Source: Verrucomicrobiota bacterium | Lineage (GTDB): Bacteria > Verrucomicrobiota > Verrucomicrobiia > Opitutales > Opitutaceae | Direction of reading: 5' to 3' | Assembly (NCBI GenBank): GCA_016235555.1 | Contig: JACRKC010000020.1 | Location: 1 to 64,000, forward strand | Length of the DNA: 64,000 nucleotides | Shown: positions 1 through 64,000 of the stretch, piece by piece | How the letters are laid out: the number at the start of each line of letters is the position of its first letter | Numbering within the stretch: position 1 is the stretch's first letter | Notes under the pieces: model-generated | Databases searched by the model: none | Told to the model about the DNA's origin: nothing | Seen by the model: the letters and a program-made list of their open reading frames with translations, nothing else | Translations under genes and position numbers: made by a program

Positions 1-207
1 AACCGTGCCTGCCGTCACCGACACCTGTCCGCGGCACCCCGCGCACAACCATCGGCCGCCTGTCATCGGCCAAGCGTTTTGCGCCTGACATTGCGGGCAA
101 ACGAATCCCTGCGGCCAGCGCAGGCCGAACAGATACGCCCGGCACGCCGCTTCGTCGCTGAAGCGCTGCTCCAACTCCAGCAGCGCCTTGGGATAATCCT
201 CGACCAT
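1..207 (-). CDS. IS1595-family transposase, N-terminal part (cut by window edge)
   Basis: The minus strand reads from an ATG at 207 for 69 codons without a stop to the window edge. The product has the IS1595 N-terminal layout: a short helical segment with AYLFGLRWPQGFVCPQC, then a second pair CAGC, forming a CxxC...CxxC zinc ribbon, then QVSVTAGT. This zinc ribbon precedes the catalytic DDE/N domain in the family, which would lie outside the window. The gene faces away from the esterase at 258. Assignment rests on the motif pattern only; whether the element is intact cannot be judged. Confidence 0.8.
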   Translation of the reverse strand, partial: MVEDYPKALLELEQRFSDEAACRAYLFGLRWPQGFVCPQCQAQNAWPMTGGRWLCAGCRGQVSVTAGTV

Positions 208-255
208 GCCTCGAAACACTACAGGTTGTGGTAGGTTGAGTCACGTAAATACCCC
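208..255. mobile_element. Probable terminal end of the IS1595-type element
   Basis: The 48 bases between the transposase start and the stop codon of the neighbouring esterase include, read on the minus strand, GTGACTCAACCTACCACAAC, which has the look of an IS terminal repeat. Its outer end would be near the GGGG at 252-255, directly against the TGA of the esterase. The matching right end and any target duplication lie outside the window, so the boundary is an estimate. Confidence 0.5.
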
Positions 256-257
256 TA

Positions 258-1691
258 TCACGGTTTCACTTCGTCGGTCGCGGGAAAGAGGTCGAAGGCG
301 CGCGAGACGCGTTTGCCGAGGAGGTGTTTGTCGGCGAAGGCCAGGAGGCCGTCCCAATCCGTGTCGCCGAAGCCGTGCGGTCGGTCGGCCCAGTAGACAC
401 CGAGCTTGTCGGTCGCGCCGAGGAACGCGTAGACAGGGCGCGCGGCGAGCCAGGTTTGCTTCACTCCGTGGTGCACGACGTTTTGATCGTGCGTGCCTTC
501 GAGGGCGATCCACGGGCGCGGGGCGGTGAGGGCGGGGAACCAGTGCGCGTCGTAGGGGAGTTTGTCCTCCTGGCCCCAGAATTGATGGAGGTGCGGCGAG
601 AATTGGTTGCCGTATTTGCGCACCATCAGCGTGAGCCCCTCGCGTCCGCCGCGGCCCTCGCCGCTGAAGCGATACGCCGGCGTGCCGAGGCCGGAGCTGG
701 CGCCGGGGGCGACGAGCGCGATGCGATCGTCGAAGGCGCCGGAGATCATCGCGGCTTTGCCGATGCGCGAGGTGCCGGTGATGATGAGCTTGGTTTTGTC
801 GACGGCCGGATCGTGCTGGAGGTAATCGACGACGCGCATGGTGCCCCAGACCCAGCCGCCAATAATGCCCCAATCGTAGCCGGGGTAGGCGGGGAAGAAG
901 CGCGTGGTGCGAAACGCGAAGCTCCCATCGGCGAGGCGCAGCGTCGTGTCCTCGGCGCAGTCGTTGGTGTTGAACGTGACGTAGGCGAACCCGTGCTGGA
1001 GCGCGGCGTTGGTCGCGGCGATGCGCTCGGGATCGGGTGGCCCGAAGCCGAAACCGCCCGCGCCTCCGCCGCCCTTCGGTGCCGAGCCACCGCCTTTCGC
1101 GGCGTCGAGGGCGGCGACCTGCGCCTGGAGAATTTCCTGGGGCAACAGGATGTCGAGGCCGCGGCCCTGACCGACGCCCTGCGGGAGACGGGGGAGCTGG
1201 GGCGCGCCGGGCGGCGAGCCACCGGGCTGGATCACGGCGGGCACGGGCGTGCCCGCGGCGGGGGCGTAAATACCTACGTGCAGGCTGAGTTTGTTCTCGG
1301 GGCCGAAGGTGAGCTTGATGAGGCGGTATTTGATTTTGCCGCCGAGCAGGAGCTGCGACGACACTTCGGTGTCCTGCACGTTGCCGGGTGCGGGCGGCAG
1401 GCGGCCGACGTGGTAGAACTCGAGCACCTCGCGGATTTCGGCGCGGCGCTTCCGCCACTGTTCAGGCGTGGTCACGCGGGTGCCGTCGTTCATGATCATC
1501 GGGTCGGGCATCTCCTTGCGCTCGGGCAGCGCGTCGGGTCCCGGCAGATCGCGCGCCGCGACTTTGATTTTCGGCACGGGCGTTTCGCGCGGATCGGGAC
1601 GCGGCGGGATGGGCTCGGCCGCGCGGCTGGTGGTGACGGCGCCGATGAACCAACAAAACGCAATGAGAGCAGGCCGGCGGAGGATGATCAT
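258..1691 (-). CDS. CE15-like glucuronoyl esterase, secreted
   Basis: A 477-residue alpha/beta-hydrolase starting at ATG 1691; this start gives a signal peptide with a hydrophobic stretch and a TSRAAEP cleavage region. The nucleophile elbow GTSRIGK matches the G-C/T-S-R-x-G-K signature of carbohydrate esterase family 15, and a late RPHGF supplies a likely catalytic His. CE15 enzymes cut the ester between glucuronic acid on xylan and lignin alcohols. A Gly-rich stretch (GGGSAPKGGGGAGGFGFG) sits in a mid-protein loop. It is divergent from an SGNH esterase 110 bp away, so a shared promoter region is likely. A related acetyl-xylan-esterase-like role is possible. Confidence 0.8.
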   Translation of the reverse strand: MIILRRPALIAFCWFIGAVTTSRAAEPIPPRPDPRETPVPKIKVAARDLPGPDALPERKEMPDPMIMNDGTRVTTPEQWRKRRAEIREVLEFYHVGRLPPAPGNVQDTEVSSQLLLGGKIKYRLIKLTFGPENKLSLHVGIYAPAAGTPVPAVIQPGGSPPGAPQLPRLPQGVGQGRGLDILLPQEILQAQVAALDAAKGGGSAPKGGGGAGGFGFGPPDPERIAATNAALQHGFAYVTFNTNDCAEDTTLRLADGSFAFRTTRFFPAYPGYDWGIIGGWVWGTMRVVDYLQHDPAVDKTKLIITGTSRIGKAAMISGAFDDRIALVAPGASSGLGTPAYRFSGEGRGGREGLTLMVRKYGNQFSPHLHQFWGQEDKLPYDAHWFPALTAPRPWIALEGTHDQNVVHHGVKQTWLAARPVYAFLGATDKLGVYWADRPHGFGDTDWDGLLAFADKHLLGKRVSRAFDLFPATDEVKP

Positions 1692-1801
1692 GGGGCGACG
1701 GGGTGCGGTCGATAGACGGCGTGGCGGGCCAAAGGATTTGCGGAAAAGGACACGTGTCACCGCTTGCCGCGAGGGTGATTTTCGGCCTTGGTTCGCGGGC
1801 G

Positions 1802-2593
1802 ATGCGCTTTCTCGCCTGCCTTGCCCTCCTCGTGCTGTCGGTGCGCGCCGCTGACGCTCCCGCCACCGCGCCGGCCGAACCGATCAAGCACCCCGCGCTG
1901 TTCCTCGTCGGCGATTCGATCATGAAGACGGGCACCGGCACCGGCGAGCGCGGGCCCTGGGGCTGGGGTTCGGAGCTCGGCGCATTTTTCGACCCGGCGA
2001 AGCTTCACGTCTACAACGAAGGCCGCGGCGGTCGCAGCAGTCGCGGCTACATCGAGGAGGGCGCGTGGGCCAAGATCCTCGAGCAGCTCCAGCCCGGGGA
2101 CTTTGTGATCGTGCAGTTCGCGCACAACGACACCGCCAACTCCGCGAATTATCCCGACCGCGCCACGATCAACTCGGGCGGCGAGGAGACCGTGCAGACC
2201 GGCGTCGGCGAGGCGCGCAAAATCATCCACACCTACGGCTGGTATCTGCGCAAATACGTGACCGACGCGCGCGCCAGGGGCGCCACGCTGCTGCTCTGCT
2301 CGCCCGTCCCGCGCAACCAGTGGGCCGACGGCAAAATCAAGCGTGGCTTCGACGGCTACGCCCAGTGGGCCGCCGAGGCGGCGAAGCAGACCGCCGCGCC
2401 GTTCCTCGATCTCAACGCCATCGCGTGCGACCGCTACGAGGCGCTCGGACAGGAGAAGACCCGCGCGTATTTCAATGACCCGCAGCACACGACCAAGCTC
2501 GGCGCGCGCGTGAACGCCGAGTGCGTGTTGGCCGCGTTGCGCCGGCTCACGTCCAATCCGCTTGCCGGGTTTCTGGTGCCCGCCGCGCCGTGA
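1802..2593 (+). CDS. SGNH/GDSL rhamnogalacturonan acetylesterase-like protein, secreted
   Basis: A 263-residue protein. ATG 1802 is preferred because it begins a signal peptide (MRFLACLALLVLSVRAA). SGNH blocks are visible in order: VGDSIM with the nucleophile Ser, a Gly in GRGGRSS, the Asn in QFAHND, and the Asp/His pair in DPQHTT. This is the block pattern of CE12 rhamnogalacturonan/pectin acetylesterases, which remove acetyl groups from pectin or other glycans. Divergent placement next to the CE15-like gene suggests both act on plant cell-wall material. Substrate is inferred from family only. Confidence 0.82.
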   Translation: MRFLACLALLVLSVRAADAPATAPAEPIKHPALFLVGDSIMKTGTGTGERGPWGWGSELGAFFDPAKLHVYNEGRGGRSSRGYIEEGAWAKILEQLQPGDFVIVQFAHNDTANSANYPDRATINSGGEETVQTGVGEARKIIHTYGWYLRKYVTDARARGATLLLCSPVPRNQWADGKIKRGFDGYAQWAAEAAKQTAAPFLDLNAIACDRYEALGQEKTRAYFNDPQHTTKLGARVNAECVLAALRRLTSNPLAGFLVPAAP

Positions 2594-2679
2594 ATCGCCG
2601 CGGCGTTGGCGGCAAAAAACGACGAGAGTTGTAAATTTTTTCCGGCTCGCGCTGACGCAACGCGAGTTAGGCGGAACCG

Positions 2680-2704
2680 CCCGCGAACGTTACGTTCGGG
2701 CTAC
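2680..2704. repeat. Single half of a GTAGC palindromic repeat
   Basis: Read on the minus strand it begins GTAGCCCGAACGTAACGTTC, with CGAACG and CGTTCG pairing around TAA. It has the same GTAGC end as the two-half elements elsewhere in the window but no clear partner half. The surrounding 2594-2761 gap holds nothing else convincing. Confidence 0.45.
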
Positions 2705-2761
2705 GTTTTGATTGCACGGCGACGAAATACCGTGTGTGTTTCGCGCTTCGTTTCGCCTGTC

Positions 2762-2965
2762 ATGCAACCGCACGACCCAGTCGTTCGCCGCCAGCTCCCG
2801 ATGATCCAGAAGATCATCCACGATGAAACTTGGCTTGAGGGTGAGCGCCGCGGATGTGCAGTCGAGGCCACCGACCCGGTGGTGCGCGAGAATGTTTGTG
2901 CGGTGGTGCTCCGCGTGGGCGCCCAGATGCGCGCCGCGTGCTCGGGGGCGGACCGAAACTACTGA
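2762..2965 (+). CDS. Small conserved-looking hypothetical protein (67 aa)
   Basis: From ATG 2762 the frame encodes 67 residues, acidic and mostly helical, with the segments IIHDETWLEGERRG, DPVVRENVC and LRVGAQMRAAC. No signal peptide or membrane segment is seen. The pattern of WLEGERRG followed by DPVVRE resembles small uncharacterised proteins of Verrucomicrobiota as I recall them, which cannot be checked here. The frame stays open upstream to 2606, but that part is Arg-rich and looks non-coding. No function is proposed. The 2966-3077 gap holds nothing recognisable. Confidence 0.5.
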   Translation: MQPHDPVVRRQLPMIQKIIHDETWLEGERRGCAVEATDPVVRENVCAVVLRVGAQMRAACSGADRNY

Positions 2966-3077
2966 GGGCCGGCGCGGGTGGGGGAAGGGGGCGGGTCGCG
3001 TTTGAGTTGCACCCTCGTGTTTGGGCGGCTCCGGGTTTGACTCGCTGGCGGTCGGTGCGTGCAGTCGTCGCCGCTCC

Positions 3078-5660
3078 ATGCGTTTTCCCCGGACCCTTGC
3101 GCGCATCGTCGTCGCCGTGCTGCCGTGCCTTGCCCACGGGGCGGAGGCGTTCGACTTCAACCGCCAGATTCTCCCGATTCTCTCGGACGCCTGCTTTCAT
3201 TGCCACGGCCCCGATGAGGGCTCCCGCAAAGCCAAGCTCCGGCTCGATCAGCGCGAGGGGCTGTTTCGCACGCGCGACGACGTGACGGTGATCGCGCCGG
3301 GCAAACCCGAGGCCAGCGAACTCGTCCTCCGCATCACGAGCAAGGACGAGGATGAAGTCATGCCGCCGCCCGACGCCGTGCGCAAACTCACGACGGCGGA
3401 GATCGACCTGCTGCGACGCTGGGTCGCGGCGGGGGCGGCGTGGAACCAACACTGGGCCTACATGCCGCCGACCCGGCCGGAAGTGCCGCGGGTGACGGAC
3501 CGGCGGGCCAAGAGCGCGAATCCGATCGACGCCTTCGTCCTCGCGCGACTCGCCAGGGAAAAGCTCGCGCCGTCACCGGAGGCCGGGCCGGCGGCGTTGC
3601 TCCGCCGCGTGTCGCTCGACCTCACGGGCCTGCCGCCCTCGCCGGCGGAGCTCGAGGCGTATCTCGCCGACCGTGCGCCGGACCGCTACGAGCGCGCGGT
3701 GGAGCGGCTGCTGGCGTCGCCACGCTACGGCGAGCGCTGGGCGTGGGACTGGCTCGACCTCGCGCGCTACGCCGACACCAACGGCTATCAGGGCGATCCC
3801 GAGCGCACGATGTGGCCGTGGCGCGACTGGGTGGTGAACGCGCTCAACGCCAATCTGCCCTACGACCAGTTCACGATCGAACAGCTCGCGGGCGATCTGC
3901 TGCCCGAGGCGACGCGCGACCAGAAGATCGCGAGCGGGTTTCACCGGAACAACATGTTCAACGGTGAGGGCGGCCGCATCGCCGAGGAGACGCGCGTCGA
4001 AAACGTCTTCGATCGCGTCGAGACCACGGCGACAGTCTGGATGGGCATCACCTTCACGTGCGCGCGCTGCCACGACCATAAATTCGATCCGATCAAGCAA
4101 ACCGACTACTTCGCGCTCTACGACGTGTTCAACCAGATGTCCGAGACCGGCAGTGCGAGCGGCGGCGGCGGGCGCGGCGGCCAGATGGCACCATTCCTAG
4201 ACCTCTCGACCGACAGCGAGCGCGACGCGGTGAAGCGCGCGCAGGTCCGGCTGGATGCCGTGGTGAAGGAGGTCGAGGCGTTCGAGGTGACCAAATTCCC
4301 GCGTCCCGAGGGCCGGCCCGTGATCGATTCGCCGGCCGCGCAAAAGCTGCCCGGCAACCTGCCGGTCACGCATGCGAAGACGGCGGTCGGCCGCCGCGGC
4401 ATCGACGGGCTGCTCGAAGCGCTCCCGCACTTCCGCGACACCGATCCCGATCCGGCCTACGCCGCGCTGCTCGAAAAGCACATCGCCGCGATCCGGGCGC
4501 GCGATGAGGCGACGAGCAACATCACCAAGGTCATGATCATGGACGAACTCCCCAAGAAGCGGGACACGTTTGTGCTCACCAAGGGCAACTACGAGAGCAA
4601 GACCGCCGTGAAGGTGTTCGGCGCGGTGCCGGCGATTTTTCGTGGTCCGAAGTGGGAGGGGCTTCACGCCCCGACTGGTCAAGCCGAGTCGGGGCATAAA
4701 GCCCCTCCCACAGATGCACCGCGCCTCAACCGTCTCGATCTCGCGCGCTGGCTCGTCTCGCCCGGAAATCCGCTCGCGGCGCGCACCGCGGTGAACCGGG
4801 CGTGGCAGGCGTTCTTCGGCGTGGGGCTCGTGAAGACCGCGGAGGATTTTGGCGTGCAGGGCGAGCGTCCGGTCCACGCCGAGTTGCTCGACTGGCTGGC
4901 GACGGAGTTCGTGGGGCGCGGCTGGGACGTGAAGGCGCTGCATCGCCTCGTCGTGACGAGCGCGACCTACCGGCAATCCTCGCGCGTCCCGCCCGCGCTC
5001 GCGGAGCGCGATCCGGACAACCGCCTGCTGGCGCGCGGGCCGCGGCATCGGTTGCCGTCGTGGATGCTCCGCGATCAGGCGCTGGCGGTGAGCGGGCTGC
5101 TCGTGGAAAAACCCGGCGGGCTCTCCGTGAAACCCTACCAGCCGCCCGGCATCTGGGAGGAAGCGACGTTCGGCAAGAAGGCCTACGTGCAGGATCACGG
5201 CGACGCACTCTACCGGCGGAGTCTCTACGTTTTCTGGCGGCGGATCGTGGGGCCGACGTCGTTCTTTGACGCCGGCGCGCGGCAAGTCTGCACGGTGAAG
5301 GTCGCGCGCACCAACACGCCGCTGCACGCCCTCGTGACGCTCAACGATCCGGCGTTCGTCGAGGCGGCGCGAGTGATGGCGCAGCGTGTGATCGCCGGGG
5401 CGCCGGGCGACGCGGCGCGGATCGAGCGGGCTTTCCGCCTGGCGACAGCGCGGGTGCCGACGCGGGCTGAGGGCCAGGTGCTGGCCGAGCGGCTCAAGAA
5501 ACTGCGCGCGCAATTCGCCGCCGCGCCCGACGAGGCCCGGCGTTACGCCGCCAGCGGCGAAGCCCCGCGCCCCGAAAACCTCGACCCGGTGGAGCACGCG
5601 GCGTGGACCGGCCTGTGTTCGCTGATCCTCAATCTCGATGAAACGCTTTCGAAAGAGTAG
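3078..5660 (+). CDS. PSD1 and planctomycete cytochrome c domain protein (DUF1549/DUF1553)
   Basis: An 860-residue protein starting at ATG 3078, which gives a signal peptide (MRFPRTLARIVVAVLPCLAH). Domains in order: a planctomycete-type cytochrome c domain with one heme site CFHCH near residue 35; the DUF1549 (PSCyt2) region with ARYADTNGYQ and a second CARCH motif; and C-terminal DUF1553 (PSD1) starting at RLDLARWLVSP. Such proteins are exported and usually paired with a DUF1501 protein, as here (123 bp downstream). Their exact role is unknown; links to polysaccharide degradation are suggested for the family. Oddity: a complete palindromic repeat is inserted in frame at 4652-4711. Confidence 0.9.
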   Translation: MRFPRTLARIVVAVLPCLAHGAEAFDFNRQILPILSDACFHCHGPDEGSRKAKLRLDQREGLFRTRDDVTVIAPGKPEASELVLRITSKDEDEVMPPPDAVRKLTTAEIDLLRRWVAAGAAWNQHWAYMPPTRPEVPRVTDRRAKSANPIDAFVLARLAREKLAPSPEAGPAALLRRVSLDLTGLPPSPAELEAYLADRAPDRYERAVERLLASPRYGERWAWDWLDLARYADTNGYQGDPERTMWPWRDWVVNALNANLPYDQFTIEQLAGDLLPEATRDQKIASGFHRNNMFNGEGGRIAEETRVENVFDRVETTATVWMGITFTCARCHDHKFDPIKQTDYFALYDVFNQMSETGSASGGGGRGGQMAPFLDLSTDSERDAVKRAQVRLDAVVKEVEAFEVTKFPRPEGRPVIDSPAAQKLPGNLPVTHAKTAVGRRGIDGLLEALPHFRDTDPDPAYAALLEKHIAAIRARDEATSNITKVMIMDELPKKRDTFVLTKGNYESKTAVKVFGAVPAIFRGPKWEGLHAPTGQAESGHKAPPTDAPRLNRLDLARWLVSPGNPLAARTAVNRAWQAFFGVGLVKTAEDFGVQGERPVHAELLDWLATEFVGRGWDVKALHRLVVTSATYRQSSRVPPALAERDPDNRLLARGPRHRLPSWMLRDQALAVSGLLVEKPGGLSVKPYQPPGIWEEATFGKKAYVQDHGDALYRRSLYVFWRRIVGPTSFFDAGARQVCTVKVARTNTPLHALVTLNDPAFVEAARVMAQRVIAGAPGDAARIERAFRLATARVPTRAEGQVLAERLKKLRAQFAAAPDEARRYAASGEAPRPENLDPVEHAAWTGLCSLILNLDETLSKE
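4652..4711. repeat. Palindromic repeat inside the PSD1 coding sequence, in frame
   Basis: Outer arms 4652-4676 and 4687-4711 are inverted copies (GTGGGAGGGGC... / ...GCCCCTCCCAC) around a 10-base spacer. Each arm also folds on itself (GGGGC-TTCAC-GCCCC and GGGGC-ATAAA-GCCCC). This is the two-hairpin layout of the intergenic elements elsewhere in the window. It is read through as about 20 residues (KWEGLHAPTGQAESGHKAPP) just before the PSD1 domain, where a flexible linker is expected. Confidence 0.85.
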
Positions 5661-5682
5661 CGCGCGCCATTTGCCGGTAGGT

Positions 5683-5758
5683 GTAGCCCTGCTCGTGAGA
5701 GCAGGGATTTTTCCTTCCTTCGGGCACGGTTTTTCCCGCCTCTCACGAGGCGGGCTAC
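5683..5758. repeat. Two-half palindromic repeat with compensating stem changes
   Basis: Lies between the PSD1 and DUF1501 genes. Left half: GTAGCCC, then CTGCTC-GTGA-GAGCAG. Right half, read inverted: GTAGCCC, then GCCTC-GTGA-GAGGC. Ends and loop agree, but the stem pairs differ and each half still pairs with itself. Could act as an mRNA hairpin between the two genes. Confidence 0.8.
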
Positions 5759-5783
5759 GATGTGATCATCCGCTCGAATCGTC

Positions 5784-7250
5784 ATGACTCCCCATCAAGA
5801 AACCAGCGCCCTCTTCACCCGCCGGCAATTCTTCGGACGATCGGCGCTCGGGCTGGGCACCGCGGCGCTCGCTTCGCTGCTGGGGCGTGATGCGCTGGCT
5901 GCATCTGGTCCCGCCGCGCGGCGCTTCGGCGGGCTGCCCGCGTTGCCCCATTTCGCGCCGAAGGCGAAGCGCGTGATCTACCTCTACCAGAACGGCGCGC
6001 CGTCGCACGTGGACCTCTTCGACTACAAGCCGAAGCTGCGCGAACTGCACGGTGTCCAGATCCCCGACTCGGTCGTCGGCGGGAAACGGTTCTCGACGAT
6101 GACCGGCAACCAGACGGCGCGCCCGGTGCTCGCCGAGATCACGAAGTTCGCCCGCCACGGAAAATCGGGGGCGTGGGTGTCGGATTTCCTGCCGCGCATC
6201 GCGGCGGTGGCCGACGACCTGTGTTTCGTGAAGTCGATGCACACCGAGGCGGTGAACCACGCGCCGGCGATCACGTTTTTTCTCACCGGTTCCGAAATGG
6301 CGGGACGTCCGTCGATGGGTGCGTGGCTCAGTTACGGGCTCGGCAGCGAGACGGAGGATTTGCCCGCGTTCGTGGTGATGACCTCGCGCGACAAGGAGGA
6401 GAGTTGTGGGCAGATTTTCTACGATTTCTACTGGGGCAGCGGTTTTCTCCCGACGAAATACCAAGGTGTGGCGTTCCGCGGCAAAGGCGATCCCGTGCTC
6501 TACCTTTCCAACCCCGACGGGCTCAGTCGCAGTGTGCGCCGTGGACTGCTCGACGATCTCGCGCAGCTGAACGAGATGAAGCGCCAGGATTTTGGCGATC
6601 CGGAGATCGCGACGCGTGTCGCGCAATACGAGATGGCGTATCGCATGCAGACGAGTGTGCCGGAGCTGACGGATTTTTCCAAGGAGTCGGCGGCCACGCT
6701 GGCGATGTATGGCTCCGACGTGCGCCGGCAGGGAACCTACGCCTACAACTGCCTCATGGCGCGGCGGCTCGCGGAGCGCGGCGTGCGTTTCATCCAGGTG
6801 ATGCACGCCGGTTGGGACCAGCACCGGAATCTAAACTCGCAGCTCAAGATCCAGTGTCAGGACACCGATGCACCGAGCGCGGCGCTCGTGAAGGATCTCA
6901 AGCAGCGCGGCCTGCTCGACGACACGCTCGTGATCTGGGGTGGCGAGTTTGGACGCACGCCGTTCCTCCAGGGCAAGATCGAGGATACGAAGCAGTGGGG
7001 CCGCGACCACCACCCGTATGCGTTCACGCTGTGGATGGCGGGCGCGGGCGTGAAGCCGGGTTTCAGCTACGGCGCGTCGGACGAGTTTGGGTTCAACGCC
7101 GTGGAGGACAAAGTGCATGTGCATGATTTTCAGGCGACCGTGCTGCACCTGCTCGGGATCGACCACGAACGGCTCACTTACAAATTCCAGGGCCGCAATT
7201 ACCGGCTGACCGATGTGCATGGGCAGGTGGTGCGGGGGATTCTGGCGTAG
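5784..7250 (+). CDS. DUF1501 (sulfatase/phosphatase-fold) protein with Tat-like signal
   Basis: 488 residues. The N-terminus TRRQFFGRSALGLGTAALAS is a Tat-type leader with the twin-Arg motif (RRQFFG), so export in folded form is expected. The body matches DUF1501, related to the alkaline phosphatase/sulfatase fold: YLYQNGAPSHVDLFD early, VMHAGWDQH in the middle, and VIWGGEFGRTPF with DHHPYAFTLWMAG late, holding metal-ligand-like Asp/His residues. It follows the PSD1 gene in the same direction, the standard partner arrangement, which suggests one secreted complex. Substrate unknown. Confidence 0.9.
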   Translation: MTPHQETSALFTRRQFFGRSALGLGTAALASLLGRDALAASGPAARRFGGLPALPHFAPKAKRVIYLYQNGAPSHVDLFDYKPKLRELHGVQIPDSVVGGKRFSTMTGNQTARPVLAEITKFARHGKSGAWVSDFLPRIAAVADDLCFVKSMHTEAVNHAPAITFFLTGSEMAGRPSMGAWLSYGLGSETEDLPAFVVMTSRDKEESCGQIFYDFYWGSGFLPTKYQGVAFRGKGDPVLYLSNPDGLSRSVRRGLLDDLAQLNEMKRQDFGDPEIATRVAQYEMAYRMQTSVPELTDFSKESAATLAMYGSDVRRQGTYAYNCLMARRLAERGVRFIQVMHAGWDQHRNLNSQLKIQCQDTDAPSAALVKDLKQRGLLDDTLVIWGGEFGRTPFLQGKIEDTKQWGRDHHPYAFTLWMAGAGVKPGFSYGASDEFGFNAVEDKVHVHDFQATVLHLLGIDHERLTYKFQGRNYRLTDVHGQVVRGILA

Positions 7251-7271
7251 GCAATCGCCGGGCGGTTGAGG

Positions 7272-7341
7272 GTAGCGGCGGGCGTGAGGAGGCCGGCGCG
7301 AGGGGTGTCGCGAACTCCAGCCTCGTTACCTCGGCTGCTAC
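7272..7341. repeat. Palindromic repeat, family B copy 1
   Basis: Starts GTAGCGGCGGGCGTGAGGAG and ends CTCGTTACCTCGGCTGCTAC. Same family as 19961-20029 and 27365-27434 (halves of the type GTAGCGGCCGACGTGAGGAG and GTAGCAGCCGAGGTGACGAG). It sits between the convergent DUF1501 and carboxyltransferase genes and could end transcription from either side. Confidence 0.75.
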
Positions 7342-7368
7342 GGCGTGCGCCAACTCGTGCGGGAGTGA

Positions 7369-8817
7369 TTAGTTCAGCTCGTCGACCAGCACCTCCGTGC
7401 GGCGGCCGTCGACGGTGAGGGCGTAACGAGTAACCGAGTTGGCGGGGACCACGCCGGGCGAGGCGGGTTTTGCGACGGCGACGGGTGGCTTGTGCAGGGC
7501 GGCAAACTCCTGCGGAAACATCGCGTGCAGCACGCACGCCTCGTCGTCGGTGGGCAGGCCGGCGGCGGCGAGTTCTTCGCGCAGCTTGGGCATCCGGGGC
7601 GCGAGCGCGTCGGCCGGGCGGTGGTCGATGAGTTTGGCGCCGGGCTTTTTCAGCGCGAGGTCGAGGACGGCGGGATCGATGGGGCCGGGTGTCTGGCCGT
7701 ATTTGCCGAGGGCGATGTCGATGGCGGGCTGCGAGAAATTTTTCCACCGACCGAACTTCACGTTGAGCATCGCCTGGGTGCCGACGATTTGGGAGGTAGG
7801 CGTCACGAGCGGAATCCAGCCGAGGCAGGCGCGCACGTAGGGAATCTCGGCGAGCACCTGGGCGAACTTGTCGGTCATGCCCTGCTCCTTCATCTGCGTG
7901 CGGAAATTCGAGAGCATGCCGCCGGGCACCTGGTAGCAGAGGGTGTCGGAGTCGACGCGCTCGTTGGCGGGGGAGGTGAACTTCTCGAGTTCCTTGTAGA
8001 CGTTGGTGAAATACTCGCGCAGCTGGAGCAGCTTGGTGGCGTCGAACTTGGGGCAGCGCGGATGATTCTCGAGCATGGCGAGCATGCGCACGGTGTCGGG
8101 TTGCGCGGTGCCGTTCGCGAAAGGCGTGATCGAGACCTCGACGGCGTCCACGCCGGCGTCGATCGCGGCGTAGTAGGCGGTGGCGCCGAGGCCGGCGGTG
8201 TCGTGCGTGTGGAGCGTGACCGGCAGGCCGACGCGGCGTTTCAGTTCCTTGACGAGATCGTAGGCGATGCGCGGAGCGATGACACCGGACATGTCTTTGA
8301 TGCCGATCGAGTGGCAGCCCATTTTTTCGAGCTCGATCGCCATCTGCACGAAGGCGGGGATCGTGTGGACGGGGCTCGTGGTGTAGCAGACCTCGCCCCG
8401 GGCGTGGCGACCGGCGGCGCGCACGGCCTTGATGGCGGTGGCGAGGTTGCGCGTGTCGTTCAGCGCGTCGAAAATGCGGAAGATGTCCTGGCCGGCGGCG
8501 GCGTTGGCTTTGACGAACGTCTCGACGACGTCGTCCGGGAAGGACGTGTATTGGACGATGTTCTGGCCGCGCAGGAGCATGATCTGCGGGGTCCTGGGCG
8601 CGGCTTTCTTGAGCGCGCGGAGGCGGTCGAACGGATTTTCGCGCAGGAAGCGAAGGCAGGAGTCGATCGTGGCACCACCCCACGTTTCGAGGCCGGCGAA
8701 GCCCATGCTGTCTAAGATTGGCGCGGCGGGCAGCATCTGGGCCGTGGTCATCCGCGTGGCGGCGAGCGATTGGTGACCGTCACGCAGGACGGTGTTGTTA
8801 AAGGCGACGATGGACAT
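7369..8817 (-). CDS. 5S/OadA-type carboxyltransferase subunit without biotin domain
   Basis: 482 residues of the HMGL-like TIM-barrel carboxyltransferase family. The N-terminus holds LRDGHQSLAATRM; later come IGIKDMSG, with the Lys that is carboxylated in the family, and the metal-binding HTHDTAGLG. OadA and pyruvate carboxylase B proteins usually carry a C-terminal biotin domain; here the chain ends soon after the carboxylase-conserved region, as in the 5S subunit of Propionibacterium transcarboxylase. A free biotin carrier lies at 11574. It likely moves a carboxyl group between that carrier and pyruvate/oxaloacetate. Last gene of the cluster, 21 bp after birA. Confidence 0.85.
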   Translation of the reverse strand: MSIVAFNNTVLRDGHQSLAATRMTTAQMLPAAPILDSMGFAGLETWGGATIDSCLRFLRENPFDRLRALKKAAPRTPQIMLLRGQNIVQYTSFPDDVVETFVKANAAAGQDIFRIFDALNDTRNLATAIKAVRAAGRHARGEVCYTTSPVHTIPAFVQMAIELEKMGCHSIGIKDMSGVIAPRIAYDLVKELKRRVGLPVTLHTHDTAGLGATAYYAAIDAGVDAVEVSITPFANGTAQPDTVRMLAMLENHPRCPKFDATKLLQLREYFTNVYKELEKFTSPANERVDSDTLCYQVPGGMLSNFRTQMKEQGMTDKFAQVLAEIPYVRACLGWIPLVTPTSQIVGTQAMLNVKFGRWKNFSQPAIDIALGKYGQTPGPIDPAVLDLALKKPGAKLIDHRPADALAPRMPKLREELAAAGLPTDDEACVLHAMFPQEFAALHKPPVAVAKPASPGVVPANSVTRYALTVDGRRTEVLVDELN

Positions 8818-8838
8818 GGTGAGAGCGGTGAAAAATTG

Positions 8839-9612
8839 TTACTCGAGTTCGCGCAGGAGGGAGATTTCGGCAGCGTCGTAGAATCGCGCGCCGTTGCGTT
8901 CGGTGGCGAGGTGCAGGCGGCCTTGTTGATCGATGCCGAGGAAGGTGCCGGCAAACACGTGCGTCCGGCCGGTGAGAGTGACCTCGACGCGGCGGGGTTC
9001 GGCCCAGGCGTGGTTCAGTTCGTCGGCGATGGTTTGGAAGCCGGCGCCGAGCAGCAGGACGTGCATGCGGTGCAGCGCGCGCAATACGAGCCGCGCGGCG
9101 TCGTCGACGGTGCAGGCGGCCGGCCCGAGATCGGCGAGGCGGGCGGTAGCGCCGGCGAGCGCGGGGTTCGCGAGCTCCGGGTGGTTGAGGACGTTGAGGC
9201 CGACGCCGACGACGGCGGTGTCGGGGCGGTAGCGCTCGACGAGGAGGCCGGCGAGCTTGCGCCGGCCGACCATGATGTCGTTGGGCCAGCGAAGGCGGAG
9301 ATCGGCGACGCCGATCTCGCGCAAGGCACCGACGATGGCCCAGCCGGCGGCGAGGGGCAGAATCTCCCATCTTTCGCGCGCGCCGGGGCAGGGAAGCACA
9401 GCGGAGAGCCAGAGGCCGCCTTCGTCGGAGACCCACGCGCGATCGGCGGTGCGGCCGCGGCCGCCGGTTTGTGTGGTGGCGCGCACCGCGGTCCACGCGG
9501 GCAGCGGGCCGGCGTAGGTGTTGGTCGACCCGATCGCGGCGAACTCCCGCAGACGCCAGCTCTCGAAGTGCGAGAATCGGGGCGTGGGTGCGGTCTCGGC
9601 GGGGGCGTTCAT
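8839..9612 (-). CDS. birA: Biotin-[carboxyl carrier] ligase, group I without DNA-binding domain
   Basis: 257 residues with the BirA catalytic core: a substrate region with TGGRGRTADR, then LRWPNDIMVGRRKLAGLLVE with the KWPND-type motif, GVGLNVLNHPE, and a small C-terminal SH3-like domain. There is no N-terminal helix-turn-helix, so it should be an enzyme and not a repressor. It makes biotinyl-AMP and attaches biotin to the Lys of carrier proteins; the obvious substrate is the carrier at 11574 in the same cluster. Spacing to neighbours is 9 and 21 bp, consistent with one transcript. Confidence 0.92.
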   Translation of the reverse strand: MNAPAETAPTPRFSHFESWRLREFAAIGSTNTYAGPLPAWTAVRATTQTGGRGRTADRAWVSDEGGLWLSAVLPCPGARERWEILPLAAGWAIVGALREIGVADLRLRWPNDIMVGRRKLAGLLVERYRPDTAVVGVGLNVLNHPELANPALAGATARLADLGPAACTVDDAARLVLRALHRMHVLLLGAGFQTIADELNHAWAEPRRVEVTLTGRTHVFAGTFLGIDQQGRLHLATERNGARFYDAAEISLLRELE

Positions 9613-9621
9613 CGGGCGTCG

Positions 9622-9840
9622 TCAGGATTGAGCGGACTCGCCGTCGCGCCGGACGCGCCGGCTCACGCCGTAGGCGAGGAGCACGAGACCGCCGAACGCC
9701 AGCAACTGGCCGCCGACCGTGCAATAGAGGCGGGCGGGCGAACCGAGAGAAGGCGCGACGACGCGCGCCAACGCCACGCCGGCGAGCGCGACGAGCGTGC
9801 CGGCGATCCAGAAGCGGGCGTTGGCGGCGACGGTTTTCAT
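9622..9840 (-). CDS. Small two-TM membrane protein
   Basis: ATG 9840 gives 72 residues with two hydrophobic segments (FWIAGTLVALAGVALARVV and LLAFGGLVLLAYGVS) and a basic tail. The frame remains open upstream to 10050, but that part is a palindromic repeat and is not counted. The stop is 9 bp from birA, so it is probably co-transcribed. No family is recognised. Placement in a membrane decarboxylase cluster makes an accessory role possible, but this is a guess. Confidence 0.65.
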   Translation of the reverse strand: MKTVAANARFWIAGTLVALAGVALARVVAPSLGSPARLYCTVGGQLLAFGGLVLLAYGVSRRVRRDGESAQS

Positions 9841-9844
9841 TCTC

Positions 9845-10077
9845 GTTGGGTCTGATACCCCGGAGCTTGCTCCGGCTTGGTTGGAAACGAGGGGAGGTGG
9901 ATAATTCCGGGGAGCGCCTGCGTCTCGCAGGCTGTCCTCGGCGTCTCGCCGAGGACTTCGGAGGCTTCGGCGGGACGCCGAAGCCGGCACCCGAGACGGG
10001 TGCGCTCCCCGAGCCGAGGTGAAATTACGCGATGCATTGGCTTTGTTCAAATGCCCCGGAGCTTGCTCCGGGAATTT
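9845..10077. repeat. Composite palindromic element, copy 1 (GTCTC-loop core)
   Basis: Left flank: GGGTCTGATACCCCGGAGC then TTGCTCCGGCTTGGTTGG. Right flank: TTGTTCAAATGCCCCGGAGC then TTGCTCCGGG. Between them, 9909-10010, is a core with outer arms GGGGAGCGCC / GCGCTCCCC and a run of hairpins with GTCTC or GAGAC loops (GCCTGC-GTCTC-GCAGGC; GTCCTCGGC-GTCTC-GCCGAGGAC; GCACCC-GAGAC-GGGTGC). It lies inside the cluster between oadB and the small membrane gene and could lower downstream expression. Copies 2 and 3 are at 22805 and 40141. Confidence 0.8.
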
Positions 10078-11337
10078 TTACTTCAGCAGCGGAATGAGGG
10101 TCACGTAGATGCCGGTGAGAATCGCGGTGGTGATGACACCGCTGATGTTGGCGCCGAGCGCCTCGGGCAAAATGATGGCGTCGGGCGTGACGTTGGAGAC
10201 TTCCTTCTGGGCGACCTTGGCGGTCGACGGCACGCAACTTACGCCGGCGATGCCGATCACGGGATTGATCTTCCGGCCGCTGAAGAAATACGCGAGGTAA
10301 CCGCCGACGATGCCGCCGATGCCAGAGAGCAGCAGGGCGAGGATGCCGAGGATGAGCAGGATCAAAACCTTTGGGTTGAGGATCGTGGAGGCTTCGCAGA
10401 GCACGCCGAGCAGCAGGCCGAGGAACATCGTCGAGCCGTAGAGCACCGGGCCATCGATGAAGGCCACGAAGTAGCTGAGGCCGGCCTCGCGCACGGCCAC
10501 GCCGACGAACAGCGAGAGAAACAGCGGCGCGGCCGAGGGAAACAGCAGGCAGAGCACCGTGCACGCGACGACCGCGAAGGTGAGTTTCTCGTCGGAGGTG
10601 ATCTTCACGATGGGTTTCGGCGGCATCTTCATCCCGCGGAGTTTTTCCGGCACGAGGAGGCGGATGAGATACGGATAACCGCCGTAGGTCAGGCCGAGGT
10701 AGAGGTAGGCCACGACGGTGATCGGGACGAAGAGGTCCTTGGCAAGTGTGAGCGAGGTGAAGAGCACCATCGGGCCGTCGGCGCCGCCGACCATCGCGAT
10801 CGACGCGGCTTCACGGTAGTTGAGCCCCATCGCGACCGCGATCGGGAAGGTGGCGACCGTGCCAAGTTCGGCGCAGAGCGCGAGGAACATGCTCAGGAAC
10901 GGCCGCGCGAGCACGAAGCCGACGTCGAGCAGCACGCCGATGCCCATGAACACGAAGCAGGCGATGAGGCCGTTGCTGAAGGCGAAAGTGTAGATCGGCT
11001 GCAGGAAATCGACCTGCAGGATATACATCAGGTTGTCCGGCTTCTGCACGAGCGGCGCCATGAAGAGCGTGCCGTGCGTCGCCGCACCCGCGGCCACGGG
11101 GGCCTCGGTGACGGCGGCGGCCGTGGTGGGATCGAGGAAGAGCACGCCGGCGTTGACGGCGCACATGCCGAGGCCCATCGGGATCATGAGCAGCGGTTCG
11201 AGCACGCCTTTCTTGCCGAGATAGACGAGCACCATGCCGAGCAACATGAGACCGACGCGGCCGAGGAGGATCGGCCACGGCGAGTCGAACAGCGTGGTGA
11301 CGCCCTGGAAGACGTTCAGGATGTCTTGGAAATGCAT
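10078..11337 (-). CDS. oadB: Na+-translocating decarboxylase beta subunit
   Basis: 419 residues and strongly hydrophobic, with about ten membrane segments. It matches the OadB/MmdB/GcdB family: LYLGKKGVLEPLLMIPMGLG near the start, MVGGADGPMVLF in the middle, and GGYLAYFFSGRKINPVIG followed by AGVSCVPSTAKVAQ late, regions tied to Na+ binding in this family. It decarboxylates carboxybiotin on the carrier protein and exports Na+. Gamma subunit, carrier and carboxyltransferase genes lie just upstream. Whether its carboxyl donor is methylmalonyl-CoA, oxaloacetate or both is not fixed by this subunit; both carboxyltransferase types are in the cluster. Confidence 0.93.
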   Translation of the reverse strand: MHFQDILNVFQGVTTLFDSPWPILLGRVGLMLLGMVLVYLGKKGVLEPLLMIPMGLGMCAVNAGVLFLDPTTAAAVTEAPVAAGAATHGTLFMAPLVQKPDNLMYILQVDFLQPIYTFAFSNGLIACFVFMGIGVLLDVGFVLARPFLSMFLALCAELGTVATFPIAVAMGLNYREAASIAMVGGADGPMVLFTSLTLAKDLFVPITVVAYLYLGLTYGGYPYLIRLLVPEKLRGMKMPPKPIVKITSDEKLTFAVVACTVLCLLFPSAAPLFLSLFVGVAVREAGLSYFVAFIDGPVLYGSTMFLGLLLGVLCEASTILNPKVLILLILGILALLLSGIGGIVGGYLAYFFSGRKINPVIGIAGVSCVPSTAKVAQKEVSNVTPDAIILPEALGANISGVITTAILTGIYVTLIPLLK

Positions 11338-11382
11338 GAGGGAGATTGCGGGCGAGGCGGGTGCGCCGAGGCGCGCCCGGGC

Positions 11383-11505
11383 CTATTTCGAGCGATTGAG
11401 GCGCCGCACGGCGGCGAAGAGGATTTTGATCAACACGGCGACACCCATCGAGATGACGCCGGCGAGGGCGAACATGATGAGCGCGCTGACGATGGCGGTT
11501 TTCAT
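11383..11505 (-). CDS. 40-residue single-TM peptide in the Na+-decarboxylase cluster
   Basis: An ATG at 11505 opens a 40-codon frame ending in TAG at 11383: MKTAIVSALIMFALAGVISM, then a hydrophobic run through VAVLIKILFAA and the basic tail VRRLNRSK. This is one membrane helix with a positive end, like a miniature OadG without its tail. It lies 68 bp after the carrier gene and 45 bp before oadB, all in one direction. The N-terminal MKT start, the hydrophobic run and the position support a real gene. It may be a second small pump subunit; that is inference. Confidence 0.65.
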   Translation of the reverse strand: MKTAIVSALIMFALAGVISMGVAVLIKILFAAVRRLNRSK

Positions 11506-11573
11506 GAGCAGGGATGAGGCGACGCAGGTGGACGCGGGCGCACCGGCCACCCGCGTCCGCCCGCGATCGCGGG

Positions 11574-11975
11574 TCAGGCGATTTGGAGGAGGACAGCGCC
11601 TTCCTCGACGCCGGCGCCGGGGTTGACGAGCACGGCGGTCACTTTGCCGCTTTTCGGGGCGTAGATGTAGGTGTTCATCTTCATCGCCTCGATGGTGGCG
11701 ACCTGGGTGCCTTCTTCGACGGCCTGGCCGACTTTCACGTCGATGGAGACGATCTTGCCCGCGAGCGGGCTCGTGACATCGCCGGCGTTGCCGGCGGCGG
11801 CCGCCGGACGGGCCGGGGCGGCGCTCACGGGAGCGCTGACGGATGCGGCGGTGACCGGAGCGGAAATCGCAGCGGGCGCGACGGCGGCCGCCGGAGCGGC
11901 GGGAGCGCCGCCATCGAGGATTTCGACGACGACGTCGTAGCTTTTGCCGTCAACTGTGACGCGTAATTTTTTCAT
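11574..11975 (-). CDS. Biotin carboxyl carrier protein of the decarboxylase/transcarboxylase
   Basis: 133 residues: a short N-terminal part (KLRVTVDGKSYDVVVE), a flexible Ala/Pro linker, and a C-terminal biotinyl domain with EAMKM holding the biotinylated Lys, close to YAPKSGKV. Layout and length fit the 1.3S transcarboxylase subunit and MmdC/GcdC carriers. It would shuttle CO2 between the 12S-type (12392) and 5S-type (7369) carboxyltransferases and the OadB pump. No biotin carboxylase gene is nearby, which argues against an ATP-driven carboxylase. Confidence 0.93.
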   Translation of the reverse strand: MKKLRVTVDGKSYDVVVEILDGGAPAAPAAAVAPAAISAPVTAASVSAPVSAAPARPAAAAGNAGDVTSPLAGKIVSIDVKVGQAVEEGTQVATIEAMKMNTYIYAPKSGKVTAVLVNPGAGVEEGAVLLQIA

Positions 11976-11996
11976 GAGCGGAGAGAGTTCAGGGAA

Positions 11997-12371
11997 TCAA
12001 CGAATTTGGTGAGAGGAGTAGATCTGGCGGCGGCCCTCGACGGACCACTGCTGCATGAGGGCTTCGACGGACGGTGCCGACGGTTTGGCGGCGCGGACAT
12101 CGGCGATGCGGGCGTTGCGTCCGCACGTCACCGCCACCGCGGCGGCGATCACGGCGAGGACTTCGGCCGGGGGGCCGACCTCGACGGGTTTGGCGACGCG
12201 CACCGTGGGCGGGGTGGCGGGATGCGTGGCCGCGAGCCACCGGCCGACGGCGGCGACGGCCAGCATGAACACGGCGACACCGGCGAGCACGGCGGCGAGG
12301 GCGAGCCACTGGTTGCCGAAGAGCGGCTGGCCGGCGACGGCGAGCGGCAGGGAGAGCGATGATGGAGTCAT
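11997..12371 (-). CDS. OadG-like decarboxylase gamma subunit
   Basis: 124 residues from ATG 12371; a TTG at 12395 overlapping the mmdA stop is an alternative start. One N-terminal membrane helix (WLALAAVLAGVAVFMLAVAA) is followed by a soluble tail with PAEVLAVIAAAVAVTCG and the end WSVEGRRQIYSSHQIR, a pattern I associate with OadG-family proteins. Gamma subunits anchor the carboxyltransferase/carrier to the beta pump. Its place between mmdA and the carrier gene (21 bp) supports the call. Confidence 0.75.
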   Translation of the reverse strand: MTPSSLSLPLAVAGQPLFGNQWLALAAVLAGVAVFMLAVAAVGRWLAATHPATPPTVRVAKPVEVGPPAEVLAVIAAAVAVTCGRNARIADVRAAKPSAPSVEALMQQWSVEGRRQIYSSHQIR

Positions 12372-12391
12372 GGCGTTGGCGTTGAGTCCGA

Positions 12392-13945
12392 TCAAAGCGG
12401 GATGTTGCCGTGCTTCTTCGGCGGGCGCGTTTCACGCTTCGAGAGCGTGTTGCGCAGGGCCATGGCGACAACGCCGCGGGTCTGCGCCGGCTCGATGATG
12501 TCGTTGATCATGGCCTTGGCCGCGGCCTGGTAGGGCGACGAGAATTTCGCGCGGTAGTCCGCGGCGAGCTCGGCGGCCTTGGCCTTGGGATCGGCGGCGG
12601 CGGAGATCTCTTTTTTATAGAGCACGCCGACGGCGCCATCGGCACCCATGACCGCGATCTCGGAGCATGGCCACGCGTAGACGAAGTCCGCGCCCATGTC
12701 GCGGCTGCACATCGCGAGGTAGGCGCCGCCGTAGGCCTTGCGCATGATGACCGTGATTTTCGGCACGGTGGCGGCGGCGTAGGCGAAGAGCATCTTGGCG
12801 CCGTGGCGGATGATGCCGCCGCGTTCCTGGGCGACGCCGGGCATGAAGCCGGGGATGTCGACGAGGGTGACGAGCGGGATGTTGAAGATATTGCAGAACC
12901 GGATGAAGCGGGCGCCCTTGTCGGAGGAATCGATGTCGAGCGTGCCGGCTTTCACCGAGGGCTGGTTGGCGACAATGCCGGTGACGAGGCCCTGGATGCG
13001 GGCGAAGCCGACCACGAGGTTCTTCGCGAAGTCGCGCTGCACTTCGAGGAAGTCGCCGTCGTCCACGAGGAGGTTGATCACTTGGTAGACATCGATCGGC
13101 GCCTTGGCATCCTCGGGGACGAGTTCGTTCATCCGTTCATCGCGATCGAGGGACAGCGCGGGCACCGGACGGTGCGGCGGGTCCATGATGTTGTTGAGCG
13201 GGAGGAACGAGAGGAGCTTGCGGGCGAGGGCGAAGGCGTTGGCGTCGTCCTCCGCGACGAAGTGGATGTTGCCCGAGATCGTGGCGTGCGCCGCCGCGCT
13301 GCCGATCTCGTCCATGGTGGTGGTCTGGCCGGTGGAGGCCTTGATGACGTCGGGACCGCAAATGAACATCTGCGCGTTCTTCTTCGTCATGATGATGAAG
13401 TCGGTGAGCGCGGGCGAATACGCCGCGCCACCGGCGCACGGGCCGGCGATGATCGAGACCTGCGGCACGACGCCCGAGAGGAGGACGTTGCGGAAAAAGA
13501 TCTGGCCGTAGCCGGAGAGCGAGTCGTCGCCCTCCTGGATGCGGGCGCCGCCGGAATCGTTGATGCCGATCACGGGCATGCCGGCCTCGATGGCGTAGTC
13601 CATGAGGTCGCAGACTTTTTTCGAGTGGATGCGGCCGAGGGCGCCGCCGCCGACGGTGAAGTCGTGGCTGAACGCGGCGACGGGGCGTCCGTCGATGTAG
13701 CCGACGCCGGTGATGACGCCATCGCCGGGCATGGATTTGGATTCCATGCCGAAGTGGTGGCAGTCGTGCTGGGCGTGGAGGCCGCTTTCGAGAAAGGTGC
13801 CGGGCTGGAAGAGCGCGTCGATGCGCTCGCGGGCGTTGAGCAGGCCTTTCTTTTTGCGTTCGGCGAGTTTGTCGGCGCCGCCACCAGCGAGAGCGGTGGC
13901 GCGGCGTTTTTGCAGTTCGGCGAGATGGGCGGAGGCAATGGCCAT
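12392..13945 (-). CDS. mmdA: Methylmalonyl-CoA decarboxylase/carboxyltransferase (12S/MmdA/PccB type)
   Basis: 517 residues of the acyl-CoA carboxyltransferase family with two crotonase-like halves. Seen: the N-terminal GLLNARERIDALF, the oxyanion-type DSGGARIQEG, GPCAGGAAYSPALTDF, DIPGFMPGVAQERGGIIRHGAK, and KAYGGAYLAM in the C-terminal half. It moves the carboxyl group of (S)-methylmalonyl-CoA to the biotin carrier, giving propionyl-CoA. The PccB reading is less likely because no biotin carboxylase gene is adjacent while pump subunits are. The gene lies 39 bp after the epimerase. Confidence 0.92.
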   Translation of the reverse strand: MAIASAHLAELQKRRATALAGGGADKLAERKKKGLLNARERIDALFQPGTFLESGLHAQHDCHHFGMESKSMPGDGVITGVGYIDGRPVAAFSHDFTVGGGALGRIHSKKVCDLMDYAIEAGMPVIGINDSGGARIQEGDDSLSGYGQIFFRNVLLSGVVPQVSIIAGPCAGGAAYSPALTDFIIMTKKNAQMFICGPDVIKASTGQTTTMDEIGSAAAHATISGNIHFVAEDDANAFALARKLLSFLPLNNIMDPPHRPVPALSLDRDERMNELVPEDAKAPIDVYQVINLLVDDGDFLEVQRDFAKNLVVGFARIQGLVTGIVANQPSVKAGTLDIDSSDKGARFIRFCNIFNIPLVTLVDIPGFMPGVAQERGGIIRHGAKMLFAYAAATVPKITVIMRKAYGGAYLAMCSRDMGADFVYAWPCSEIAVMGADGAVGVLYKKEISAAADPKAKAAELAADYRAKFSSPYQAAAKAMINDIIEPAQTRGVVAMALRNTLSKRETRPPKKHGNIPL

Positions 13946-13984
13946 GAGAGGGCGATGAGGAGGAAGCGTGGGCTGGGCCGGCGC

Positions 13985-14392
13985 TTAGTTGGCTTGCGGG
14001 GCGCAGAACTCGGTGAGGACACCGTGGGTCGACTTGGGATGGAGGAAGGCGACGAGTTTGCCCGCGGCGCCTTCGAAGGGCTGTTCGTGGATGAGCTTGC
14101 AACCGGCGGCGGCGGCCTGGCCGAGCTGCGCGCGGATATCGCTCGAGGCGAACGCGACGTGGTGCACGCCCTCGCCGTTTTTCTCGATGAACTTGGCCAC
14201 CGGGCTGTCGGGGGAGGTGGGCTCGAGCAACTCGAGATGCACCTCACCCACGGTGAAGAAAGCCGTGCGCACCTTCTGCGACAGCACCTCCTCGCGGTGC
14301 TCACATTTGAGGCCCAGCGCCTGCTCGTAATACGGGATCGTGGCGTCCAGCGAGCGGACGGCGATTCCCAGGTGATCGATGCGGGTGATCAT
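13985..14392 (-). CDS. mce: Methylmalonyl-CoA epimerase
   Basis: 135 residues of the vicinal-oxygen-chelate fold. Metal-ligand positions are visible: His in RIDHLGIAV, Glu in EVHLELLEP, His in GVHHVAF and Glu in GVLTEFCAP. It converts (R)- to (S)-methylmalonyl-CoA, linking the mutase product to the decarboxylase. It is the first gene of the minus-strand cluster and is divergent from mutA. Length is normal for the family. Confidence 0.95.
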   Translation of the reverse strand: MITRIDHLGIAVRSLDATIPYYEQALGLKCEHREEVLSQKVRTAFFTVGEVHLELLEPTSPDSPVAKFIEKNGEGVHHVAFASSDIRAQLGQAAAAGCKLIHEQPFEGAAGKLVAFLHPKSTHGVLTEFCAPQAN

Positions 14393-14585
14393 GTTCGGTT
14401 GGTTCTTTTTTCCGGCGGCTTCGCGTGAAGCCGCGCCCCGTCATCATCGCAGGACCGCCGGCAACGCGCATCGCATCGATTGTTGGCTGACGGTCGTTTC
14501 TTGACAAAAAGTGCGGAGAACGAGTGCGCAGATGAAGTTATTCTGATGGAGATAGCTAAATCGCAAACATCGGGTCAATCTGCCT
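14393..14585. promoter_or_regulatory. Divergent promoter region of the propionate module
   Basis: 193 bp separates the epimerase from mutA. A TTGACA at 14501-14506 is a plausible -35 on the plus strand, but no good -10 lies at the usual spacing. A hairpin CGGCTTC-GCGT-GAAGCCG near 14415-14432 would be in the leader of the minus-strand transcript. The part next to mutA is visibly richer in A/T than the surroundings. No cobalamin riboswitch was recognised. Confidence 0.45.
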
Positions 14586-16676
14586 GTGAACACTCCATTA
14601 GATACATCCCATGAGGCGCTGAATAGCGCGCTCGAACGATGGAAGAATTCCGTCGTAAAAGAGCTTGTTGGCGTGCCTTTTGAAAAAAAGCTCGTAACAA
14701 GAACGTTTGAGGGAATCGCCCTCCAGCCACTCTATACGCGGGCTGATTTACCCGCCGCAACCGAGTGGGAAACCACGCCAGGCCAGGCGCCCTATGTGCG
14801 TGGTTTCTCTGGATATTCGTATAAGTATAATTTATGGGAGTTTGCCCAAGAAATCGCCGTCAAAACGCCGGCGGAATTCAACGCCACGGTGGTTGCCGAT
14901 TTGATGCGCGGGCAGGATAGCGTGGTGGTCACGCCCGACGCCGCGGCGCGGGCCGGCCTCGCGCAGGGCGGGGGAGGCGATAGCGACGGAGTGGCGATCG
15001 CCACGCTGGCCGATCTCACGACGGCGTTGGCTGGCGTGGATTTGCAGGCCGTGCCGGTGCATCTGCGCGCGGGAGCCGACGCGCTGCCGCTGGCCGCGTT
15101 TTATCTCGAACTGGCGCGGACGCGCCGGGTCGCGTGGGAAAAACTCACGGGCAGCATCACGGCCGACCCGCTCGCCGAATGGGCCGAAACCGGGCGGCTC
15201 GTGACGCGGCTCGACGGACTGCACGACTCGCTGGCCGGCTGGACGGCCTGGGCGGCGAATCACGCGCCGCAGTTGCGCACAGTCGGCGTCAACGCCGCGA
15301 TCTGGGGCAACGCGGGCGCCACGGCGGTTCAGGAACTGGCCTTTGCGCTCGCCAGCGCGGCCGAATATCTGCGCGCGTTGATCGAACGCGGTGTGAGCCC
15401 GGAAGTGGCCGCGAGCCGCGTGCAGTTTCGTTTCGCGATCGGGCCACAGTTCTTCACCGAGATCGCGAAGTTCCGCGCGCTGCGTCCGCTCTGGACGCGC
15501 GTGCTGATGGCGTTCGGTGCGCCGGCCGAGTCGGCCACTCGCGTGAGCGTGCAGGCGGCCACGGGTCGTTGGAACAAGACCCGGCTCGATCCGCATGTGA
15601 ACATGTTGCGCGTCACGACCGAGGCGCTTTCGGCGGTGCTCGGCGGGTGCGACGCCCTCCACATCGCTCCGTTCGACGACGTGGCCGGTGCGACCAGCGA
15701 ACACTCGCGGCGCACCGCGCGCAACGTGCACACGCTGCTCGCCGAGGAGTTCAGCTTCAGCCAGGTGGCGGACGCGGCGGGCGGCTCGTTCTACGTCGAA
15801 AAACTCACCGATGAACTCGCGCGCAAGGCGTGGGAGCTCTTCCAGGCGTTCGAGGGGCGCGGTGGCTTTGCGGCCGCGCTGCGCGAAGGCTATCCGCAAC
15901 AACTCGTCGCGAAGTCCGCGCTGGAGAAAGGCGATGCCGTCGCCAAACGCCGCCTCGGCCTGATCGGCACCAACCTTTTTCCGAACCTCAAGGAGAAGCC
16001 GCTCGCGGCCCAGGCCGGGACGCCGCCGGCGCCAGCCACGCGCAAAACCAAACTGGACGTGATAGCCCCGGTGCTCCCGCCCGACGCGCCGTGGCCGGCG
16101 CACTTCGAGGCCGCGCTCGCCGCCGCGAAAAGTGGTGCGACGATCGCCGAACTCGCGCGGCTGACGCGCCCGGCCTCATCGAGCGAATGGGTGGTCACAC
16201 CCGTCGCCCCGTGGCGGGCCTCGGCGCGCTTCGAGTTGCTGCGGACTGCCGCCGACGATTTCGCGAAACGCACCGGCGCCCGGCCGCGAGTGTTCCTCGC
16301 CAAAATGGGACCGTCGCTGCAACACAAGGCGCGCGCCGATTTCTCCGCGGGATTCTTCGCCGTGGGCGGCTTTGAAGTCCTCGCCAAGCAAAGCTTCGAA
16401 CAAGCCGATGCCGCGGCGAAAGCGGCCGCCGCCTCCGGTGCCGCCATCGCCGTCCTCTGTTCGACCGATGACACCTATCCGACCCTCGTCCCCGCTTTCG
16501 CCGCGGCCCTCAAGGCCGCCAAGCCCGGGACGAAGGTCGTGCTCGCCGGCCTGCCGGCCGATCCGGCGGTGGTCACCGCCTTCCGCAGCGCCGGCGTGGA
16601 TGAGTTCATCCACCTCCGCGCCAACGTCCCCGACATCCTCGCCAAGTTTCTTCAGCAGATCGGAGCCCTCGCATGA
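14586..16676 (+). CDS. mutA: Methylmalonyl-CoA mutase small (alpha-type) subunit
   Basis: 696 residues from GTG 14586. The N-terminal half is a mutase TIM barrel ([30 protein letters not shown]), and the C-terminal part has the B12-binding fold. The cobalt-ligand motif DxHxxG is absent: the matching stretch reads [14 protein letters not shown]. This is typical of the non-catalytic subunit of heterodimeric mutases. The last four bases overlap mutB (ATGA), implying translational coupling. The first ~260 bp are much less G/C-rich than the rest, with rare-looking codons such as TTA, ATA and AGA. Confidence 0.95.
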
Positions 16677-18832
16677 ACCACGCGCCTGATTTCACCCAGC
16701 TCGCCTACGATTCATTCGTGTTTCCCGGCACGAAGCCCGCCTCCGCCGGCGACGCTTCGGTCTGGCAAACTTACGAGCAAATCCCGGTCAAGCCGGTCTT
16801 CACCGCGGCCGATCTGCCGCCGGCCGAGGCCCTCGACACGATGCCGGGCCTCGCGCCCTTTACGCGCGGGCCCTACACGACGATGTATGTCGCGAAGCCG
16901 TGGACGATCCGGCAATACGCCGGCTTCTCCACCGCCGAGGAGTCGAACGCGTTCTACAAACGCAATCTCGCCGCGGGCCAGGCCGGCCTCTCCGTCGCCT
17001 TCGACCTCGCGACGCACCGCGGCTACGACAGCGATCACCCGCGCGTCGTCGGCGATGTCGGCAAAGCCGGCGTGGCGATCGACTCGATCCTCGACATGCA
17101 GATCCTGTTCCGCGACATCCCGCTGAACAAGGTCTCCGTCTCGATGACGATGAACGGCGCCGTGCTGCCGATCATGGCGTTCTACATCTGCGCCGCGCTC
17201 GAACAGGGCGCGAAACTGGAGGAACTCTCCGGCACGATCCAGAACGACATCCTGAAGGAGTTCATGGTGCGGAACACCTACATCTATCCGCCGACTCCCT
17301 CGATGAAGATCATCGCGGACATCTTCGAATACACCTCGAAGAAGATGCCGAAGTTCAACTCGATCTCCATCTCCGGCTATCACATGCAGGAGGCGGGGGC
17401 GACGGCGGACCTCGAGCTGGCCTACACGCTCGCCGACGGTCTCGAATACCTGAAGACCGGCGTCGCCGCGGGCATCGACATCGACGCCTTTGCGCCGCGC
17501 CTCTCGTTCTTCTGGGCGATCGGCAAGAACTTCTTCATGGAAATCGCGAAGATGCGCGCGGCGCGCACGCTCTGGAGCGAGATCGTCGGGCGCTTCAATC
17601 CGAAGAACCCGAAGTCGCTCGCGTTGCGCACCCACTCGCAGACCTCCGGCTGGTCGCTGACCGAGCAGGATCCGTTCAACAACGTCGCGCGCACGAGCCT
17701 CGAGGCGCTGGCGAGCGTCTGCGGCCACACGCAGTCGCTCCACACCAACGCCCTCGACGAGGCCATCGCGCTGCCGACGGATTTCTCGGCCCGCATCGCG
17801 CGCAACACCCAGCTCCACCTCCAGCAGGAGACCGGCGTGTGCAACGTGGTCGATCCGTGGGGTGGCAGCTACTACGTCGAGTATCTCACCGCGGAGCTCA
17901 CCAAGAAAGCCCGCGCGCACCTCGAGGAAGTCGAGCGCATGGGCGGCATGACGAAGGCGATCGAGGCGGGCATCCCGAAGCTACGCATTGAGGAGGCCTC
18001 GGCCCGCCGCCAGGCGAAGATCGATTCCGGCAAGGAGACGATCGTCGGTCTCAACAAATACCGCCTCGAGCAGGAGGCGCCGATCGACATCCTCGAAGTC
18101 GACAACACCGCGGTGCGCGAGGCGCAGATCAAGCGACTCAAGGAGCTGCGCTCGTCGCGCGACGAGACCGCCTGCAAGGCGTCCCTCGCAGCGCTCACCG
18201 CGTGCGCCAAGTCGGGCCAGGGCAATCTGCTCGGTCTCGCCGTGGCCGCCGCGCAGGCGCGCGCCACGTTGGGTGAAATCAGCGATGCGCTCGAGGTCGT
18301 GTTCGGCCGCTACTGCGCGCAGATTCGTTCGATTTCCGGCGTCTACCGCCAGGAGTTTGGCGAACACGGCGCGGTGGCCAAAGTGAAGCAGAAGATCGCC
18401 GAATTCGAGGCGCAGGAAGGCCGCCGGCCGCGCGTGTTGATCGCGAAGCTCGGACAGGATGGCCACGATCGCGGCGCCAAGGTCGTCGCGACCGCGATGG
18501 CGGACCTCGGCTTCGACATCGACATCGGGCCGCTCTTCCAGACGCCCGCGGAAGCGGCGCGCCAGGCGGTCGAAAACGACGTGCACGCCGTCGCGATGAG
18601 TTCGCTCGCCGCCGGCCACAAGACGCTGCTGCCGCAGTTGCGCGACGAACTGCGCGCGCTGGGGCGCGAGGACATCGTGTTGATCTGCGGCGGGGTGATC
18701 CCGGCGCAGGACTACGATTTCCTCCTCGCCAACGGGGCGAGCGCGATCTTCGGGCCTGGCTCGGTGATCCCGGAATCGTCGCTTCGCATCATGGATCTCC
18801 TGATCGAGCGGCTGGAACCGGCTCCAGCGTGA
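16673..18832 (+). CDS. mutB: Methylmalonyl-CoA mutase large catalytic subunit
   Basis: 719 residues. The N-terminal barrel has [24 protein letters not shown] and [18 protein letters not shown], the substrate-binding side. The C-terminal B12 domain carries [12 protein letters not shown], where His598 is the expected cobalt ligand. It interconverts succinyl-CoA and (R)-methylmalonyl-CoA with adenosylcobalamin. It overlaps mutA by 4 bp upstream and meaB by 4 bp downstream, so the three genes form one unit. Confidence 0.97.
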
Positions 18833-19935
18833 GTGCTCCGCGCCATCCGACCGGCTCGCGGCCCGATTGGGTGCCCGAGGGCGGCGGTCCGGCGTTCGCG
18901 ACGACTGTCGTGCACGGTGGACCGCCGGCTCCCGCGGCCGGCGGCCGGCCGGTGTCACGGCGTCGCGCGCTGTCGCTCGACGATTACGCGGCCGGTGTGC
19001 TCGCGCGCGATCCGACCGTGCTCGGGCGCGCGATCACGTTGATCGAGAGCAATGCGCCGGCGCACCAGCAGCAGGCGCAGCAATTGCTCGCGCGCCTACT
19101 GCCGCACACCGGCCGGGCGCAGCGCGTGGGCATCACGGGCATCCCCGGCGCGGGGAAAAGCACGTTCATCGAAGCGCTCGGTTGCCAGCTTACCGATGCC
19201 GGCCGGCGGGTCGCTGTGCTCGCGATCGATCCGTCGAGTTCGGTCACGGGCGGCAGCATTCTCGCCGACAAAATCCGCATGGAAAAACTCTGCCAGCGAC
19301 GCGAGGCCTTCATCCGGCCGTCACCGTCGGGCGGGTCGCTCGGCGGCGTGGCGCGGAAGACCCGCGAGGCGATCCTCGTCTGCGAAGCGGCCGGCTTCGA
19401 CGTGGTGATCGTCGAGACGGTCGGCGTCGGGCAGAACGAGGTCGCCGTCCGCTCGATGGTGGATTTTTTCCTCGTGCTGATGATCGCGGGGGCCGGCGAC
19501 GAGATGCAGGGCATCAAGAAAGGTGTGATCGAGCTCGCCGATGCGCTCGTGATCAACAAGGCCGACGGCGACAACCGCGCGCGCGCGACCGCCGCCCAAG
19601 CGGAGATGAAACGCGTGTTGCACTACTTGCATCGAGCGACGGAAGGGTGGGAGACCCCAGCGCTGCTCGCATCGGCGCTGACGGGCGACGGCGTGGCGGA
19701 CGTATGGCGGGCGACGGACGAATTCTTTGCCAACGTGCGTGCGAGTGGCGTGCTCGACGCGCGCCGCCGGGCGCAGGCGGTCGAGTGGATGCATGCGCTG
19801 ATCGCGGAGAGCCTGCGGGCGCGTTTCTACGCGTCGCCGGCGGTGAAGGAGCGGCTGCGCGTCGTGGAGCAGGCGGTGGCCGCCGGCCGCCAGCCGGCGC
19901 TCGCGGCCGCGATGGAGCTGCTGGCCGCGAGTTGA
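18829..19935 (+). CDS. meaB: MeaB/ArgK-type GTPase chaperone of methylmalonyl-CoA mutase
   Basis: 368 residues from GTG 18829, overlapping the mutB stop (GTGA). G-protein motifs: [10 protein letters not shown] near residue 104, [28 protein letters not shown] and NKADG. MeaB proteins gate cobalamin loading and protect the mutase from inactivation. The N-terminal ~45 residues are Pro/Arg-rich and look disordered, longer than in typical members. Adjacency to mutAB makes the role firm. Confidence 0.95.
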
Positions 19936-19960
19936 AACCGTCCGGGTCGTGTGATCGGTC

Positions 19961-20029
19961 GTAGCAGCCGTCGGGAAGAGGCCACGCTTGCGATGCACTG
20001 CCTCCCGGCCTCCTTACGTCGGCCGCTAC
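19961..20029. repeat. Palindromic repeat, family B copy 2
   Basis: Begins GTAGCAGCCGTCGGGAAGAG and ends CCTTACGTCGGCCGCTAC; the left half has decayed more than the right. Lies between the convergent meaB and old-yellow-enzyme genes. The rest of the gap (20030-20239) holds a short hairpin, CGGCGGGC-GTCGCT-GCCCGCCG, near 20108 and a GTCGCTACG end near 20170, probably a decayed second element. Confidence 0.7.
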
Positions 20030-20239
20030 GCGCGATGGCACGACCGTCCTCTCAGAAGGCGTCGAGAAAGCCGAAAGTTGCGCTTGCCCGCGCCGGCTCG
20101 GCATAGCGGCGGGCGTCGCTGCCCGCCGAGGCTGGTGCTGCCACGCGCCGTGAACCCGCGGACCGGGAACCCCGTCGCTACGCAATCGCCCGCCAGCAGC
20201 CACCTGCCTTCCGCGCCGAGCGCCCTCATTCGGCCTCTC

Positions 20240-21319
<1,080 letters not shown>

Positions 21320-21358
21320 TCAAACACGGCGCGAAAAATTCGCAACCGGCCGCGCGCG

Positions 21359-21658
21359 TCATCCGCTCGCAAGCAGATCCTGGAATTCGCGATTCCGCTT
21401 GATGAACGCCGCCACGTAGGAGCACGCCGGCACGACGCGCAGCTTTTCGGCGCGCGCCCAGGCCAGGGCCGGTCGCACCAGTTTCTCGGCAATGCCCCGT
21501 CCGCGCAGCTCCGGCGGCACAAAGGTGTGCGTGAACACCACCGCGCCGTCCGCCAGCGTATAGTCGGCCACGGCGCGGTGACCGTCGACCGTCGCTTCGA
21601 AACGATGCTCCGCGCGATTGTGTTGAACGTTGATTTCCGCGTTCCCGGGTTCGCTCAT
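21359..21658 (-). CDS. Small GNAT-fold N-acetyltransferase (YjdJ-like)
   Basis: ATG 21658 gives 99 residues. The core ADYTLADGAVVFTHTFVPP and PPELRGRGIAEKLVRPAL carries the acetyl-CoA pyrophosphate loop RGRGIA, followed by PACSYVAAFIKRN. This is the minimal single-domain GNAT type of COG2388-like proteins, with no known substrate. An upstream in-frame extension to 21733 lacks GNAT features and is left out. Confidence 0.8.
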   Translation of the reverse strand: MSEPGNAEINVQHNRAEHRFEATVDGHRAVADYTLADGAVVFTHTFVPPELRGRGIAEKLVRPALAWARAEKLRVVPACSYVAAFIKRNREFQDLLASG

Positions 21659-21871
21659 GGGCGCATGATCGGCGCTTCCGCCGACGGTGCAATCCGCCCG
21701 GCAATAAATTTTGGTGATTCGACCCAGAAGCACAGGGCGATTCGTTTTCTCCGGTCTCGCCCCGGCCGCTGCTCCAATTAAGCTACGTTCGCGGCAGCGC
21801 GCGACGCCTGTCGTTCACCCCAAAATTCTACAACACCGAGGGAGCGCTCCCTCACCAACGAGAGGCCCACC

Positions 21872-22624
21872 ATGGTTCCGCATACCTACCTCGAACACGG
21901 TCTGTCGGTTCTGCAGGCGCGCCTGCGTTCACCTCTGCGCCCGTCCGTCCCGGGCGTGCACACCGAGATCCGCCCGTTCATCACGCTGTCGCGCGAGACG
22001 GGTGCCGGAGCCACCACGCTCGGCCGGGAACTCATTCCGTTCCTCAACCGCCAGTTCGGCGGCGACGACACGTCGTGGGTCTTCCTGGACCGCGACCTGC
22101 TCACGCACGCTCTCACGCAGCATCAGCTGCCCGAACGCCTCGCCGAATATCTGCCCGAGGACCGGATCTCCGAAATCCGCTCCGCCATTGGCGAACTGGT
22201 CGGTCTGCATCCGTCGCTGTGGCAGCTCGAGCAAAAGGTCACCGAGACCATCCTCCAACTCGCCCACGTCGGGCACGTGATTTTCGCGGGTCGCGCCTCG
22301 CACCTCATCACGCGCAACGTCCCCGGTGGTCTGCATCTCCGGCTCGTGGCCGCGCGCGAGACTCGCATCCCGCGCATCGCCGCCCTGCTTCGTTGCACCC
22401 CGGAACTCGCCGCCGCGCACATCGACAAGAACGACGCCGCGCGCCGCCGCTTCGTGCGCACGCACTTCGGCCGGGAAATCGACGATCCGCATCTCTATGA
22501 TCTCGTGCTGAACACCGACTACATCTCGACCGGCACCGCCGTGAAACTCGCGCTCGCCGCCCTGCGCGACCGGCTGGATCAGGCGCCAGCCGCCGCCGCA
22601 TCACTCGGCCCCGTCTGCGCCTGA
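21872..22624 (+). CDS. Cytidylate kinase-like family protein
   Basis: 250 residues. ATG 21872 is preceded by GAGAGG at a suitable distance. The P-loop region reads SRETGAGATTLGRELIPFL, like the cytidylate-kinase-like family; further on come HVIFAGRASHLI and KNDAARRRFVRTHFGRE with the Arg-rich lid, then LYDLVLNTDYIS. True CMP kinase motifs are only partly kept, so the substrate is unknown. It has its own promoter region after a 213-bp gap that contains a GGGAGCGCTCCC palindrome. Confidence 0.8.
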   Translation: MVPHTYLEHGLSVLQARLRSPLRPSVPGVHTEIRPFITLSRETGAGATTLGRELIPFLNRQFGGDDTSWVFLDRDLLTHALTQHQLPERLAEYLPEDRISEIRSAIGELVGLHPSLWQLEQKVTETILQLAHVGHVIFAGRASHLITRNVPGGLHLRLVAARETRIPRIAALLRCTPELAAAHIDKNDAARRRFVRTHFGREIDDPHLYDLVLNTDYISTGTAVKLALAALRDRLDQAPAAAASLGPVCA

Positions 22625-22650
22625 AGTCGGGCCACGAACCTCCGGGACCC

Positions 22651-22680
22651 GTAGCCCCGAGCGCCAGCGAGTGGGCCGTG
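22651..22680. repeat. Single repeat half of the GAGCGCCAGCGAG type
   Basis: GTAGCCCCGAGCGCCAGCGA followed by GTGGGCCGTG matches the left halves at 22847 (GTAGCGACGAGCGCCAGCGA) and 58069 (GTAGCCGCGAGCGCCAGCGA) but has no clear partner half. It lies just after the kinase-like gene. Confidence 0.6.
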
Positions 22681-22768
22681 CGCGACAAACATCGCTCGCG
22701 TTCGCGCGCGATCAGCCTGCGCCGCGTCGCGCTGCCCCTGTCACCGATTAGCGGAAAATCGGCAATCG

Positions 22769-22799
22769 AACCACTGATCGTCGCTGACGAACACTGATT
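22769..22799. repeat. CACTGAT-type repeat, first copy
   Basis: AACCACTGATCGTCGCTGAC continuing to AACACTGATT. An inverted, diverged copy is at 23207-23238. The pair flanks the repeat-rich 22.8-23.2 kb gap. Confidence 0.5.
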
Positions 22800-22804
22800 C
22801 ATTC

Positions 22805-22968
22805 CCCTTGGGTCAGATACCGCGAAGCTTGCTTCGCCTTGGATGGGTAGCGACGAGCGCCAGCGAGTCGAAGCGCGTCGGCTCGCTGGCGCTCGCCGCT
22901 ACGATACATGGTCGAAGGTGGCATGGCGGGATTGCTCACATGCCCCGGAGTTTGCTCTGGGGTTCTTC
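22805..22968. repeat. Composite palindromic element, copy 2 (GTAGC core)
   Basis: Left flank: GGGTCAGATACCGCGAAGC, TTGCTTCGCCTTGGATGG. Right flank: TTGCTCACATGCCCCGGAGT, TTGCTCTGGGG. The core at 22847-22902 is a different palindrome from copy 1: GTAGCGACGAGCGCCAGCGA inverted as CGCTGGCGCTCGCCGCTAC. Lies in the 634-bp gap between two convergent genes. Confidence 0.8.
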
Positions 22969-23008
22969 ATTCAAGAATCACATGAACGACTGACGTCGGA
23001 CGTTTGAA

Positions 23009-23077
23009 GTAGGGCGGGTCTGTGACCCGCCCTCGACCACTCACATCGCGGATGGGCGGGTCACAGACCCGCCCTAC
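23009..23077. repeat. Palindromic repeat, GGGCGGGTC type
   Basis: Left half GTAGGGCGGGTCTGTGACCC, with self-pairing GGGCGGGTC-TGT-GACCCGCCC. Right half is the exact inverse, GGGTCACAGACCCGCCCTAC. The rest of the gap to 23206 holds nothing recognised. Confidence 0.85.
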
Positions 23078-23206
23078 TTGCGACCGCGCGCTTGGGATCG
23101 CGGCTCCATCAGGCTAACGCGCGAGCCTCAATCAGTTGGTTCGACGGTCGCACCGGTCACCGAAAAAGTGACCTGTGATTCCCGGGCGATCGGTCGGCAC
23201 TCTCCG

Positions 23207-23238
23207 TATCAGTGCCCATCAGTTTCATCAGTGGTTGG
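23207..23238. repeat. CACTGAT-type repeat, inverted copy
   Basis: Read on the minus strand: AACCACTGATGAAACTGATG then GGCACTGAT. Same repeated CACTGAT/ACTGAT words as 22769-22799 in opposite orientation. Confidence 0.5.
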
Positions 23239-23258
23239 TGCTTCTGCCGAATTTGGTG

Positions 23259-24227
23259 TCAGTCGTCCAGCGCCCGGCCCCAGCGCGCCGCCAGCACGCC
23301 GCACACGATCAATTGCAGCGGGTGGTAGATCATGATCGGGAGCAAAATCAACCCGAGCCCCGGATGCGCGGCGAAGATCAACTTCGCCATGGGCACGCCG
23401 GACGCCAGCGTCTTTTTCGAGCCGCAAAAAATCGCCGCCATCCGGTCTTCACGCGCAAAGCCGAGTGCCCGGGCCGCACTCGCGGTCAGCACCATCACGA
23501 AGGCAAACAGCGCCGCGCACACGAGCCCCACCAGCAGCACCTGCCCGCCGCCGTGCCCCGACCAGATTCCCTCTTTGAACGAATCGCAGAACGAGGTGTA
23601 GACGAGCAGCAGGATGGTTCCGCGATCCACCAGCCCGATTTTCGCTTTGTGCCGCGCCGCCAGCCCGCCGAGCCACGGGTGCAACGCCTGCCCGACCGCC
23701 AGCGGCAGCACCAGCCACCGCAGCAGATCGAGGATCACGGGGCCGAGCGGCACGCTCTGGCCGCTGGTCTTCATCACCACCGCGATCCACAGCGGCGTGA
23801 GGAAAATGCCGATGAGGCTCGACAGCGTGGCGTTGAACACCGCCCCCGCCACGTTGCCGCGCGCCGTGGCGGTCATCGCCACGGATGACGACACCGTCGA
23901 CGGCAACGCGCACAGGTAAAACAAACCCAGCTTGAGATCCGGCGCCACCCGTCCGTCGAGCGCCACCATGAGCGCGAAGCCGATCAGCGGAAAAACCAAA
24001 AACGTGAAGCCCTGCACCAGCAGATGGAGCCGCCAGTTGAGCACGCCGGCCCGCATCGCACCGAACGACAGCGCCACCCCGTGCAGAAAAAAGATCAGCG
24101 CCACCCCCGCCTTCGTCACCAGTTCGGGGTGCATCCAGCCCCCCGCCGCTCCCGGCTCGGGCGCCGCCCAGGCGAGCACGGTCGCCGCAATCATGCCGAT
24201 GAGAAACCAGTCGGGTTTCAATTTCAT
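23259..24227 (-). CDS. SBF-like/bile acid:sodium symporter family transporter (YfeH type)
   Basis: 322 residues with about nine or ten membrane helices and the family pattern: VALIFFLHGVALSF, LPSTVSSSVAMTATARGN in the middle, FNATLSSLIGIFLTPLW and IFCGSKKTLASGVPMAKLI near the end, matching the crossover regions of the BASS fold. Members are Na+-coupled carriers for organic anions, but the YfeH branch has no defined substrate. It starts 78 bp from the murJ stop, with a palindromic repeat between. Confidence 0.88.
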   Translation of the reverse strand: MKLKPDWFLIGMIAATVLAWAAPEPGAAGGWMHPELVTKAGVALIFFLHGVALSFGAMRAGVLNWRLHLLVQGFTFLVFPLIGFALMVALDGRVAPDLKLGLFYLCALPSTVSSSVAMTATARGNVAGAVFNATLSSLIGIFLTPLWIAVVMKTSGQSVPLGPVILDLLRWLVLPLAVGQALHPWLGGLAARHKAKIGLVDRGTILLLVYTSFCDSFKEGIWSGHGGGQVLLVGLVCAALFAFVMVLTASAARALGFAREDRMAAIFCGSKKTLASGVPMAKLIFAAHPGLGLILLPIMIYHPLQLIVCGVLAARWGRALDD

Positions 24228-24233
24228 GCCGGT

Positions 24234-24309
24234 TGCAGGAGCCTGCTTGCAGGCGATTCGGAGAACATTCGACGACGCATGGGGAAATCGCCTGCCAGCA
24301 GGCTCCTAC
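24234..24309. repeat. Palindromic repeat whose GTAG end supplies the murJ stop codon
   Basis: Left half GCAGGAGCCTGCTTGCAGGC and right half, inverted, GTAGGAGCCTGCTGGCAGGC; each self-pairs as GCCTGC-TT/TG-GCAGGC. The TAG in the GTAG end of the right half is the stop codon of murJ (24306-24308), so the element overlaps the gene end. Confidence 0.8.
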
Positions 24310-25853
24310 CTTTTCGCTCCGCGCACTCTTGTCCACAACGCCGCGAGTTCGTCGCGCCCATCAATCTTCAGCGCCCACAGCGCCGCGCCATAAACCGCCA
24401 TGCCCAGCGGAATAAGCGCAAACACCGCGAGCCACTCCGCCCGCGGCAGCGCCCGCCCCAGCCAGAGCCAGCCACCGCCCACCACCACCGCCATCACCGC
24501 GGTTGCGAGCAGAATTTTTCCGAGCGATTGCCACAGTTCGCCAAATTGCATTCCGGGCAACGCGGTCCCCAGCAACCGCTGCAGCAGGACGGTCTGCACC
24601 ACCACCGCCGCCGTGCTCGCCACCACGAGGCCGCGCGCCCCGAGGTGATCCTTCAACCACCACCCGAGCGCGACGTTGATGACGAAGCTGAGCGCCGCGA
24701 GCTTCACCGGCGTCACGGTGTCCTTCGTCGCATAGAACGCCCGCGTCATCAGGCTGGCCACCGCGAAGAATGGCATCCCGATCGCAAACAACGCGAGCAA
24801 AGGCGCCATCGTCGCCGTGTCGGCCGACGTGAACTTCCCCCGCTCGTAAAGCAGCCGCACGATCGGCGTGCTCAACACCGCCAGTCCCACCGCTGCGGGC
24901 ACGTTGAGCAGGAGGATCAGCCGCACTCCGCGCCGGTAATCCGCGGCCATCGCGACAAAGTCCTTTTCCGCCACGTGCCGCGCCAGCAGCGGATAGACGA
25001 CCGTCGACACCGCGATCGCAAACACGCCGATCGGCAGCTCCATCAGCCGGTTCGAGTAGAAGAAAAGCGACGCCTCGCCCGGTTCGATCGAGAAGGCGAA
25101 AAGACGGGAGACGAAGACATTCACCTGGTAGATCGCCGTGCCGAACAACCCCGGCGCCATCAGCCGGGCGATTTCCCGCACCCGCTCGGACCGGCCGAGA
25201 TCGAACCGCGGCCGCCAGCCCTCGCGCATCAGCGCCGCCGCCGGCACGATCATCTGAAAGAATCCCCCCGCCAGCACGCCGCCGCATAACCACGCCGCCA
25301 CCGTCCCGTCACCCGCGTGCCACAGCCAGCCGGCCCCCGCCAGCGAGGCGATCATGCACAGGTTGAGCCACACCGGCGACAACGCCGCCTCCGTGAAACG
25401 GCCCAGCACGTTGAGCGCCGCTCCGCACGCCGCCGCGAGACACACGAAGGCCAGATAGGGAAACAGCACCGCCGTGAGATCGGCCGCGAGATACCACTTT
25501 CCGTCGTGCCCCGGCAGCAGCCGCGACTGGCTGAACACCGCCATCGCCACCGCCACGAGTCCGCCCGTGATGACCGCCAGCCAGCTCACCACCTGGCTGA
25601 CCAGCGCAAACGCCCCCTCGCGTCCGCGCTCGTTCAATTCCTGCTGCATCGTCGGCACGAACGCCGCCGTCAGCGCGCCCTCGCCCAGCAGCCGGCGGAA
25701 CAAGTTGGGCAGATTGAACGCCGTCACGAATGCATCGTTGATCCCGCTCGCTCCCAAAATGCCGAGCGCCAGTTGGTCGCGCAACAATCCCAGCACCCGC
25801 GACACGCTGGTCAGGAAAGAGACGACACCGATATCCCGGAGCTTTTTCGACAC
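24306..25853 (-). CDS. murJ: Lipid II flippase MurJ/MviN
   Basis: 515 residues from GTG 25853 (VSKKLRDIG), the usual MurJ start; an upstream in-frame extension runs through a repeat and is not counted. About fourteen membrane helices. Family stretches: SFLTSVSRVLGLLRDQLALG, GINDAFVTAFNLPNLFRRLL, GEGALTAAFVPTM, and NVFVSRLFAFSIEPGEASLF with RLMELPIGVF. It flips lipid II to the outer face of the inner membrane for peptidoglycan synthesis. The stop codon lies in a palindromic repeat. Confidence 0.94.
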   Translation of the reverse strand: MSKKLRDIGVVSFLTSVSRVLGLLRDQLALGILGASGINDAFVTAFNLPNLFRRLLGEGALTAAFVPTMQQELNERGREGAFALVSQVVSWLAVITGGLVAVAMAVFSQSRLLPGHDGKWYLAADLTAVLFPYLAFVCLAAACGAALNVLGRFTEAALSPVWLNLCMIASLAGAGWLWHAGDGTVAAWLCGGVLAGGFFQMIVPAAALMREGWRPRFDLGRSERVREIARLMAPGLFGTAIYQVNVFVSRLFAFSIEPGEASLFFYSNRLMELPIGVFAIAVSTVVYPLLARHVAEKDFVAMAADYRRGVRLILLLNVPAAVGLAVLSTPIVRLLYERGKFTSADTATMAPLLALFAIGMPFFAVASLMTRAFYATKDTVTPVKLAALSFVINVALGWWLKDHLGARGLVVASTAAVVVQTVLLQRLLGTALPGMQFGELWQSLGKILLATAVMAVVVGGGWLWLGRALPRAEWLAVFALIPLGMAVYGAALWALKIDGRDELAALWTRVRGAKR

Positions 25854-25922
25854 GCGCGGAGTTTCGCGAGGGCGGGAAGCGCTTAGCAAGCCAACGAAAA
25901 CCCGCCGCCCGGCGTCCGCGGT

Positions 25923-26055
25923 GTGACTCAAACTGAGGTCAGCGATCTGTAGCGGCGGTCTATGACCGCCGAACGAATGCCCTTGGTGCAACGACGGCGG
26001 TCATAGACCGCCGCTACAGCCGAAGCATTCGAAATCTGACCTCCATTTGAGTTAC
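25923..26055. repeat. Two-tier palindromic element, family A copy 1
   Basis: Outer arms 25923-25942 (GTGACTCAAACTGAGGTCAG) and 26036-26055 (inverse of GTAACTCAAATGGAGGTCAG). Inner arms 25949-25971 (GTAGCGGCGGTCTATGACCG) and 25995-26017 (inverse). Each inner arm folds as CGGCGGTC-TAT-GACCGCCG. Shares outer, inner and loop sequence (CCCTTGG) with the copy at 50541-50677. It fills most of the gap upstream of murJ. Confidence 0.85.
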
Positions 26056-26074
26056 GCCCGCCCCGGCGTCCGCG

Positions 26075-27403
26075 TCACTTCCGCTCCGGCGCGTCGAGCG
26101 CCGCGCTGGTCGCCGCCTCGAGTTCTGTCGCGTCGCGCCAGTCGTCCGCAAACGTCCGCGCGAGTTCGGCGCGCCGCGCCGTCTTGCCCGCTCTCGGCGC
26201 CCCCAGCGCGGCCGCAAGCGACAACCCGGCGTTGCGGTAAAACGGATGCAACGACGCCATCACGCGGTTCAGCTCCGCCGCGCGCCGGTTCAATTCGATT
26301 TCGACCAGCGGCTCCGCGTTGCGCTCCAGCACCGCGGCCAGCGGCAGCACGAAGTCGCTGCCGTCATCGCGGGCAAAAACGAACCGCGCCGCCTCGCCCA
26401 CCACGACGCGGGAATCCGGCGCGCTCAACGCCGGGAGGGTGTTGGCGCGCCGGAGGTGATGCCACCCGGTCTGCCACCACAACTCCCGCTCGGGGGCATT
26501 CGCAAAGCGTCCCGGAAAAGCGGCCCTCAGCGCGGGCTCCGGCGCATCGCCCGCCAGCAATCGCATCAACAACTCCGGCCACCCGGTCTCGCGCACCGAT
26601 TCGCTTTGCAGGAAGGTCAGCAACCCAAGCGCGCCGAGTTGGCGCTCACGCGTCTCGGTCTCCCCCCGCCGCCAAGCCAGCATGTCGCCGATCGCCGGCG
26701 GTGCGACGCCGGCCGATTCAGCTTTCCATGCGTCCCATTGCGCCGGCGCTGCGCGCGTGATCCACCATTCCACGCAGCCGATTTCCAACCACAGCGGCAC
26801 CGCGAGGCGGTCGTTGACGCCATGACGGGCCACCGCGAGCCGCATGAGCAACGCCTGGACCAGCGCCCGCCGAGCGGTCGCCTCTGGCGCAGGCTCCACC
26901 CAGCGCAGCCGCAGCGACACGACGCCAGCGGGCTCCACGGTCACTCGAAAAGCCGCCGGCTCGCGCCAATCGGCCGCCGGCACGAGCCGCACGAAGATCG
27001 GCGGCGAAAACCGCTCGGGTAACGCGAGGGGCGCGTTCAGCAAGTCCCACGCTTCCGCCGCCTGCGCGCTACACCATTGCGCCGCCGCCGCATCAGTCGC
27101 CGCGACTTCGAACCGCCCGGCCCCGCTCTGAAAGATCACCGGCGCCGGCCCCTCCTGCGCCTGGCCGGCGATTCCGCCCGTCAGCGGCGTCAGCCAGAGA
27201 CTGAGAGCACATCGAACAAGGCGGCCTTGCAGCGTAGCGGAAGCCGTGAGGCTTTCGCTGCTTCGAGCGAAACGCTCACACGTTCCGCTACAGCGGATCG
27301 CGAGCCTGGAAATTTTTCGCCACCGGCCCGGATGGAACCATGCAACCGGCCCCAGCAAAAAAATGTAGCAGCCGAGGTGACGAGGCTGGCGCGTGCCATT
27401 CAC
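26075..27403 (-). CDS. Hypothetical, probably exported protein; start uncertain
   Basis: The open frame has 442 codons, but the 5' part is problematic: ATG 27403 lies inside the repeat at 27365-27434, and codons ~38-57 come from the repeat at 27234-27291. The only other in-frame starter is TTG 27358. Recognisable protein begins near ALSLWLTPLTGGIAGQAQ, which looks like the hydrophobic core and cleavage site of a signal peptide. The mature part has GVNDRLAVPLWLEIGCVEWW, resembling the helper region seen in metallopeptidase-like or DUF-type surface proteins, but no HExxH is present. I assign no function. Confidence 0.65.
   Translation of the reverse strand: MNGTRQPRHLGCYIFLLGPVAWFHPGRWRKISRLAIRCSGTCERFARSSESLTASATLQGRLVRCALSLWLTPLTGGIAGQAQEGPAPVIFQSGAGRFEVAATDAAAAQWCSAQAAEAWDLLNAPLALPERFSPPIFVRLVPAADWREPAAFRVTVEPAGVVSLRLRWVEPAPEATARRALVQALLMRLAVARHGVNDRLAVPLWLEIGCVEWWITRAAPAQWDAWKAESAGVAPPAIGDMLAWRRGETETRERQLGALGLLTFLQSESVRETGWPELLMRLLAGDAPEPALRAAFPGRFANAPERELWWQTGWHHLRRANTLPALSAPDSRVVVGEAARFVFARDDGSDFVLPLAAVLERNAEPLVEIELNRRAAELNRVMASLHPFYRNAGLSLAAALGAPRAGKTARRAELARTFADDWRDATELEAATSAALDAPERK
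27234..27291. repeat. Two-half palindromic repeat at the 5' end of the exported-protein gene
   Basis: Left half GTAGCGGAAGCCGTGAGGCT, right half inverted GTAGCGGAACGTGTGAGCGT. Both share GTAGCGGAA, GTGAG and TTTCGC, but the stems differ in a paired way (AAGCC..GGCTT against AACGT..GCGTT, one G-T pair). It is read in frame by the open frame at 26075-27403. Confidence 0.75.
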
Positions 27404-27434
27404 CTTTTTCCGGCCTCCTCACGTCGGCCGCTAC
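27365..27434. repeat. Palindromic repeat, family B copy 3
   Basis: Left half GTAGCAGCCGAGGTGACGAG, right half inverted GTAGCGGCCGACGTGAGGAG. The stems differ by A/T against G/C pairs. Lies between two minus-strand genes and covers the ATG candidate at 27403. Confidence 0.8.
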
Positions 27435-27461
27435 GCTCGACCGCCGCTGCCGCATCTAGCC

Positions 27462-28202
27462 TCACGGCATCGTGATCTTCAGCGCACTGCCTTCGATCGA
27501 CACATCCGCCACTTTGGGCCAGACACTCGCGATATCTTCCGGCACCGCCTTCGCCGTCAGGAATTTTTTCGCCAGGACCCCGGCGGCAAACGGCACCCGA
27601 TTCAACGGGCAGCACCCGACCGACATCGCGTCCGGCTCAAAGGCGAAACCGCCGTCCTTCTTCACAAATCTGCCCGTCGCGGTGACCATGACGCGCGGAT
27701 CGAGGCCGAGCAGGTTGAACGTCACCGGCACGATCAATTGCACCACACCATCGCGGATGCGCAGGTTGGGCGGCCAGGGCGCGACGATATCGTCGGACGA
27801 CGGCGTGCCCGCCGGCGCGGCGGCGGCCGGAGCCGGGGCTTTGGTGGCCGGCGCTTTTTCTCCGGCTTTCGGCTTCGCGCCGGCCGGCGGCGCGCCTGAG
27901 GCGGGGAGCGCGGGTAACAGGGAGTTGAGTTCGTCTTCCGTGACGGTGACCGATTGCCCGCTGACGAACGCCTTGCGCTTCGCCGCGGCCTGCCTGGCCT
28001 TCGCGGTGTCGCGTCCACCCTCGACCACATAGGTGACCCCCTTGGCGGGCTCCTTGGGCGTTTCCTTGACCACCGCGACCGGACGGAAAACGAGCGCGAG
28101 TGCACCGAGCACCGCGCCAAGGGCGACGCTCAACGTCGCACCGAGGATGACTTCGCCCCAGCCCGGTTCGTGGGCCGTTTTGTCCATTTTCTTCGTGGCC
28201 AT
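27462..28202 (-). CDS. Hypothetical membrane-anchored protein
   Basis: 246 residues from ATG 28202. One N-terminal membrane helix (VILGATLSVALGAVLGALALVF) after a short charged cytoplasmic head, then a Lys/Ala/Pro-rich linker near residues 95-130, and a C-terminal domain with LRIRDGVVQLIVPVTFNLLG, MVTATGRFV and ADVSIEGSALKITMP. The extracytoplasmic beta-rich domain resembles lipid- or ligand-binding folds only in general character. It is 8 bp from the FmdB-like gene, so probably co-transcribed. Family not recognised. Confidence 0.75.
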   Translation of the reverse strand: MATKKMDKTAHEPGWGEVILGATLSVALGAVLGALALVFRPVAVVKETPKEPAKGVTYVVEGGRDTAKARQAAAKRKAFVSGQSVTVTEDELNSLLPALPASGAPPAGAKPKAGEKAPATKAPAPAAAAPAGTPSSDDIVAPWPPNLRIRDGVVQLIVPVTFNLLGLDPRVMVTATGRFVKKDGGFAFEPDAMSVGCCPLNRVPFAAGVLAKKFLTAKAVPEDIASVWPKVADVSIEGSALKITMP

Positions 28203-28210
28203 GGTGTCTG

Positions 28211-28516
28211 TTATTTCTTGGTGGCGGTCGCCGCAGCGGAAGCCGCGGGCTTGCTGTCGCCGCCCGAGGACGCCGGCTTCGAGTCGGAGGATTTCGACTC
28301 GCCGCCGCCGTCCTTCTTGGCGCCGCCCTTGTTGTTTTTGTAATCGGTGATGTAGAAACCTGAACCCTTGAAAATCAGTCCCGCGCCGCCACCCACGAGG
28401 CGTTTGAGCCCGGCTTTCTTGCACGCCGGGCATTTCTTGAGCGGTTCGTCGCGCATCGACTGGAACTGCTCGAACTCATGTCCGCATTTCGAACAAACAT
28501 ACTCGTAAGTGGGCAT
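28211..28516 (-). CDS. FmdB-type zinc ribbon protein
   Basis: 101 residues from ATG 28516: MPTYEYVCSKCGHEFEQFQS then KKCPACKKAG gives the CxxC...CxxC ribbon of FmdB putative regulatory proteins, with GLIFKGSGFYITDYKN as the usual following segment. The tail is a low-complexity Lys/Ser/Ala/Gly run. The family's role is not defined; regulation of C1 genes was proposed for the founder. First gene of a minus-strand pair and divergent from ispA. Confidence 0.9.
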   Translation of the reverse strand: MPTYEYVCSKCGHEFEQFQSMRDEPLKKCPACKKAGLKRLVGGGAGLIFKGSGFYITDYKNNKGGAKKDGGGESKSSDSKPASSGGDSKPAASAAATATKK

Positions 28517-28637
28517 AGTGAGAACGCCGAGGGTATGGGCACACGGCCCGTGGTTGGCGAGTGCAGAAAAAGGTTCGCCGCCTGCCGCCCTCCCTCCACG
28601 GTGTCGGAACCCACCCTGCAACCGCGACTCCGCCGTG

Positions 28638-29516
28638 ATGGATTTTACCGCCGAACTCAAACGCCACGTTGCCCGCGTCGAGCAGGGCCTCGACCGCTAC
28701 TTGCCCCGCGCCGACACCCGGCCGGCCCGGCTCCACACCGCGATGCGCTACTCCCTCGAAGCCGGCGGCAAGCGCCTGCGCCCCGTGCTCACGCTGGCCG
28801 CCGCGGAGTTGTTCGGCGTCACCGACGATTCCGCACTGCCGGCCGCCGTCGCCATCGAGTGCATCCACACCTATTCCCTGATCCACGACGATCTCCCGTG
28901 CATGGACAACGACGACCTGCGCCGCGGCCGCCCCACCGCGCACAAGCAGTTCGACGAAGCCACCGCGCTGCTCGCCGGCGACGCGCTGCTGACGCACGCG
29001 TTCGTAATCCTCGGGGAGCACTACGCCGGCCAACTCGCCGCGTCGCTCGTGCGCGAACTCGCCGACGCCGCCGGCAGCCGCCGCCTGATCGGCGGCCAGA
29101 TGGAAGACCTGCTTGCGGAAAAAAAATCTGACGCCACACCGGCCGAGCTCGAATTCATCCACCTCAACAAGACCGCCGCGATGATCGAAGCCTCGCTCGT
29201 GCTGGGCGGATTGGTCGCCGGCGCGAGCGATGATCAAATTGCCACGCTCCGTCGCGCCGGCCGCCACCTCGGCCTGGCCTTTCAAATCATCGACGACATC
29301 CTCGACGCCACCGCCGACACCGCGACCCTCGGCAAAACCGCGGGCAAGGATGCGAAGGCCGACAAGACCACGTTTGTGAAACTGCACGGCCTGGAAAAAT
29401 CCAGAAACCTGGCGGCGATGCACACCGCGTCCGCACTGCAAGAGCTGAAAAATATCGGGAAGAACTGCGAATTTCTTCTACAACTCGGTGAGAACATGGT
29501 GGCCCGCTCGCGCTGA
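28638..29516 (+). CDS. ispA: Polyprenyl (farnesyl/geranylgeranyl) diphosphate synthase
   Basis: 292 residues from ATG 28638. The first Asp-rich motif is [20 protein letters not shown] and the second is [30 protein letters not shown] binds the diphosphate. The spacing with two residues between Asp pairs (DDLPCMD) fits bacterial farnesyl/geranylgeranyl synthases of the IspA type. It condenses isopentenyl diphosphate with allylic diphosphates for quinone and undecaprenol precursors. Chain length cannot be fixed from sequence alone. Confidence 0.93.
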
Positions 29517-29531
29517 CTCCCGCCCTCCGCC

Positions 29532-29837
29532 ATGAAGGACTGCCTGCTTCCAGGTGTGTTATTCGGTTCACTCGGCGTGCTGCTCTTGGGAGTGGCTCAA
29601 CACGATCGTGTTCTCGCGGTGCTGGGTGTTGCCGGATTCAGTGTCACGTTGGCGTGCGCTTGGACTGTTTCTGTCCATCAAGGCCTGCGAACCGGATTCT
29701 TTCCGCAGCGGTGGGGCCGTCCGACTCCTCGCAGCGAACATCCCATCGCCTTTTGGGTGAGTGTCGTGTTCGCATCGAGTCTCGCGGCGATGGCCTTTTC
29801 CTACGCATGGTGGATCGTCCGGCATCTTATGCATTAG
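29532..29837 (+). CDS. Small membrane protein of unknown function
   Basis: 101 residues with three hydrophobic segments: LLPGVLFGSLGVLLLGVAQ, VLAVLGVAGFSVTLACAW and AFWVSVVFASSLAAMAFSYA. It starts 15 bp after ispA in the same direction and may be co-transcribed. The middle charged loop (HQGLRTGFFPQRWGRPTPRS) is short. No family recognised. Confidence 0.65.
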   Translation: MKDCLLPGVLFGSLGVLLLGVAQHDRVLAVLGVAGFSVTLACAWTVSVHQGLRTGFFPQRWGRPTPRSEHPIAFWVSVVFASSLAAMAFSYAWWIVRHLMH

Positions 29838-29924
29838 CACTGGCTGGTGAGGCCAGATAGCTGCACCACCGGAACAATAGCGGCGACGACCGCCATGCAA
29901 CAATGACGCATCAAGAAACCTGTT

Positions 29925-30173
29925 GTGCCCGCGGCGTCCGATCTCATCCTCGAAACCGTGCGCACTCTTTTTGACCACGCCCGCGTCGATCGGTCCGCGT
30001 TGAGCAAGGCTCCGCTGAGGCGGCAGGGCCACGACTGTGCGCACTGGCTCGCACAATCGCCGCGGAAGCGACTCGAGGCGTTGGAACTGCTCCGCCAGCT
30101 CAACTACGACTATGATCCCGATACCGCGCGACTTTCGCGAGTTCATCGGCCTGCTAAACGCAAAGCGCGTTAG
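29925..30173 (+). CDS. Small partner protein of a nucleotidyltransferase
   Basis: 82 residues from GTG 29925. The core WLAQSPRKRLEALELLRQLN and YDPDTARLSRV has the look of the short helical proteins encoded just before DUF6036-like nucleotidyltransferases (W..sp..RLEA.E.LR...). It overlaps the next gene by 62 bp in another frame; the Lys/Arg-rich last residues may be read past the ancestral end. Possibly the antidote or regulator in a toxin-antitoxin-like pair; that is inference. Confidence 0.6.
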   Translation: MPAASDLILETVRTLFDHARVDRSALSKAPLRRQGHDCAHWLAQSPRKRLEALELLRQLNYDYDPDTARLSRVHRPAKRKAR

Positions 30174-30570
30174 GTATCTCGTCGTGGGCGGCTACGCCGT
30201 CGCGTATCACGGGTATCCCCGCGCCACGGGCGACATCGATATTTTCATCGAGCTGTCACGCCGCAACGCGACCGCCATGGTCGAGGTGTTTGAACGGTTC
30301 GGTTTCACCGGCTTCGATCTCAAGCCGGAGTTTTTCATGGAGAAAGGTGAAGTGGTGCGACTCGGCCGGGAGCCGTTGAAGCTGGAAATCCTCAACGACA
30401 TCTCGGGTGTCACTTTCGACGCGTGTTACCGCCAACGTGTGAAAGCACGCATCGAGGGACTGCGCGTCAACTTCATCGACCTGCCCGAACTCTTGCGCAA
30501 CAAACGCGCGAGCGGCCGCGACAAAGACTTGCTCGATCTCAAACACCTCCCGCGCGTCCGCGGGAGATAG
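30112..30570 (+). CDS. Minimal nucleotidyltransferase-fold protein (DUF6036/MNT-like)
   Basis: 152 residues from ATG 30112. The active-site stretch VVGGYAVAYHGYPRATGDID gives the GG...DxD layout of minimal nucleotidyltransferases, followed by LKLEILNDISGV with the third acidic position and a C-terminal RDKDLLDLKHL. Such proteins occur as AbiEii-like or MNT toxins that transfer nucleotides to RNA or protein. It overlaps a small partner gene, a common TA arrangement. It ends 6 bp from the convergent tpiA stop with no terminator between. Confidence 0.78.
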   Translation: MIPIPRDFREFIGLLNAKRVRYLVVGGYAVAYHGYPRATGDIDIFIELSRRNATAMVEVFERFGFTGFDLKPEFFMEKGEVVRLGREPLKLEILNDISGVTFDACYRQRVKARIEGLRVNFIDLPELLRNKRASGRDKDLLDLKHLPRVRGR

Positions 30571-30576
30571 TTGCGC

Positions 30577-31347
<771 letters not shown>

Positions 31348-31358
31348 GGTGGTGAAAA

Positions 31359-31444
31359 GTAGCGAGTAGCGGGTAGTGAGTAGCGAGTAGATAGACAGCG
31401 GTCGAAAGCGTGATGCTCGCTACCCGCTGCTTACTACTCGCTAC
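31359..31444. repeat. Inverted heptad array between pgk and tpiA
   Basis: Left: GTAGCGA GTAGCGG GTAGTGA GTAGCGA GTAG, a 7-bp repeat of type GTAGYGR. Right, read on the minus strand: GTAGCGA GTAGTAA GCAGCGG GTAGCGA. The two arrays can pair over about 30 nt around a ~20-nt middle part. In the transcript it falls between the pgk stop hairpin and the tpiA start. Confidence 0.85.
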
Positions 31445-31446
31445 TT

Positions 31447-31462
31447 GAGGCCGTCAGGCCTC
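31447..31462 (-). promoter_or_regulatory. Hairpin containing the pgk stop codon
   Basis: GAGGCC-TGAC-GGCCTC on the minus strand; the loop holds the pgk TGA. No U-run follows, so it is not a standard terminator. Same layout at the gap stop codon. Confidence 0.6.
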
Positions 31463-32716
31463 CAGAAACGCCACGCCGGGGAGCACTTTGCCTTCGAGGA
31501 ACTCGAGGCTGGCGCCGCCGCCGGTGGAGCAATGCGTGACCTGGTCGGCCACCTTGAATTTTTTCGCGGCCGTCGCGGTGTCGCCACCGCCGACCACGGT
31601 CGTCGCACCCGCTTCGGTCGCTTTCGCGATCGCGGCGGCCATGGCTTTCGTCGAGCCGGCGAACTTCTCGAATTCGAAGACGCCGCTCGGCCCGTTCCAC
31701 ACGATGGTCTTTGCGCGGCCGATGACCTGCGCGTAGAGTTCGATGGACTTGGGGCCACCATCGAGGCCCATCCAACCGGCGGGAATGCCTTCCTTGTCGG
31801 TCGTGACCTTGGTGTTGGCGTTGGCGTCGAACTTGTCGGCGCAGACGAAGTCGACCGGCAGGGTGATCTTCACGCCCTTGGCCGCGGCCTTCGCGAAGAG
31901 CTCCTTCGCGATCTTCGCGCCCTCGGGATCGTAGAGGCTGTCGCCGATGGTCATGCCTTCGAGTTCCTTCTTGAAGGTGAAGGCCATGCCGCCGCCGATG
32001 ATGATCTCGTTGGCTTTTTCGAGGAGGTTGTTGATCAGCGGAATCTTGTCCGCGATCTTCGCGCCGCCGAGGATGGCGAGCAGCGGACGCTGCGGCGTCT
32101 CAAGGACGGCGGCAAATGCCTTGAGTTCGGCCTCCATCAGGAAACCGGCGGCCTTCTCCTTCAATGCGACGCCGACCATCGAGCTGTGCGCGCGATGGGC
32201 GGTGCCGAAGGCGTCGTTGACGAACACATCGCCGAGCTTGCTCAGGCTGGCGCGGAACGCCGCCTCCTTGGCCGGGTCGGCCTTCAGCTTGGTTTCGGTG
32301 CCGTCGGCGTTTTTGATCTTCACCTTGCCCTCTTCCTCGATGTGGAAGCGGAGGTTCTCCAAGAGCACGACCTCACCGGCCTTGAGCGCGCCGGGAGCGC
32401 AGGCGGCCTCGACGGCGGGACCGACGCAATCATCGAGGAACTTCACGGGCTTCGTGAGGAGCTTGGCGAGTTCGTCGGCGACGGGCTTGAGCGAGAACTT
32501 GGCGATCTTCTGCCCGTCGGGGCGGCCGAGGTGCGACATGAGCACGACCGCGGCGCCTTCGTTCAGCGCGTATTTGATCGTGGGCAGCGCCGCGACGATG
32601 CGCTGGTTGTTCGTGATCGCGCCGGTGACTTTGTCCTGCGGGACATTGAAGTCGACGCGCATGAGGACGCGTTTGCCGGCGAGCTTGAGGTCGCGGATGG
32701 ATAGGAATTTCGGCAT
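31454..32716 (-). CDS. pgk: Phosphoglycerate kinase
   Basis: 420 residues. N-terminal domain: [14 protein letters not shown] and [12 protein letters not shown] for 3-phosphoglycerate; C-terminal domain: [37 protein letters not shown] and [14 protein letters not shown] for the nucleotide. Length is slightly above the bacterial norm. It makes ATP and 3-phosphoglycerate. Flanked on both sides by heptad arrays. Confidence 0.97.
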
Positions 32717-32726
32717 GGGAAGAAAA

Positions 32727-32815
32727 GTAGCGAGTAGTGAGTAGCGGGTAGCGAGTAGAAGAAAAAAGCGAGTAGGAGCGGAGGATGCTCGCTACTCGCT
32801 GCTCACTACTCGCTA

Positions 32816-32816
<1 letters not shown>
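32727..32816. repeat. Inverted heptad array between gap and pgk
   Basis: Left: GTAGCGA GTAGTGA GTAGCGG GTAGCGA GTAG; right, on the minus strand: GTAGCGA GTAGTGA GCAGCGA GTAGCGA. Same family and layout as 31359-31444; a further partial unit (GCGAGTAGGAGCGGA) lies in the middle. The array ends directly at the gap stop hairpin. Confidence 0.87.
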
Positions 32817-33911
<1,095 letters not shown>

Positions 33912-34040
33912 CTAGTGGTTGGTTGTTATTTTTCTGATGCCCGCGTGTGAACGCGGACGGTCGAATCAAGAGAGTCGGGAGAACCGTTGCAAGGGTTTTG
34001 GCTGTGCAATCGATGACATAACCTGCGCGCGTGTTGGCGC

Positions 34041-36524
34041 TCACTCCTCGCTGACCCACAACCCGCAGCCGAGCGCCGGCACATAGAGCCCGGACTCGAC
34101 CGGCTCGGTGGCGCCGTGACCTTCGCTGGCGAAAAAGTGTTCGTGGTCCGCGAGTTGGTCCCACGCTCCGGGCACGGTGCCGGAGACGCTCTCGCCCACG
34201 GGGATCACGACGTCGACGACCGAAGGGTTGACGGCGAAAAGCAGGCGCTCGGGACCCTGTGAGAGATCGGCGTTGTAGACCACGGCGAGCGCCGGAGAGC
34301 CGGGGGTGCGGACGAACTGGAAGAAACCTTCGCTCGGCCGCGACCAGTGCCGGATCAGGCGGCCCAGTTCGCTGCGACGGAACGCGATCCAGTCCGCGAA
34401 ATACTGGTGCGTGCCGAGAAAGCGATACAGCCGCCGGTAATCGAGCGCGTTGAGATCGCCGCGCAGGTAGGTGTTGTTGACCCCGTGTTTCGAGCGCAGG
34501 AAATCCTGCCCCGCCGAAATCATCGGAATGCCGACCGACATGAACAGCAGCGCCGCCATCAGATGCGTGCGGCGCCGGTCGTTGGCGGTCGGGGAGAACC
34601 CGTTGTGGTCCGGATTCTCGGTGATCATGTCGATCCAGGTGCGATCGTCGTGCGACTCGGTGTAGTTCACGGTCTGCGCCGGCCACTTGGCGAAATACCA
34701 CGGCGAACCGCGCAGGAAATACTCCATCCGCGCCGGATCGCCCGCGCCCCGCACATAATCGCGCACGAAGTCGCGGTAGCCGTCGTTCCACGACGCCCAA
34801 CCCGTGTCACGCAGCGCGCCCGCGATGTGGCCGCGGAAGCTCCAGGGCTCGGCGATGAGGATCACATCGTGCTTCACGCGCTTGAGCGCAGCTTCGATGT
34901 CGCGGAGCACGTCCACCCCGAGCAGTTCGGCGAGGTCGAAGCGAAACCCGTCCACGCCGTAGGCCTCGATATAGTGGAGGCAACTGTCGATGATCAGCCG
35001 CTTCGCCATCGCGGAGCGCGCCCGCAGATCATTGCCGCAACCACTCCAGTTCGTGAGCTGGCCGCTGGCGTCCTGCTCGAAGTAATAGGTCCGGTCGATC
35101 TGCAGCAGGTGGGCCGGCAGACCGACGTGATTGAACACCACGTCCAGCACCACCGCCATGCCGCGACGATGAAACGCCGCCACGAGTTCCTGCAACTCCC
35201 GCACGCCCGACGCCTGCTCCGGCCCGAGTGCATAGCTGCTCTCGGGCGCGAAGTAGTTGTTGGTCATGTAACCCCAATGGTATTCATCGATGGTCACGTT
35301 ATCGAACTCGTGCAGCGGCTGCAGCTCCACGCAATTCACGCCGAGTTGATGGAGGTGAAATTCCGGGCTCTGCACCCAGTGGCGCAGTCCGGTGAATCCC
35401 CGCCGCTCCGCCTCCGTGGCCTCGCCCGGCGCCAGCGTTGCCAAGTCGCGCACGTGCGCCTCCGCGATGACGAGGTCGTGCCACGCCGGCGTCCGAAATT
35501 CGCGGTGCCCGTTCCCCACCCATTCGCGGTTCAACACGATGCCCGGCCCGTCGCGTCCGACAGTCGCCAGCGCATAGGGATCCAGCACGCGCACCTCCGG
35601 GGAAAACTTTCCCGGGCCGTCGCGCACGCCATCGACCACATACCAGTAGAACCACCCGTGCAGATCGCGCCCCAGGGTGATTTCCCAGACGCCGGCCGCC
35701 CCGTCGGCATCGCCGCGTCGCACCAGCGCGAAACTTTGTGCGCCCGCCTGGGCCGCGAGCTCATGCGCGAGGAACAGCGTGACGCTGCGCGCCCGCGGGG
35801 CGAAGAGCCGGAACACCGTCTGATCCCGGCGCACGAGCGCACCAAGCGGCAGATCGGTTTTCAAATCGTAGAAGAAATTCCCCGGCACCAGCGGCACGCC
35901 CGCACTGAAGGGGGCCTGGGTCGCGCCGGCCGTTTCCGCCCACGAGACGCCCCGCGGTTCCGCCAGGTCGAGCGGCACGGTCAGCGTGAACCGCCACAGG
36001 TGCCAGCCGGTGCGGCGCGGGTCGAGATAGCGGTTGATGTTGCCGTGATTGTCGCGGGAGAGATTGGGCGCATCGCCTGGCGGCACGAGCCACTGGTGTT
36101 CGCCGGTGACAAACTTGAAACGCATGCCCTCGGTCGCGAGAAACCGCGCTGCGTCGCCCGTCCAGATCAGCACCGGCTCCCCATCGAGTTCGGCCGGTTG
36201 CATCCGCCACTCCTCCTGGCCGACGGCGACCTGCCAGTCGTTGAAATCGCCCGCCAGATAAACCGTGTCGCGCGTCGGGTTGACATCACAGCCGTGGGCC
36301 AGCGGCAGCACGAAGGCGATCTCGCCCTGCGCATTCAGATAGTAGCCGAAGGTGCGACCGGCGACAAGTCCTGGCGCTGCCGACAAGGCGCTGGGCGCCA
36401 GGCATTGTTCACCAATGGAAAAATGCGGCACCTCCCTATCGGTCCAATCGCGATCCAGCTCGACGATGCCCGTGGTGAGCGATTCGAGCCAGGCGCGGAC
36501 GATGCGGTGGACGGGTGCAGCCAT
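34041..36524 (-). CDS. GH13 pullulanase/debranching-type enzyme with CBM48-like domain
   Basis: 827 residues from ATG 36524 (a TTG 39 bp upstream is possible). N-terminal region with a carbohydrate-binding-like part (TVYLAGDFNDWQVAVGQEEW), then a second beta domain (FRLFAPRARSVTLFLA), then the GH13 barrel: DVVFNHV (region I), DGFRFDLAELLG (nucleophile Asp), ILIAEPWSF (acid Glu) and NYTESHDDRTW (third Asp). The YHWGYMTNNYFAPESSY stretch corresponds to the YNWGY motif of type I pullulanases. It likely cuts alpha-1,6 bonds in glycogen or pullulan. No signal peptide, so it is probably cytoplasmic. Confidence 0.86.
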   Translation of the reverse strand: MAAPVHRIVRAWLESLTTGIVELDRDWTDREVPHFSIGEQCLAPSALSAAPGLVAGRTFGYYLNAQGEIAFVLPLAHGCDVNPTRDTVYLAGDFNDWQVAVGQEEWRMQPAELDGEPVLIWTGDAARFLATEGMRFKFVTGEHQWLVPPGDAPNLSRDNHGNINRYLDPRRTGWHLWRFTLTVPLDLAEPRGVSWAETAGATQAPFSAGVPLVPGNFFYDLKTDLPLGALVRRDQTVFRLFAPRARSVTLFLAHELAAQAGAQSFALVRRGDADGAAGVWEITLGRDLHGWFYWYVVDGVRDGPGKFSPEVRVLDPYALATVGRDGPGIVLNREWVGNGHREFRTPAWHDLVIAEAHVRDLATLAPGEATEAERRGFTGLRHWVQSPEFHLHQLGVNCVELQPLHEFDNVTIDEYHWGYMTNNYFAPESSYALGPEQASGVRELQELVAAFHRRGMAVVLDVVFNHVGLPAHLLQIDRTYYFEQDASGQLTNWSGCGNDLRARSAMAKRLIIDSCLHYIEAYGVDGFRFDLAELLGVDVLRDIEAALKRVKHDVILIAEPWSFRGHIAGALRDTGWASWNDGYRDFVRDYVRGAGDPARMEYFLRGSPWYFAKWPAQTVNYTESHDDRTWIDMITENPDHNGFSPTANDRRRTHLMAALLFMSVGIPMISAGQDFLRSKHGVNNTYLRGDLNALDYRRLYRFLGTHQYFADWIAFRRSELGRLIRHWSRPSEGFFQFVRTPGSPALAVVYNADLSQGPERLLFAVNPSVVDVVIPVGESVSGTVPGAWDQLADHEHFFASEGHGATEPVESGLYVPALGCGLWVSEE

Positions 36525-36624
36525 GCGAAGGGACAAGCATTTGCCACGCCGCGCGCGCGACAAGCGGGAAACTCGCGGCCGTTACCCATCGGGCGCAGCC
36601 CACTTTCTTGCAGCGAGGCGAAAG

Positions 36625-36702
36625 GTGGGCCGGCCGCTCCGCGGGCGGCCAGGGGCGGGTGAGAACTGAAGTCAACTGGCCGTGCGCGGAGCGCCCGGCC
36701 AC
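36625..36702. repeat. Palindromic repeat, GGCCGG type
   Basis: GTGGGCCGGCCGCTCCGCG on the left and CGCGGAGCGCCCGGCCAC on the right are near-exact inverses; the left part self-pairs as GGCCGC-TCCGCG-GGCGGCC. Weak outer arms (ACTTTCTTGCAGCGAGGCG / CGCGCACGTCGCAGAAAACT) extend it. The rest of the gap 36703-36940 contains an imperfect hairpin (GGGGCGGTTTG...CCGAACCGCCC) but no clear gene. Confidence 0.65.
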
Positions 36703-36940
36703 CCTCTGGCGCGCACGTCGCAGAAAACTGAGATGCGTCCTTACCCATCGCGCAAGATCATGGATCATTCTTCGCTGCGGTTTCGCCACAAGATAGCGGG
36801 GAGTTAATGCGCACTGGTTGACAGTCCATGCGCACACTCGGGACTTTCCACCCGCGGTCCGGGCCAAAAAAATCGGGGCGGTTTGATTTCAGACTGCGAG
36901 CCTGCCGACCCGAACCGCCCGGATCCTCCGGGCCACTCAC

Positions 36941-38284
36941 ATGCAACTGCCGCTCCTCCTCGCAACGGCCGCTGACCCCAGCGGCCAGATTCCGCTTTGG
37001 CTGGTGGCGCCCTTCGCGCTGCTGCTGCTGCTCATCGCCGTGATGCCGCTCACGCCGCCGGGCATAAAACACTTCTGGGATCACTACTATGCCCACACCT
37101 CCGTCGGCCTCGGTCTCGCGGTCGCCGCCTATTATTTCCTTCAGATCGCCGGGGGCGGCGCCGTGGTCGGACACACCCTCGGCGAGTATTTTTCGTTCAT
37201 CTGCCTCATCGGCTCGTTGTTCGTCGTCGCCGGCGGCATCCACCTCAAGGTGAAGGACGAGGCGACGCCCCTCGCCAACGTCACGTTCCTCGCGATCGGG
37301 GCCGTCATCGCCAACATCATCGGCACCACCGGCGCCTCGATGGTGCTGATCCGTCCGTGGATTCGGATGAACAAGATCCGCATCAGCGCCTACCACGTCG
37401 TCTTCTTCATTTTCATCGTCTCCAACGTCGGCGGCGCGCTCACCCCGATCGGCGATCCCCCGCTGTTCCTCGGCTACCTCCGCGGCGTGCCGTTTTTCTG
37501 GCTCATCCAGCACGTCGTGGGGCAATGGCTGTTCACCGTGGCCCTCGTCCTCGCGGCATTTTATGTTTTCGACCGCCGCAGCTACCGGCACGCGCCGAAG
37601 AAAATCCAAGCCGACATCGACCGCCCATCCGAAGGCATCCGCTTCGACGGCGCGATCAACCTCGCGTTTCTCGCCGTCATCATCGGCGCTGTGTTTCTGC
37701 CTGACCGCTACTTCCTGCGCGAACTCGTGATGCTCGCATCCGCCGCCGCGTCCTACTGGCTCACGCCCAAGGTCGTTCACGCGGAGAATCATTTCAGTTT
37801 CGGCCCGATCAAGGAGGTCGCGTTTCTCTTCGCCGGCATCTTCGCCACCATGATGCCCGCCCTCGGCTACATCGACCAGCATGGCCACGAATTCGGCGTG
37901 AAAAAGCCCGTCCAATACTACCTCGCCTCGGGTAGTCTCTCCTCGGTGCTCGACAACGCCCCGACCTACGCGACATTCCTCCGGCTCGCCGAAACCACCG
38001 CGCAGAGCGAACATCCCGCGGACTTCAAGAACGCCAAGGACGAGCCCGCCGTCGTGGCCGTGCTGCGGGCCACGCCGAAGGACGCCGCCCTCATCATCGC
38101 GGTGAGTCTCGGCTCCGTCTTCTTCGGCGCGATGACCTACATCGGCAACGGCCCGAACTTCATGGTCAAATCGATCGCCGACAACGCGGGCGTGCACACG
38201 CCCACCTTCTTCGGCTACGTCTTCAAATACAGCCTGCCCATTCTCTTCCCGATTCTGGCGCTCGGTGGGTGGTTGTTTCTCTGA
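36941..38284 (+). CDS. NhaD-like sodium:proton antiporter
   Basis: 447 residues with about twelve membrane helices, of the ArsB/NhaD ion-transporter superfamily. Typical parts: IANIIGTTGASMVLIRPWIR, VVFFIFIVSNVGGALTPIGD with PPLFLGYLRGVPFFW, SGSLSSVLDNAPTYATFL, and a late NGPNFMVKSIADNAG. NhaD-type proteins exchange Na+ for H+; here it may use or balance the Na+ gradient made by the decarboxylase. Ion specificity is inferred from family. Start at ATG 36941. Confidence 0.85.
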   Translation: MQLPLLLATAADPSGQIPLWLVAPFALLLLLIAVMPLTPPGIKHFWDHYYAHTSVGLGLAVAAYYFLQIAGGGAVVGHTLGEYFSFICLIGSLFVVAGGIHLKVKDEATPLANVTFLAIGAVIANIIGTTGASMVLIRPWIRMNKIRISAYHVVFFIFIVSNVGGALTPIGDPPLFLGYLRGVPFFWLIQHVVGQWLFTVALVLAAFYVFDRRSYRHAPKKIQADIDRPSEGIRFDGAINLAFLAVIIGAVFLPDRYFLRELVMLASAAASYWLTPKVVHAENHFSFGPIKEVAFLFAGIFATMMPALGYIDQHGHEFGVKKPVQYYLASGSLSSVLDNAPTYATFLRLAETTAQSEHPADFKNAKDEPAVVAVLRATPKDAALIIAVSLGSVFFGAMTYIGNGPNFMVKSIADNAGVHTPTFFGYVFKYSLPILFPILALGGWLFL

Positions 38285-38332
38285 GCGGCGTAGGTAGCGG
38301 CGGGCGATCGCTCCGGCAGTTTTTTTCCAGGG

Positions 38333-38902
38333 TCAGGAGAAAACGGCGCGCCGTTCCTCCGGGGATAGCTCGCGCCAGGCGCCGGAGCGTAGATCGCCGA
38401 GTGGGAACGCGCCGATGCGGACTCGGATCAGGCGGAGCGTGGGGTGACCGATCGCGGCCGTCATGCGACGCACCTGGCGGTTTTTTCCCTCGGTCAGTTC
38501 GAGGGCGAGCCAGCTGTCGGGCACGCTCTTGCGCACGCGAATCGGCGGATTGCGCGGAGCGATCACGGGCGCGGGTTCGAGGAGCCGGACGCGGCAGGGG
38601 AGGGTGCGGTGGCCCGCGACAGCGAGTCCGCCGCGCGCAAGGCGCGGAAGCGTGGCGGCGGTCGGGATGCCCTCGACCTGAACCCAGTATTCGCGGCGGT
38701 GGGCGTGGGCCGGATCGAGCAGGCGAGCGTTGAGGCCGGGTTCGTCGCTGAGCAGCAGCAGGCCCTCGGAGTCGGCGTCGAGGCGGCCGAGCGGATAGAC
38801 GCTCTTCGGAAACGCGAACTCCGCGAGCGTGCGCCAGCGCGAACCGGGCTCGGGCGTGAATTGCGAGAGCACGCCGTAGGGTTTGTGGAAGGCGAGGAGC
38901 AC
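38333..38902 (-). CDS. RluE/RsuA-type 23S rRNA pseudouridine synthase
   Basis: 189 residues from GTG 38902 (VLLAFHKPYGVLSQFTPEPG). The catalytic motif is YPLGRLDADSEGLLLLSDEP with the Asp nucleophile; VRKSVPDSWLALELTEGKNR and QVRRMTAAIGHPTLRLIRVR follow. There is no S4 domain and the chain is short, like RluE. RluE modifies U2457 of 23S rRNA; the exact target here is inferred. The gene is convergent with the antiporter; the 48-bp gap holds a repeat-like GTAGCGGCGGGCGATCGC. Confidence 0.86.
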   Translation of the reverse strand: MLLAFHKPYGVLSQFTPEPGSRWRTLAEFAFPKSVYPLGRLDADSEGLLLLSDEPGLNARLLDPAHAHRREYWVQVEGIPTAATLPRLARGGLAVAGHRTLPCRVRLLEPAPVIAPRNPPIRVRKSVPDSWLALELTEGKNRQVRRMTAAIGHPTLRLIRVRIGAFPLGDLRSGAWRELSPEERRAVFS

Positions 38903-38910
38903 GGCGGGAA

Positions 38911-39043
38911 AGCTCCGAACTCCAAACCTCAAGCTCCAGAGAATTCTCAAACCACCAATGCCGGAGTCATCGAGGAGGCGAGTCGGCGATTTTGGGGATT
39001 GAAGCTTCGTTGGCGCCTGGAGTTTGGTGCTGGGTGCTTTTCT
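38911..39043. repeat. Inverted CTCCAAACTCCA-type arms flanking the manC leader
   Basis: Left AGCTCCGAACTCCAAACCTC at 38911 and, inverted, AGCACCCAGCACCAAACTCC at 39043 are related, imperfect arms around ~70 bp. They span the promoter region between rluE-like and manC genes. Confidence 0.45.
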
Positions 39044-39049
39044 GAACGC

Positions 39050-40120
39050 ATGACCGACCATTCCCATTTCTACGCGTGCATCATGGCCGGCGGCAGCGGC
39101 GAGCGTTTCTGGCCGATGAGCCGGGCCCATGCGCCGAAGCAGCTCATCAAACTGTTCGGCGACGCCACGCTGCTCGAGCAAACCGTGCGCCGACTCGATG
39201 GCGTGGTGCCGCGAAAAAACATCTTCGTGCTCACGAACCAGGCCCAGCTCAAGTCGGCGCGGGCGGCGTTGCCGATGCTGGCGGCGAGCCAGATCGTAGC
39301 CGAGCCGGCGAAGCGCGACACGGCGCCGGCGGCGGCGCTCGCCGCCGCCCTCGTGCGTGCGCGCGATCCGCGCGGGGTCATGGCCTTGCTTTCGTCGGAT
39401 GCGATGATTCACGACGGCCAGCGCTGCGGTGAACAAATCGGCGCGGCGCTGGCGCGCGCGGCGCAGACAGACGCGCTGCTCACGATCGCGATTCCGCCGG
39501 CGCATCCGGCCACGGGGTTCGGTTACCTCGAACTGGGCCGGGAAATCGCGCGCGGGGCGGAGGGCAGCGTGGTGCGGAGCGTGAAGCGGTTTGTCGAAAA
39601 GCCGGACGCGGCGACGGCGAAGCGCTACGTGAAGAGCGGAAAATATTTTTGGAACGCCGGCATGTTCGCCTGGAGCGTGAAGGCGTTCCTCGCCGAGGCG
39701 GAGCGCAACGCACCGACGCTGGCCGAGTTCATCCGCGGGTTTCCGGCGAAAAAGAGTGCGGACTATATCGCCAACAAGTTTCCAACGCTTGAGCCGAAGA
39801 TTTCGCTGGATTTCGCGATCATGGAAAAGGCGCGGGCGGTGGAGACGGTTGTGGCGGAGTTCGACTGGGACGATGTCGGGCTGTGGACGGCACTGCCGAA
39901 ACACGTCGCGGCCGACGAAGCCGGTAACACGGCGAAGGGGCAGGTGATCGTGGCGGGCGCCTCGAACAACATCGTGGTGAGCAACGGCCGCACGATCGCG
40001 CTGTGCGGGGTGAAGGATCTCGTGGTGGTCGAGACGGCGGACGCCGTGCTCGTGTGCCACCGCGACGCGGTGCAGGACATCAAGAAGCTGACGGGACGGC
40101 TGCCGCAGGAGTTGCTGTAG
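39050..40120 (+). CDS. manC: Mannose-1-phosphate guanylyltransferase
   Basis: 356 residues from ATG 39050. Nucleotidyltransferase start ACIMAGGSGERFWPMSRAHA with PKQLIKLFG, LLSSDAMI in the metal site, FVEKPDAATAKRYVKSG with WNAGMFAW, and ISLDFAIMEKA near the sugar pocket. It makes GDP-mannose from mannose 1-phosphate and GTP. There is no C-terminal phosphomannose isomerase domain. GDP-mannose could feed the glycosylation locus at 48-64 kb, but the genes are not adjacent. Confidence 0.93.
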   Translation: MTDHSHFYACIMAGGSGERFWPMSRAHAPKQLIKLFGDATLLEQTVRRLDGVVPRKNIFVLTNQAQLKSARAALPMLAASQIVAEPAKRDTAPAAALAAALVRARDPRGVMALLSSDAMIHDGQRCGEQIGAALARAAQTDALLTIAIPPAHPATGFGYLELGREIARGAEGSVVRSVKRFVEKPDAATAKRYVKSGKYFWNAGMFAWSVKAFLAEAERNAPTLAEFIRGFPAKKSADYIANKFPTLEPKISLDFAIMEKARAVETVVAEFDWDDVGLWTALPKHVAADEAGNTAKGQVIVAGASNNIVVSNGRTIALCGVKDLVVVETADAVLVCHRDAVQDIKKLTGRLPQELL

Positions 40121-40140
40121 CCGCTGCCGCGTCGCCAAAG

Positions 40141-40345
40141 TAAAGATCTCCGGAGCAAGCTCCGGGGCACTTGATCAAACCTCGATGTTCCGCTCCCAAC
40201 CTCACCGGTTTTGTGGCACGGGTCTCCTGACCCGTGATCCACTTCGCCACGGATCAGGAGACCCGTGCCACCTCCCAACCATGGCGAAGCAAGTTTACCC
40301 GCCTGTGGCGGCGCCGCAGGCGACCAGGGCTTCGCGGTATCAAGC
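40141..40345. repeat. Composite palindromic element, copy 3 (inverted; GTGGCACGGGTC core)
   Basis: Read on the minus strand: TTGATACCGCGAAGC, an extra hairpin (CGCCTGCGGCGCCGCCACAG...), then TTGCTTCGCCATGGTTGGG, the core, and TTTGATCAAGTGCCCCGGAG CTTGCTCCGGAGA. The core at 40213-40271 is GTGGCACGGGTCTCCTGACC and its inverse, each half folding as CACGGGTC-TCCT-GACCCGTG. Flanks match copies 1 and 2. It fills the gap between convergent manC and typA. Confidence 0.8.
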
Positions 40346-40355
40346 CCACCGCGAA

Positions 40356-40383
40356 TAAAAAAGGGCCGGTCGGAGACCGGCCC
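40356..40383 (-). terminator. Rho-independent terminator of typA
   Basis: On the minus strand GGGCCGGTC-TCC-GACCGGCCC, a perfect 9-bp stem, is followed by TTTTTT. It lies directly downstream of the typA stop. Confidence 0.92.
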
Positions 40384-40391
40384 TGCTTCGT

Positions 40392-42218
<1,827 letters not shown>

Positions 42219-42285
42219 TGCGGCGGGCGTGCGGAACGTGGAAAAAGAGGCCCAACGTGCGGACGCGCCCGCGGGAAATCAAGGC

Positions 42286-43803
42286 CTAAGCCGCGGTCGC
42301 GGCATCCGGCGGCGCAGCCGGCGGCTGGAGCGGCAGATAGCAGTGAAAACAGGTGCCGGCCCCGACCTCGGTCTCGAGATGCACGAAGCCACCATGGCGG
42401 CGCAGGAGGCGGAGCACGGTGGCGAGGCCGAGGCCGGTGCCCTTGCCGGCGGGCTTGGTGGTGAAAAACGGATCGAAGAGGCGGACCTTGATGTGCGGCG
42501 GGATGCCGGTGCCGGAGTCGCGCACGGCAAGCACGACGAATTCGCCGGCGCGGGCCTCGCCGCCGAGTTGCGTGGCATCGGCGGCGGAGAGGATGCGATG
42601 GGCGGAGCTGAGCAGGAGTTTGCCTCCGTCGGGCATCGCATCGCGGGCGTTGACGCACAGGTTCATGAGCACCTGGTGCAGCTGGTTGGGGTCGGCGGTG
42701 AGGTGGGGACAGCGGTCGTCGATCTGGAGCGAGACTTCGTAGTCGCGGCCGAGGGTTTCGCGGACGACCGAGGCCACCTCGGCGAGGATGCCACCGGGGA
42801 GGACTTCGACCAGGGCCTCGTCGGAGCCGCGGGCGAACATCAACAACTGGCGGAGGAGGTTTACGCCGCGCGTCGCACTGGATTGAATGTTATCGAGCAG
42901 GACGGGGGCGCGTTCCGTCGCGCCCATCTGGATGAGCTGGGCGCTGCCGAGGACGGCGGCGAGGATGTTGTTCACGTCATGCACGATGCCGCCGGCGAGC
43001 TGCCCGAGCAGTTCGATGCGCTGGGAGCGCAGCAACTGCGCTTCGAGGAGTTTCTTCTCGGTGACATCGCGGAGGATGAACTGAAGCGCAGGACCGTCGC
43101 CCCACGGCAGCCGGCCGACCGAAACATCCACCACGGTCTCCGGACGAAGGGCCCCGGCGAGTAAAGTTTCGACAGAGGACGCGGCCGCTCCGCCGGCGAG
43201 CACGGCGGCGGCGCGGGTGCGCAGCGCGGCGATGGTTTCCGGGGGGAAGGCGTCAAAGAGGTTGCGGGACACGACCGAGGGGCATTGCACCGGATTGATC
43301 AATTCATCGAAGGCGGCGTTGCGGTAGTGCATGACCCCGTCGGGCGAGGTGATGACGATAGCATTCGGGGAAAGGGCGAGCGCGGTGGCAAAGCGTTCGC
43401 GTTCCTCGGACAGGAGCCGAAAGCGGTTCAGGCGGATGATGGTGCGGACCCGGGTGCGGAGTTCCGTGGCGTCGAGCGGCTTCGAAAGAAAATCGTCGGC
43501 CCCGGCGTCCAGCCCGGTGAGCCGGGAGCGCCGGTCATCGAGCGCGGTCAGCAAAAGGATCGGCACCTGGCTCAGCCCGGGATCGGCGCGGAGGCGGCGA
43601 CAGACCTCGTAGCCGTTCAGCTTCGGCATCATCACGTCGAGCAGGATGAGGTCGGGTTGTTCGACGAGCGCCAGGGCCACGGCTTCTTCGCCGTCCTGGG
43701 CGAGGATGAGCTGGTAGCCTTCGGGCGAGAGGAGATCCGCCAGGAGCTGGCGACCGCGGAAGTCGTCATCGGCGATGCAGATTTTTGGCAGGGTGGTGGA
43801 CAT
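42286..43803 (-). CDS. Response regulator-PAS-histidine kinase hybrid
   Basis: 505 residues with unusual order: a receiver at 1-120 ([18 protein letters not shown]; phospho-Asp in [30 protein letters not shown]), a PAS domain at ~140-260, then HisKA with [20 protein letters not shown] (the H-box His) and an HATPase region ([45 protein letters not shown]). The receiver-first layout suggests its kinase activity is set by phosphate from another kinase, most likely the membrane kinase encoded 8 bp upstream. No DNA-binding output is present. Confidence 0.9.
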
Positions 43804-43811
43804 GAAGAGAA

Positions 43812-46670
43812 TCAGGCGGGTGGCGGGTGGGCGGCGACGAGGCGGTTGATCGAGGCGGTCAGCGTCGGGAAGTTGACCGGCTTGAAAAGGTATTCGTTGG
43901 CACCGGCGGCGAGGCAGCGTTCCTGGTCGTCAGCCATCGCGAGGGCCGTGAGGCAGATGATGGGGATGCGCGCGGTGCGCGGATCGGCGCGCAGACGCTT
44001 GATGGCTTCGAGACCGTCCATCCGGGGCATCTGCACGTCCATGAGGATGATGTCGGGCGCGCTGGCGAAGGCGCGTTCGATGGCGTCGACTCCGTCGCGG
44101 GCGAAGGTGGCCTGGCACGACTGGGAATTGAAGAACGCGCGCAGCACGGCGATGTTCGTTTCGTGGTCCTCGGCGATGAGCACGCGCGGGCGTCCGGCGA
44201 TGCGGAACTTCGGGCCGGCGACGGCGAGCGCCGCGAAGGGCGCGCGCGAGGTGGTCTCGCGGCGGGCCGGCAACGAGACGGTGAACGTGCTGCCGCGGCC
44301 GGGCTCGCTGACGAGACTCACCGAGCCGCCGTGCAGATCGGCGAACTGTTTCACGAGCGCGAGGCCGAGTCCGGTGCCGGAATACTCCCGGGCCAGGCGG
44401 CTGTCGATCTGCACAAACGGGCGGAACAGTTTGCGCTGGAGCTCGAGCGCGATGCCGATGCCGGTGTCGGAGACGACGAACTGGATGGCGGCGCCGTCGG
44501 CGGAGAGCCCGAGGCGCACGGTGATCCGGCCGCCGGCCGGCGTGAATTTGACGGCGTTGCTGAGCAGGTTGACGAGGATCTGTTTTACGCGGCGGCCGTC
44601 GCCGACGAAGGTGGTGTCCGGGGCGCAGTCGACGGAGGTCTCGAGGTCGAGCGATTTCTTCGCGGCGTCGGGGCGGATGAGGCGGAGGCTGGCCTCCACC
44701 ACCTCGACGGCGCCGACTTCCGCGTGGTCGAGCTCGAGCATGCCGGCCTCCACTTTGGAAAGGTCGAGGATGTCGTTGATCAGCGAAAGGAGGTGGCGGC
44801 CGCTCTCATCGATGCCGTGCAAGGATTCGCGCTGGCGGTCGCTCAACGCGCCGAGGAGGCCTTCTTCGAGCAGGCTGGTGTTGCCGAGAATGACGCTGAG
44901 CGGGGTGCGCAGTTCGTGGCTCATGCTGGCCAGAAACTCGCTTTTGGCCCGGTTGGCCGACTCGGCGAGGGCGCGCGCCTCCTCGAGTTCCGCCGTGCGT
45001 TCCTGGACACGGTGGTCGAGGGTCCGGGCGAGTTCGCGCAACTCGGCGTTGGTCCGTTCGAGCTCGAGGTTGTTGAGGTTCAAGCGCAACGCGGCGGCAT
45101 GCACGTCGTGGCTGAGTTCGGCGATTTCGAGGGGCGCCCGGCTCATGTCGAGCGAAGCCTCGGTGGGCGTCCCGCTGGCCAGCGCCCGGGCGGTGGCGAC
45201 CAGTTGGTTGAGCGGCTGGGTCAGGACGGCGGAGGCGCCGCTGGCGAGGACGAGCGACAGGGCGATGATCAGGGCCGAGCCGGTGAGCACGGTGAGGTAG
45301 AACAGGGCGATGTCGCGTTGGTAGCGCCAGATCGGCTCTTGGAGATAAACCTGCCAGGTGAAGCCCGGCACGCGTGCCGAGGAGGCGATGTGGCGTTCCG
45401 GGTGCAGCTGTCCGTCGACCGGGTGGTCGTGCATGAAGGTGCGGCCCAGGGCGCTGCCGGCCGCGGCAAAGAGCGTGTGGCCGGAGAAGGACGTGAGAGC
45501 GGGCAGGGCGAGCGCGCCGGTGGAGCTGACCACCCGGTTGTGCCCGTCCGTGACGACCAATTCCCGCGGCGTGGTCGAGTGGACGCGGCCGATGACATCC
45601 GTGAGTTGACGGAGGTTGAGCGATCCCTCCACCACGAGCCGCACCCGGCCGGCCGCGTCGACGACGGGGGCGGAAATCGCCACGATGAGATCCCGCCCGA
45701 GACCGCGGCCGCGGAAAACCTCGCTGACAAAAGGTCTTTTTTGCTGCACGGCGTGGCGGAAGTAGTCGCGGTCCGCCACGCTCAGGAGGCGCCCGTCGGC
45801 GCCGGGGCCGGGGACGGAAACGGCGGAGGCCGTGGCGACGATCTCGCCCTGCTCGTTGGCGACCAGCAGCGTGAGGAATCCGGTGTATTCGCGGCGGAGG
45901 GCCTCAAGCTGGGTGGCGAGCGTGGCGGGGCGGTAGTCGCCGGAGAGTTCGGCCTGGCGGGCGAGGGTGATCAACGCGCGGCGGTGTTGATCGAGGTGGG
46001 AGCCCACATCCTCGGCCGTGCCGAGGGTGGCGGTGACCAGTTCGGCCGTGGCCTCCGCGCGCCGATTGTTGTCGAAAACGTGACCGACGTAGAGGCCCAG
46101 AATGGCGATGGGGAGGCCGGCTTGGATGCCGAAACGCTGGAACAACAGCAGTTGGAGCGAATTGCCGCGGGTCCACCGGGGTTCGAGCAGGTTCGGCCAG
46201 CGGTGGCCGACGAACTCGGAGGCGACGGTGGCGATCAGGGTGGCGATGAGGCCGTTCACGGGCATCTTGATCGCGATGGCCCAATAGCCGGGGAACGGGA
46301 TGTCCGGTGTCGACCAAGTGCCGGCCAGGCTGAGCGGAAATCCGAGGAGCAGCCAGAAGGCGAGATCGGAGCGCAGGGGCTTGAAGTTCCGGTGGGTGCT
46401 GAGCCAGCCGACCACGACGGCCTCCAGCGAGAAAGTGAGCAGACCCAGCGGGTGGCCCCACTCAAGGAGTGTCCGCGACCCGGCGATCACGGCGGCGAGC
46501 AGGCCCCACCACGGTCCGTGGCAGAGGGCCACCATCATCGCGGCGGCGCCGCCAAATACGACTCCGGTGCCGCCGAAGACGGACGGGTTGAACGCGTTGA
46601 CGGCAAAGCCGATCACACCCGCTGCGAGTGAGATCGTGAGCGGATGGTAGCGTGGTGTGATGTCGGGCAT
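43812..46670 (-). CDS. Membrane-bound hybrid histidine kinase with periplasmic sensor
   Basis: 952 residues from ATG 46670. An N-terminal MASE1-like block of about six helices is followed by a further helix pair that brackets a periplasmic Cache-like domain (roughly residues 215-480, with ADRDYFRHAVQQKRPFVSEV typical of dCache). Then a HAMP-like and coiled-coil region, HisKA with EFLASMSHELRTPLSVILGN, HATPase (LVNLLSNAVKFTPAGG; DTGIGI; GTGLGLALVKQF), and a C-terminal receiver (ILMDVQMPRMDGLEAI). It probably senses a small molecule outside and passes phosphate to the adjacent regulator-kinase. Ligand unknown. Confidence 0.9.
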   Translation of the reverse strand: MPDITPRYHPLTISLAAGVIGFAVNAFNPSVFGGTGVVFGGAAAMMVALCHGPWWGLLAAVIAGSRTLLEWGHPLGLLTFSLEAVVVGWLSTHRNFKPLRSDLAFWLLLGFPLSLAGTWSTPDIPFPGYWAIAIKMPVNGLIATLIATVASEFVGHRWPNLLEPRWTRGNSLQLLLFQRFGIQAGLPIAILGLYVGHVFDNNRRAEATAELVTATLGTAEDVGSHLDQHRRALITLARQAELSGDYRPATLATQLEALRREYTGFLTLLVANEQGEIVATASAVSVPGPGADGRLLSVADRDYFRHAVQQKRPFVSEVFRGRGLGRDLIVAISAPVVDAAGRVRLVVEGSLNLRQLTDVIGRVHSTTPRELVVTDGHNRVVSSTGALALPALTSFSGHTLFAAAGSALGRTFMHDHPVDGQLHPERHIASSARVPGFTWQVYLQEPIWRYQRDIALFYLTVLTGSALIIALSLVLASGASAVLTQPLNQLVATARALASGTPTEASLDMSRAPLEIAELSHDVHAAALRLNLNNLELERTNAELRELARTLDHRVQERTAELEEARALAESANRAKSEFLASMSHELRTPLSVILGNTSLLEEGLLGALSDRQRESLHGIDESGRHLLSLINDILDLSKVEAGMLELDHAEVGAVEVVEASLRLIRPDAAKKSLDLETSVDCAPDTTFVGDGRRVKQILVNLLSNAVKFTPAGGRITVRLGLSADGAAIQFVVSDTGIGIALELQRKLFRPFVQIDSRLAREYSGTGLGLALVKQFADLHGGSVSLVSEPGRGSTFTVSLPARRETTSRAPFAALAVAGPKFRIAGRPRVLIAEDHETNIAVLRAFFNSQSCQATFARDGVDAIERAFASAPDIILMDVQMPRMDGLEAIKRLRADPRTARIPIICLTALAMADDQERCLAAGANEYLFKPVNFPTLTASINRLVAAHPPPA

Positions 46671-46832
46671 CGGACTCAACCGCCTGATCAATCGGCGGAG
46701 CCGGGGTGAAGTTCAATCCCTCCGGCGGGGTAGTTTAAGCAGCAGGGATGGGGGTTCGTGCCCAGATCGGGCCGGAGCGCGGTTGGCGGCTTCGTAGTAA
46801 TCCCCTGCGGTGCGATCCGGCAAAAACAATTT

Positions 46833-46860
46833 GGCCCCGGAGCCTGACGGCTCCGGGGCC
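46833..46860. terminator. Perfect 12-bp hairpin, possible terminator
   Basis: GGCCCCGGAGCC-TGAC-GGCTCCGGGGCC. On the plus strand it is followed by AAAAAG. On the minus strand it is followed by AAATTGTTTTTG, a poor U-run. It could end minus-strand transcription coming from 46.9-47.9 kb before the kinase gene. Confidence 0.5.
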
Positions 46861-47750
46861 AAAAAGTGGGGGTGGGCGTTCGCCACGCGCTCTTTCCCGG
46901 CGGCACACGCTTGGGCACGCTCGCTTTCGCGGGTGGTGTGCTTCCCGACGCCACTCTCCGCGGCATGCGGATGTCTCGGTCTCATGGCGGGACCGTCCCG
47001 GTTGTTGCCAACCGGAATCTGTCGAGTGAGGCCTCTGCGCCCGGTTCGGTCGCTCCCTGCCGGGGGCGGCGCGCCGGACGTGGTGCGGACACGTCTGCAA
47101 CTTTCGTTTTCTCGCGTCGGCACCGTTGCCACAGGGACGGCGCCGGCTTGTGACCGGCCGTTGGCCCTGCGTTACGGGTCTGACCTCTTACCTCTCAGGT
47201 TGCTTTCGCTTTTGCAGCGGGGTGACGCGGTTTTTCACGCCGCCCCAATTGAGGAGGTTTCACGAACTTTGCCAGGTTCGCTCGCTCCCCGCCGCCGCAC
47301 CGCCCTTGCGCGCCCCGCTCGCTGGAGCGAGCCGGGCCTTCTGGCGGGGTGGGCCCGCCGGGCCGCGCGACTGCGTTCTGGTCTGCGCAGTAGCAACCAA
47401 AACCCTCTGGGTAACTGCGTCGGCGCACGGGTCGAAACATCCCGTGGGCCTGACCCGGCTCGTGCGCGGTTTCTGATTCGCGCCTCGCCGCTCAGTTCAC
47501 TTCTTCGTGTTCTTGGCTGACCGGACACGACTCCGGCCAGAGGAACTGGTGAGATATGCCTCCCGACCGGCTTTCGCCGTCGTGAGGGGAAGGCGGCACC
47601 AGTTGCCGCCAGCCTTTCCCCGGTCGCCCGGGATCATCCCAGCCGTGCTCTCGGCAACCATTTCAGGTCCACCGCGCTGCGACTGTTCTATCAAGGAACG
47701 GGAGGGAGCGTGCGCAGAGCATCCCGGATTTGAAGTCTTTCTTCTGCACA
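46861..47750. other. Long stretch without convincing gene
   Basis: Open frames of up to 236 codons exist on the plus strand and 139 on the minus strand, but they overlap one another and show no signal, domain or codon pattern like the neighbours. Several inverted pairs are visible, including GGGGAAGGCGGCA...TGCCGCC...CCTTTCCCC near 47590-47625. The stretch was examined for tmRNA, RNase P and SRP RNA landmarks; none was found. Identity unknown; a structured RNA or decayed gene is possible. Confidence 0.4.
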
Positions 47751-47781
47751 ACTTGTTCACGGGTCGGGACGGTGAACAAGT
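47751..47781. repeat. Perfect 10-bp hairpin upstream of the HDOD gene
   Basis: ACTTGTTCAC (47751-47760) and GTGAACAAGT (47772-47781) are exact inverses around an 11-nt loop, followed by TTGGGGATAAAGTC. A second stem, CGGCCGG-AGA-CCGGCCG, lies near 47817. These would sit in the leader of the HDOD mRNA if it starts upstream. Confidence 0.6.
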
Positions 47782-47934
47782 TGGGGATAAAGTCGCTCAC
47801 CGGTTGTTCGCGGTCGGCCGGAGACCGGCCGCCGGATCGCGTGGCGAGGATCACAGCGGGCGGCTCACTCGCCGGCGGCCCGAAGCCGTGCGGTTAAGTT
47901 TCGCAGCTTCACGCCGATAAGGGGAGTCGCTGTC

Positions 47935-48792
47935 ATGCTTGCATCACCGATTCCGAGGGAAAGCCTGCTCCATGTCGTCAAGACCCTGCCGGCTGCGCCC
48001 CAAATCCTGTCACGGCTCGGGCAACTGCTCCTCGATCTTGATTCGGAGTTGGAGGACATCGTCGCGATGCTGCGCCGGGATACGGCGCTCACGGCGCTGA
48101 TCATGCGCGTGGCCAACAGCGCGGCCTTCAATCCCGGGGTGCCGTTTGCCTCGATGGAGGAGGCGTTGGCGCGCGTGGGGCTCTCCGAGGTTTACCGCCT
48201 GACCGGGTTTGCGGCCGTGGCGCAACTCGCCGACCGCAACCTCGCGCTTTATGGTTATGCCGGGGCGCAGCTGCGGGAAAACTCGCTGCTGACCGGCCTC
48301 GTCATGGAGGCGCTGGCCCGCAAGGTCCGCGTCGATCCGCGGATGGCCTATACGGCCGGATTGTTGCGATCGACCGGCAAGATCGCGCTGGACCGGTTGA
48401 CGCGGTTTCCGGGGCAGGTCAACGCCTACGGCCGGGTCGACTACGTGTCGCGCGGCAAGGGTCCGCTGGCGGCGTGGGAGACTGATTTTGTCGGACTGAG
48501 CAATTGTGAGGCGGCGGCGATCATCCTCGAGTGCTGGCACTTTCCGGAGCGCACCATCGCGGCGATTCGCGATCATTACGCGCCGCAGGCTGACTCCCCG
48601 CCGCTGGCGACGCTGCTCAACCTGGCTGCGGGCGCCGCCGAGCGCTGCCGCCACGGATTGCCCGGGGAGCATTTCTACTGGGGGGATCTGCCGGAGAAGC
48701 TGGCGTTCGTCGGGTTGGATTCCGACGCGCTCGATCAGGCGACGCGTCACGCGTTGCAGGTTTTCGGTCCGATCCGGGCGGCGTTGGGGTGA
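47935..48792 (+). CDS. HDOD-domain protein
   Basis: 285 residues from ATG 47935, with AAGGGGAG upstream as ribosome-binding site. The HDOD pattern is clear: LPAAPQILSRLGQLL at the start, RDTALTALIMRVANSAAFNP, YTAGLLRSTGKIALDRL in the middle where the degenerate HD site lies, and CWHFPERTIAAIRDHY late. HDOD proteins are signalling helpers without phosphodiesterase activity. It lies near the two hybrid kinases but is separated by 1.2 kb and faces away. Partner unknown. Confidence 0.9.
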   Translation: MLASPIPRESLLHVVKTLPAAPQILSRLGQLLLDLDSELEDIVAMLRRDTALTALIMRVANSAAFNPGVPFASMEEALARVGLSEVYRLTGFAAVAQLADRNLALYGYAGAQLRENSLLTGLVMEALARKVRVDPRMAYTAGLLRSTGKIALDRLTRFPGQVNAYGRVDYVSRGKGPLAAWETDFVGLSNCEAAAIILECWHFPERTIAAIRDHYAPQADSPPLATLLNLAAGAAERCRHGLPGEHFYWGDLPEKLAFVGLDSDALDQATRHALQVFGPIRAALG

Positions 48793-48821
48793 GATAGATT
48801 CGCGGCTTGGGTTGCTCGGGG

Positions 48822-48900
48822 GTGGGCCGGCACGTCCCTGTGCCGGCATTTCCAAGGTCGCGGCGGCCTCGAATGCGGGCGCGAGGACGCGCCCGCCCAC
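48822..48900. repeat. Two-half palindromic repeat with compensating stem changes
   Basis: Left half GTGGGCCGGCACGTCCCTGT, folding GCCGGCAC-GTCCCT-GTGCCGGC. Right half, inverted, GTGGGCGGGCGCGTCCTCGC, folding GCGGGCGC-GTCCTC-GCGCCCGC. The ends and loop are shared and the stems differ by paired swaps. Lies between convergent HDOD and DUF115 genes. Confidence 0.85.
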
Positions 48901-48908
48901 CTTCGATC

Positions 48909-50477
48909 TTAGCGCAAATTCAGCGCCAGCGTGACGAGCTCGCTGCTCTCGTCGAGCAGTTGCGGCCAGAGTTCCGCGTCGACTTCGTTGAATCGCACCA
49001 GATGCGGCACGATGCGCCGGCGGTAGTGGCCGAAAACGAGATGGCACCGTTGGTCGCGGAATGGGCGGGCGAGCAACTCCGCGCCACGCTGGATCTGGCC
49101 CGCCTCGAAGGCGGCGCGGGCCTGGGCCACCCACTCGGCGGCCTGGGTGGCCGCCGCGGTGATCGTGGTGCGTGCCATGCGCCAGTCGCGTTCGCACACC
49201 GAATCGGGCGTCGCGAGCATGCTGAGCGGCGCTTCCTTGGCGCGGTCCGGCTCCGGAATCAGCCATGACGAGGGATGGATCACGGTGGTGTTGCGCAGCC
49301 GGGCGCCGCGGTCGGTGACGTTGAAAAGAATCCCGGCGGGCGATTCGGCGCACTTGGAATCGAGCGCCTGCCATTCGCGGTTGCGGAGGATGGGGGCCTC
49401 CGGGTGGTGGTTGCCGGGCTCCCGGGTGCAGTGGTTATCGAACGAGAAATCGATCTGCCGGGCGGCCTCGACGAGGTTGGGACGGTGGGGCCGCTTCAAT
49501 GGAGGCCTGCCGTCGACGGCGTGGTCCAAGCCGAGAAGATAAATCGGGCCGCAGCCAAAATGGAGCGCCAGGGCGAGGGCGGTGATCCCGGCGTTTTCCT
49601 CGACGGTGATCTGGGTCTTGGGCACGCCGGCTTCCGCGAGCCGATCCTCGGTCAACTGCCGGCCCGAGAGAAAGTGCAGCTTGTGCTCCGAGACCGAGTA
49701 TTGCCAGTCGGACGGGCTGCCGCTGCCAAGGATCACCCGGCCGGCGGAGGCATGGCCGGGGGTGAGGCAATGTTCCGGCGACGTGCAGGCGTCGACGGAC
49801 ACGGCGAAATCGGCCGTGACGCCGACCCGGGCCAGCGCGCGCAACGTCGAATCCGCGGCAAAAATAACCGCGCGATCCGCGAGATGTTTCAGGCCGGGCA
49901 GCGACGCGTCGAGCGAGGGGCCCGCGCCGCAGACGATCGCGGCCTGGCCGGCGAGAGCCCCGGCCCAGCGGGGTGGGACGCGACGGTGGGCGTAGGCTGC
50001 GAGATTGGCGAGCACGTGGCTTTGCCGGCGGAAACCGTTCTCTGGCCGCGTGGTGCGGGCGCGCTGATGCGACTCAAACTGCGCGGCGATCAGCGCGATG
50101 ACGGGTCGGTAACACCCGCCGGACTCGCTCCGCACGTCTTCGGCGACAATCACGGCGGGCAGGTGGAGGGTGTCGCGCCGGATGAGATCATCGAGGGCGG
50201 CGATCGTCCGATCGGGGTCGTGGTGCGGCACTGGTTCGATGCGAACGCGGCCCGGGTCGATCCCGGGAGGCCCGCCGGCCGGCGTCGGCTGGCGGGTGAA
50301 CCACAAGACTCCGCGATAGCGGCCGAGATCGACTTCGTCGGCATCGATGGCTCCGACCACGACGCACGTTTGGGCACCGGGCGAAAGGTGCGTCAGTGAA
50401 TCGACGCCAGGCATCCCCCGATCACCGGGACTTGGCGCAGCGAGTGCCATCGGGGTCAGTAGAGTCTCCATGCCCAT
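48909..50477 (-). CDS. DUF115/MptE-like, motility-accessory-factor-type glycosyltransferase
   Basis: 522 residues from ATG 50477. The central domain holds AIVCGAGPSLDASLPGLKHL, VIFAADSTLRALARVGVTAD and ALALALHFGCGPIYLLGLDH, the pattern of the DUF115 (6-hydroxymethylpterin pyrophosphokinase MptE-like) family that includes Maf proteins, which attach nonulosonic-acid sugars to flagellin. The C-terminal ~130 residues are helical. No flagellin gene is in the window, so the target protein is unknown. It opens the glycosylation locus and is divergent from the GT41-like gene. Confidence 0.82.
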   Translation of the reverse strand: MGMETLLTPMALAAPSPGDRGMPGVDSLTHLSPGAQTCVVVGAIDADEVDLGRYRGVLWFTRQPTPAGGPPGIDPGRVRIEPVPHHDPDRTIAALDDLIRRDTLHLPAVIVAEDVRSESGGCYRPVIALIAAQFESHQRARTTRPENGFRRQSHVLANLAAYAHRRVPPRWAGALAGQAAIVCGAGPSLDASLPGLKHLADRAVIFAADSTLRALARVGVTADFAVSVDACTSPEHCLTPGHASAGRVILGSGSPSDWQYSVSEHKLHFLSGRQLTEDRLAEAGVPKTQITVEENAGITALALALHFGCGPIYLLGLDHAVDGRPPLKRPHRPNLVEAARQIDFSFDNHCTREPGNHHPEAPILRNREWQALDSKCAESPAGILFNVTDRGARLRNTTVIHPSSWLIPEPDRAKEAPLSMLATPDSVCERDWRMARTTITAAATQAAEWVAQARAAFEAGQIQRGAELLARPFRDQRCHLVFGHYRRRIVPHLVRFNEVDAELWPQLLDESSELVTLALNLR

Positions 50478-50540
50478 CGGCGCCGATCATCGGCGCAACC
50501 GGTCCCGGCTTGAACGATTTCGCGGCGCTGGCGGTGGTGC

Positions 50541-50677
50541 GTGTAACAGGAAGTGAGGTCAGCAAACAGAGGCCATGGTTGTAGCGGCGGTCTGCGACCG
50601 CCGAACGAGAACCCTTGGCGCATCGCCGGCGGTCGCAGACCGCCGCTACAGCTGGCTGACCTCACTTCCGGTTGCAC
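50541..50677. repeat. Two-tier palindromic element, family A copy 2
   Basis: Outer arms 50541-50563 (GTGTAACAGGAAGTGAGGTC) and 50655-50677 (inverse of GTGCAACCGGAAGTGAGGTC). Inner arms GTAGCGGCGGTCTGCGACCG (50581) and its inverse ending at 50649. Loop with CCCTTGG as in copy 1. It occupies the divergent promoter region of the glycosylation locus; no clear promoter boxes were seen in 50478-50870. Confidence 0.85.
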
Positions 50678-50870
50678 CCGGCGATGGTCGCGACCGATCG
50701 CAGCCCCCGGTTTGAGTTGCGCCGGCGGGCGGTTTTTCACGCGGGAAATTTCTGCCGGGTCAGGGAAGGCGGTTTCCGGCGCGCTGCGAAAACACGTGCA
50801 ACAATCTCAAATCTAACATGAAACACGATGCTGGCAGCAGGTGGAGCGGGTTTTGCTTACATCCCGGGGT

Positions 50871-53216
50871 ATGCCCTCACCCGTCATGCTTAGTCCAGAT
50901 TGCGTCGTCCCTTTTGCCCCCGCCTCTGACTCGATGGAACCGCTGGATGCGCTGGAGGCGTCGCTGGCGGAAGTAACCGGATCGCCCATCACGCCGGAAA
51001 GCCTGGCGCGACATGTCCGCTTCCGCCGCGCCGCCGCGAAGTTTGTCGCCGGCTTGTCGAAGCGCGACGCGCGCGGACCGGCCGTGGCGCGCGTGACCGA
51101 TCTGGCCAAACGGCTGCTGGCGGCGCCGGCGATTTACGATCGGGCCATCGACACCGAAGACGCGCACTGGTTGGAGACGGCGAGCGATGGCAAATGGCCG
51201 GCGTTGCTGGGCGCGATGCTGCTGGCACCGGCGTGGCAGTGGCCGAAGGCGCCGTTGTTCGGGGCGGTGCCGGACTGGCTCTGGGCGGACTACGCGGCGT
51301 GGATCTTCACGCCGCCGCGGCAGTGTCACCAGACGGGTGATGCGGACCGCTATGCGGCGCACGTGGCGCGGCACCTCGACGAATTGAACCGCTGGTTGAA
51401 GCGGAACCCCGGCTCGCCGGTGGTGCGCGCCGCGGCCGGGGCTTACGTGCGCGTGTCCAGCGTGATTCCGATGCGATGCGCGGAGGGCGACCGGCGCCGC
51501 GCCCAGGCGTTGCGCGGCGAATTTCTCGCGCGGTTCCATGCCGGCGGCCTCGCGGCGCCGGTGATCGCGCCGACCCCGCGCATCGGCCGGCGTCTGCGTG
51601 TCGGCTTTGTGGACACGCGTTTCGGCCCCGGGGCCGATCTTCGCGCGGTCCGGCCGGCCTTTGCCCAACTGGACCCGCGCAGTTTCGAGACGCTGGCGTT
51701 TTCGCTGGCGCAGGATGAGGACGAGTTTGCCCGGCGGAGCGAGAGATCGGTTCCGACCGTGGAGGTGTTGCCGCCCGGTCTGACGGAGCAGGTCGCGGAA
51801 TTGCGTTCCCGCCTGCTCGATGTGGTGGTCTATGGCGGCGATGTCGCGAGCCGCCTCGGCGACATCACCCGGCTCGCGTCGCAGCGAGTGGCTCCGTTGC
51901 AGGTCGTGAACGATCGTTCGGGCCTGACCTCCGGGCTGCCGGAGATCGAACTTTATGTGATGGGCGACCGGCCGGATGCCGCCGAGGTGTCGGCGGAATT
52001 CACCGAGCGCCTGGGCCTGTTGCGCGGTCCCGCGCACTCGTTCGTGCTGCCCGCGGCTGGCGAGCCGGCCGGCGGTGAGAATCCGCGCGTCGCGCTCGGT
52101 CTGCCGGCCGGTGTGACGCTGTTCAGCGCCGTGGTGACGGCCACGGGCGTCCCGGTGGAGACCCTGGAAAAATGGGCGCGGGTGCTCGCGCGTTGTCCGG
52201 AGTCGCGCCTCCTGATCGCGCGAATCGCGGACGAGTTGGAGCCGGATGCCGCGGCAGGTGTCGCGTCGTTTTGCGCCGCGATGGATGGCCAGCTCGCGAC
52301 GCACGGCGTGGACGCGGAACGCGTTTCGGTCTTTCCGGTGCCGACGGGAGCCATCGACGAAGTGCGGACGCTGCTGCGGATCGCGGACATCTATCTGGAC
52401 TCATCGGATGGCAGTGAAACCACCTGGTTGGCCGAGGCGCTCGTGCAGGGCCGGCCAGCGGTTGTGACAGGTTCCGGCCGGCAGGCGCGGCGCGCCGCCA
52501 CGGCCGGGATGGCCGCGGCGCTCGATTTGTCCGGCCTCATCGCGCCGGATGCCGAATCGTTTGTGCTACTCGCGGCGAAACTCGCCGCCGATGCGCCGGC
52601 CCGCCAGAACGCGGTCACGGCGATCAAGGCCGCGGTCGGTGCGGGTCCCGGTTTCCTCGACGAACTCGCGGCGAGCGACGCCTTCGGGGCGCTGCTCGAG
52701 ACGGCGTTCGACGAACTCGCGGCGCTCGGGCTCGCGGCGTTTCGCACGCAGCGCGAGCCGTTGCGGTGTTTTGCGCCGGAGGAGGTCGCCGGGTCGGTCG
52801 CGGCGGGCGAAGCCGCCCTGGCGGCCGGCGATCACGAGTCGGCGTCAACCGAGGCGGCGCTGGCGCTGCGCGCGGATCCGCTGAACTCCGCCGCGCGGAT
52901 CTTGCGCGGCCGGGCGCTGCTCGCCGAAGGCGAGGCGGCCCGCGCGGTCACGTATTTGCTGGCCGCGGTGGAGCGCCGCCACGACGACGCGGAACTCTGG
53001 TTCACGCTGGCGACCGCGCTGCGCCAAAACCAACAGGCGGCCGCGGCGATCCAGGCGCTCGAAGCCTCGCTTCGGCTGGACCGCACGCGCGTGGACGCCT
53101 GGCTGCTGTTGCTGGACATGGCCGGGAGCGCCAACGCGGCCGATCTCGTCCGCGACGCCCGCGAGGCGTTGCAGCAGATCGCGCCGGACGACCCGCGCGT
53201 GCTGGCGTTGGGCTGA
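50871..53216 (+). CDS. GT41-like (OGT/SPINDLY-type) glycosyltransferase with C-terminal TPRs
   Basis: 781 residues from ATG 50871; a GTG 30 bp upstream is possible. After a helical N-terminal part (to ~230) comes a GT-B-like domain with RLRVGFVDTRFGPGADLRAV and VAPLQVVNDRSGLTSGLPEI, which matches the R-x-AP-x-Q-x...G...TSG-l region of O-GlcNAc-transferase relatives, and DIYLDSSDGSETTWLAEAL with the nucleotide-sugar-binding end. Residues ~640-775 are TPR-like Ala-rich helices (AGEAALAAGDHESASTEAAL). It probably glycosylates proteins. 17 bp before the fusion gene. Confidence 0.78.
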   Translation: MPSPVMLSPDCVVPFAPASDSMEPLDALEASLAEVTGSPITPESLARHVRFRRAAAKFVAGLSKRDARGPAVARVTDLAKRLLAAPAIYDRAIDTEDAHWLETASDGKWPALLGAMLLAPAWQWPKAPLFGAVPDWLWADYAAWIFTPPRQCHQTGDADRYAAHVARHLDELNRWLKRNPGSPVVRAAAGAYVRVSSVIPMRCAEGDRRRAQALRGEFLARFHAGGLAAPVIAPTPRIGRRLRVGFVDTRFGPGADLRAVRPAFAQLDPRSFETLAFSLAQDEDEFARRSERSVPTVEVLPPGLTEQVAELRSRLLDVVVYGGDVASRLGDITRLASQRVAPLQVVNDRSGLTSGLPEIELYVMGDRPDAAEVSAEFTERLGLLRGPAHSFVLPAAGEPAGGENPRVALGLPAGVTLFSAVVTATGVPVETLEKWARVLARCPESRLLIARIADELEPDAAAGVASFCAAMDGQLATHGVDAERVSVFPVPTGAIDEVRTLLRIADIYLDSSDGSETTWLAEALVQGRPAVVTGSGRQARRAATAGMAAALDLSGLIAPDAESFVLLAAKLAADAPARQNAVTAIKAAVGAGPGFLDELAASDAFGALLETAFDELAALGLAAFRTQREPLRCFAPEEVAGSVAAGEAALAAGDHESASTEAALALRADPLNSAARILRGRALLAEGEAARAVTYLLAAVERRHDDAELWFTLATALRQNQQAAAAIQALEASLRLDRTRVDAWLLLLDMAGSANAADLVRDAREALQQIAPDDPRVLALG

Positions 53217-53233
53217 GCGCAGCCGGTCGAGCC

Positions 53234-56200
53234 ATGCGCATCCTTTTCTCCACCGGATCCCCGGCAGGCTACATGGCGCCGCCGCGGCTCAGCGACGACC
53301 AGATCAACTGCGGCCCCCACTGGATCGATCGCGAGATCGGCGGGCAGTTCGTTTCGCTCGGCACGCCCGGCGGCGAATACGATCTCGCCCGCATCGCCGC
53401 GCGCCTGCCCGGCGATCAGCAGCCCGACGCCGTGGTGTGCCTCGTCGATTCGGCGCGCTGCTCGGTGCCGCGCAACCTGCGCGCCTTTGACTGCCCGAAA
53501 ATCCTGCTGGTGGCCGACACGCATCACCTGACGGCGCCGATCGCGAACATGGTGCACTATGCGCTGAGCGAACCGTTCGATCGCGTCGTGCTGCTCTACG
53601 ACCGGCATCACGAGGAGTTTTTTCGCGCGGCCGGCGTCCGGCGTCTCCACTGGTTTCCCGGCCTGACGTTTCCGCATGGCGACGCCGCGGTCGCGGCCGC
53701 GCGCACGACGTCCGCGCCGCTGCCGCGACTCGCCTTTGTCGGCACGACGGGGATCTGCCACACCCGGCGGACGCAACTGCTCACGCAGTTGAACGCCCAC
53801 GGCCTCCCGCTCACCGTGGCGGGGCTCTCGCAGCGCGAGGCGCTCGGCTTTTACGGGGCCTCGCTCGTGGGCTTCAACGCCTCGTTGAACGGCGATCTCA
53901 ATCTCCGCGTGCTCGAGATCCTGGCCAGCGGGGCCATGCTGTTGACGGACACGCTGACGCCCGCCGCGGGACTCACCGACGTCTGGCAGCCGGGCAGGGA
54001 ACTGCTGACCTACGCCACGCCCGCCGAGATGGTCGAGCGTGCGCAGTGGGCCATCGCGCATCCGATGGAGGCCCGGGCGATCGGCCGGGCGGGCGCGCAG
54101 TGGTTCGACACGCATTTCAATGAGGCCGCCCGCCGCGCGGCCTTCCAGGTGCTGGTGACCGACGGCATCGACCGGCCGGAATTTGCCCTGCCGACGCGGA
54201 CGACTTTCAGCGCGAGTCGTCCGGTCCCGGCGCTGATCGCCGCGTTCGAATACGTGCAGGAACTGCACCGCAACCTCGACCGCGTCGTGGTGGCGCTCGA
54301 CGACAGCGTGCCGGAGGCGTTCGCCCAGATGTGCGTCACGCTGCCGCGGATCGAGATCCGGCGCGGGCTGCCGGCGAAGGGGCAGCGGGTCGACTTCCTG
54401 GCGGTGGGGCGGAAAAATTTCACCACACCGGACCTGATCGCGGCGGCGCACGTGTGGTGCTGGGAGGGCGGGGAGCGCGACCGCGTGGCCCTCGTCCAAC
54501 GGTGCACGAGCATGGGCTTCGCGCTGATCGACACGGCGCGGCTGATCTTCAGCCGGCGGCGCGTCAACACCCATACGAATCTCGGCGCGCTCGCCTTGGT
54601 GCGGCTCGAGCAGGGTGCGTATAACGAAGCCCTCGGCTTCGCGAAGGAAGAGCTGGCGAAGAACCCCAAGTCGGCCGACGCACTCATGGCGATGATCGAG
54701 GTCGCGCAGGAGACCGGCAACACGCCCGTCCTGCAGGCGCTGCTGGCGAAACTGGCGGTGCTTGCGCCCCACCATCCGCGCCGGCACCAGATTCTCGCGG
54801 CGTCGCCGGCGTCGATTCGCGCCCGGCGGACCACGCGGCTGTTGCGCGACGCGCAGGCCTCGCTCGAGCAGCGGAAATTCGCCGACGCGCGCAAACTGGC
54901 GAACGAAGCGCTGACGTTCGACGCGAAGTCCGCCGCCGCGCACAGCCTCCTCGGCCGCACCCTCGCGATCGAGGGCGATTTCGGGCCGGCGGTGAACCAC
55001 CTGCAGGTCGCGGCGCATCTGGCGCCGGAGAATCCGGATCACTGGCTTGAACTCGGCTTCGCGTTGCGCCGCCTGGACCGCGCGTCGGATGCGATGGGCG
55101 CGTTCCTGGCCGCCTCGGCCCTGGCGCCGGCGGAATTCGCCACGCAACTCGCGCTGGGCGACGCCGCCCTGGCCGCCGGCCACGGCCCGATCGCGATGGA
55201 GGCGCTGACGGAAGCGTGCCGCCTGCAGCCCGGGCACGCCGCGGCGGCGCGCTGGCTGGACCGGGCGCGCGAGCTGGCGCGGACCGGGGATTTTGCGGCG
55301 CCGCGCGATCTGCTGTTGTCCCACGTGGAAGTCACCCGCCTCCAGGGCACCGGCGTGTTGCTGGAGCGGTTTTTTCCGAACGCGGACGGGTTCGTCACCG
55401 TGCGCTCGCGCACGCTCTACCAGGGCAAGGTCGACTTTGGCGGCGTTCACTACTCGCTCGATCTGCCGGGCCTGCCGGAGGCCGCGCGCCGCGAAGTGCT
55501 GCGTCGCGTGCTGGCGCCCTACCGCATCCGCCGGATTCTCTGCGTGCCGTTTTTTGCGTCGGACTTCATGCACGGTGTCGCCGCCCGCGAACTCACCGGC
55601 GCGCCACTCTGCACCTACGTGATGGACGACCAGGTGCTGCACGCGAAGGACGTGCCGCAGGAACTGGCGCAACGGCTGTTCGCCGCGAGCGACCTGCGCC
55701 TGGCGATCTCGCCGGAGATGGTGGCGGAGTATTCCGCCTGGTTCGAATGCCGCTTCGGCCTGCTGCCGCCCATCGTCGTGTCGACCGCGAACGAAGCGCC
55801 GAACGTCCCGCCGGGTTCCCCCGCGACGCCGGTGCGGTGCGCGATGGTCGGCAACATCTGGTCGGCGAAACAATTCGAACAGCTCCGGACGATGACGCGG
55901 GCCGCCGGCCTCGCGGTGGACTGGTTCGGCAACGCCAGCGTCGCGTGGCTGCCGCAGGACCGGGCCGAACTGGAGCGCGATGGAATTTTCCGGCAGGGCT
56001 TCCTGCCGGAGGAGCAACTCGCGCCGCGGCTGGCCCGTTATCCGTTCGTGGTGATTCCGAGCGGCGCGCTCGACGGCACGGAGGACAACGAGTGGCTGAC
56101 GCGCCTGAGCCTGCCTTCGCGGATGGTGTTCATTCTCACGAAAACGTTCACGCCGATGTTGATTCTCGGCAGCCCCAAGACCGCGGCGGCGGCGTTCGTC

Positions 56201-57913
56201 AACCGGTTCGGGGTGGGGGCGTCGGCCGGCTACGACGCCGCGGAGGTGCAGGCCCGGATCACCGAGCTGACCTCGCCCGCGCGCGGGCGCGAGCTGCGCG
56301 ACAACGCGCGGCGGCTGGCGCCGTGCTTTCTCCTGCCTGACGCCGGCGAATGGATCTGGCGGTCCCTGGCGGCGAAACAGGCCGGACCGGCGCCGTTCGA
56401 TCCGCTCTACCGGCGGGCGGAGAGCGTCGCGAGTGAGCCACCGGCCGCGACGCCGGAAGAGCAGCGGGAATCGTTCACGCAGAAACTGGACGCGATCATT
56501 CCAAAACTTTCGGACTACGCGTTCCTGGACAGTCACCTGCCGCCGGAGGAGCCGCGCCAGCAGGCCGACATCCGGGGGGCGGTGCGATTCCTGCACCACG
56601 CGCTCGCCGGTTTCGGTGCGCTGCCCAACCGCCTGCGCGCAATCGAGCGCCTCGCGATCGTGGCGCCGAATCACCGCGGCGTGCTCGTGGCCTGGGCGGA
56701 ATTGCTGGAGGAGTCCGGCGACCGGCCCGCGGCGGCGGTGAAGGCGCGCAAGGCCCTGGCGCTGTTCTACGACGATGTCCACACGCAGACGCTCTTCATG
56801 CGCTGCGCCGGCGAGGTGAATCATCACGCGACGAACGGCCAGGAGCTGTTCTGCGCCCGGCCCTTCCAGAATTTTGAAATTTATCAGGACGGCTCCACCC
56901 ATGTCTGCAACTGCACGTGCGTGCCTTTTTCGGTGGGCAACGCGATCCACCAGACGGCGGAGGAAATCTGGCAATCGCCGGCCGCCCGGGCGATCCGCGC
57001 CTCGATTCTCGACGGCTCGTTTCGCTTTTGCGCCCCGATGACGTGCCCGTGGCGCTTCGACCTGCCGAAACGCGCGGAGCGCCCGGCCGAATTCGAACGG
57101 CTCAAGCAGATCGGGATCGATGGCACCGGCCAGCAACCGAAGCACCTGAACCTGTCGTATGACCGCTCGTGCAACCTCTCGTGTCCGTCCTGCCGCACCG
57201 AGCTGCTGATGGCCGACGACGCGCAGCGACGGAAGAACGACGGGATTCGCGATCGGGTGGTCCTGCCGCTGCTGGAGACGGCGGAGACGGTCTACATCAC
57301 CGGATCGGGCGACGCCTTTGGCAGTCCCCATTTTCGCGGCATCCTCCGGCAGCTCTGCGAGCCGAAATACGAGAACGTGGAGATCCACCTCGGCACGAAC
57401 GGGCAGTTGATCACGCCCCGGTTGTGGGCGGAGATCCAGCCGCTGCACGCCCGGTTCCGCGAAATCATGATCTCGATCGATGGCGCGACGCCGGAGACGT
57501 TCGAGCGACTGCGGCGCGGATCCACGTGGGAAAAACTGCTGCGCACGATGGACATTTTACAGCAGGCGCGCCGCGCGAACGCCATCCGCCGGTTGAGGAT
57601 CAACATGGTCGTGCAGACCGCCAATTTCAGGGAGATGCGCCCGCTCCTGGCGCTCGGCCGGCAATGGGCCGTCGACACCGTGTGCTTTTACCGGCTGCGG
57701 CAGTGGGGCAACTATGTGCCCGCGATCTACCTAGCCAGCGACATCGCGAATCCACTCCATCCGCAGCACCGCGAACTGCTCGCCGAACTGGCGCATCCGG
57801 ACTTCGCCGATCCGATCGTCGACCACTACGACATGTATGAGCTGATCGCGAAGGCCCAGGCCGCGCGTGGTGCCCGGCGGACCGAGCCCGTGTTGGAACC
57901 GCTGGTGGCCTGA
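53234..57913 (+). CDS. 1,559-residue fusion: CgeB-like GT, TPRs, second GT, SPASM-like and radical SAM
   Basis: One uninterrupted frame from ATG 53234. Approximate order: 1-315 CgeB/GT-B-like domain (VGFNASLNGDLNLRVLEILA, GRELLTYATPAEMVERA); 315-445 an uncharacterised alpha/beta part; 446-690 TPR-type helices (AAHSLLGRTLAIEGDFGPAV); 695-1050 a second GT-B-like domain (VPFFASDFMHGVAARELTGA, RCAMVGNIWSAKQFEQLRTM); 1050-1200 helical linker; ~1205-1280 a SPASM/twitch-like Cys-rich part (CARPFQNFEIYQDG, VCNCTC, FCAPMTCPW); 1300-1530 radical SAM with C1313-x3-C1317-x2-C1320 (CNLSCPSC) and MISIDGATPETFERLRRG. Such a union of glycosyltransferase and radical chemistry suggests combined sugar and peptide (or sugar) modification. 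Product unknown. Confidence 0.85.
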   Translation: MRILFSTGSPAGYMAPPRLSDDQINCGPHWIDREIGGQFVSLGTPGGEYDLARIAARLPGDQQPDAVVCLVDSARCSVPRNLRAFDCPKILLVADTHHLTAPIANMVHYALSEPFDRVVLLYDRHHEEFFRAAGVRRLHWFPGLTFPHGDAAVAAARTTSAPLPRLAFVGTTGICHTRRTQLLTQLNAHGLPLTVAGLSQREALGFYGASLVGFNASLNGDLNLRVLEILASGAMLLTDTLTPAAGLTDVWQPGRELLTYATPAEMVERAQWAIAHPMEARAIGRAGAQWFDTHFNEAARRAAFQVLVTDGIDRPEFALPTRTTFSASRPVPALIAAFEYVQELHRNLDRVVVALDDSVPEAFAQMCVTLPRIEIRRGLPAKGQRVDFLAVGRKNFTTPDLIAAAHVWCWEGGERDRVALVQRCTSMGFALIDTARLIFSRRRVNTHTNLGALALVRLEQGAYNEALGFAKEELAKNPKSADALMAMIEVAQETGNTPVLQALLAKLAVLAPHHPRRHQILAASPASIRARRTTRLLRDAQASLEQRKFADARKLANEALTFDAKSAAAHSLLGRTLAIEGDFGPAVNHLQVAAHLAPENPDHWLELGFALRRLDRASDAMGAFLAASALAPAEFATQLALGDAALAAGHGPIAMEALTEACRLQPGHAAAARWLDRARELARTGDFAAPRDLLLSHVEVTRLQGTGVLLERFFPNADGFVTVRSRTLYQGKVDFGGVHYSLDLPGLPEAARREVLRRVLAPYRIRRILCVPFFASDFMHGVAARELTGAPLCTYVMDDQVLHAKDVPQELAQRLFAASDLRLAISPEMVAEYSAWFECRFGLLPPIVVSTANEAPNVPPGSPATPVRCAMVGNIWSAKQFEQLRTMTRAAGLAVDWFGNASVAWLPQDRAELERDGIFRQGFLPEEQLAPRLARYPFVVIPSGALDGTEDNEWLTRLSLPSRMVFILTKTFTPMLILGSPKTAAAAFVNRFGVGASAGYDAAEVQARITELTSPARGRELRDNARRLAPCFLLPDAGEWIWRSLAAKQAGPAPFDPLYRRAESVASEPPAATPEEQRESFTQKLDAIIPKLSDYAFLDSHLPPEEPRQQADIRGAVRFLHHALAGFGALPNRLRAIERLAIVAPNHRGVLVAWAELLEESGDRPAAAVKARKALALFYDDVHTQTLFMRCAGEVNHHATNGQELFCARPFQNFEIYQDGSTHVCNCTCVPFSVGNAIHQTAEEIWQSPAARAIRASILDGSFRFCAPMTCPWRFDLPKRAERPAEFERLKQIGIDGTGQQPKHLNLSYDRSCNLSCPSCRTELLMADDAQRRKNDGIRDRVVLPLLETAETVYITGSGDAFGSPHFRGILRQLCEPKYENVEIHLGTNGQLITPRLWAEIQPLHARFREIMISIDGATPETFERLRRGSTWEKLLRTMDILQQARRANAIRRLRINMVVQTANFREMRPLLALGRQWAVDTVCFYRLRQWGNYVPAIYLASDIANPLHPQHRELLAELAHPDFADPIVDHYDMYELIAKAQAARGARRTEPVLEPLVA

Positions 57914-58060
57914 GCGGCCCGCCTGGTGCAGCGGCCCGGAAGAAACGAGACAGCGCACCGCGGGGTAGCTGCTATAAGCGTGAGCGAGTGGCTCGACCGG
58001 AAACCACCACACCCCACGAAATCTCGGTGTCGCTGCACTGGCGTCGCGGCCCGGAGGTTG

Positions 58061-58138
58061 CGTGACAGGTAGCCGCGAGCGCCAGCGAGTGGTTGGCGCG
58101 AGCGGTCCACTCGCTCACGCTCGCGGCTACACGTCACG
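58061..58138. repeat. Palindromic repeat, GAGCGCCAGCGAG type, with short outer arms
   Basis: GTAGCCGCGAGCGCCAGCGA (58069) inverted as CTCACGCTCGCGGCTAC (to 58130), with outer CGTGAC / GTCACG. Lies between convergent genes; another half-like piece (GTAGCTGCTATAAGCGTGAG) starts near 57966. The remainder of the 57914-58175 gap shows nothing else. Confidence 0.75.
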
Positions 58139-58175
58139 ACAAAATCCAAAGGGCCGGGGCGCCACGCAACTGGGA

Positions 58176-59216
58176 TCAGCGGAAGAATGCGGAGCGCGCC
58201 TTCGCGCCCCGGGCCGGCGGCGCGGGCGCGGCGCTCGTGCGCTGTTGCGCGAAATGCGCGAGCCACTGTTCACGCTCGGTCTGAAGCTTGGCGATCAAGG
58301 CGGACTGGTGCGCGAGCTGGCGCTGGAGGTCGGTGGTGGCCTCGAGTTTCGCGCGCTCGGCGTCGTCGTGGAGGAGAATCATCCGCTGGAACATCTCGGC
58401 CTGGGCCAGCGTTTCGGCGCCGTAGTGGGTGCGGAAATGCGGGTCGTTGAGGAGGAGCCGATAGCGGCTGAGCAGTTCGAGGATTTGTTCGAGGCGCGAT
58501 TTGCTGGTCCAGACCCCGTTGCGATGGCGGCGGTAGGCGGCCATGCAGCGGTCGATGAAACCGAGTTTGCCGTGCGCGGTGATGACGAGGTCGAAGAAGA
58601 AGTCGCACGAACGCTGCAGATACCACGCCGGCGGATCACGAAACGCGTCGCGCCGGTAGACGAGGGAGCAGGTCGCGTATTTGCTCATCAGATCCACGAG
58701 GCAGTCGCGCCGGTCGTATTGCTCCTGGATCTTCGGCTTTTGGGATTTGAAGTAATGCGGATCGGTTTCGCGGCCGTCGCCGTCGACGACGGTGGCTTCG
58801 TGGAAACAGCCCACGCATTCGGGGTGGGCCCGCAGGTAGGCGACCTGGGTTGCGAGTTTTTCCGGGTCCGTCCAGTAGTCGTCGCCCTCGCAGAGCGCGA
58901 CGAATTCGCCGCGGGCGGCGGCGAGCGTGGCGACGAGATTGTGGGTGCCGCGCGGCCGGCCGTCGACATACACGACGTCGGCCCGCCGCTGGAGCAACAG
59001 CCGGATGCGCTCGGGATGGGCGCGGGCGAGTTCCTGGCAGATCTCGCGGGTGCCGTCGGAGGAATCATCCTCACCGATCAGAATTTCGCACGGAAACCCG
59101 GTCTGCTGCGCCAGCATGCCTTCGACGCACTGGCGGATGTAGGCCGCGTGCTGGTAGGTGATGATGCAGATGCTCACCAGGGGAACGGGAGCGGGGGACT
59201 GGGTGGGCGCGGGCAT
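58176..59216 (-). CDS. Family 2 glycosyltransferase
   Basis: 346 residues. GT-A start VSICIITYQHAAYIRQCVEG with EILIGEDDSSDGT, and FVALCEGDDYWTDPEKLATQ with the metal-binding DD and acceptor region. The C-terminal ~70 residues form a coiled-coil-like tail (LQRQLAHQSALIAKLQTERE). Transfers a sugar from a nucleotide donor to an unknown acceptor. It is the last gene of the minus-strand block and lies 15 bp from the methyltransferase. Confidence 0.92.
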   Translation of the reverse strand: MPAPTQSPAPVPLVSICIITYQHAAYIRQCVEGMLAQQTGFPCEILIGEDDSSDGTREICQELARAHPERIRLLLQRRADVVYVDGRPRGTHNLVATLAAARGEFVALCEGDDYWTDPEKLATQVAYLRAHPECVGCFHEATVVDGDGRETDPHYFKSQKPKIQEQYDRRDCLVDLMSKYATCSLVYRRDAFRDPPAWYLQRSCDFFFDLVITAHGKLGFIDRCMAAYRRHRNGVWTSKSRLEQILELLSRYRLLLNDPHFRTHYGAETLAQAEMFQRMILLHDDAERAKLEATTDLQRQLAHQSALIAKLQTEREQWLAHFAQQRTSAAPAPPARGAKARSAFFR

Positions 59217-59231
59217 GCGGACGGAAATGGA

Positions 59232-60095
59232 CTAGATGGTGGTCGCGATGATCAGCGGCCGGCGGTGAAACTCGCCCGGAAAGCGCGCGAGATTCGCCGC
59301 GCGAAAGAAGTCGGCAACCTCCGCGCCGGCGGCTCGCCCGGTGTGCATCGCGGCGAGGAGGGCGGGCGGTGCGTCGCGAAACTCGATGCCGCCGCCTTCT
59401 CCGACTTGCGCGTAACCGACGTGCGCCGGCTGCCAGCCGGATTCACGCAGGACGAGCGCCAGCCACGCAAGCCGGGCCGCGTCGTCATCGTAGGCGTGGA
59501 GCGGGCGCCGCTTGTCGCCGCCGCGATTCGAGCCGGCTTGAAACACGAGCTGGCGGCAGCGGTGGCGCAGGCGGGCGAGATACGCGATGGCGTGGGCGGT
59601 GAAGGCCGCGTTGGTGTCCGCCACCTGCGGATCGAAGTCGAAGCCCGCGTGGTGGAGGACATTCAGCAGCAGCATGACGTCATACGCGGGGAGCCGTGCG
59701 AGGCCGGCCAGATCGCAGGACTCGGCCCGGACCACGATCCGGTCGAGCGCGAAGGCTTCGGCGGTGAGCCGGATGAACTCGGCGTGACGCGGGTTCATCT
59801 CGTAGGCCTCGATCGCGAGGTCCGGACGCGTCCGGGCGAGGTTGAGGCTGAAATAGCCGGTGTTGGCGCCGATGTCCGCGACGCGCGCCCCGATGGTGAG
59901 GTCGAGGCGGGCGAGGAGATAGTCGTAGCGCGGCTGGTCGCTGCGCCACAGCGAGTGGATTTCCTCCTGATAGCCGAGGGCGCGGGCGACGAAGACCGGC
60001 ACGCTCTGATAAACGGAGTGCTTCGACGAGTCGTGATAAAGCTGATGCAGCCGGGCGACGAGATCGGCGGCGGGCGGTGCGGCGAGGACGCTCAT
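59232..60095 (-). CDS. SAM-dependent methyltransferase
   Basis: 287 residues from ATG 60095, overlapping the ATP-grasp stop (ATGA). Motif I reads RVADIGANTGYFSLNLA, followed by IEAYEMNPRHAEFIRL with the acidic residue that holds the ribose, and VMLLLNVLHHAGFDF as motif IV. The fold is a class I Rossmann methyltransferase; substrate is probably a sugar or sugar-linked intermediate, inferred from neighbours. Confidence 0.87.
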   Translation of the reverse strand: MSVLAAPPAADLVARLHQLYHDSSKHSVYQSVPVFVARALGYQEEIHSLWRSDQPRYDYLLARLDLTIGARVADIGANTGYFSLNLARTRPDLAIEAYEMNPRHAEFIRLTAEAFALDRIVVRAESCDLAGLARLPAYDVMLLLNVLHHAGFDFDPQVADTNAAFTAHAIAYLARLRHRCRQLVFQAGSNRGGDKRRPLHAYDDDAARLAWLALVLRESGWQPAHVGYAQVGEGGGIEFRDAPPALLAAMHTGRAAGAEVADFFRAANLARFPGEFHRRPLIIATTI

Positions 60096-61273
60096 GCGAT
60101 GGCGGGCAGCTGCGGTGGCGGGACGATCGCTCCCGTGCGTGCGGAGGCCGGCTGGCGGGCGGCGCGGCGCTCGTGCAGGAACTGCCGCCACGAATCCGGC
60201 CGCAGATAAACGTCCGAACGGCAGTGCCGAAGGAGGGTGAGAAACCCGGACCCCGGCGGCCGAACGTGCCAGGCGAGCGAGGCTCCGGGGATCACGCCGC
60301 CGAGCCAGAGGTAGTGCGGGAGATCACGCGGAGGCCGCGCGGCCAGCGGGGCCGGGGCGGTGCCGGTGTGTTCGGCCAGATAGTTGGCGAGCAACCGGGG
60401 ACAGCCGTCGACGCACAACTGCAACGGGCCCCAGAGCCGCGGGTTCGCCTCGATCAGGACAAATTCGGATCCGCGCTGGCGCAGTTCGAGCATCACCAGG
60501 CCGTGGAATCCCGTGGCGCGCAACATGGCCTCCCAGCGGCCGGCTTCAGGCGTCCGGTGAAGATCGGCGGCGCGGGCGAGCACCATGGATTTGCCGCCGG
60601 GTTGTTGCGCCAGGTTTTCCTGTGAATAGCGCGTGGCGGCTCCGTGTGCCGGCAGGTGAAAGAGCAGATAAAAACTGCGCCCTTCGACCCACTCCTGGAA
60701 AAAGAAATCCTGGGGCCGGGCCTCGGCCGCGAAGCGCGCCAGGTCGGCGGGCGTCCGGAGCAGCCAGGGATAAAGCGAGCGTCCATCCGGCGCGACGTTC
60801 CACCGCGGTTTCGCGACGCACGGAAGCGTGGCGGGCGACGCCTCCGGGATTTCGGCGGGCACGGGCAAACCGAACCCGCGGCAGAACGACGTGAGCGAGG
60901 CTTTTTCCGTGACCCGGAAATACGTCGCGGCGTCGGGCAGCGGGAGATCGCAGCCGGCGGACTCGAGGGCGGTGCGATGCTGGAGCGCCCAGCGGACCAG
61001 ATACTCCGAGGCCGGGGCGAGCACGCACCGCGCCGCACCCGTGTGCGATCGCGCCAAGGCGGTCGCGGCGGCGAATTGCACGACGTCGAGTTTGTGGCCC
61101 GGCCGCAGGTAGACGACATTGCGCGCATAACGCGTGCGAAAGATCGGATCGTCGCGCGTGCACGCCACGATGGCGATGGGCAGACGCGCAAGGCGCAACG
61201 CCCGGCAGAAGGCGAGCACGGCGCGGAAATTGTAGCCGCTCGGAACGAGGAAGACGCGGGACGGCGCGGTCAT
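60092..61273 (-). CDS. ATP-grasp enzyme, carbamoyl-phosphate-synthase-like
   Basis: 393 residues from ATG 61273, which overlaps the aminotransferase stop by four bases. An N-terminal Rossmann-like part (VFLVPSGYNFRAVLAFCRAL) is followed by the ATP-grasp fold: LPCVAKPRWNVAPDGRSLYP for nucleotide, FFFQEWVEGRSFYLLFH, and VLIEANPRLWGPLQLCVDG with the Mg-binding Glu/Asn. These enzymes ligate a carboxylate to an amine. Next to a sugar aminotransferase, an amide-forming step on an amino sugar is plausible. Confidence 0.84.
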   Translation of the reverse strand: MTAPSRVFLVPSGYNFRAVLAFCRALRLARLPIAIVACTRDDPIFRTRYARNVVYLRPGHKLDVVQFAAATALARSHTGAARCVLAPASEYLVRWALQHRTALESAGCDLPLPDAATYFRVTEKASLTSFCRGFGLPVPAEIPEASPATLPCVAKPRWNVAPDGRSLYPWLLRTPADLARFAAEARPQDFFFQEWVEGRSFYLLFHLPAHGAATRYSQENLAQQPGGKSMVLARAADLHRTPEAGRWEAMLRATGFHGLVMLELRQRGSEFVLIEANPRLWGPLQLCVDGCPRLLANYLAEHTGTAPAPLAARPPRDLPHYLWLGGVIPGASLAWHVRPPGSGFLTLLRHCRSDVYLRPDSWRQFLHERRAARQPASARTGAIVPPPQLPAIA

Positions 61274-62403
61274 AGGTGCACGACGCGACCGGGTGCGGCC
61301 AGGCTGTCCAGCAGCAGATCGGCGATGCGGTATTGCACGGCGGCGGTGACGTCGGCGGACATCGGCAGGCAGAGGATCCGCGTCGCGATGTCCTCGGCGA
61401 CCGGGCAGCACGAGGTGCTTTTCAGATACGCCAGGCGGTTCAGCGACGGAAAGAAATACCGGCGGGCGCGGATGCCGCCGGCCTCGAGGCGCGTCATGAC
61501 CGCGCGCAGGGTCGCTTCCGACGGCAGGATCACCGGGCAATAGGCGTAGTTGTGGCGGAAACCCTGCGACTCCGCCGGCGGCGCCGGCAGTTCCAGAAAC
61601 GAATCGGCGAGCAATTCGTGGTAGCGTTGGAATTGTTCCTGACGCTGGGCGATGATGCCGGCGACGCGCGGGAGATTGCAGAGGCCCATCGCGGCGTGCA
61701 GTTCGGAATTCTTGCCGTTGATGCCGACGCAGCGATGATCGTCGCCGAACTGGCCGAAGGCGCGCGTCAGCTTGACCCGCTCGGCGAGGACATCGTCGCC
61801 GTTGATGACGACGGCGCCGCCCTCGACGGTGTGAAAAACCTTGGTCGCGTGAAAACTCAGGCAGCTGACATCGCCGTAGCTCGCGAGCGAGCGGCCGTCC
61901 AATTCGCAGCCGAATGTGTGTGCGGCGTCGTAGATCAGCTTGAGCCGGTGTTCGCGGGCGAACGCCTGCAGCGCGTCGACGGCGCACGGGAACCCATAGA
62001 CGTGCGTCGCGAGGATGGCCGACGTGCGGGGCGTCAGGGCCGCGGCCAGCTTGCGCGGATCGATGGTCAGGGTGGCGCGATCGATGTCGACGAAGACGGG
62101 CGTGGCGTTTTGCCAGAGCACGGCGCCGGTCGTCGCCACGTAGCTGAACGGGGTGGTGAGCACCTCACCGGTGACATTGGCGGCGTGCAGGGCGAGTTGG
62201 AGCGCGATCGTGCCGTTGCTGACGAACCAGACGTGCCGGGCCCCGAGCCGGTCGCGAAGCCGGGCTTCGAGTTCGCGCAGCAGCGGGCCGTTGTTGGTCA
62301 GGTGATGCGACGACCAGATCTTTTCGAGGTAGGCCACGTATTCCGCCAGCGGTGGCAGACTGGTCTTGGTGACGGTGATCTCGGCGGGGGTCACGGGGAG
62401 CAT
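61270..62403 (-). CDS. DegT/DnrJ/EryC1/StrS-type sugar aminotransferase
   Basis: 377 residues from ATG 62403, which gives the usual family length; the frame stays open upstream but without domain features. PLP-fold marks: FVSNGTIALQLALHAANVTG, TPFSYVATTGAVLWQNATPV, the Asp in YDAAHTFGCELDG, and the PLP Lys in LSFHATKVFHTVEGGAVVI. It makes amino sugars such as 4-amino-4,6-dideoxyhexoses from keto-sugar nucleotides. First gene of the four-gene minus-strand block. Confidence 0.92.
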   Translation of the reverse strand: MLPVTPAEITVTKTSLPPLAEYVAYLEKIWSSHHLTNNGPLLRELEARLRDRLGARHVWFVSNGTIALQLALHAANVTGEVLTTPFSYVATTGAVLWQNATPVFVDIDRATLTIDPRKLAAALTPRTSAILATHVYGFPCAVDALQAFAREHRLKLIYDAAHTFGCELDGRSLASYGDVSCLSFHATKVFHTVEGGAVVINGDDVLAERVKLTRAFGQFGDDHRCVGINGKNSELHAAMGLCNLPRVAGIIAQRQEQFQRYHELLADSFLELPAPPAESQGFRHNYAYCPVILPSEATLRAVMTRLEAGGIRARRYFFPSLNRLAYLKSTSCCPVAEDIATRILCLPMSADVTAAVQYRIADLLLDSLAAPGRVVHL

Positions 62404-62891
62404 GAGCGGGTGGGTCTGGGGTTCGGGCGCTGCGGCCGGCCCCGGTCTTGCAGGCGCCAAAGCCGCCGCAGTTGCAGCCAGAGCGCGGAACCGGAGCGGC
62501 GTTGGCATCCGGCGGCGAAGCCAGCGGCCGAAACTGGAGGGAGGGAGATCACATCGCCGGCCGGTAGAGCAGACGACATACCCAATTGCCGGTTGGGTCG
62601 CATAACTGGCGTGCAGGCATGAGAATAAAAGTTTAGTTGCGCGTGTGGCTTCGGACTGGCGCGGGTCGGCCGGCGAGACCGGCAATTATTTCCCGTCGGC
62701 CGCCACCCGACCGGCGTGGAGGTCAGGCGCGAATCGTTTCAGAGACGGCGGCGCCGTGCCGATGCGCGACGGACCGGCGGGTCAGGAATTACGGCCGAGG
62801 CACGATTCTTCGTCGACCAAGCGCCCCGGTTTTTCTCACGCTCCACCTGATGTCCTGCCACTCTCAGGAAAGCGCCACGCCAGGCGACGCC
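62404..62891. promoter_or_regulatory. Divergent intergenic region of the distal glycosylation genes
   Basis: About 490 bp between the divergent aminotransferase and the last glycosyltransferase-like gene. The stretch around 62600-62640 is the only A/T-rich part (AGAATAAAAGTTTAGTTG) and is a likely promoter site, though no consensus boxes are clear. No repeat or RNA gene was recognised. Confidence 0.4.
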
Positions 62892-63986
62892 ATGAATCCG
62901 ACCGCGGACCCGATGGCGGCGCAGCCGCCCACGGAGCGTCGGCGGACGATTCGCGTCTGCTACTTCAACACCTGGGCCAGGGAACTGGAGGACGCGCGCA
63001 CCTATGCCGATCGCGCGGCGGCGATCGAGCTGGCACCGCTGGTGTCGGATCCGCGCGATCCGGCGTTGTTGCGCAAGGCCCGGCTCGATTGCGACTGGTA
63101 TGGGGAGAACGCGCGCTGTTTCGCGGCGATGCGGCACGACGGCCTGGAATTTCTGCCGGCGTGGGTGAGCGGTCCGCCGGGATTGATCGAGCTGGCCCGG
63201 CAGCCACGGGAACCCGGCGAGGAGCGCTGGCTGATCACGATGGGGCAGCAACCGCAGGCGTTGAAGACGGCGGCGGGGAAAGTCTTCGCACTGCTCGCGA
63301 AGTCGGGCGTAAGGCACCTGCTCTATGCGTTCGACGAGGCGAGCCGCACCATGGCCTGCTTCAACGACGTCGCGCCGCACCTGGACGTCCTGATTCACGA
63401 CGAGTGGCCGCTGGTCGAGGCGGGGCGCGCGCGGCTGCGGCCGGGGTGTCGCACGCTGCACCGGAGCTGGGTGGCGAATCTCGTGCCGTGGGCGGCGCCG
63501 TTCAACGAGGCGCCCGAGGAGAAAATCATTTTTCTCGGTTCGCAGCTCGGCCTCACGCCGCACCGGCGGCGGCAGATCGAGTTTCTGCGGCAGACGTTCA
63601 AGGACCGGTTTGTCGCGAGCCATGATCACTCGGTGAGCGTGGCGGAGCGGTTTTCGCTGAATCGTTTCAAGGTCAGCGTGTGCCCGGAGGGCCGGCACTT
63701 CGCGTCGCCGGCGATGAGCCGCTCGCACACCGACCGGCCGTTTTGGTCGGGCTGCCTCGGGATGGTGCCGGTGGCGGAGAACTCGAAGGCGGGGGGCCGG
63801 CTCGATGAACTGGCGGCCGCGGGTTTGATTCTGCGTTACGCGCACGGGGATGGCAAAGCGCTCGTGGCGGCGTGCGAGCGTGCGCTGGCGATGGGTGCCG
63901 ACGAGCGCCGCCGGATCCACGAGCACTTCAACCGGCGCGAAACCGTCGGCACCGTGGTGGCGGAGATGATCGCGGCGGAGGGGTAG
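62892..63986 (+). CDS. Putative glycosyltransferase, exostosin/GT-B-like C-terminus
   Basis: 364 residues from ATG 62892; an ATG at 62850 in frame is possible. The N-terminal part (RRTIRVCYFNTWARELEDAR) has no clear family. The C-terminal half has KVSVCPEGRHFASPAMSRSH followed by FWSGCLGMVPVAENSKAGGR, like the C-terminal nucleotide-sugar lobe of exostosin-type enzymes (pattern C-P-E-G...S-R...W-S-G-C...P-V). It is divergent from the sugar-modification block. Acceptor unknown. Confidence 0.6.
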   Translation: MNPTADPMAAQPPTERRRTIRVCYFNTWARELEDARTYADRAAAIELAPLVSDPRDPALLRKARLDCDWYGENARCFAAMRHDGLEFLPAWVSGPPGLIELARQPREPGEERWLITMGQQPQALKTAAGKVFALLAKSGVRHLLYAFDEASRTMACFNDVAPHLDVLIHDEWPLVEAGRARLRPGCRTLHRSWVANLVPWAAPFNEAPEEKIIFLGSQLGLTPHRRRQIEFLRQTFKDRFVASHDHSVSVAERFSLNRFKVSVCPEGRHFASPAMSRSHTDRPFWSGCLGMVPVAENSKAGGRLDELAAAGLILRYAHGDGKALVAACERALAMGADERRRIHEHFNRRETVGTVVAEMIAAEG

Positions 63987-64000
63987 TAGGGCCGCCACCA

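Follow-up and report, generated by a model that had tools for sequence, protein, structure and literature searches.

A fusion of two glycosyltransferase domains, TPRs and a leading-twitch radical SAM unit, encoded near flagellin genes in Opitutaceae

A single predicted protein that carries two glycosyltransferase (GT) domains, a TPR block and a radical SAM unit poses the question of what these parts would act upon together, and of which chemistry the radical SAM part would contribute. Such a protein is encoded in the window analysed here (the whole 64,000-nucleotide stretch, positions 1 to 64,000 of contig JACRKC010000020.1 from an Opitutaceae genome), and it offers a testable case: for an orphan radical SAM enzyme whose twitch domain leads, fusion and neighbourhood allow both the partner and the class of substrate to be read.

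Architecture of the fusion protein

The frame runs for 1559 residues without a stop (Table 1), and the same seven parts are collinear in one 1551-residue frame of one further Opitutaceae genome (G262, locus L043; 65% identical overall), bearing out the single gene that a sequence-only reading of this DNA had proposed. Between the two fusions the linker, twitch and core are 68-69% identical as protein, and in every domain identity is 71-85% at codon positions 1 and 2 and 44-57% at position 3; the signal is weaker in the junction after GT2, where 32 codons align (72, 66 and 62% at positions 1, 2 and 3). A frameshift or a chimeric gene was ruled out by the collinearity with L043 and by the concentration of changes at third codon positions. 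Gene calls came from a simple codon model and some starts are uncertain; ATG 53234 is the same Met that begins the aligned relatives L044, L046 and L047, and the codon model placed the start of the L043 frame, and in one of its two calls that of the window gene, at the next Met (13 codons downstream in the window).

Table 1. Features of the fusion gene and its neighbours (positions in the window; residues are those of the fusion protein)
Feature	Position	Strand	Basis
Fusion gene: GT1, segment without Pfam match, TPR, GT2, helical linker, twitch, radical SAM	53234-57913	+	Pfam, NCBIfam, relatives
GT1 domain, residues 1-310	53234-54163	+	PF13524 match at residues 190-300 (53801-54133), 59.7 bits, cut-off 25
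Segment, residues 311-440	54164-54553	+	No Pfam match; identity to relatives 62% down to 30%
TPR block, residues 441-685	54554-55288	+	Pfam matches below cut-off here, some above in L043 and L044
GT2 domain, residues 688-1060, GT-B fold	55295-56413	+	16-row alignment, AF2 model, Foldseek, Z scores
Helical linker, residues 1075-1190	56456-56803	+	AF2 helices; stays with the radical SAM part in split genes
Twitch/SPASM-like domain	56846-57058	+	Cys 1207, 1225, 1266 and 1271 invariant in 5/5 aligned sequences
Radical SAM core	57122-57793	+	Motif C1313-x3-C1317-x2-C1320; Pfam
Upstream gene, 760 residues (791 from 50841)	50934-53216	+	Weak GT41-like similarity and C-terminal TPRs
MptE-like/DUF115 (Maf-type) protein	48909-50477	-	PF01973, 83.2 bits, cut-off 34.6
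Four-gene cassette	58176-62403	-	Pfam; homologous cassette in flagellin region L124
Cassette: family-2 glycosyltransferase	58176-59216	-	PF00535
Cassette: methyltransferase	59232-60095	-	Weak methyltransferase matches in Pfam
Cassette: protein without Pfam match	60092-61273	-	Pfam search
Cassette: DegT-type aminotransferase	61270-62403	-	PF01041, 290.8 bits
'GT63', conserved flagellin-locus protein	62892-63986	+	No Pfam or NCBIfam match (start 62637 in that search)

The domains are separate neighbours elsewhere: in G249 (L044) a GT1-TPR-GT2 gene of 1097 residues and a linker-twitch-radical SAM gene of 523 residues overlap by 4 bases (9838-9841), with an assembly error possible there. The radical SAM unit of G106 (L045; 487 residues) starts 19 bases from a contig end, with its frame open to that end, and no GT2 match was found in that genome (86% complete). 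Being fused in two genomes and separate in G249, the radical SAM unit and its helical linker behave as a portable module.

That the protein carries two different GT-B domains was claimed on sequence grounds, and both glycosyltransferase claims stand because of the PF13524 match of GT1 (Table 1) and the structure matches of GT2. Residues 686-1065, which hold GT2, had no match in Pfam. The AF2 model of residues 688-1060, from an alignment of the window residues with 15 relatives, reached a pLDDT of 90.5, and Foldseek placed BshA and MshA, both GT-B glycosyltransferases, among its matches (E about 1e-10, TM about 0.6). Its best PDB match was HepE (Z 26.4, rmsd 3.9, 336 residues aligned; 4xsp_A is listed as an example at these values) and, among the matches listed (50 chains), every one lay at Z 21.8-26.4. 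In this model GT2 is a two-Rossmann GT-B fold, and its function as a glycosyltransferase beyond that fold is predicted. A GT2 segment unrelated to glycosyltransferases was ruled out by the GT-B fold (AF2, Foldseek, Z scores). The TPR matches of the window protein fall within residues 458-673, each below its Pfam cut-off, and some of these models score above cut-off in L043 and L044, which supports the TPR block of the earlier reading. TPRs are not universal among GT1-GT2 proteins: the flagellin-linked one at L051 (G243) has no TPR match by Pfam, and a TPR protein precedes its gene.

The radical SAM core (PF04055, residues 1312-1446, 35.3 bits against a cut-off of 29.5) also scored above cut-off in L043, L044, L045 and in a Paracoccus protein, and its CX3CX2C motif, as first read from the sequence, is invariant in all five of these sequences. 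The SPASM profile (PF13186) matched residues 1207-1267, i.e. N-terminal to the core, with 31.8 bits against a cut-off of 21.5 (31.7 in L043, 38.9 in L044 and 41.3 in L045; 16.8, below cut-off, in Paracoccus). The four auxiliary cysteines of this domain are invariant in the same five sequences, Paracoccus included; a fifth, C1227, is kept in the four Opitutaceae sequences only, and C1191, marked invariant in the alignment, sits at the cut end by a long Paracoccus gap and was left out of the count. A full SPASM domain has seven cysteines for two auxiliary clusters, and the pattern of four invariant cysteines fits a one-cluster twitch domain, not a full SPASM domain.

The placing of a Cys-rich domain before the core had been called unusual; unusual it is, but the point was overstated, as the NCBI model NF033640 already covers such an order. 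This model was the best NCBIfam match of the fusion protein (residues 1205-1516 to model positions 3-337 of 398), and in both the twitch domain precedes the core, whereas the fusion differs in its joined glycosyltransferases, in the helical linker in front and in its score, 78.9 bits where the cut-off is 170. An NF033640 search of 252 Opitutaceae genomes gave matches in 19, none above cut-off, and the three matches read as protein, L079, L082 and L084, carry their Cys-rich domain C-terminally, in the ordinary SPASM order (the L082 frame is without the core motif). At L015 (G008:C319) two twitch-first radical SAM frames lie in tandem, with stops between them.

The radical SAM part was modelled poorly by AF2 (four rows, pLDDT 54.1), the linker helices standing out with block pLDDT values that are mostly about 67-91 and drop once to 39. 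A search of PDB sequences with a profile of this part returned no radical SAM structure, the sole match being a ribosomal protein (E 0.8), and a single-sequence search returned viperin-type radical SAM chains at E 0.02-0.05, which is not significant.

Distribution of the parts

Among the 252 Opitutaceae genomes GT2 was found in 17 and a close radical SAM unit in four, namely the genome of the window and G249, G262 and G106 (the latter three 68-69% identical), with matches at only 28-30% identity in G008 and G207. GT1 and GT2 share one frame in nine of the 17 GT2 carriers (G000, which is the genome of the window, G262, G249, G168, G003, G061, G243, G209 and G098); GT2 is a separate gene of 472 residues in G197, stands without GT1 in proteins of about 640 residues in six carriers (G142, G178, G173, G004, G184 and G076), and gave a weak match (E 2e-9) in G216. 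These six proteins carry a C-terminal extension of about 250-300 residues, as seen at loci L050, L052, L053, L054, L055 and L056, where linkage to flagellin was not seen; a methyltransferase-like nature of this extension was considered and dropped, as Pfam matched it in none of them. In a sample of 387 genomes of the phylum only the genome's own match and one other (26% over about 190 residues) were found, and at E 1e-15 only the own match in an overlapping sample of 188 genomes of the class; no relatives were reported in phages or viral contigs.

This rarity (four of 252 genomes), the poor structure model and the separate gene in G249 would suit a radical SAM part that is a non-catalytic or electron-transfer accessory, or a fusion that is a recent functionless accident. 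Set against this are the three core and four auxiliary cysteines, invariant as far as Paracoccus, and the similarity of the two fusions across linker, twitch and core, where changes fall mostly at third codon positions, and we regard this explanation as very improbable.

Flagellin neighbourhood and the likely substrate

A Flagellin_N search of the genome of the window found two genes on the same contig past the window end (C117:64648-65046 and 65743-66141), both with Flagellin N and C domains; behind them lies a frame that has the N and C domains of FliD. The distance downstream from the fusion gene (radical SAM unit, gene to gene) to the end of the nearest flagellin gene is 6.4 kb, against 6.9 kb in G249 and 5.0 kb in G106; flagellin is therefore 5-7 kb away in three of the four radical SAM carriers, and in the fourth, G262, the contig ends. 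Seven of the nine GT1-GT2 proteins are encoded within 14 kb of flagellin (GT2 to flagellin 8.2 kb in G000, 9.0 in G249, 4.9 in G168, 13.1 in G003, 1.9 in G061, 4.9 in G243 and 3.7 in G209), and for the other two (G262 and G098) the flagellins lie on different contigs, the GT2 contigs of 23.5 and 11.8 kb being too short to decide linkage. The separate GT2 gene of G197 has a flagellin at 9.2 kb. None of the six GT2 proteins without GT1 was linked to flagellin, three of these cases being decidable (G142 and G178, with no flagellin match in the genome, and G004, with the nearest flagellin 0.89 Mb from GT2), while G173, G184 and G076 have flagellins on other contigs and may still be linked. The GT1-containing form is the form tied to flagellin (7/9 linked), the cases not being independent since the genomes are related. 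Since flagellin genes and fliD follow immediately beyond the end of the window, and such genes also adjoin relatives, the substrate is most likely flagellin, a target well supported by gene context.

A sample of 40 flagellin regions (11.5-19.9 kb, from 38 other Opitutaceae genomes, chosen from at least 134 flagellin-positive genomes among the 252) contained no GT2, and no radical SAM frame at E 1e-3 with a home-made profile of 11 sequences, which included those of the window and G168, so that their own recovery is no test, and whose sensitivity to unlike radical SAM proteins was not gauged. In 32 of the 40 regions homologues of GT1 and of the upstream protein were also absent at E 1e-10. Flagella can thus, in general, do without a radical SAM/GT2 modification. 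Some regions carry arrays of 7-9 flagellin frames, namely L106 (G183) and L113 and L114 (G234), and G234 has at least 15 flagellin matches.

The fusion gene had been said to follow a GT41-like TPR transferase directly and to share its locus with a DUF115 protein. The latter was confirmed by PF01973 (Table 1), the same protein scoring 32.6 bits against NF050051 (Maf/PseD; cut-off 670). For the former the TPRs and the position hold, the upstream gene ending 17 bases before the fusion gene, but the GT41 similarity is weak (PF13844, 23.3 bits, under the cut-off of 25). A homologue of this upstream gene lies directly upstream of the GT1-GT2 gene at L043, L044, L047, L049, L051, L057 and L058, and copies of 'GT63', perhaps a glycosyltransferase judging by its sequence, occur at L044, L045, L047, L048, L057 and L058 (61-71% identical). 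L043 and L045 have in common a run of four genes that follows the radical SAM unit, encoding a protein without a label, an NAD-dependent epimerase/dehydratase (PF16363), an RGP-like protein (PF03214) and another protein without a label. The DUF115 homologue of G249 is in two separate frames (L044:16546-17895, reverse strand) and possibly broken, or the result of an assembly error. HDOD-type regulators stand at locus edges, found by Pfam at 48067-48792 in the window and at L044:3110-3946, and by BLAST at L047:14599-15441 and L057:17439-18284.

DegT/GT cassettes are typical of polysaccharide loci, and the one between the fusion gene and the flagellin genes, with its family-2 glycosyltransferase, methyltransferase and aminotransferase, could serve a glycan other than that of flagellin, which counts against a flagellin reading. 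The fusion protein itself might build a different surface glycan (of the capsule, the lipopolysaccharide or another protein), with flagellin adjoining only by way of a shared glycan island. The six GT2 proteins without GT1 and without linkage to flagellin (three decidable) agree with this, as do radical SAM genes described from a Campylobacter capsule/methylation cluster (PMC8743553). Against it, the GT1-containing form is tied to flagellin wherever linkage can be decided, and flagellin-linked loci repeatedly carry the upstream TPR protein and 'GT63'; we consider such a role quite unlikely.

Proposed reaction and comparison with known systems

We prefer, with a probability of about 0.5, to read the fusion as a cytosolic flagellin O-glycosylation protein resembling FlmG, in which the radical SAM part edits a sugar. 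The TPR block and the TPR protein encoded upstream would hold flagellin before export, and GT1 and GT2 would add successive sugars to its Ser/Thr residues, presumably in that order. The twitch-radical SAM unit would then cleave SAM and abstract a hydrogen from a sugar carbon, the electron passing to the four-Cys auxiliary cluster, and the product would be a sugar that is oxidised, epimerised or edited in some other way, either in the glycan bound to flagellin or on its donor. That radical chemistry and glycosylation are coupled on a single substrate, as first suggested from the sequence, is plausible, while the radical reaction itself is a prediction. If true, radical chemistry would join flagellin glycosylation, and an unusual sugar would be predicted on the small, roughly 270-residue flagellins of Opitutaceae.

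A sugar is favoured as the radical SAM substrate because relatives of the unit lie among glycosyltransferases. The gene of the Paracoccus relative, a plasmid protein of 37-38% identity, overlaps a GT25 gene, with another glycosyltransferase gene behind it and a nucleotide-sugar dehydrogenase gene 3 kb upstream; genes unconnected with sugars, one of them of the caspase family, also occur nearby, and the gene table, which is incomplete, lists no flagellin within about 12 kb. A weaker relative in Ca. Manganitrophus (23%, E 2e-7) is located in a GT cluster. The radical SAM unit might instead modify the flagellin polypeptide near its glycosylation sites (by side-chain methylation, epimerisation, a crosslink or oxidation), sharing the substrate and not the sugar with the glycosyltransferases. 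Many of the SPASM/twitch papers found deal with enzymes that modify peptides, the locus is linked to flagellin, and FliB methylates flagellin lysines with a [4Fe-4S] cluster and SAM (PMC8598068). As FliB shows Fe-S/SAM chemistry on the flagellin protein we keep this alternative in view, but the closest free-standing relative found outside Opitutaceae adjoins glycosyltransferase genes with no annotated flagellin, as far as its gene table goes, and the Pfam search of the fusion and its relatives, which may miss small domains, showed no peptide-recognition domain; we hold it to be unlikely. The four invariant auxiliary cysteines likewise point to a sugar rather than a peptide, being as in the sugar-related twitch enzyme BtrN.

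Next to two flagellins, and directly behind the GT1-TPR-GT2 gene, G168 encodes a 1336-residue protein (L046:2333-6343, reverse strand) made up of an N-terminal radical SAM part, a polysaccharide pyruvyltransferase, a glycosyltransferase and TPRs. Like the fusion it joins radical SAM to glycan enzymes and TPRs beside flagellin genes; unlike the fusion, its radical SAM part is N-terminal and best matches other radical SAM families, and radical SAM thus seems to have been joined to flagellin-locus glycan enzymes at least twice. A bolder and rather doubtful extension of the preferred reading is a covalent assembly line, in which one polypeptide would hold the filament protein, build its O-glycan by means of both glycosyltransferases and then edit the protein-bound sugar by radical chemistry, the G168 protein being a second invention of the same kind. 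Radical SAM editing of a sugar in a protein-linked glycan is a type of reaction of which we know no example.

Among the closest known systems is FlmG of Caulobacter, part of a cytoplasmic pathway, whose TPR domain binds flagellins and whose GT-B domain glycosylates them (PMC7591256). The fusion likewise combines TPRs and GT-B domains in one protein, with flagellin as its neighbour where it is the target of FlmG; FlmG differs in having a single glycosyltransferase, N-terminal TPRs and 596 residues, with no radical SAM part in the description available (PMC7591256). The analogy does not reach the donor sugar: FlmG uses pseudaminic acid, whereas NeuB (PF03102) had no match in the genome of the window (98.6% complete; nine of 14 control genomes matched), making a nonulosonic-acid glycan on flagellin unlikely. 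BtrN, a twitch radical SAM enzyme which oxidises an amino-cyclitol in an antibiotic pathway, has a one-cluster domain with four Cys ligands, and the auxiliary cluster of MoaA is held by three (PMC9012708). By analogy, the four cysteines of the fusion fit a single, fully ligated auxiliary cluster like that of BtrN rather than that of MoaA. The fusion resembles BtrN in combining a radical SAM core with a four-Cys one-cluster domain, but this domain precedes the core, whereas SPASM/twitch domains are described as C-terminal extensions of it in the same source (PMC9012708); BtrN did not appear in the PDB sequence matches listed.

FliB of Salmonella, the [4Fe-4S] and SAM dependent flagellin lysine methylase which its authors compare with radical SAM enzymes, shares with the fusion Fe-S and SAM dependent chemistry (predicted here) and flagellin, but has a CX4CX3CC motif, methylates protein and, according to its authors, has no known domain (PMC8598068). 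Phase-variable radical SAM genes are reported in Campylobacter, with no function given in the part of the source available (PMC6321876). Among the papers listed in searches of the open literature, which mostly do not extend to subscription papers, none described a radical SAM enzyme that takes part in glycosylating flagellin. TPR-guided glycosylation of flagellin is itself already known, and the fusion is probably a new variant of it, to which a radical SAM part has been added.
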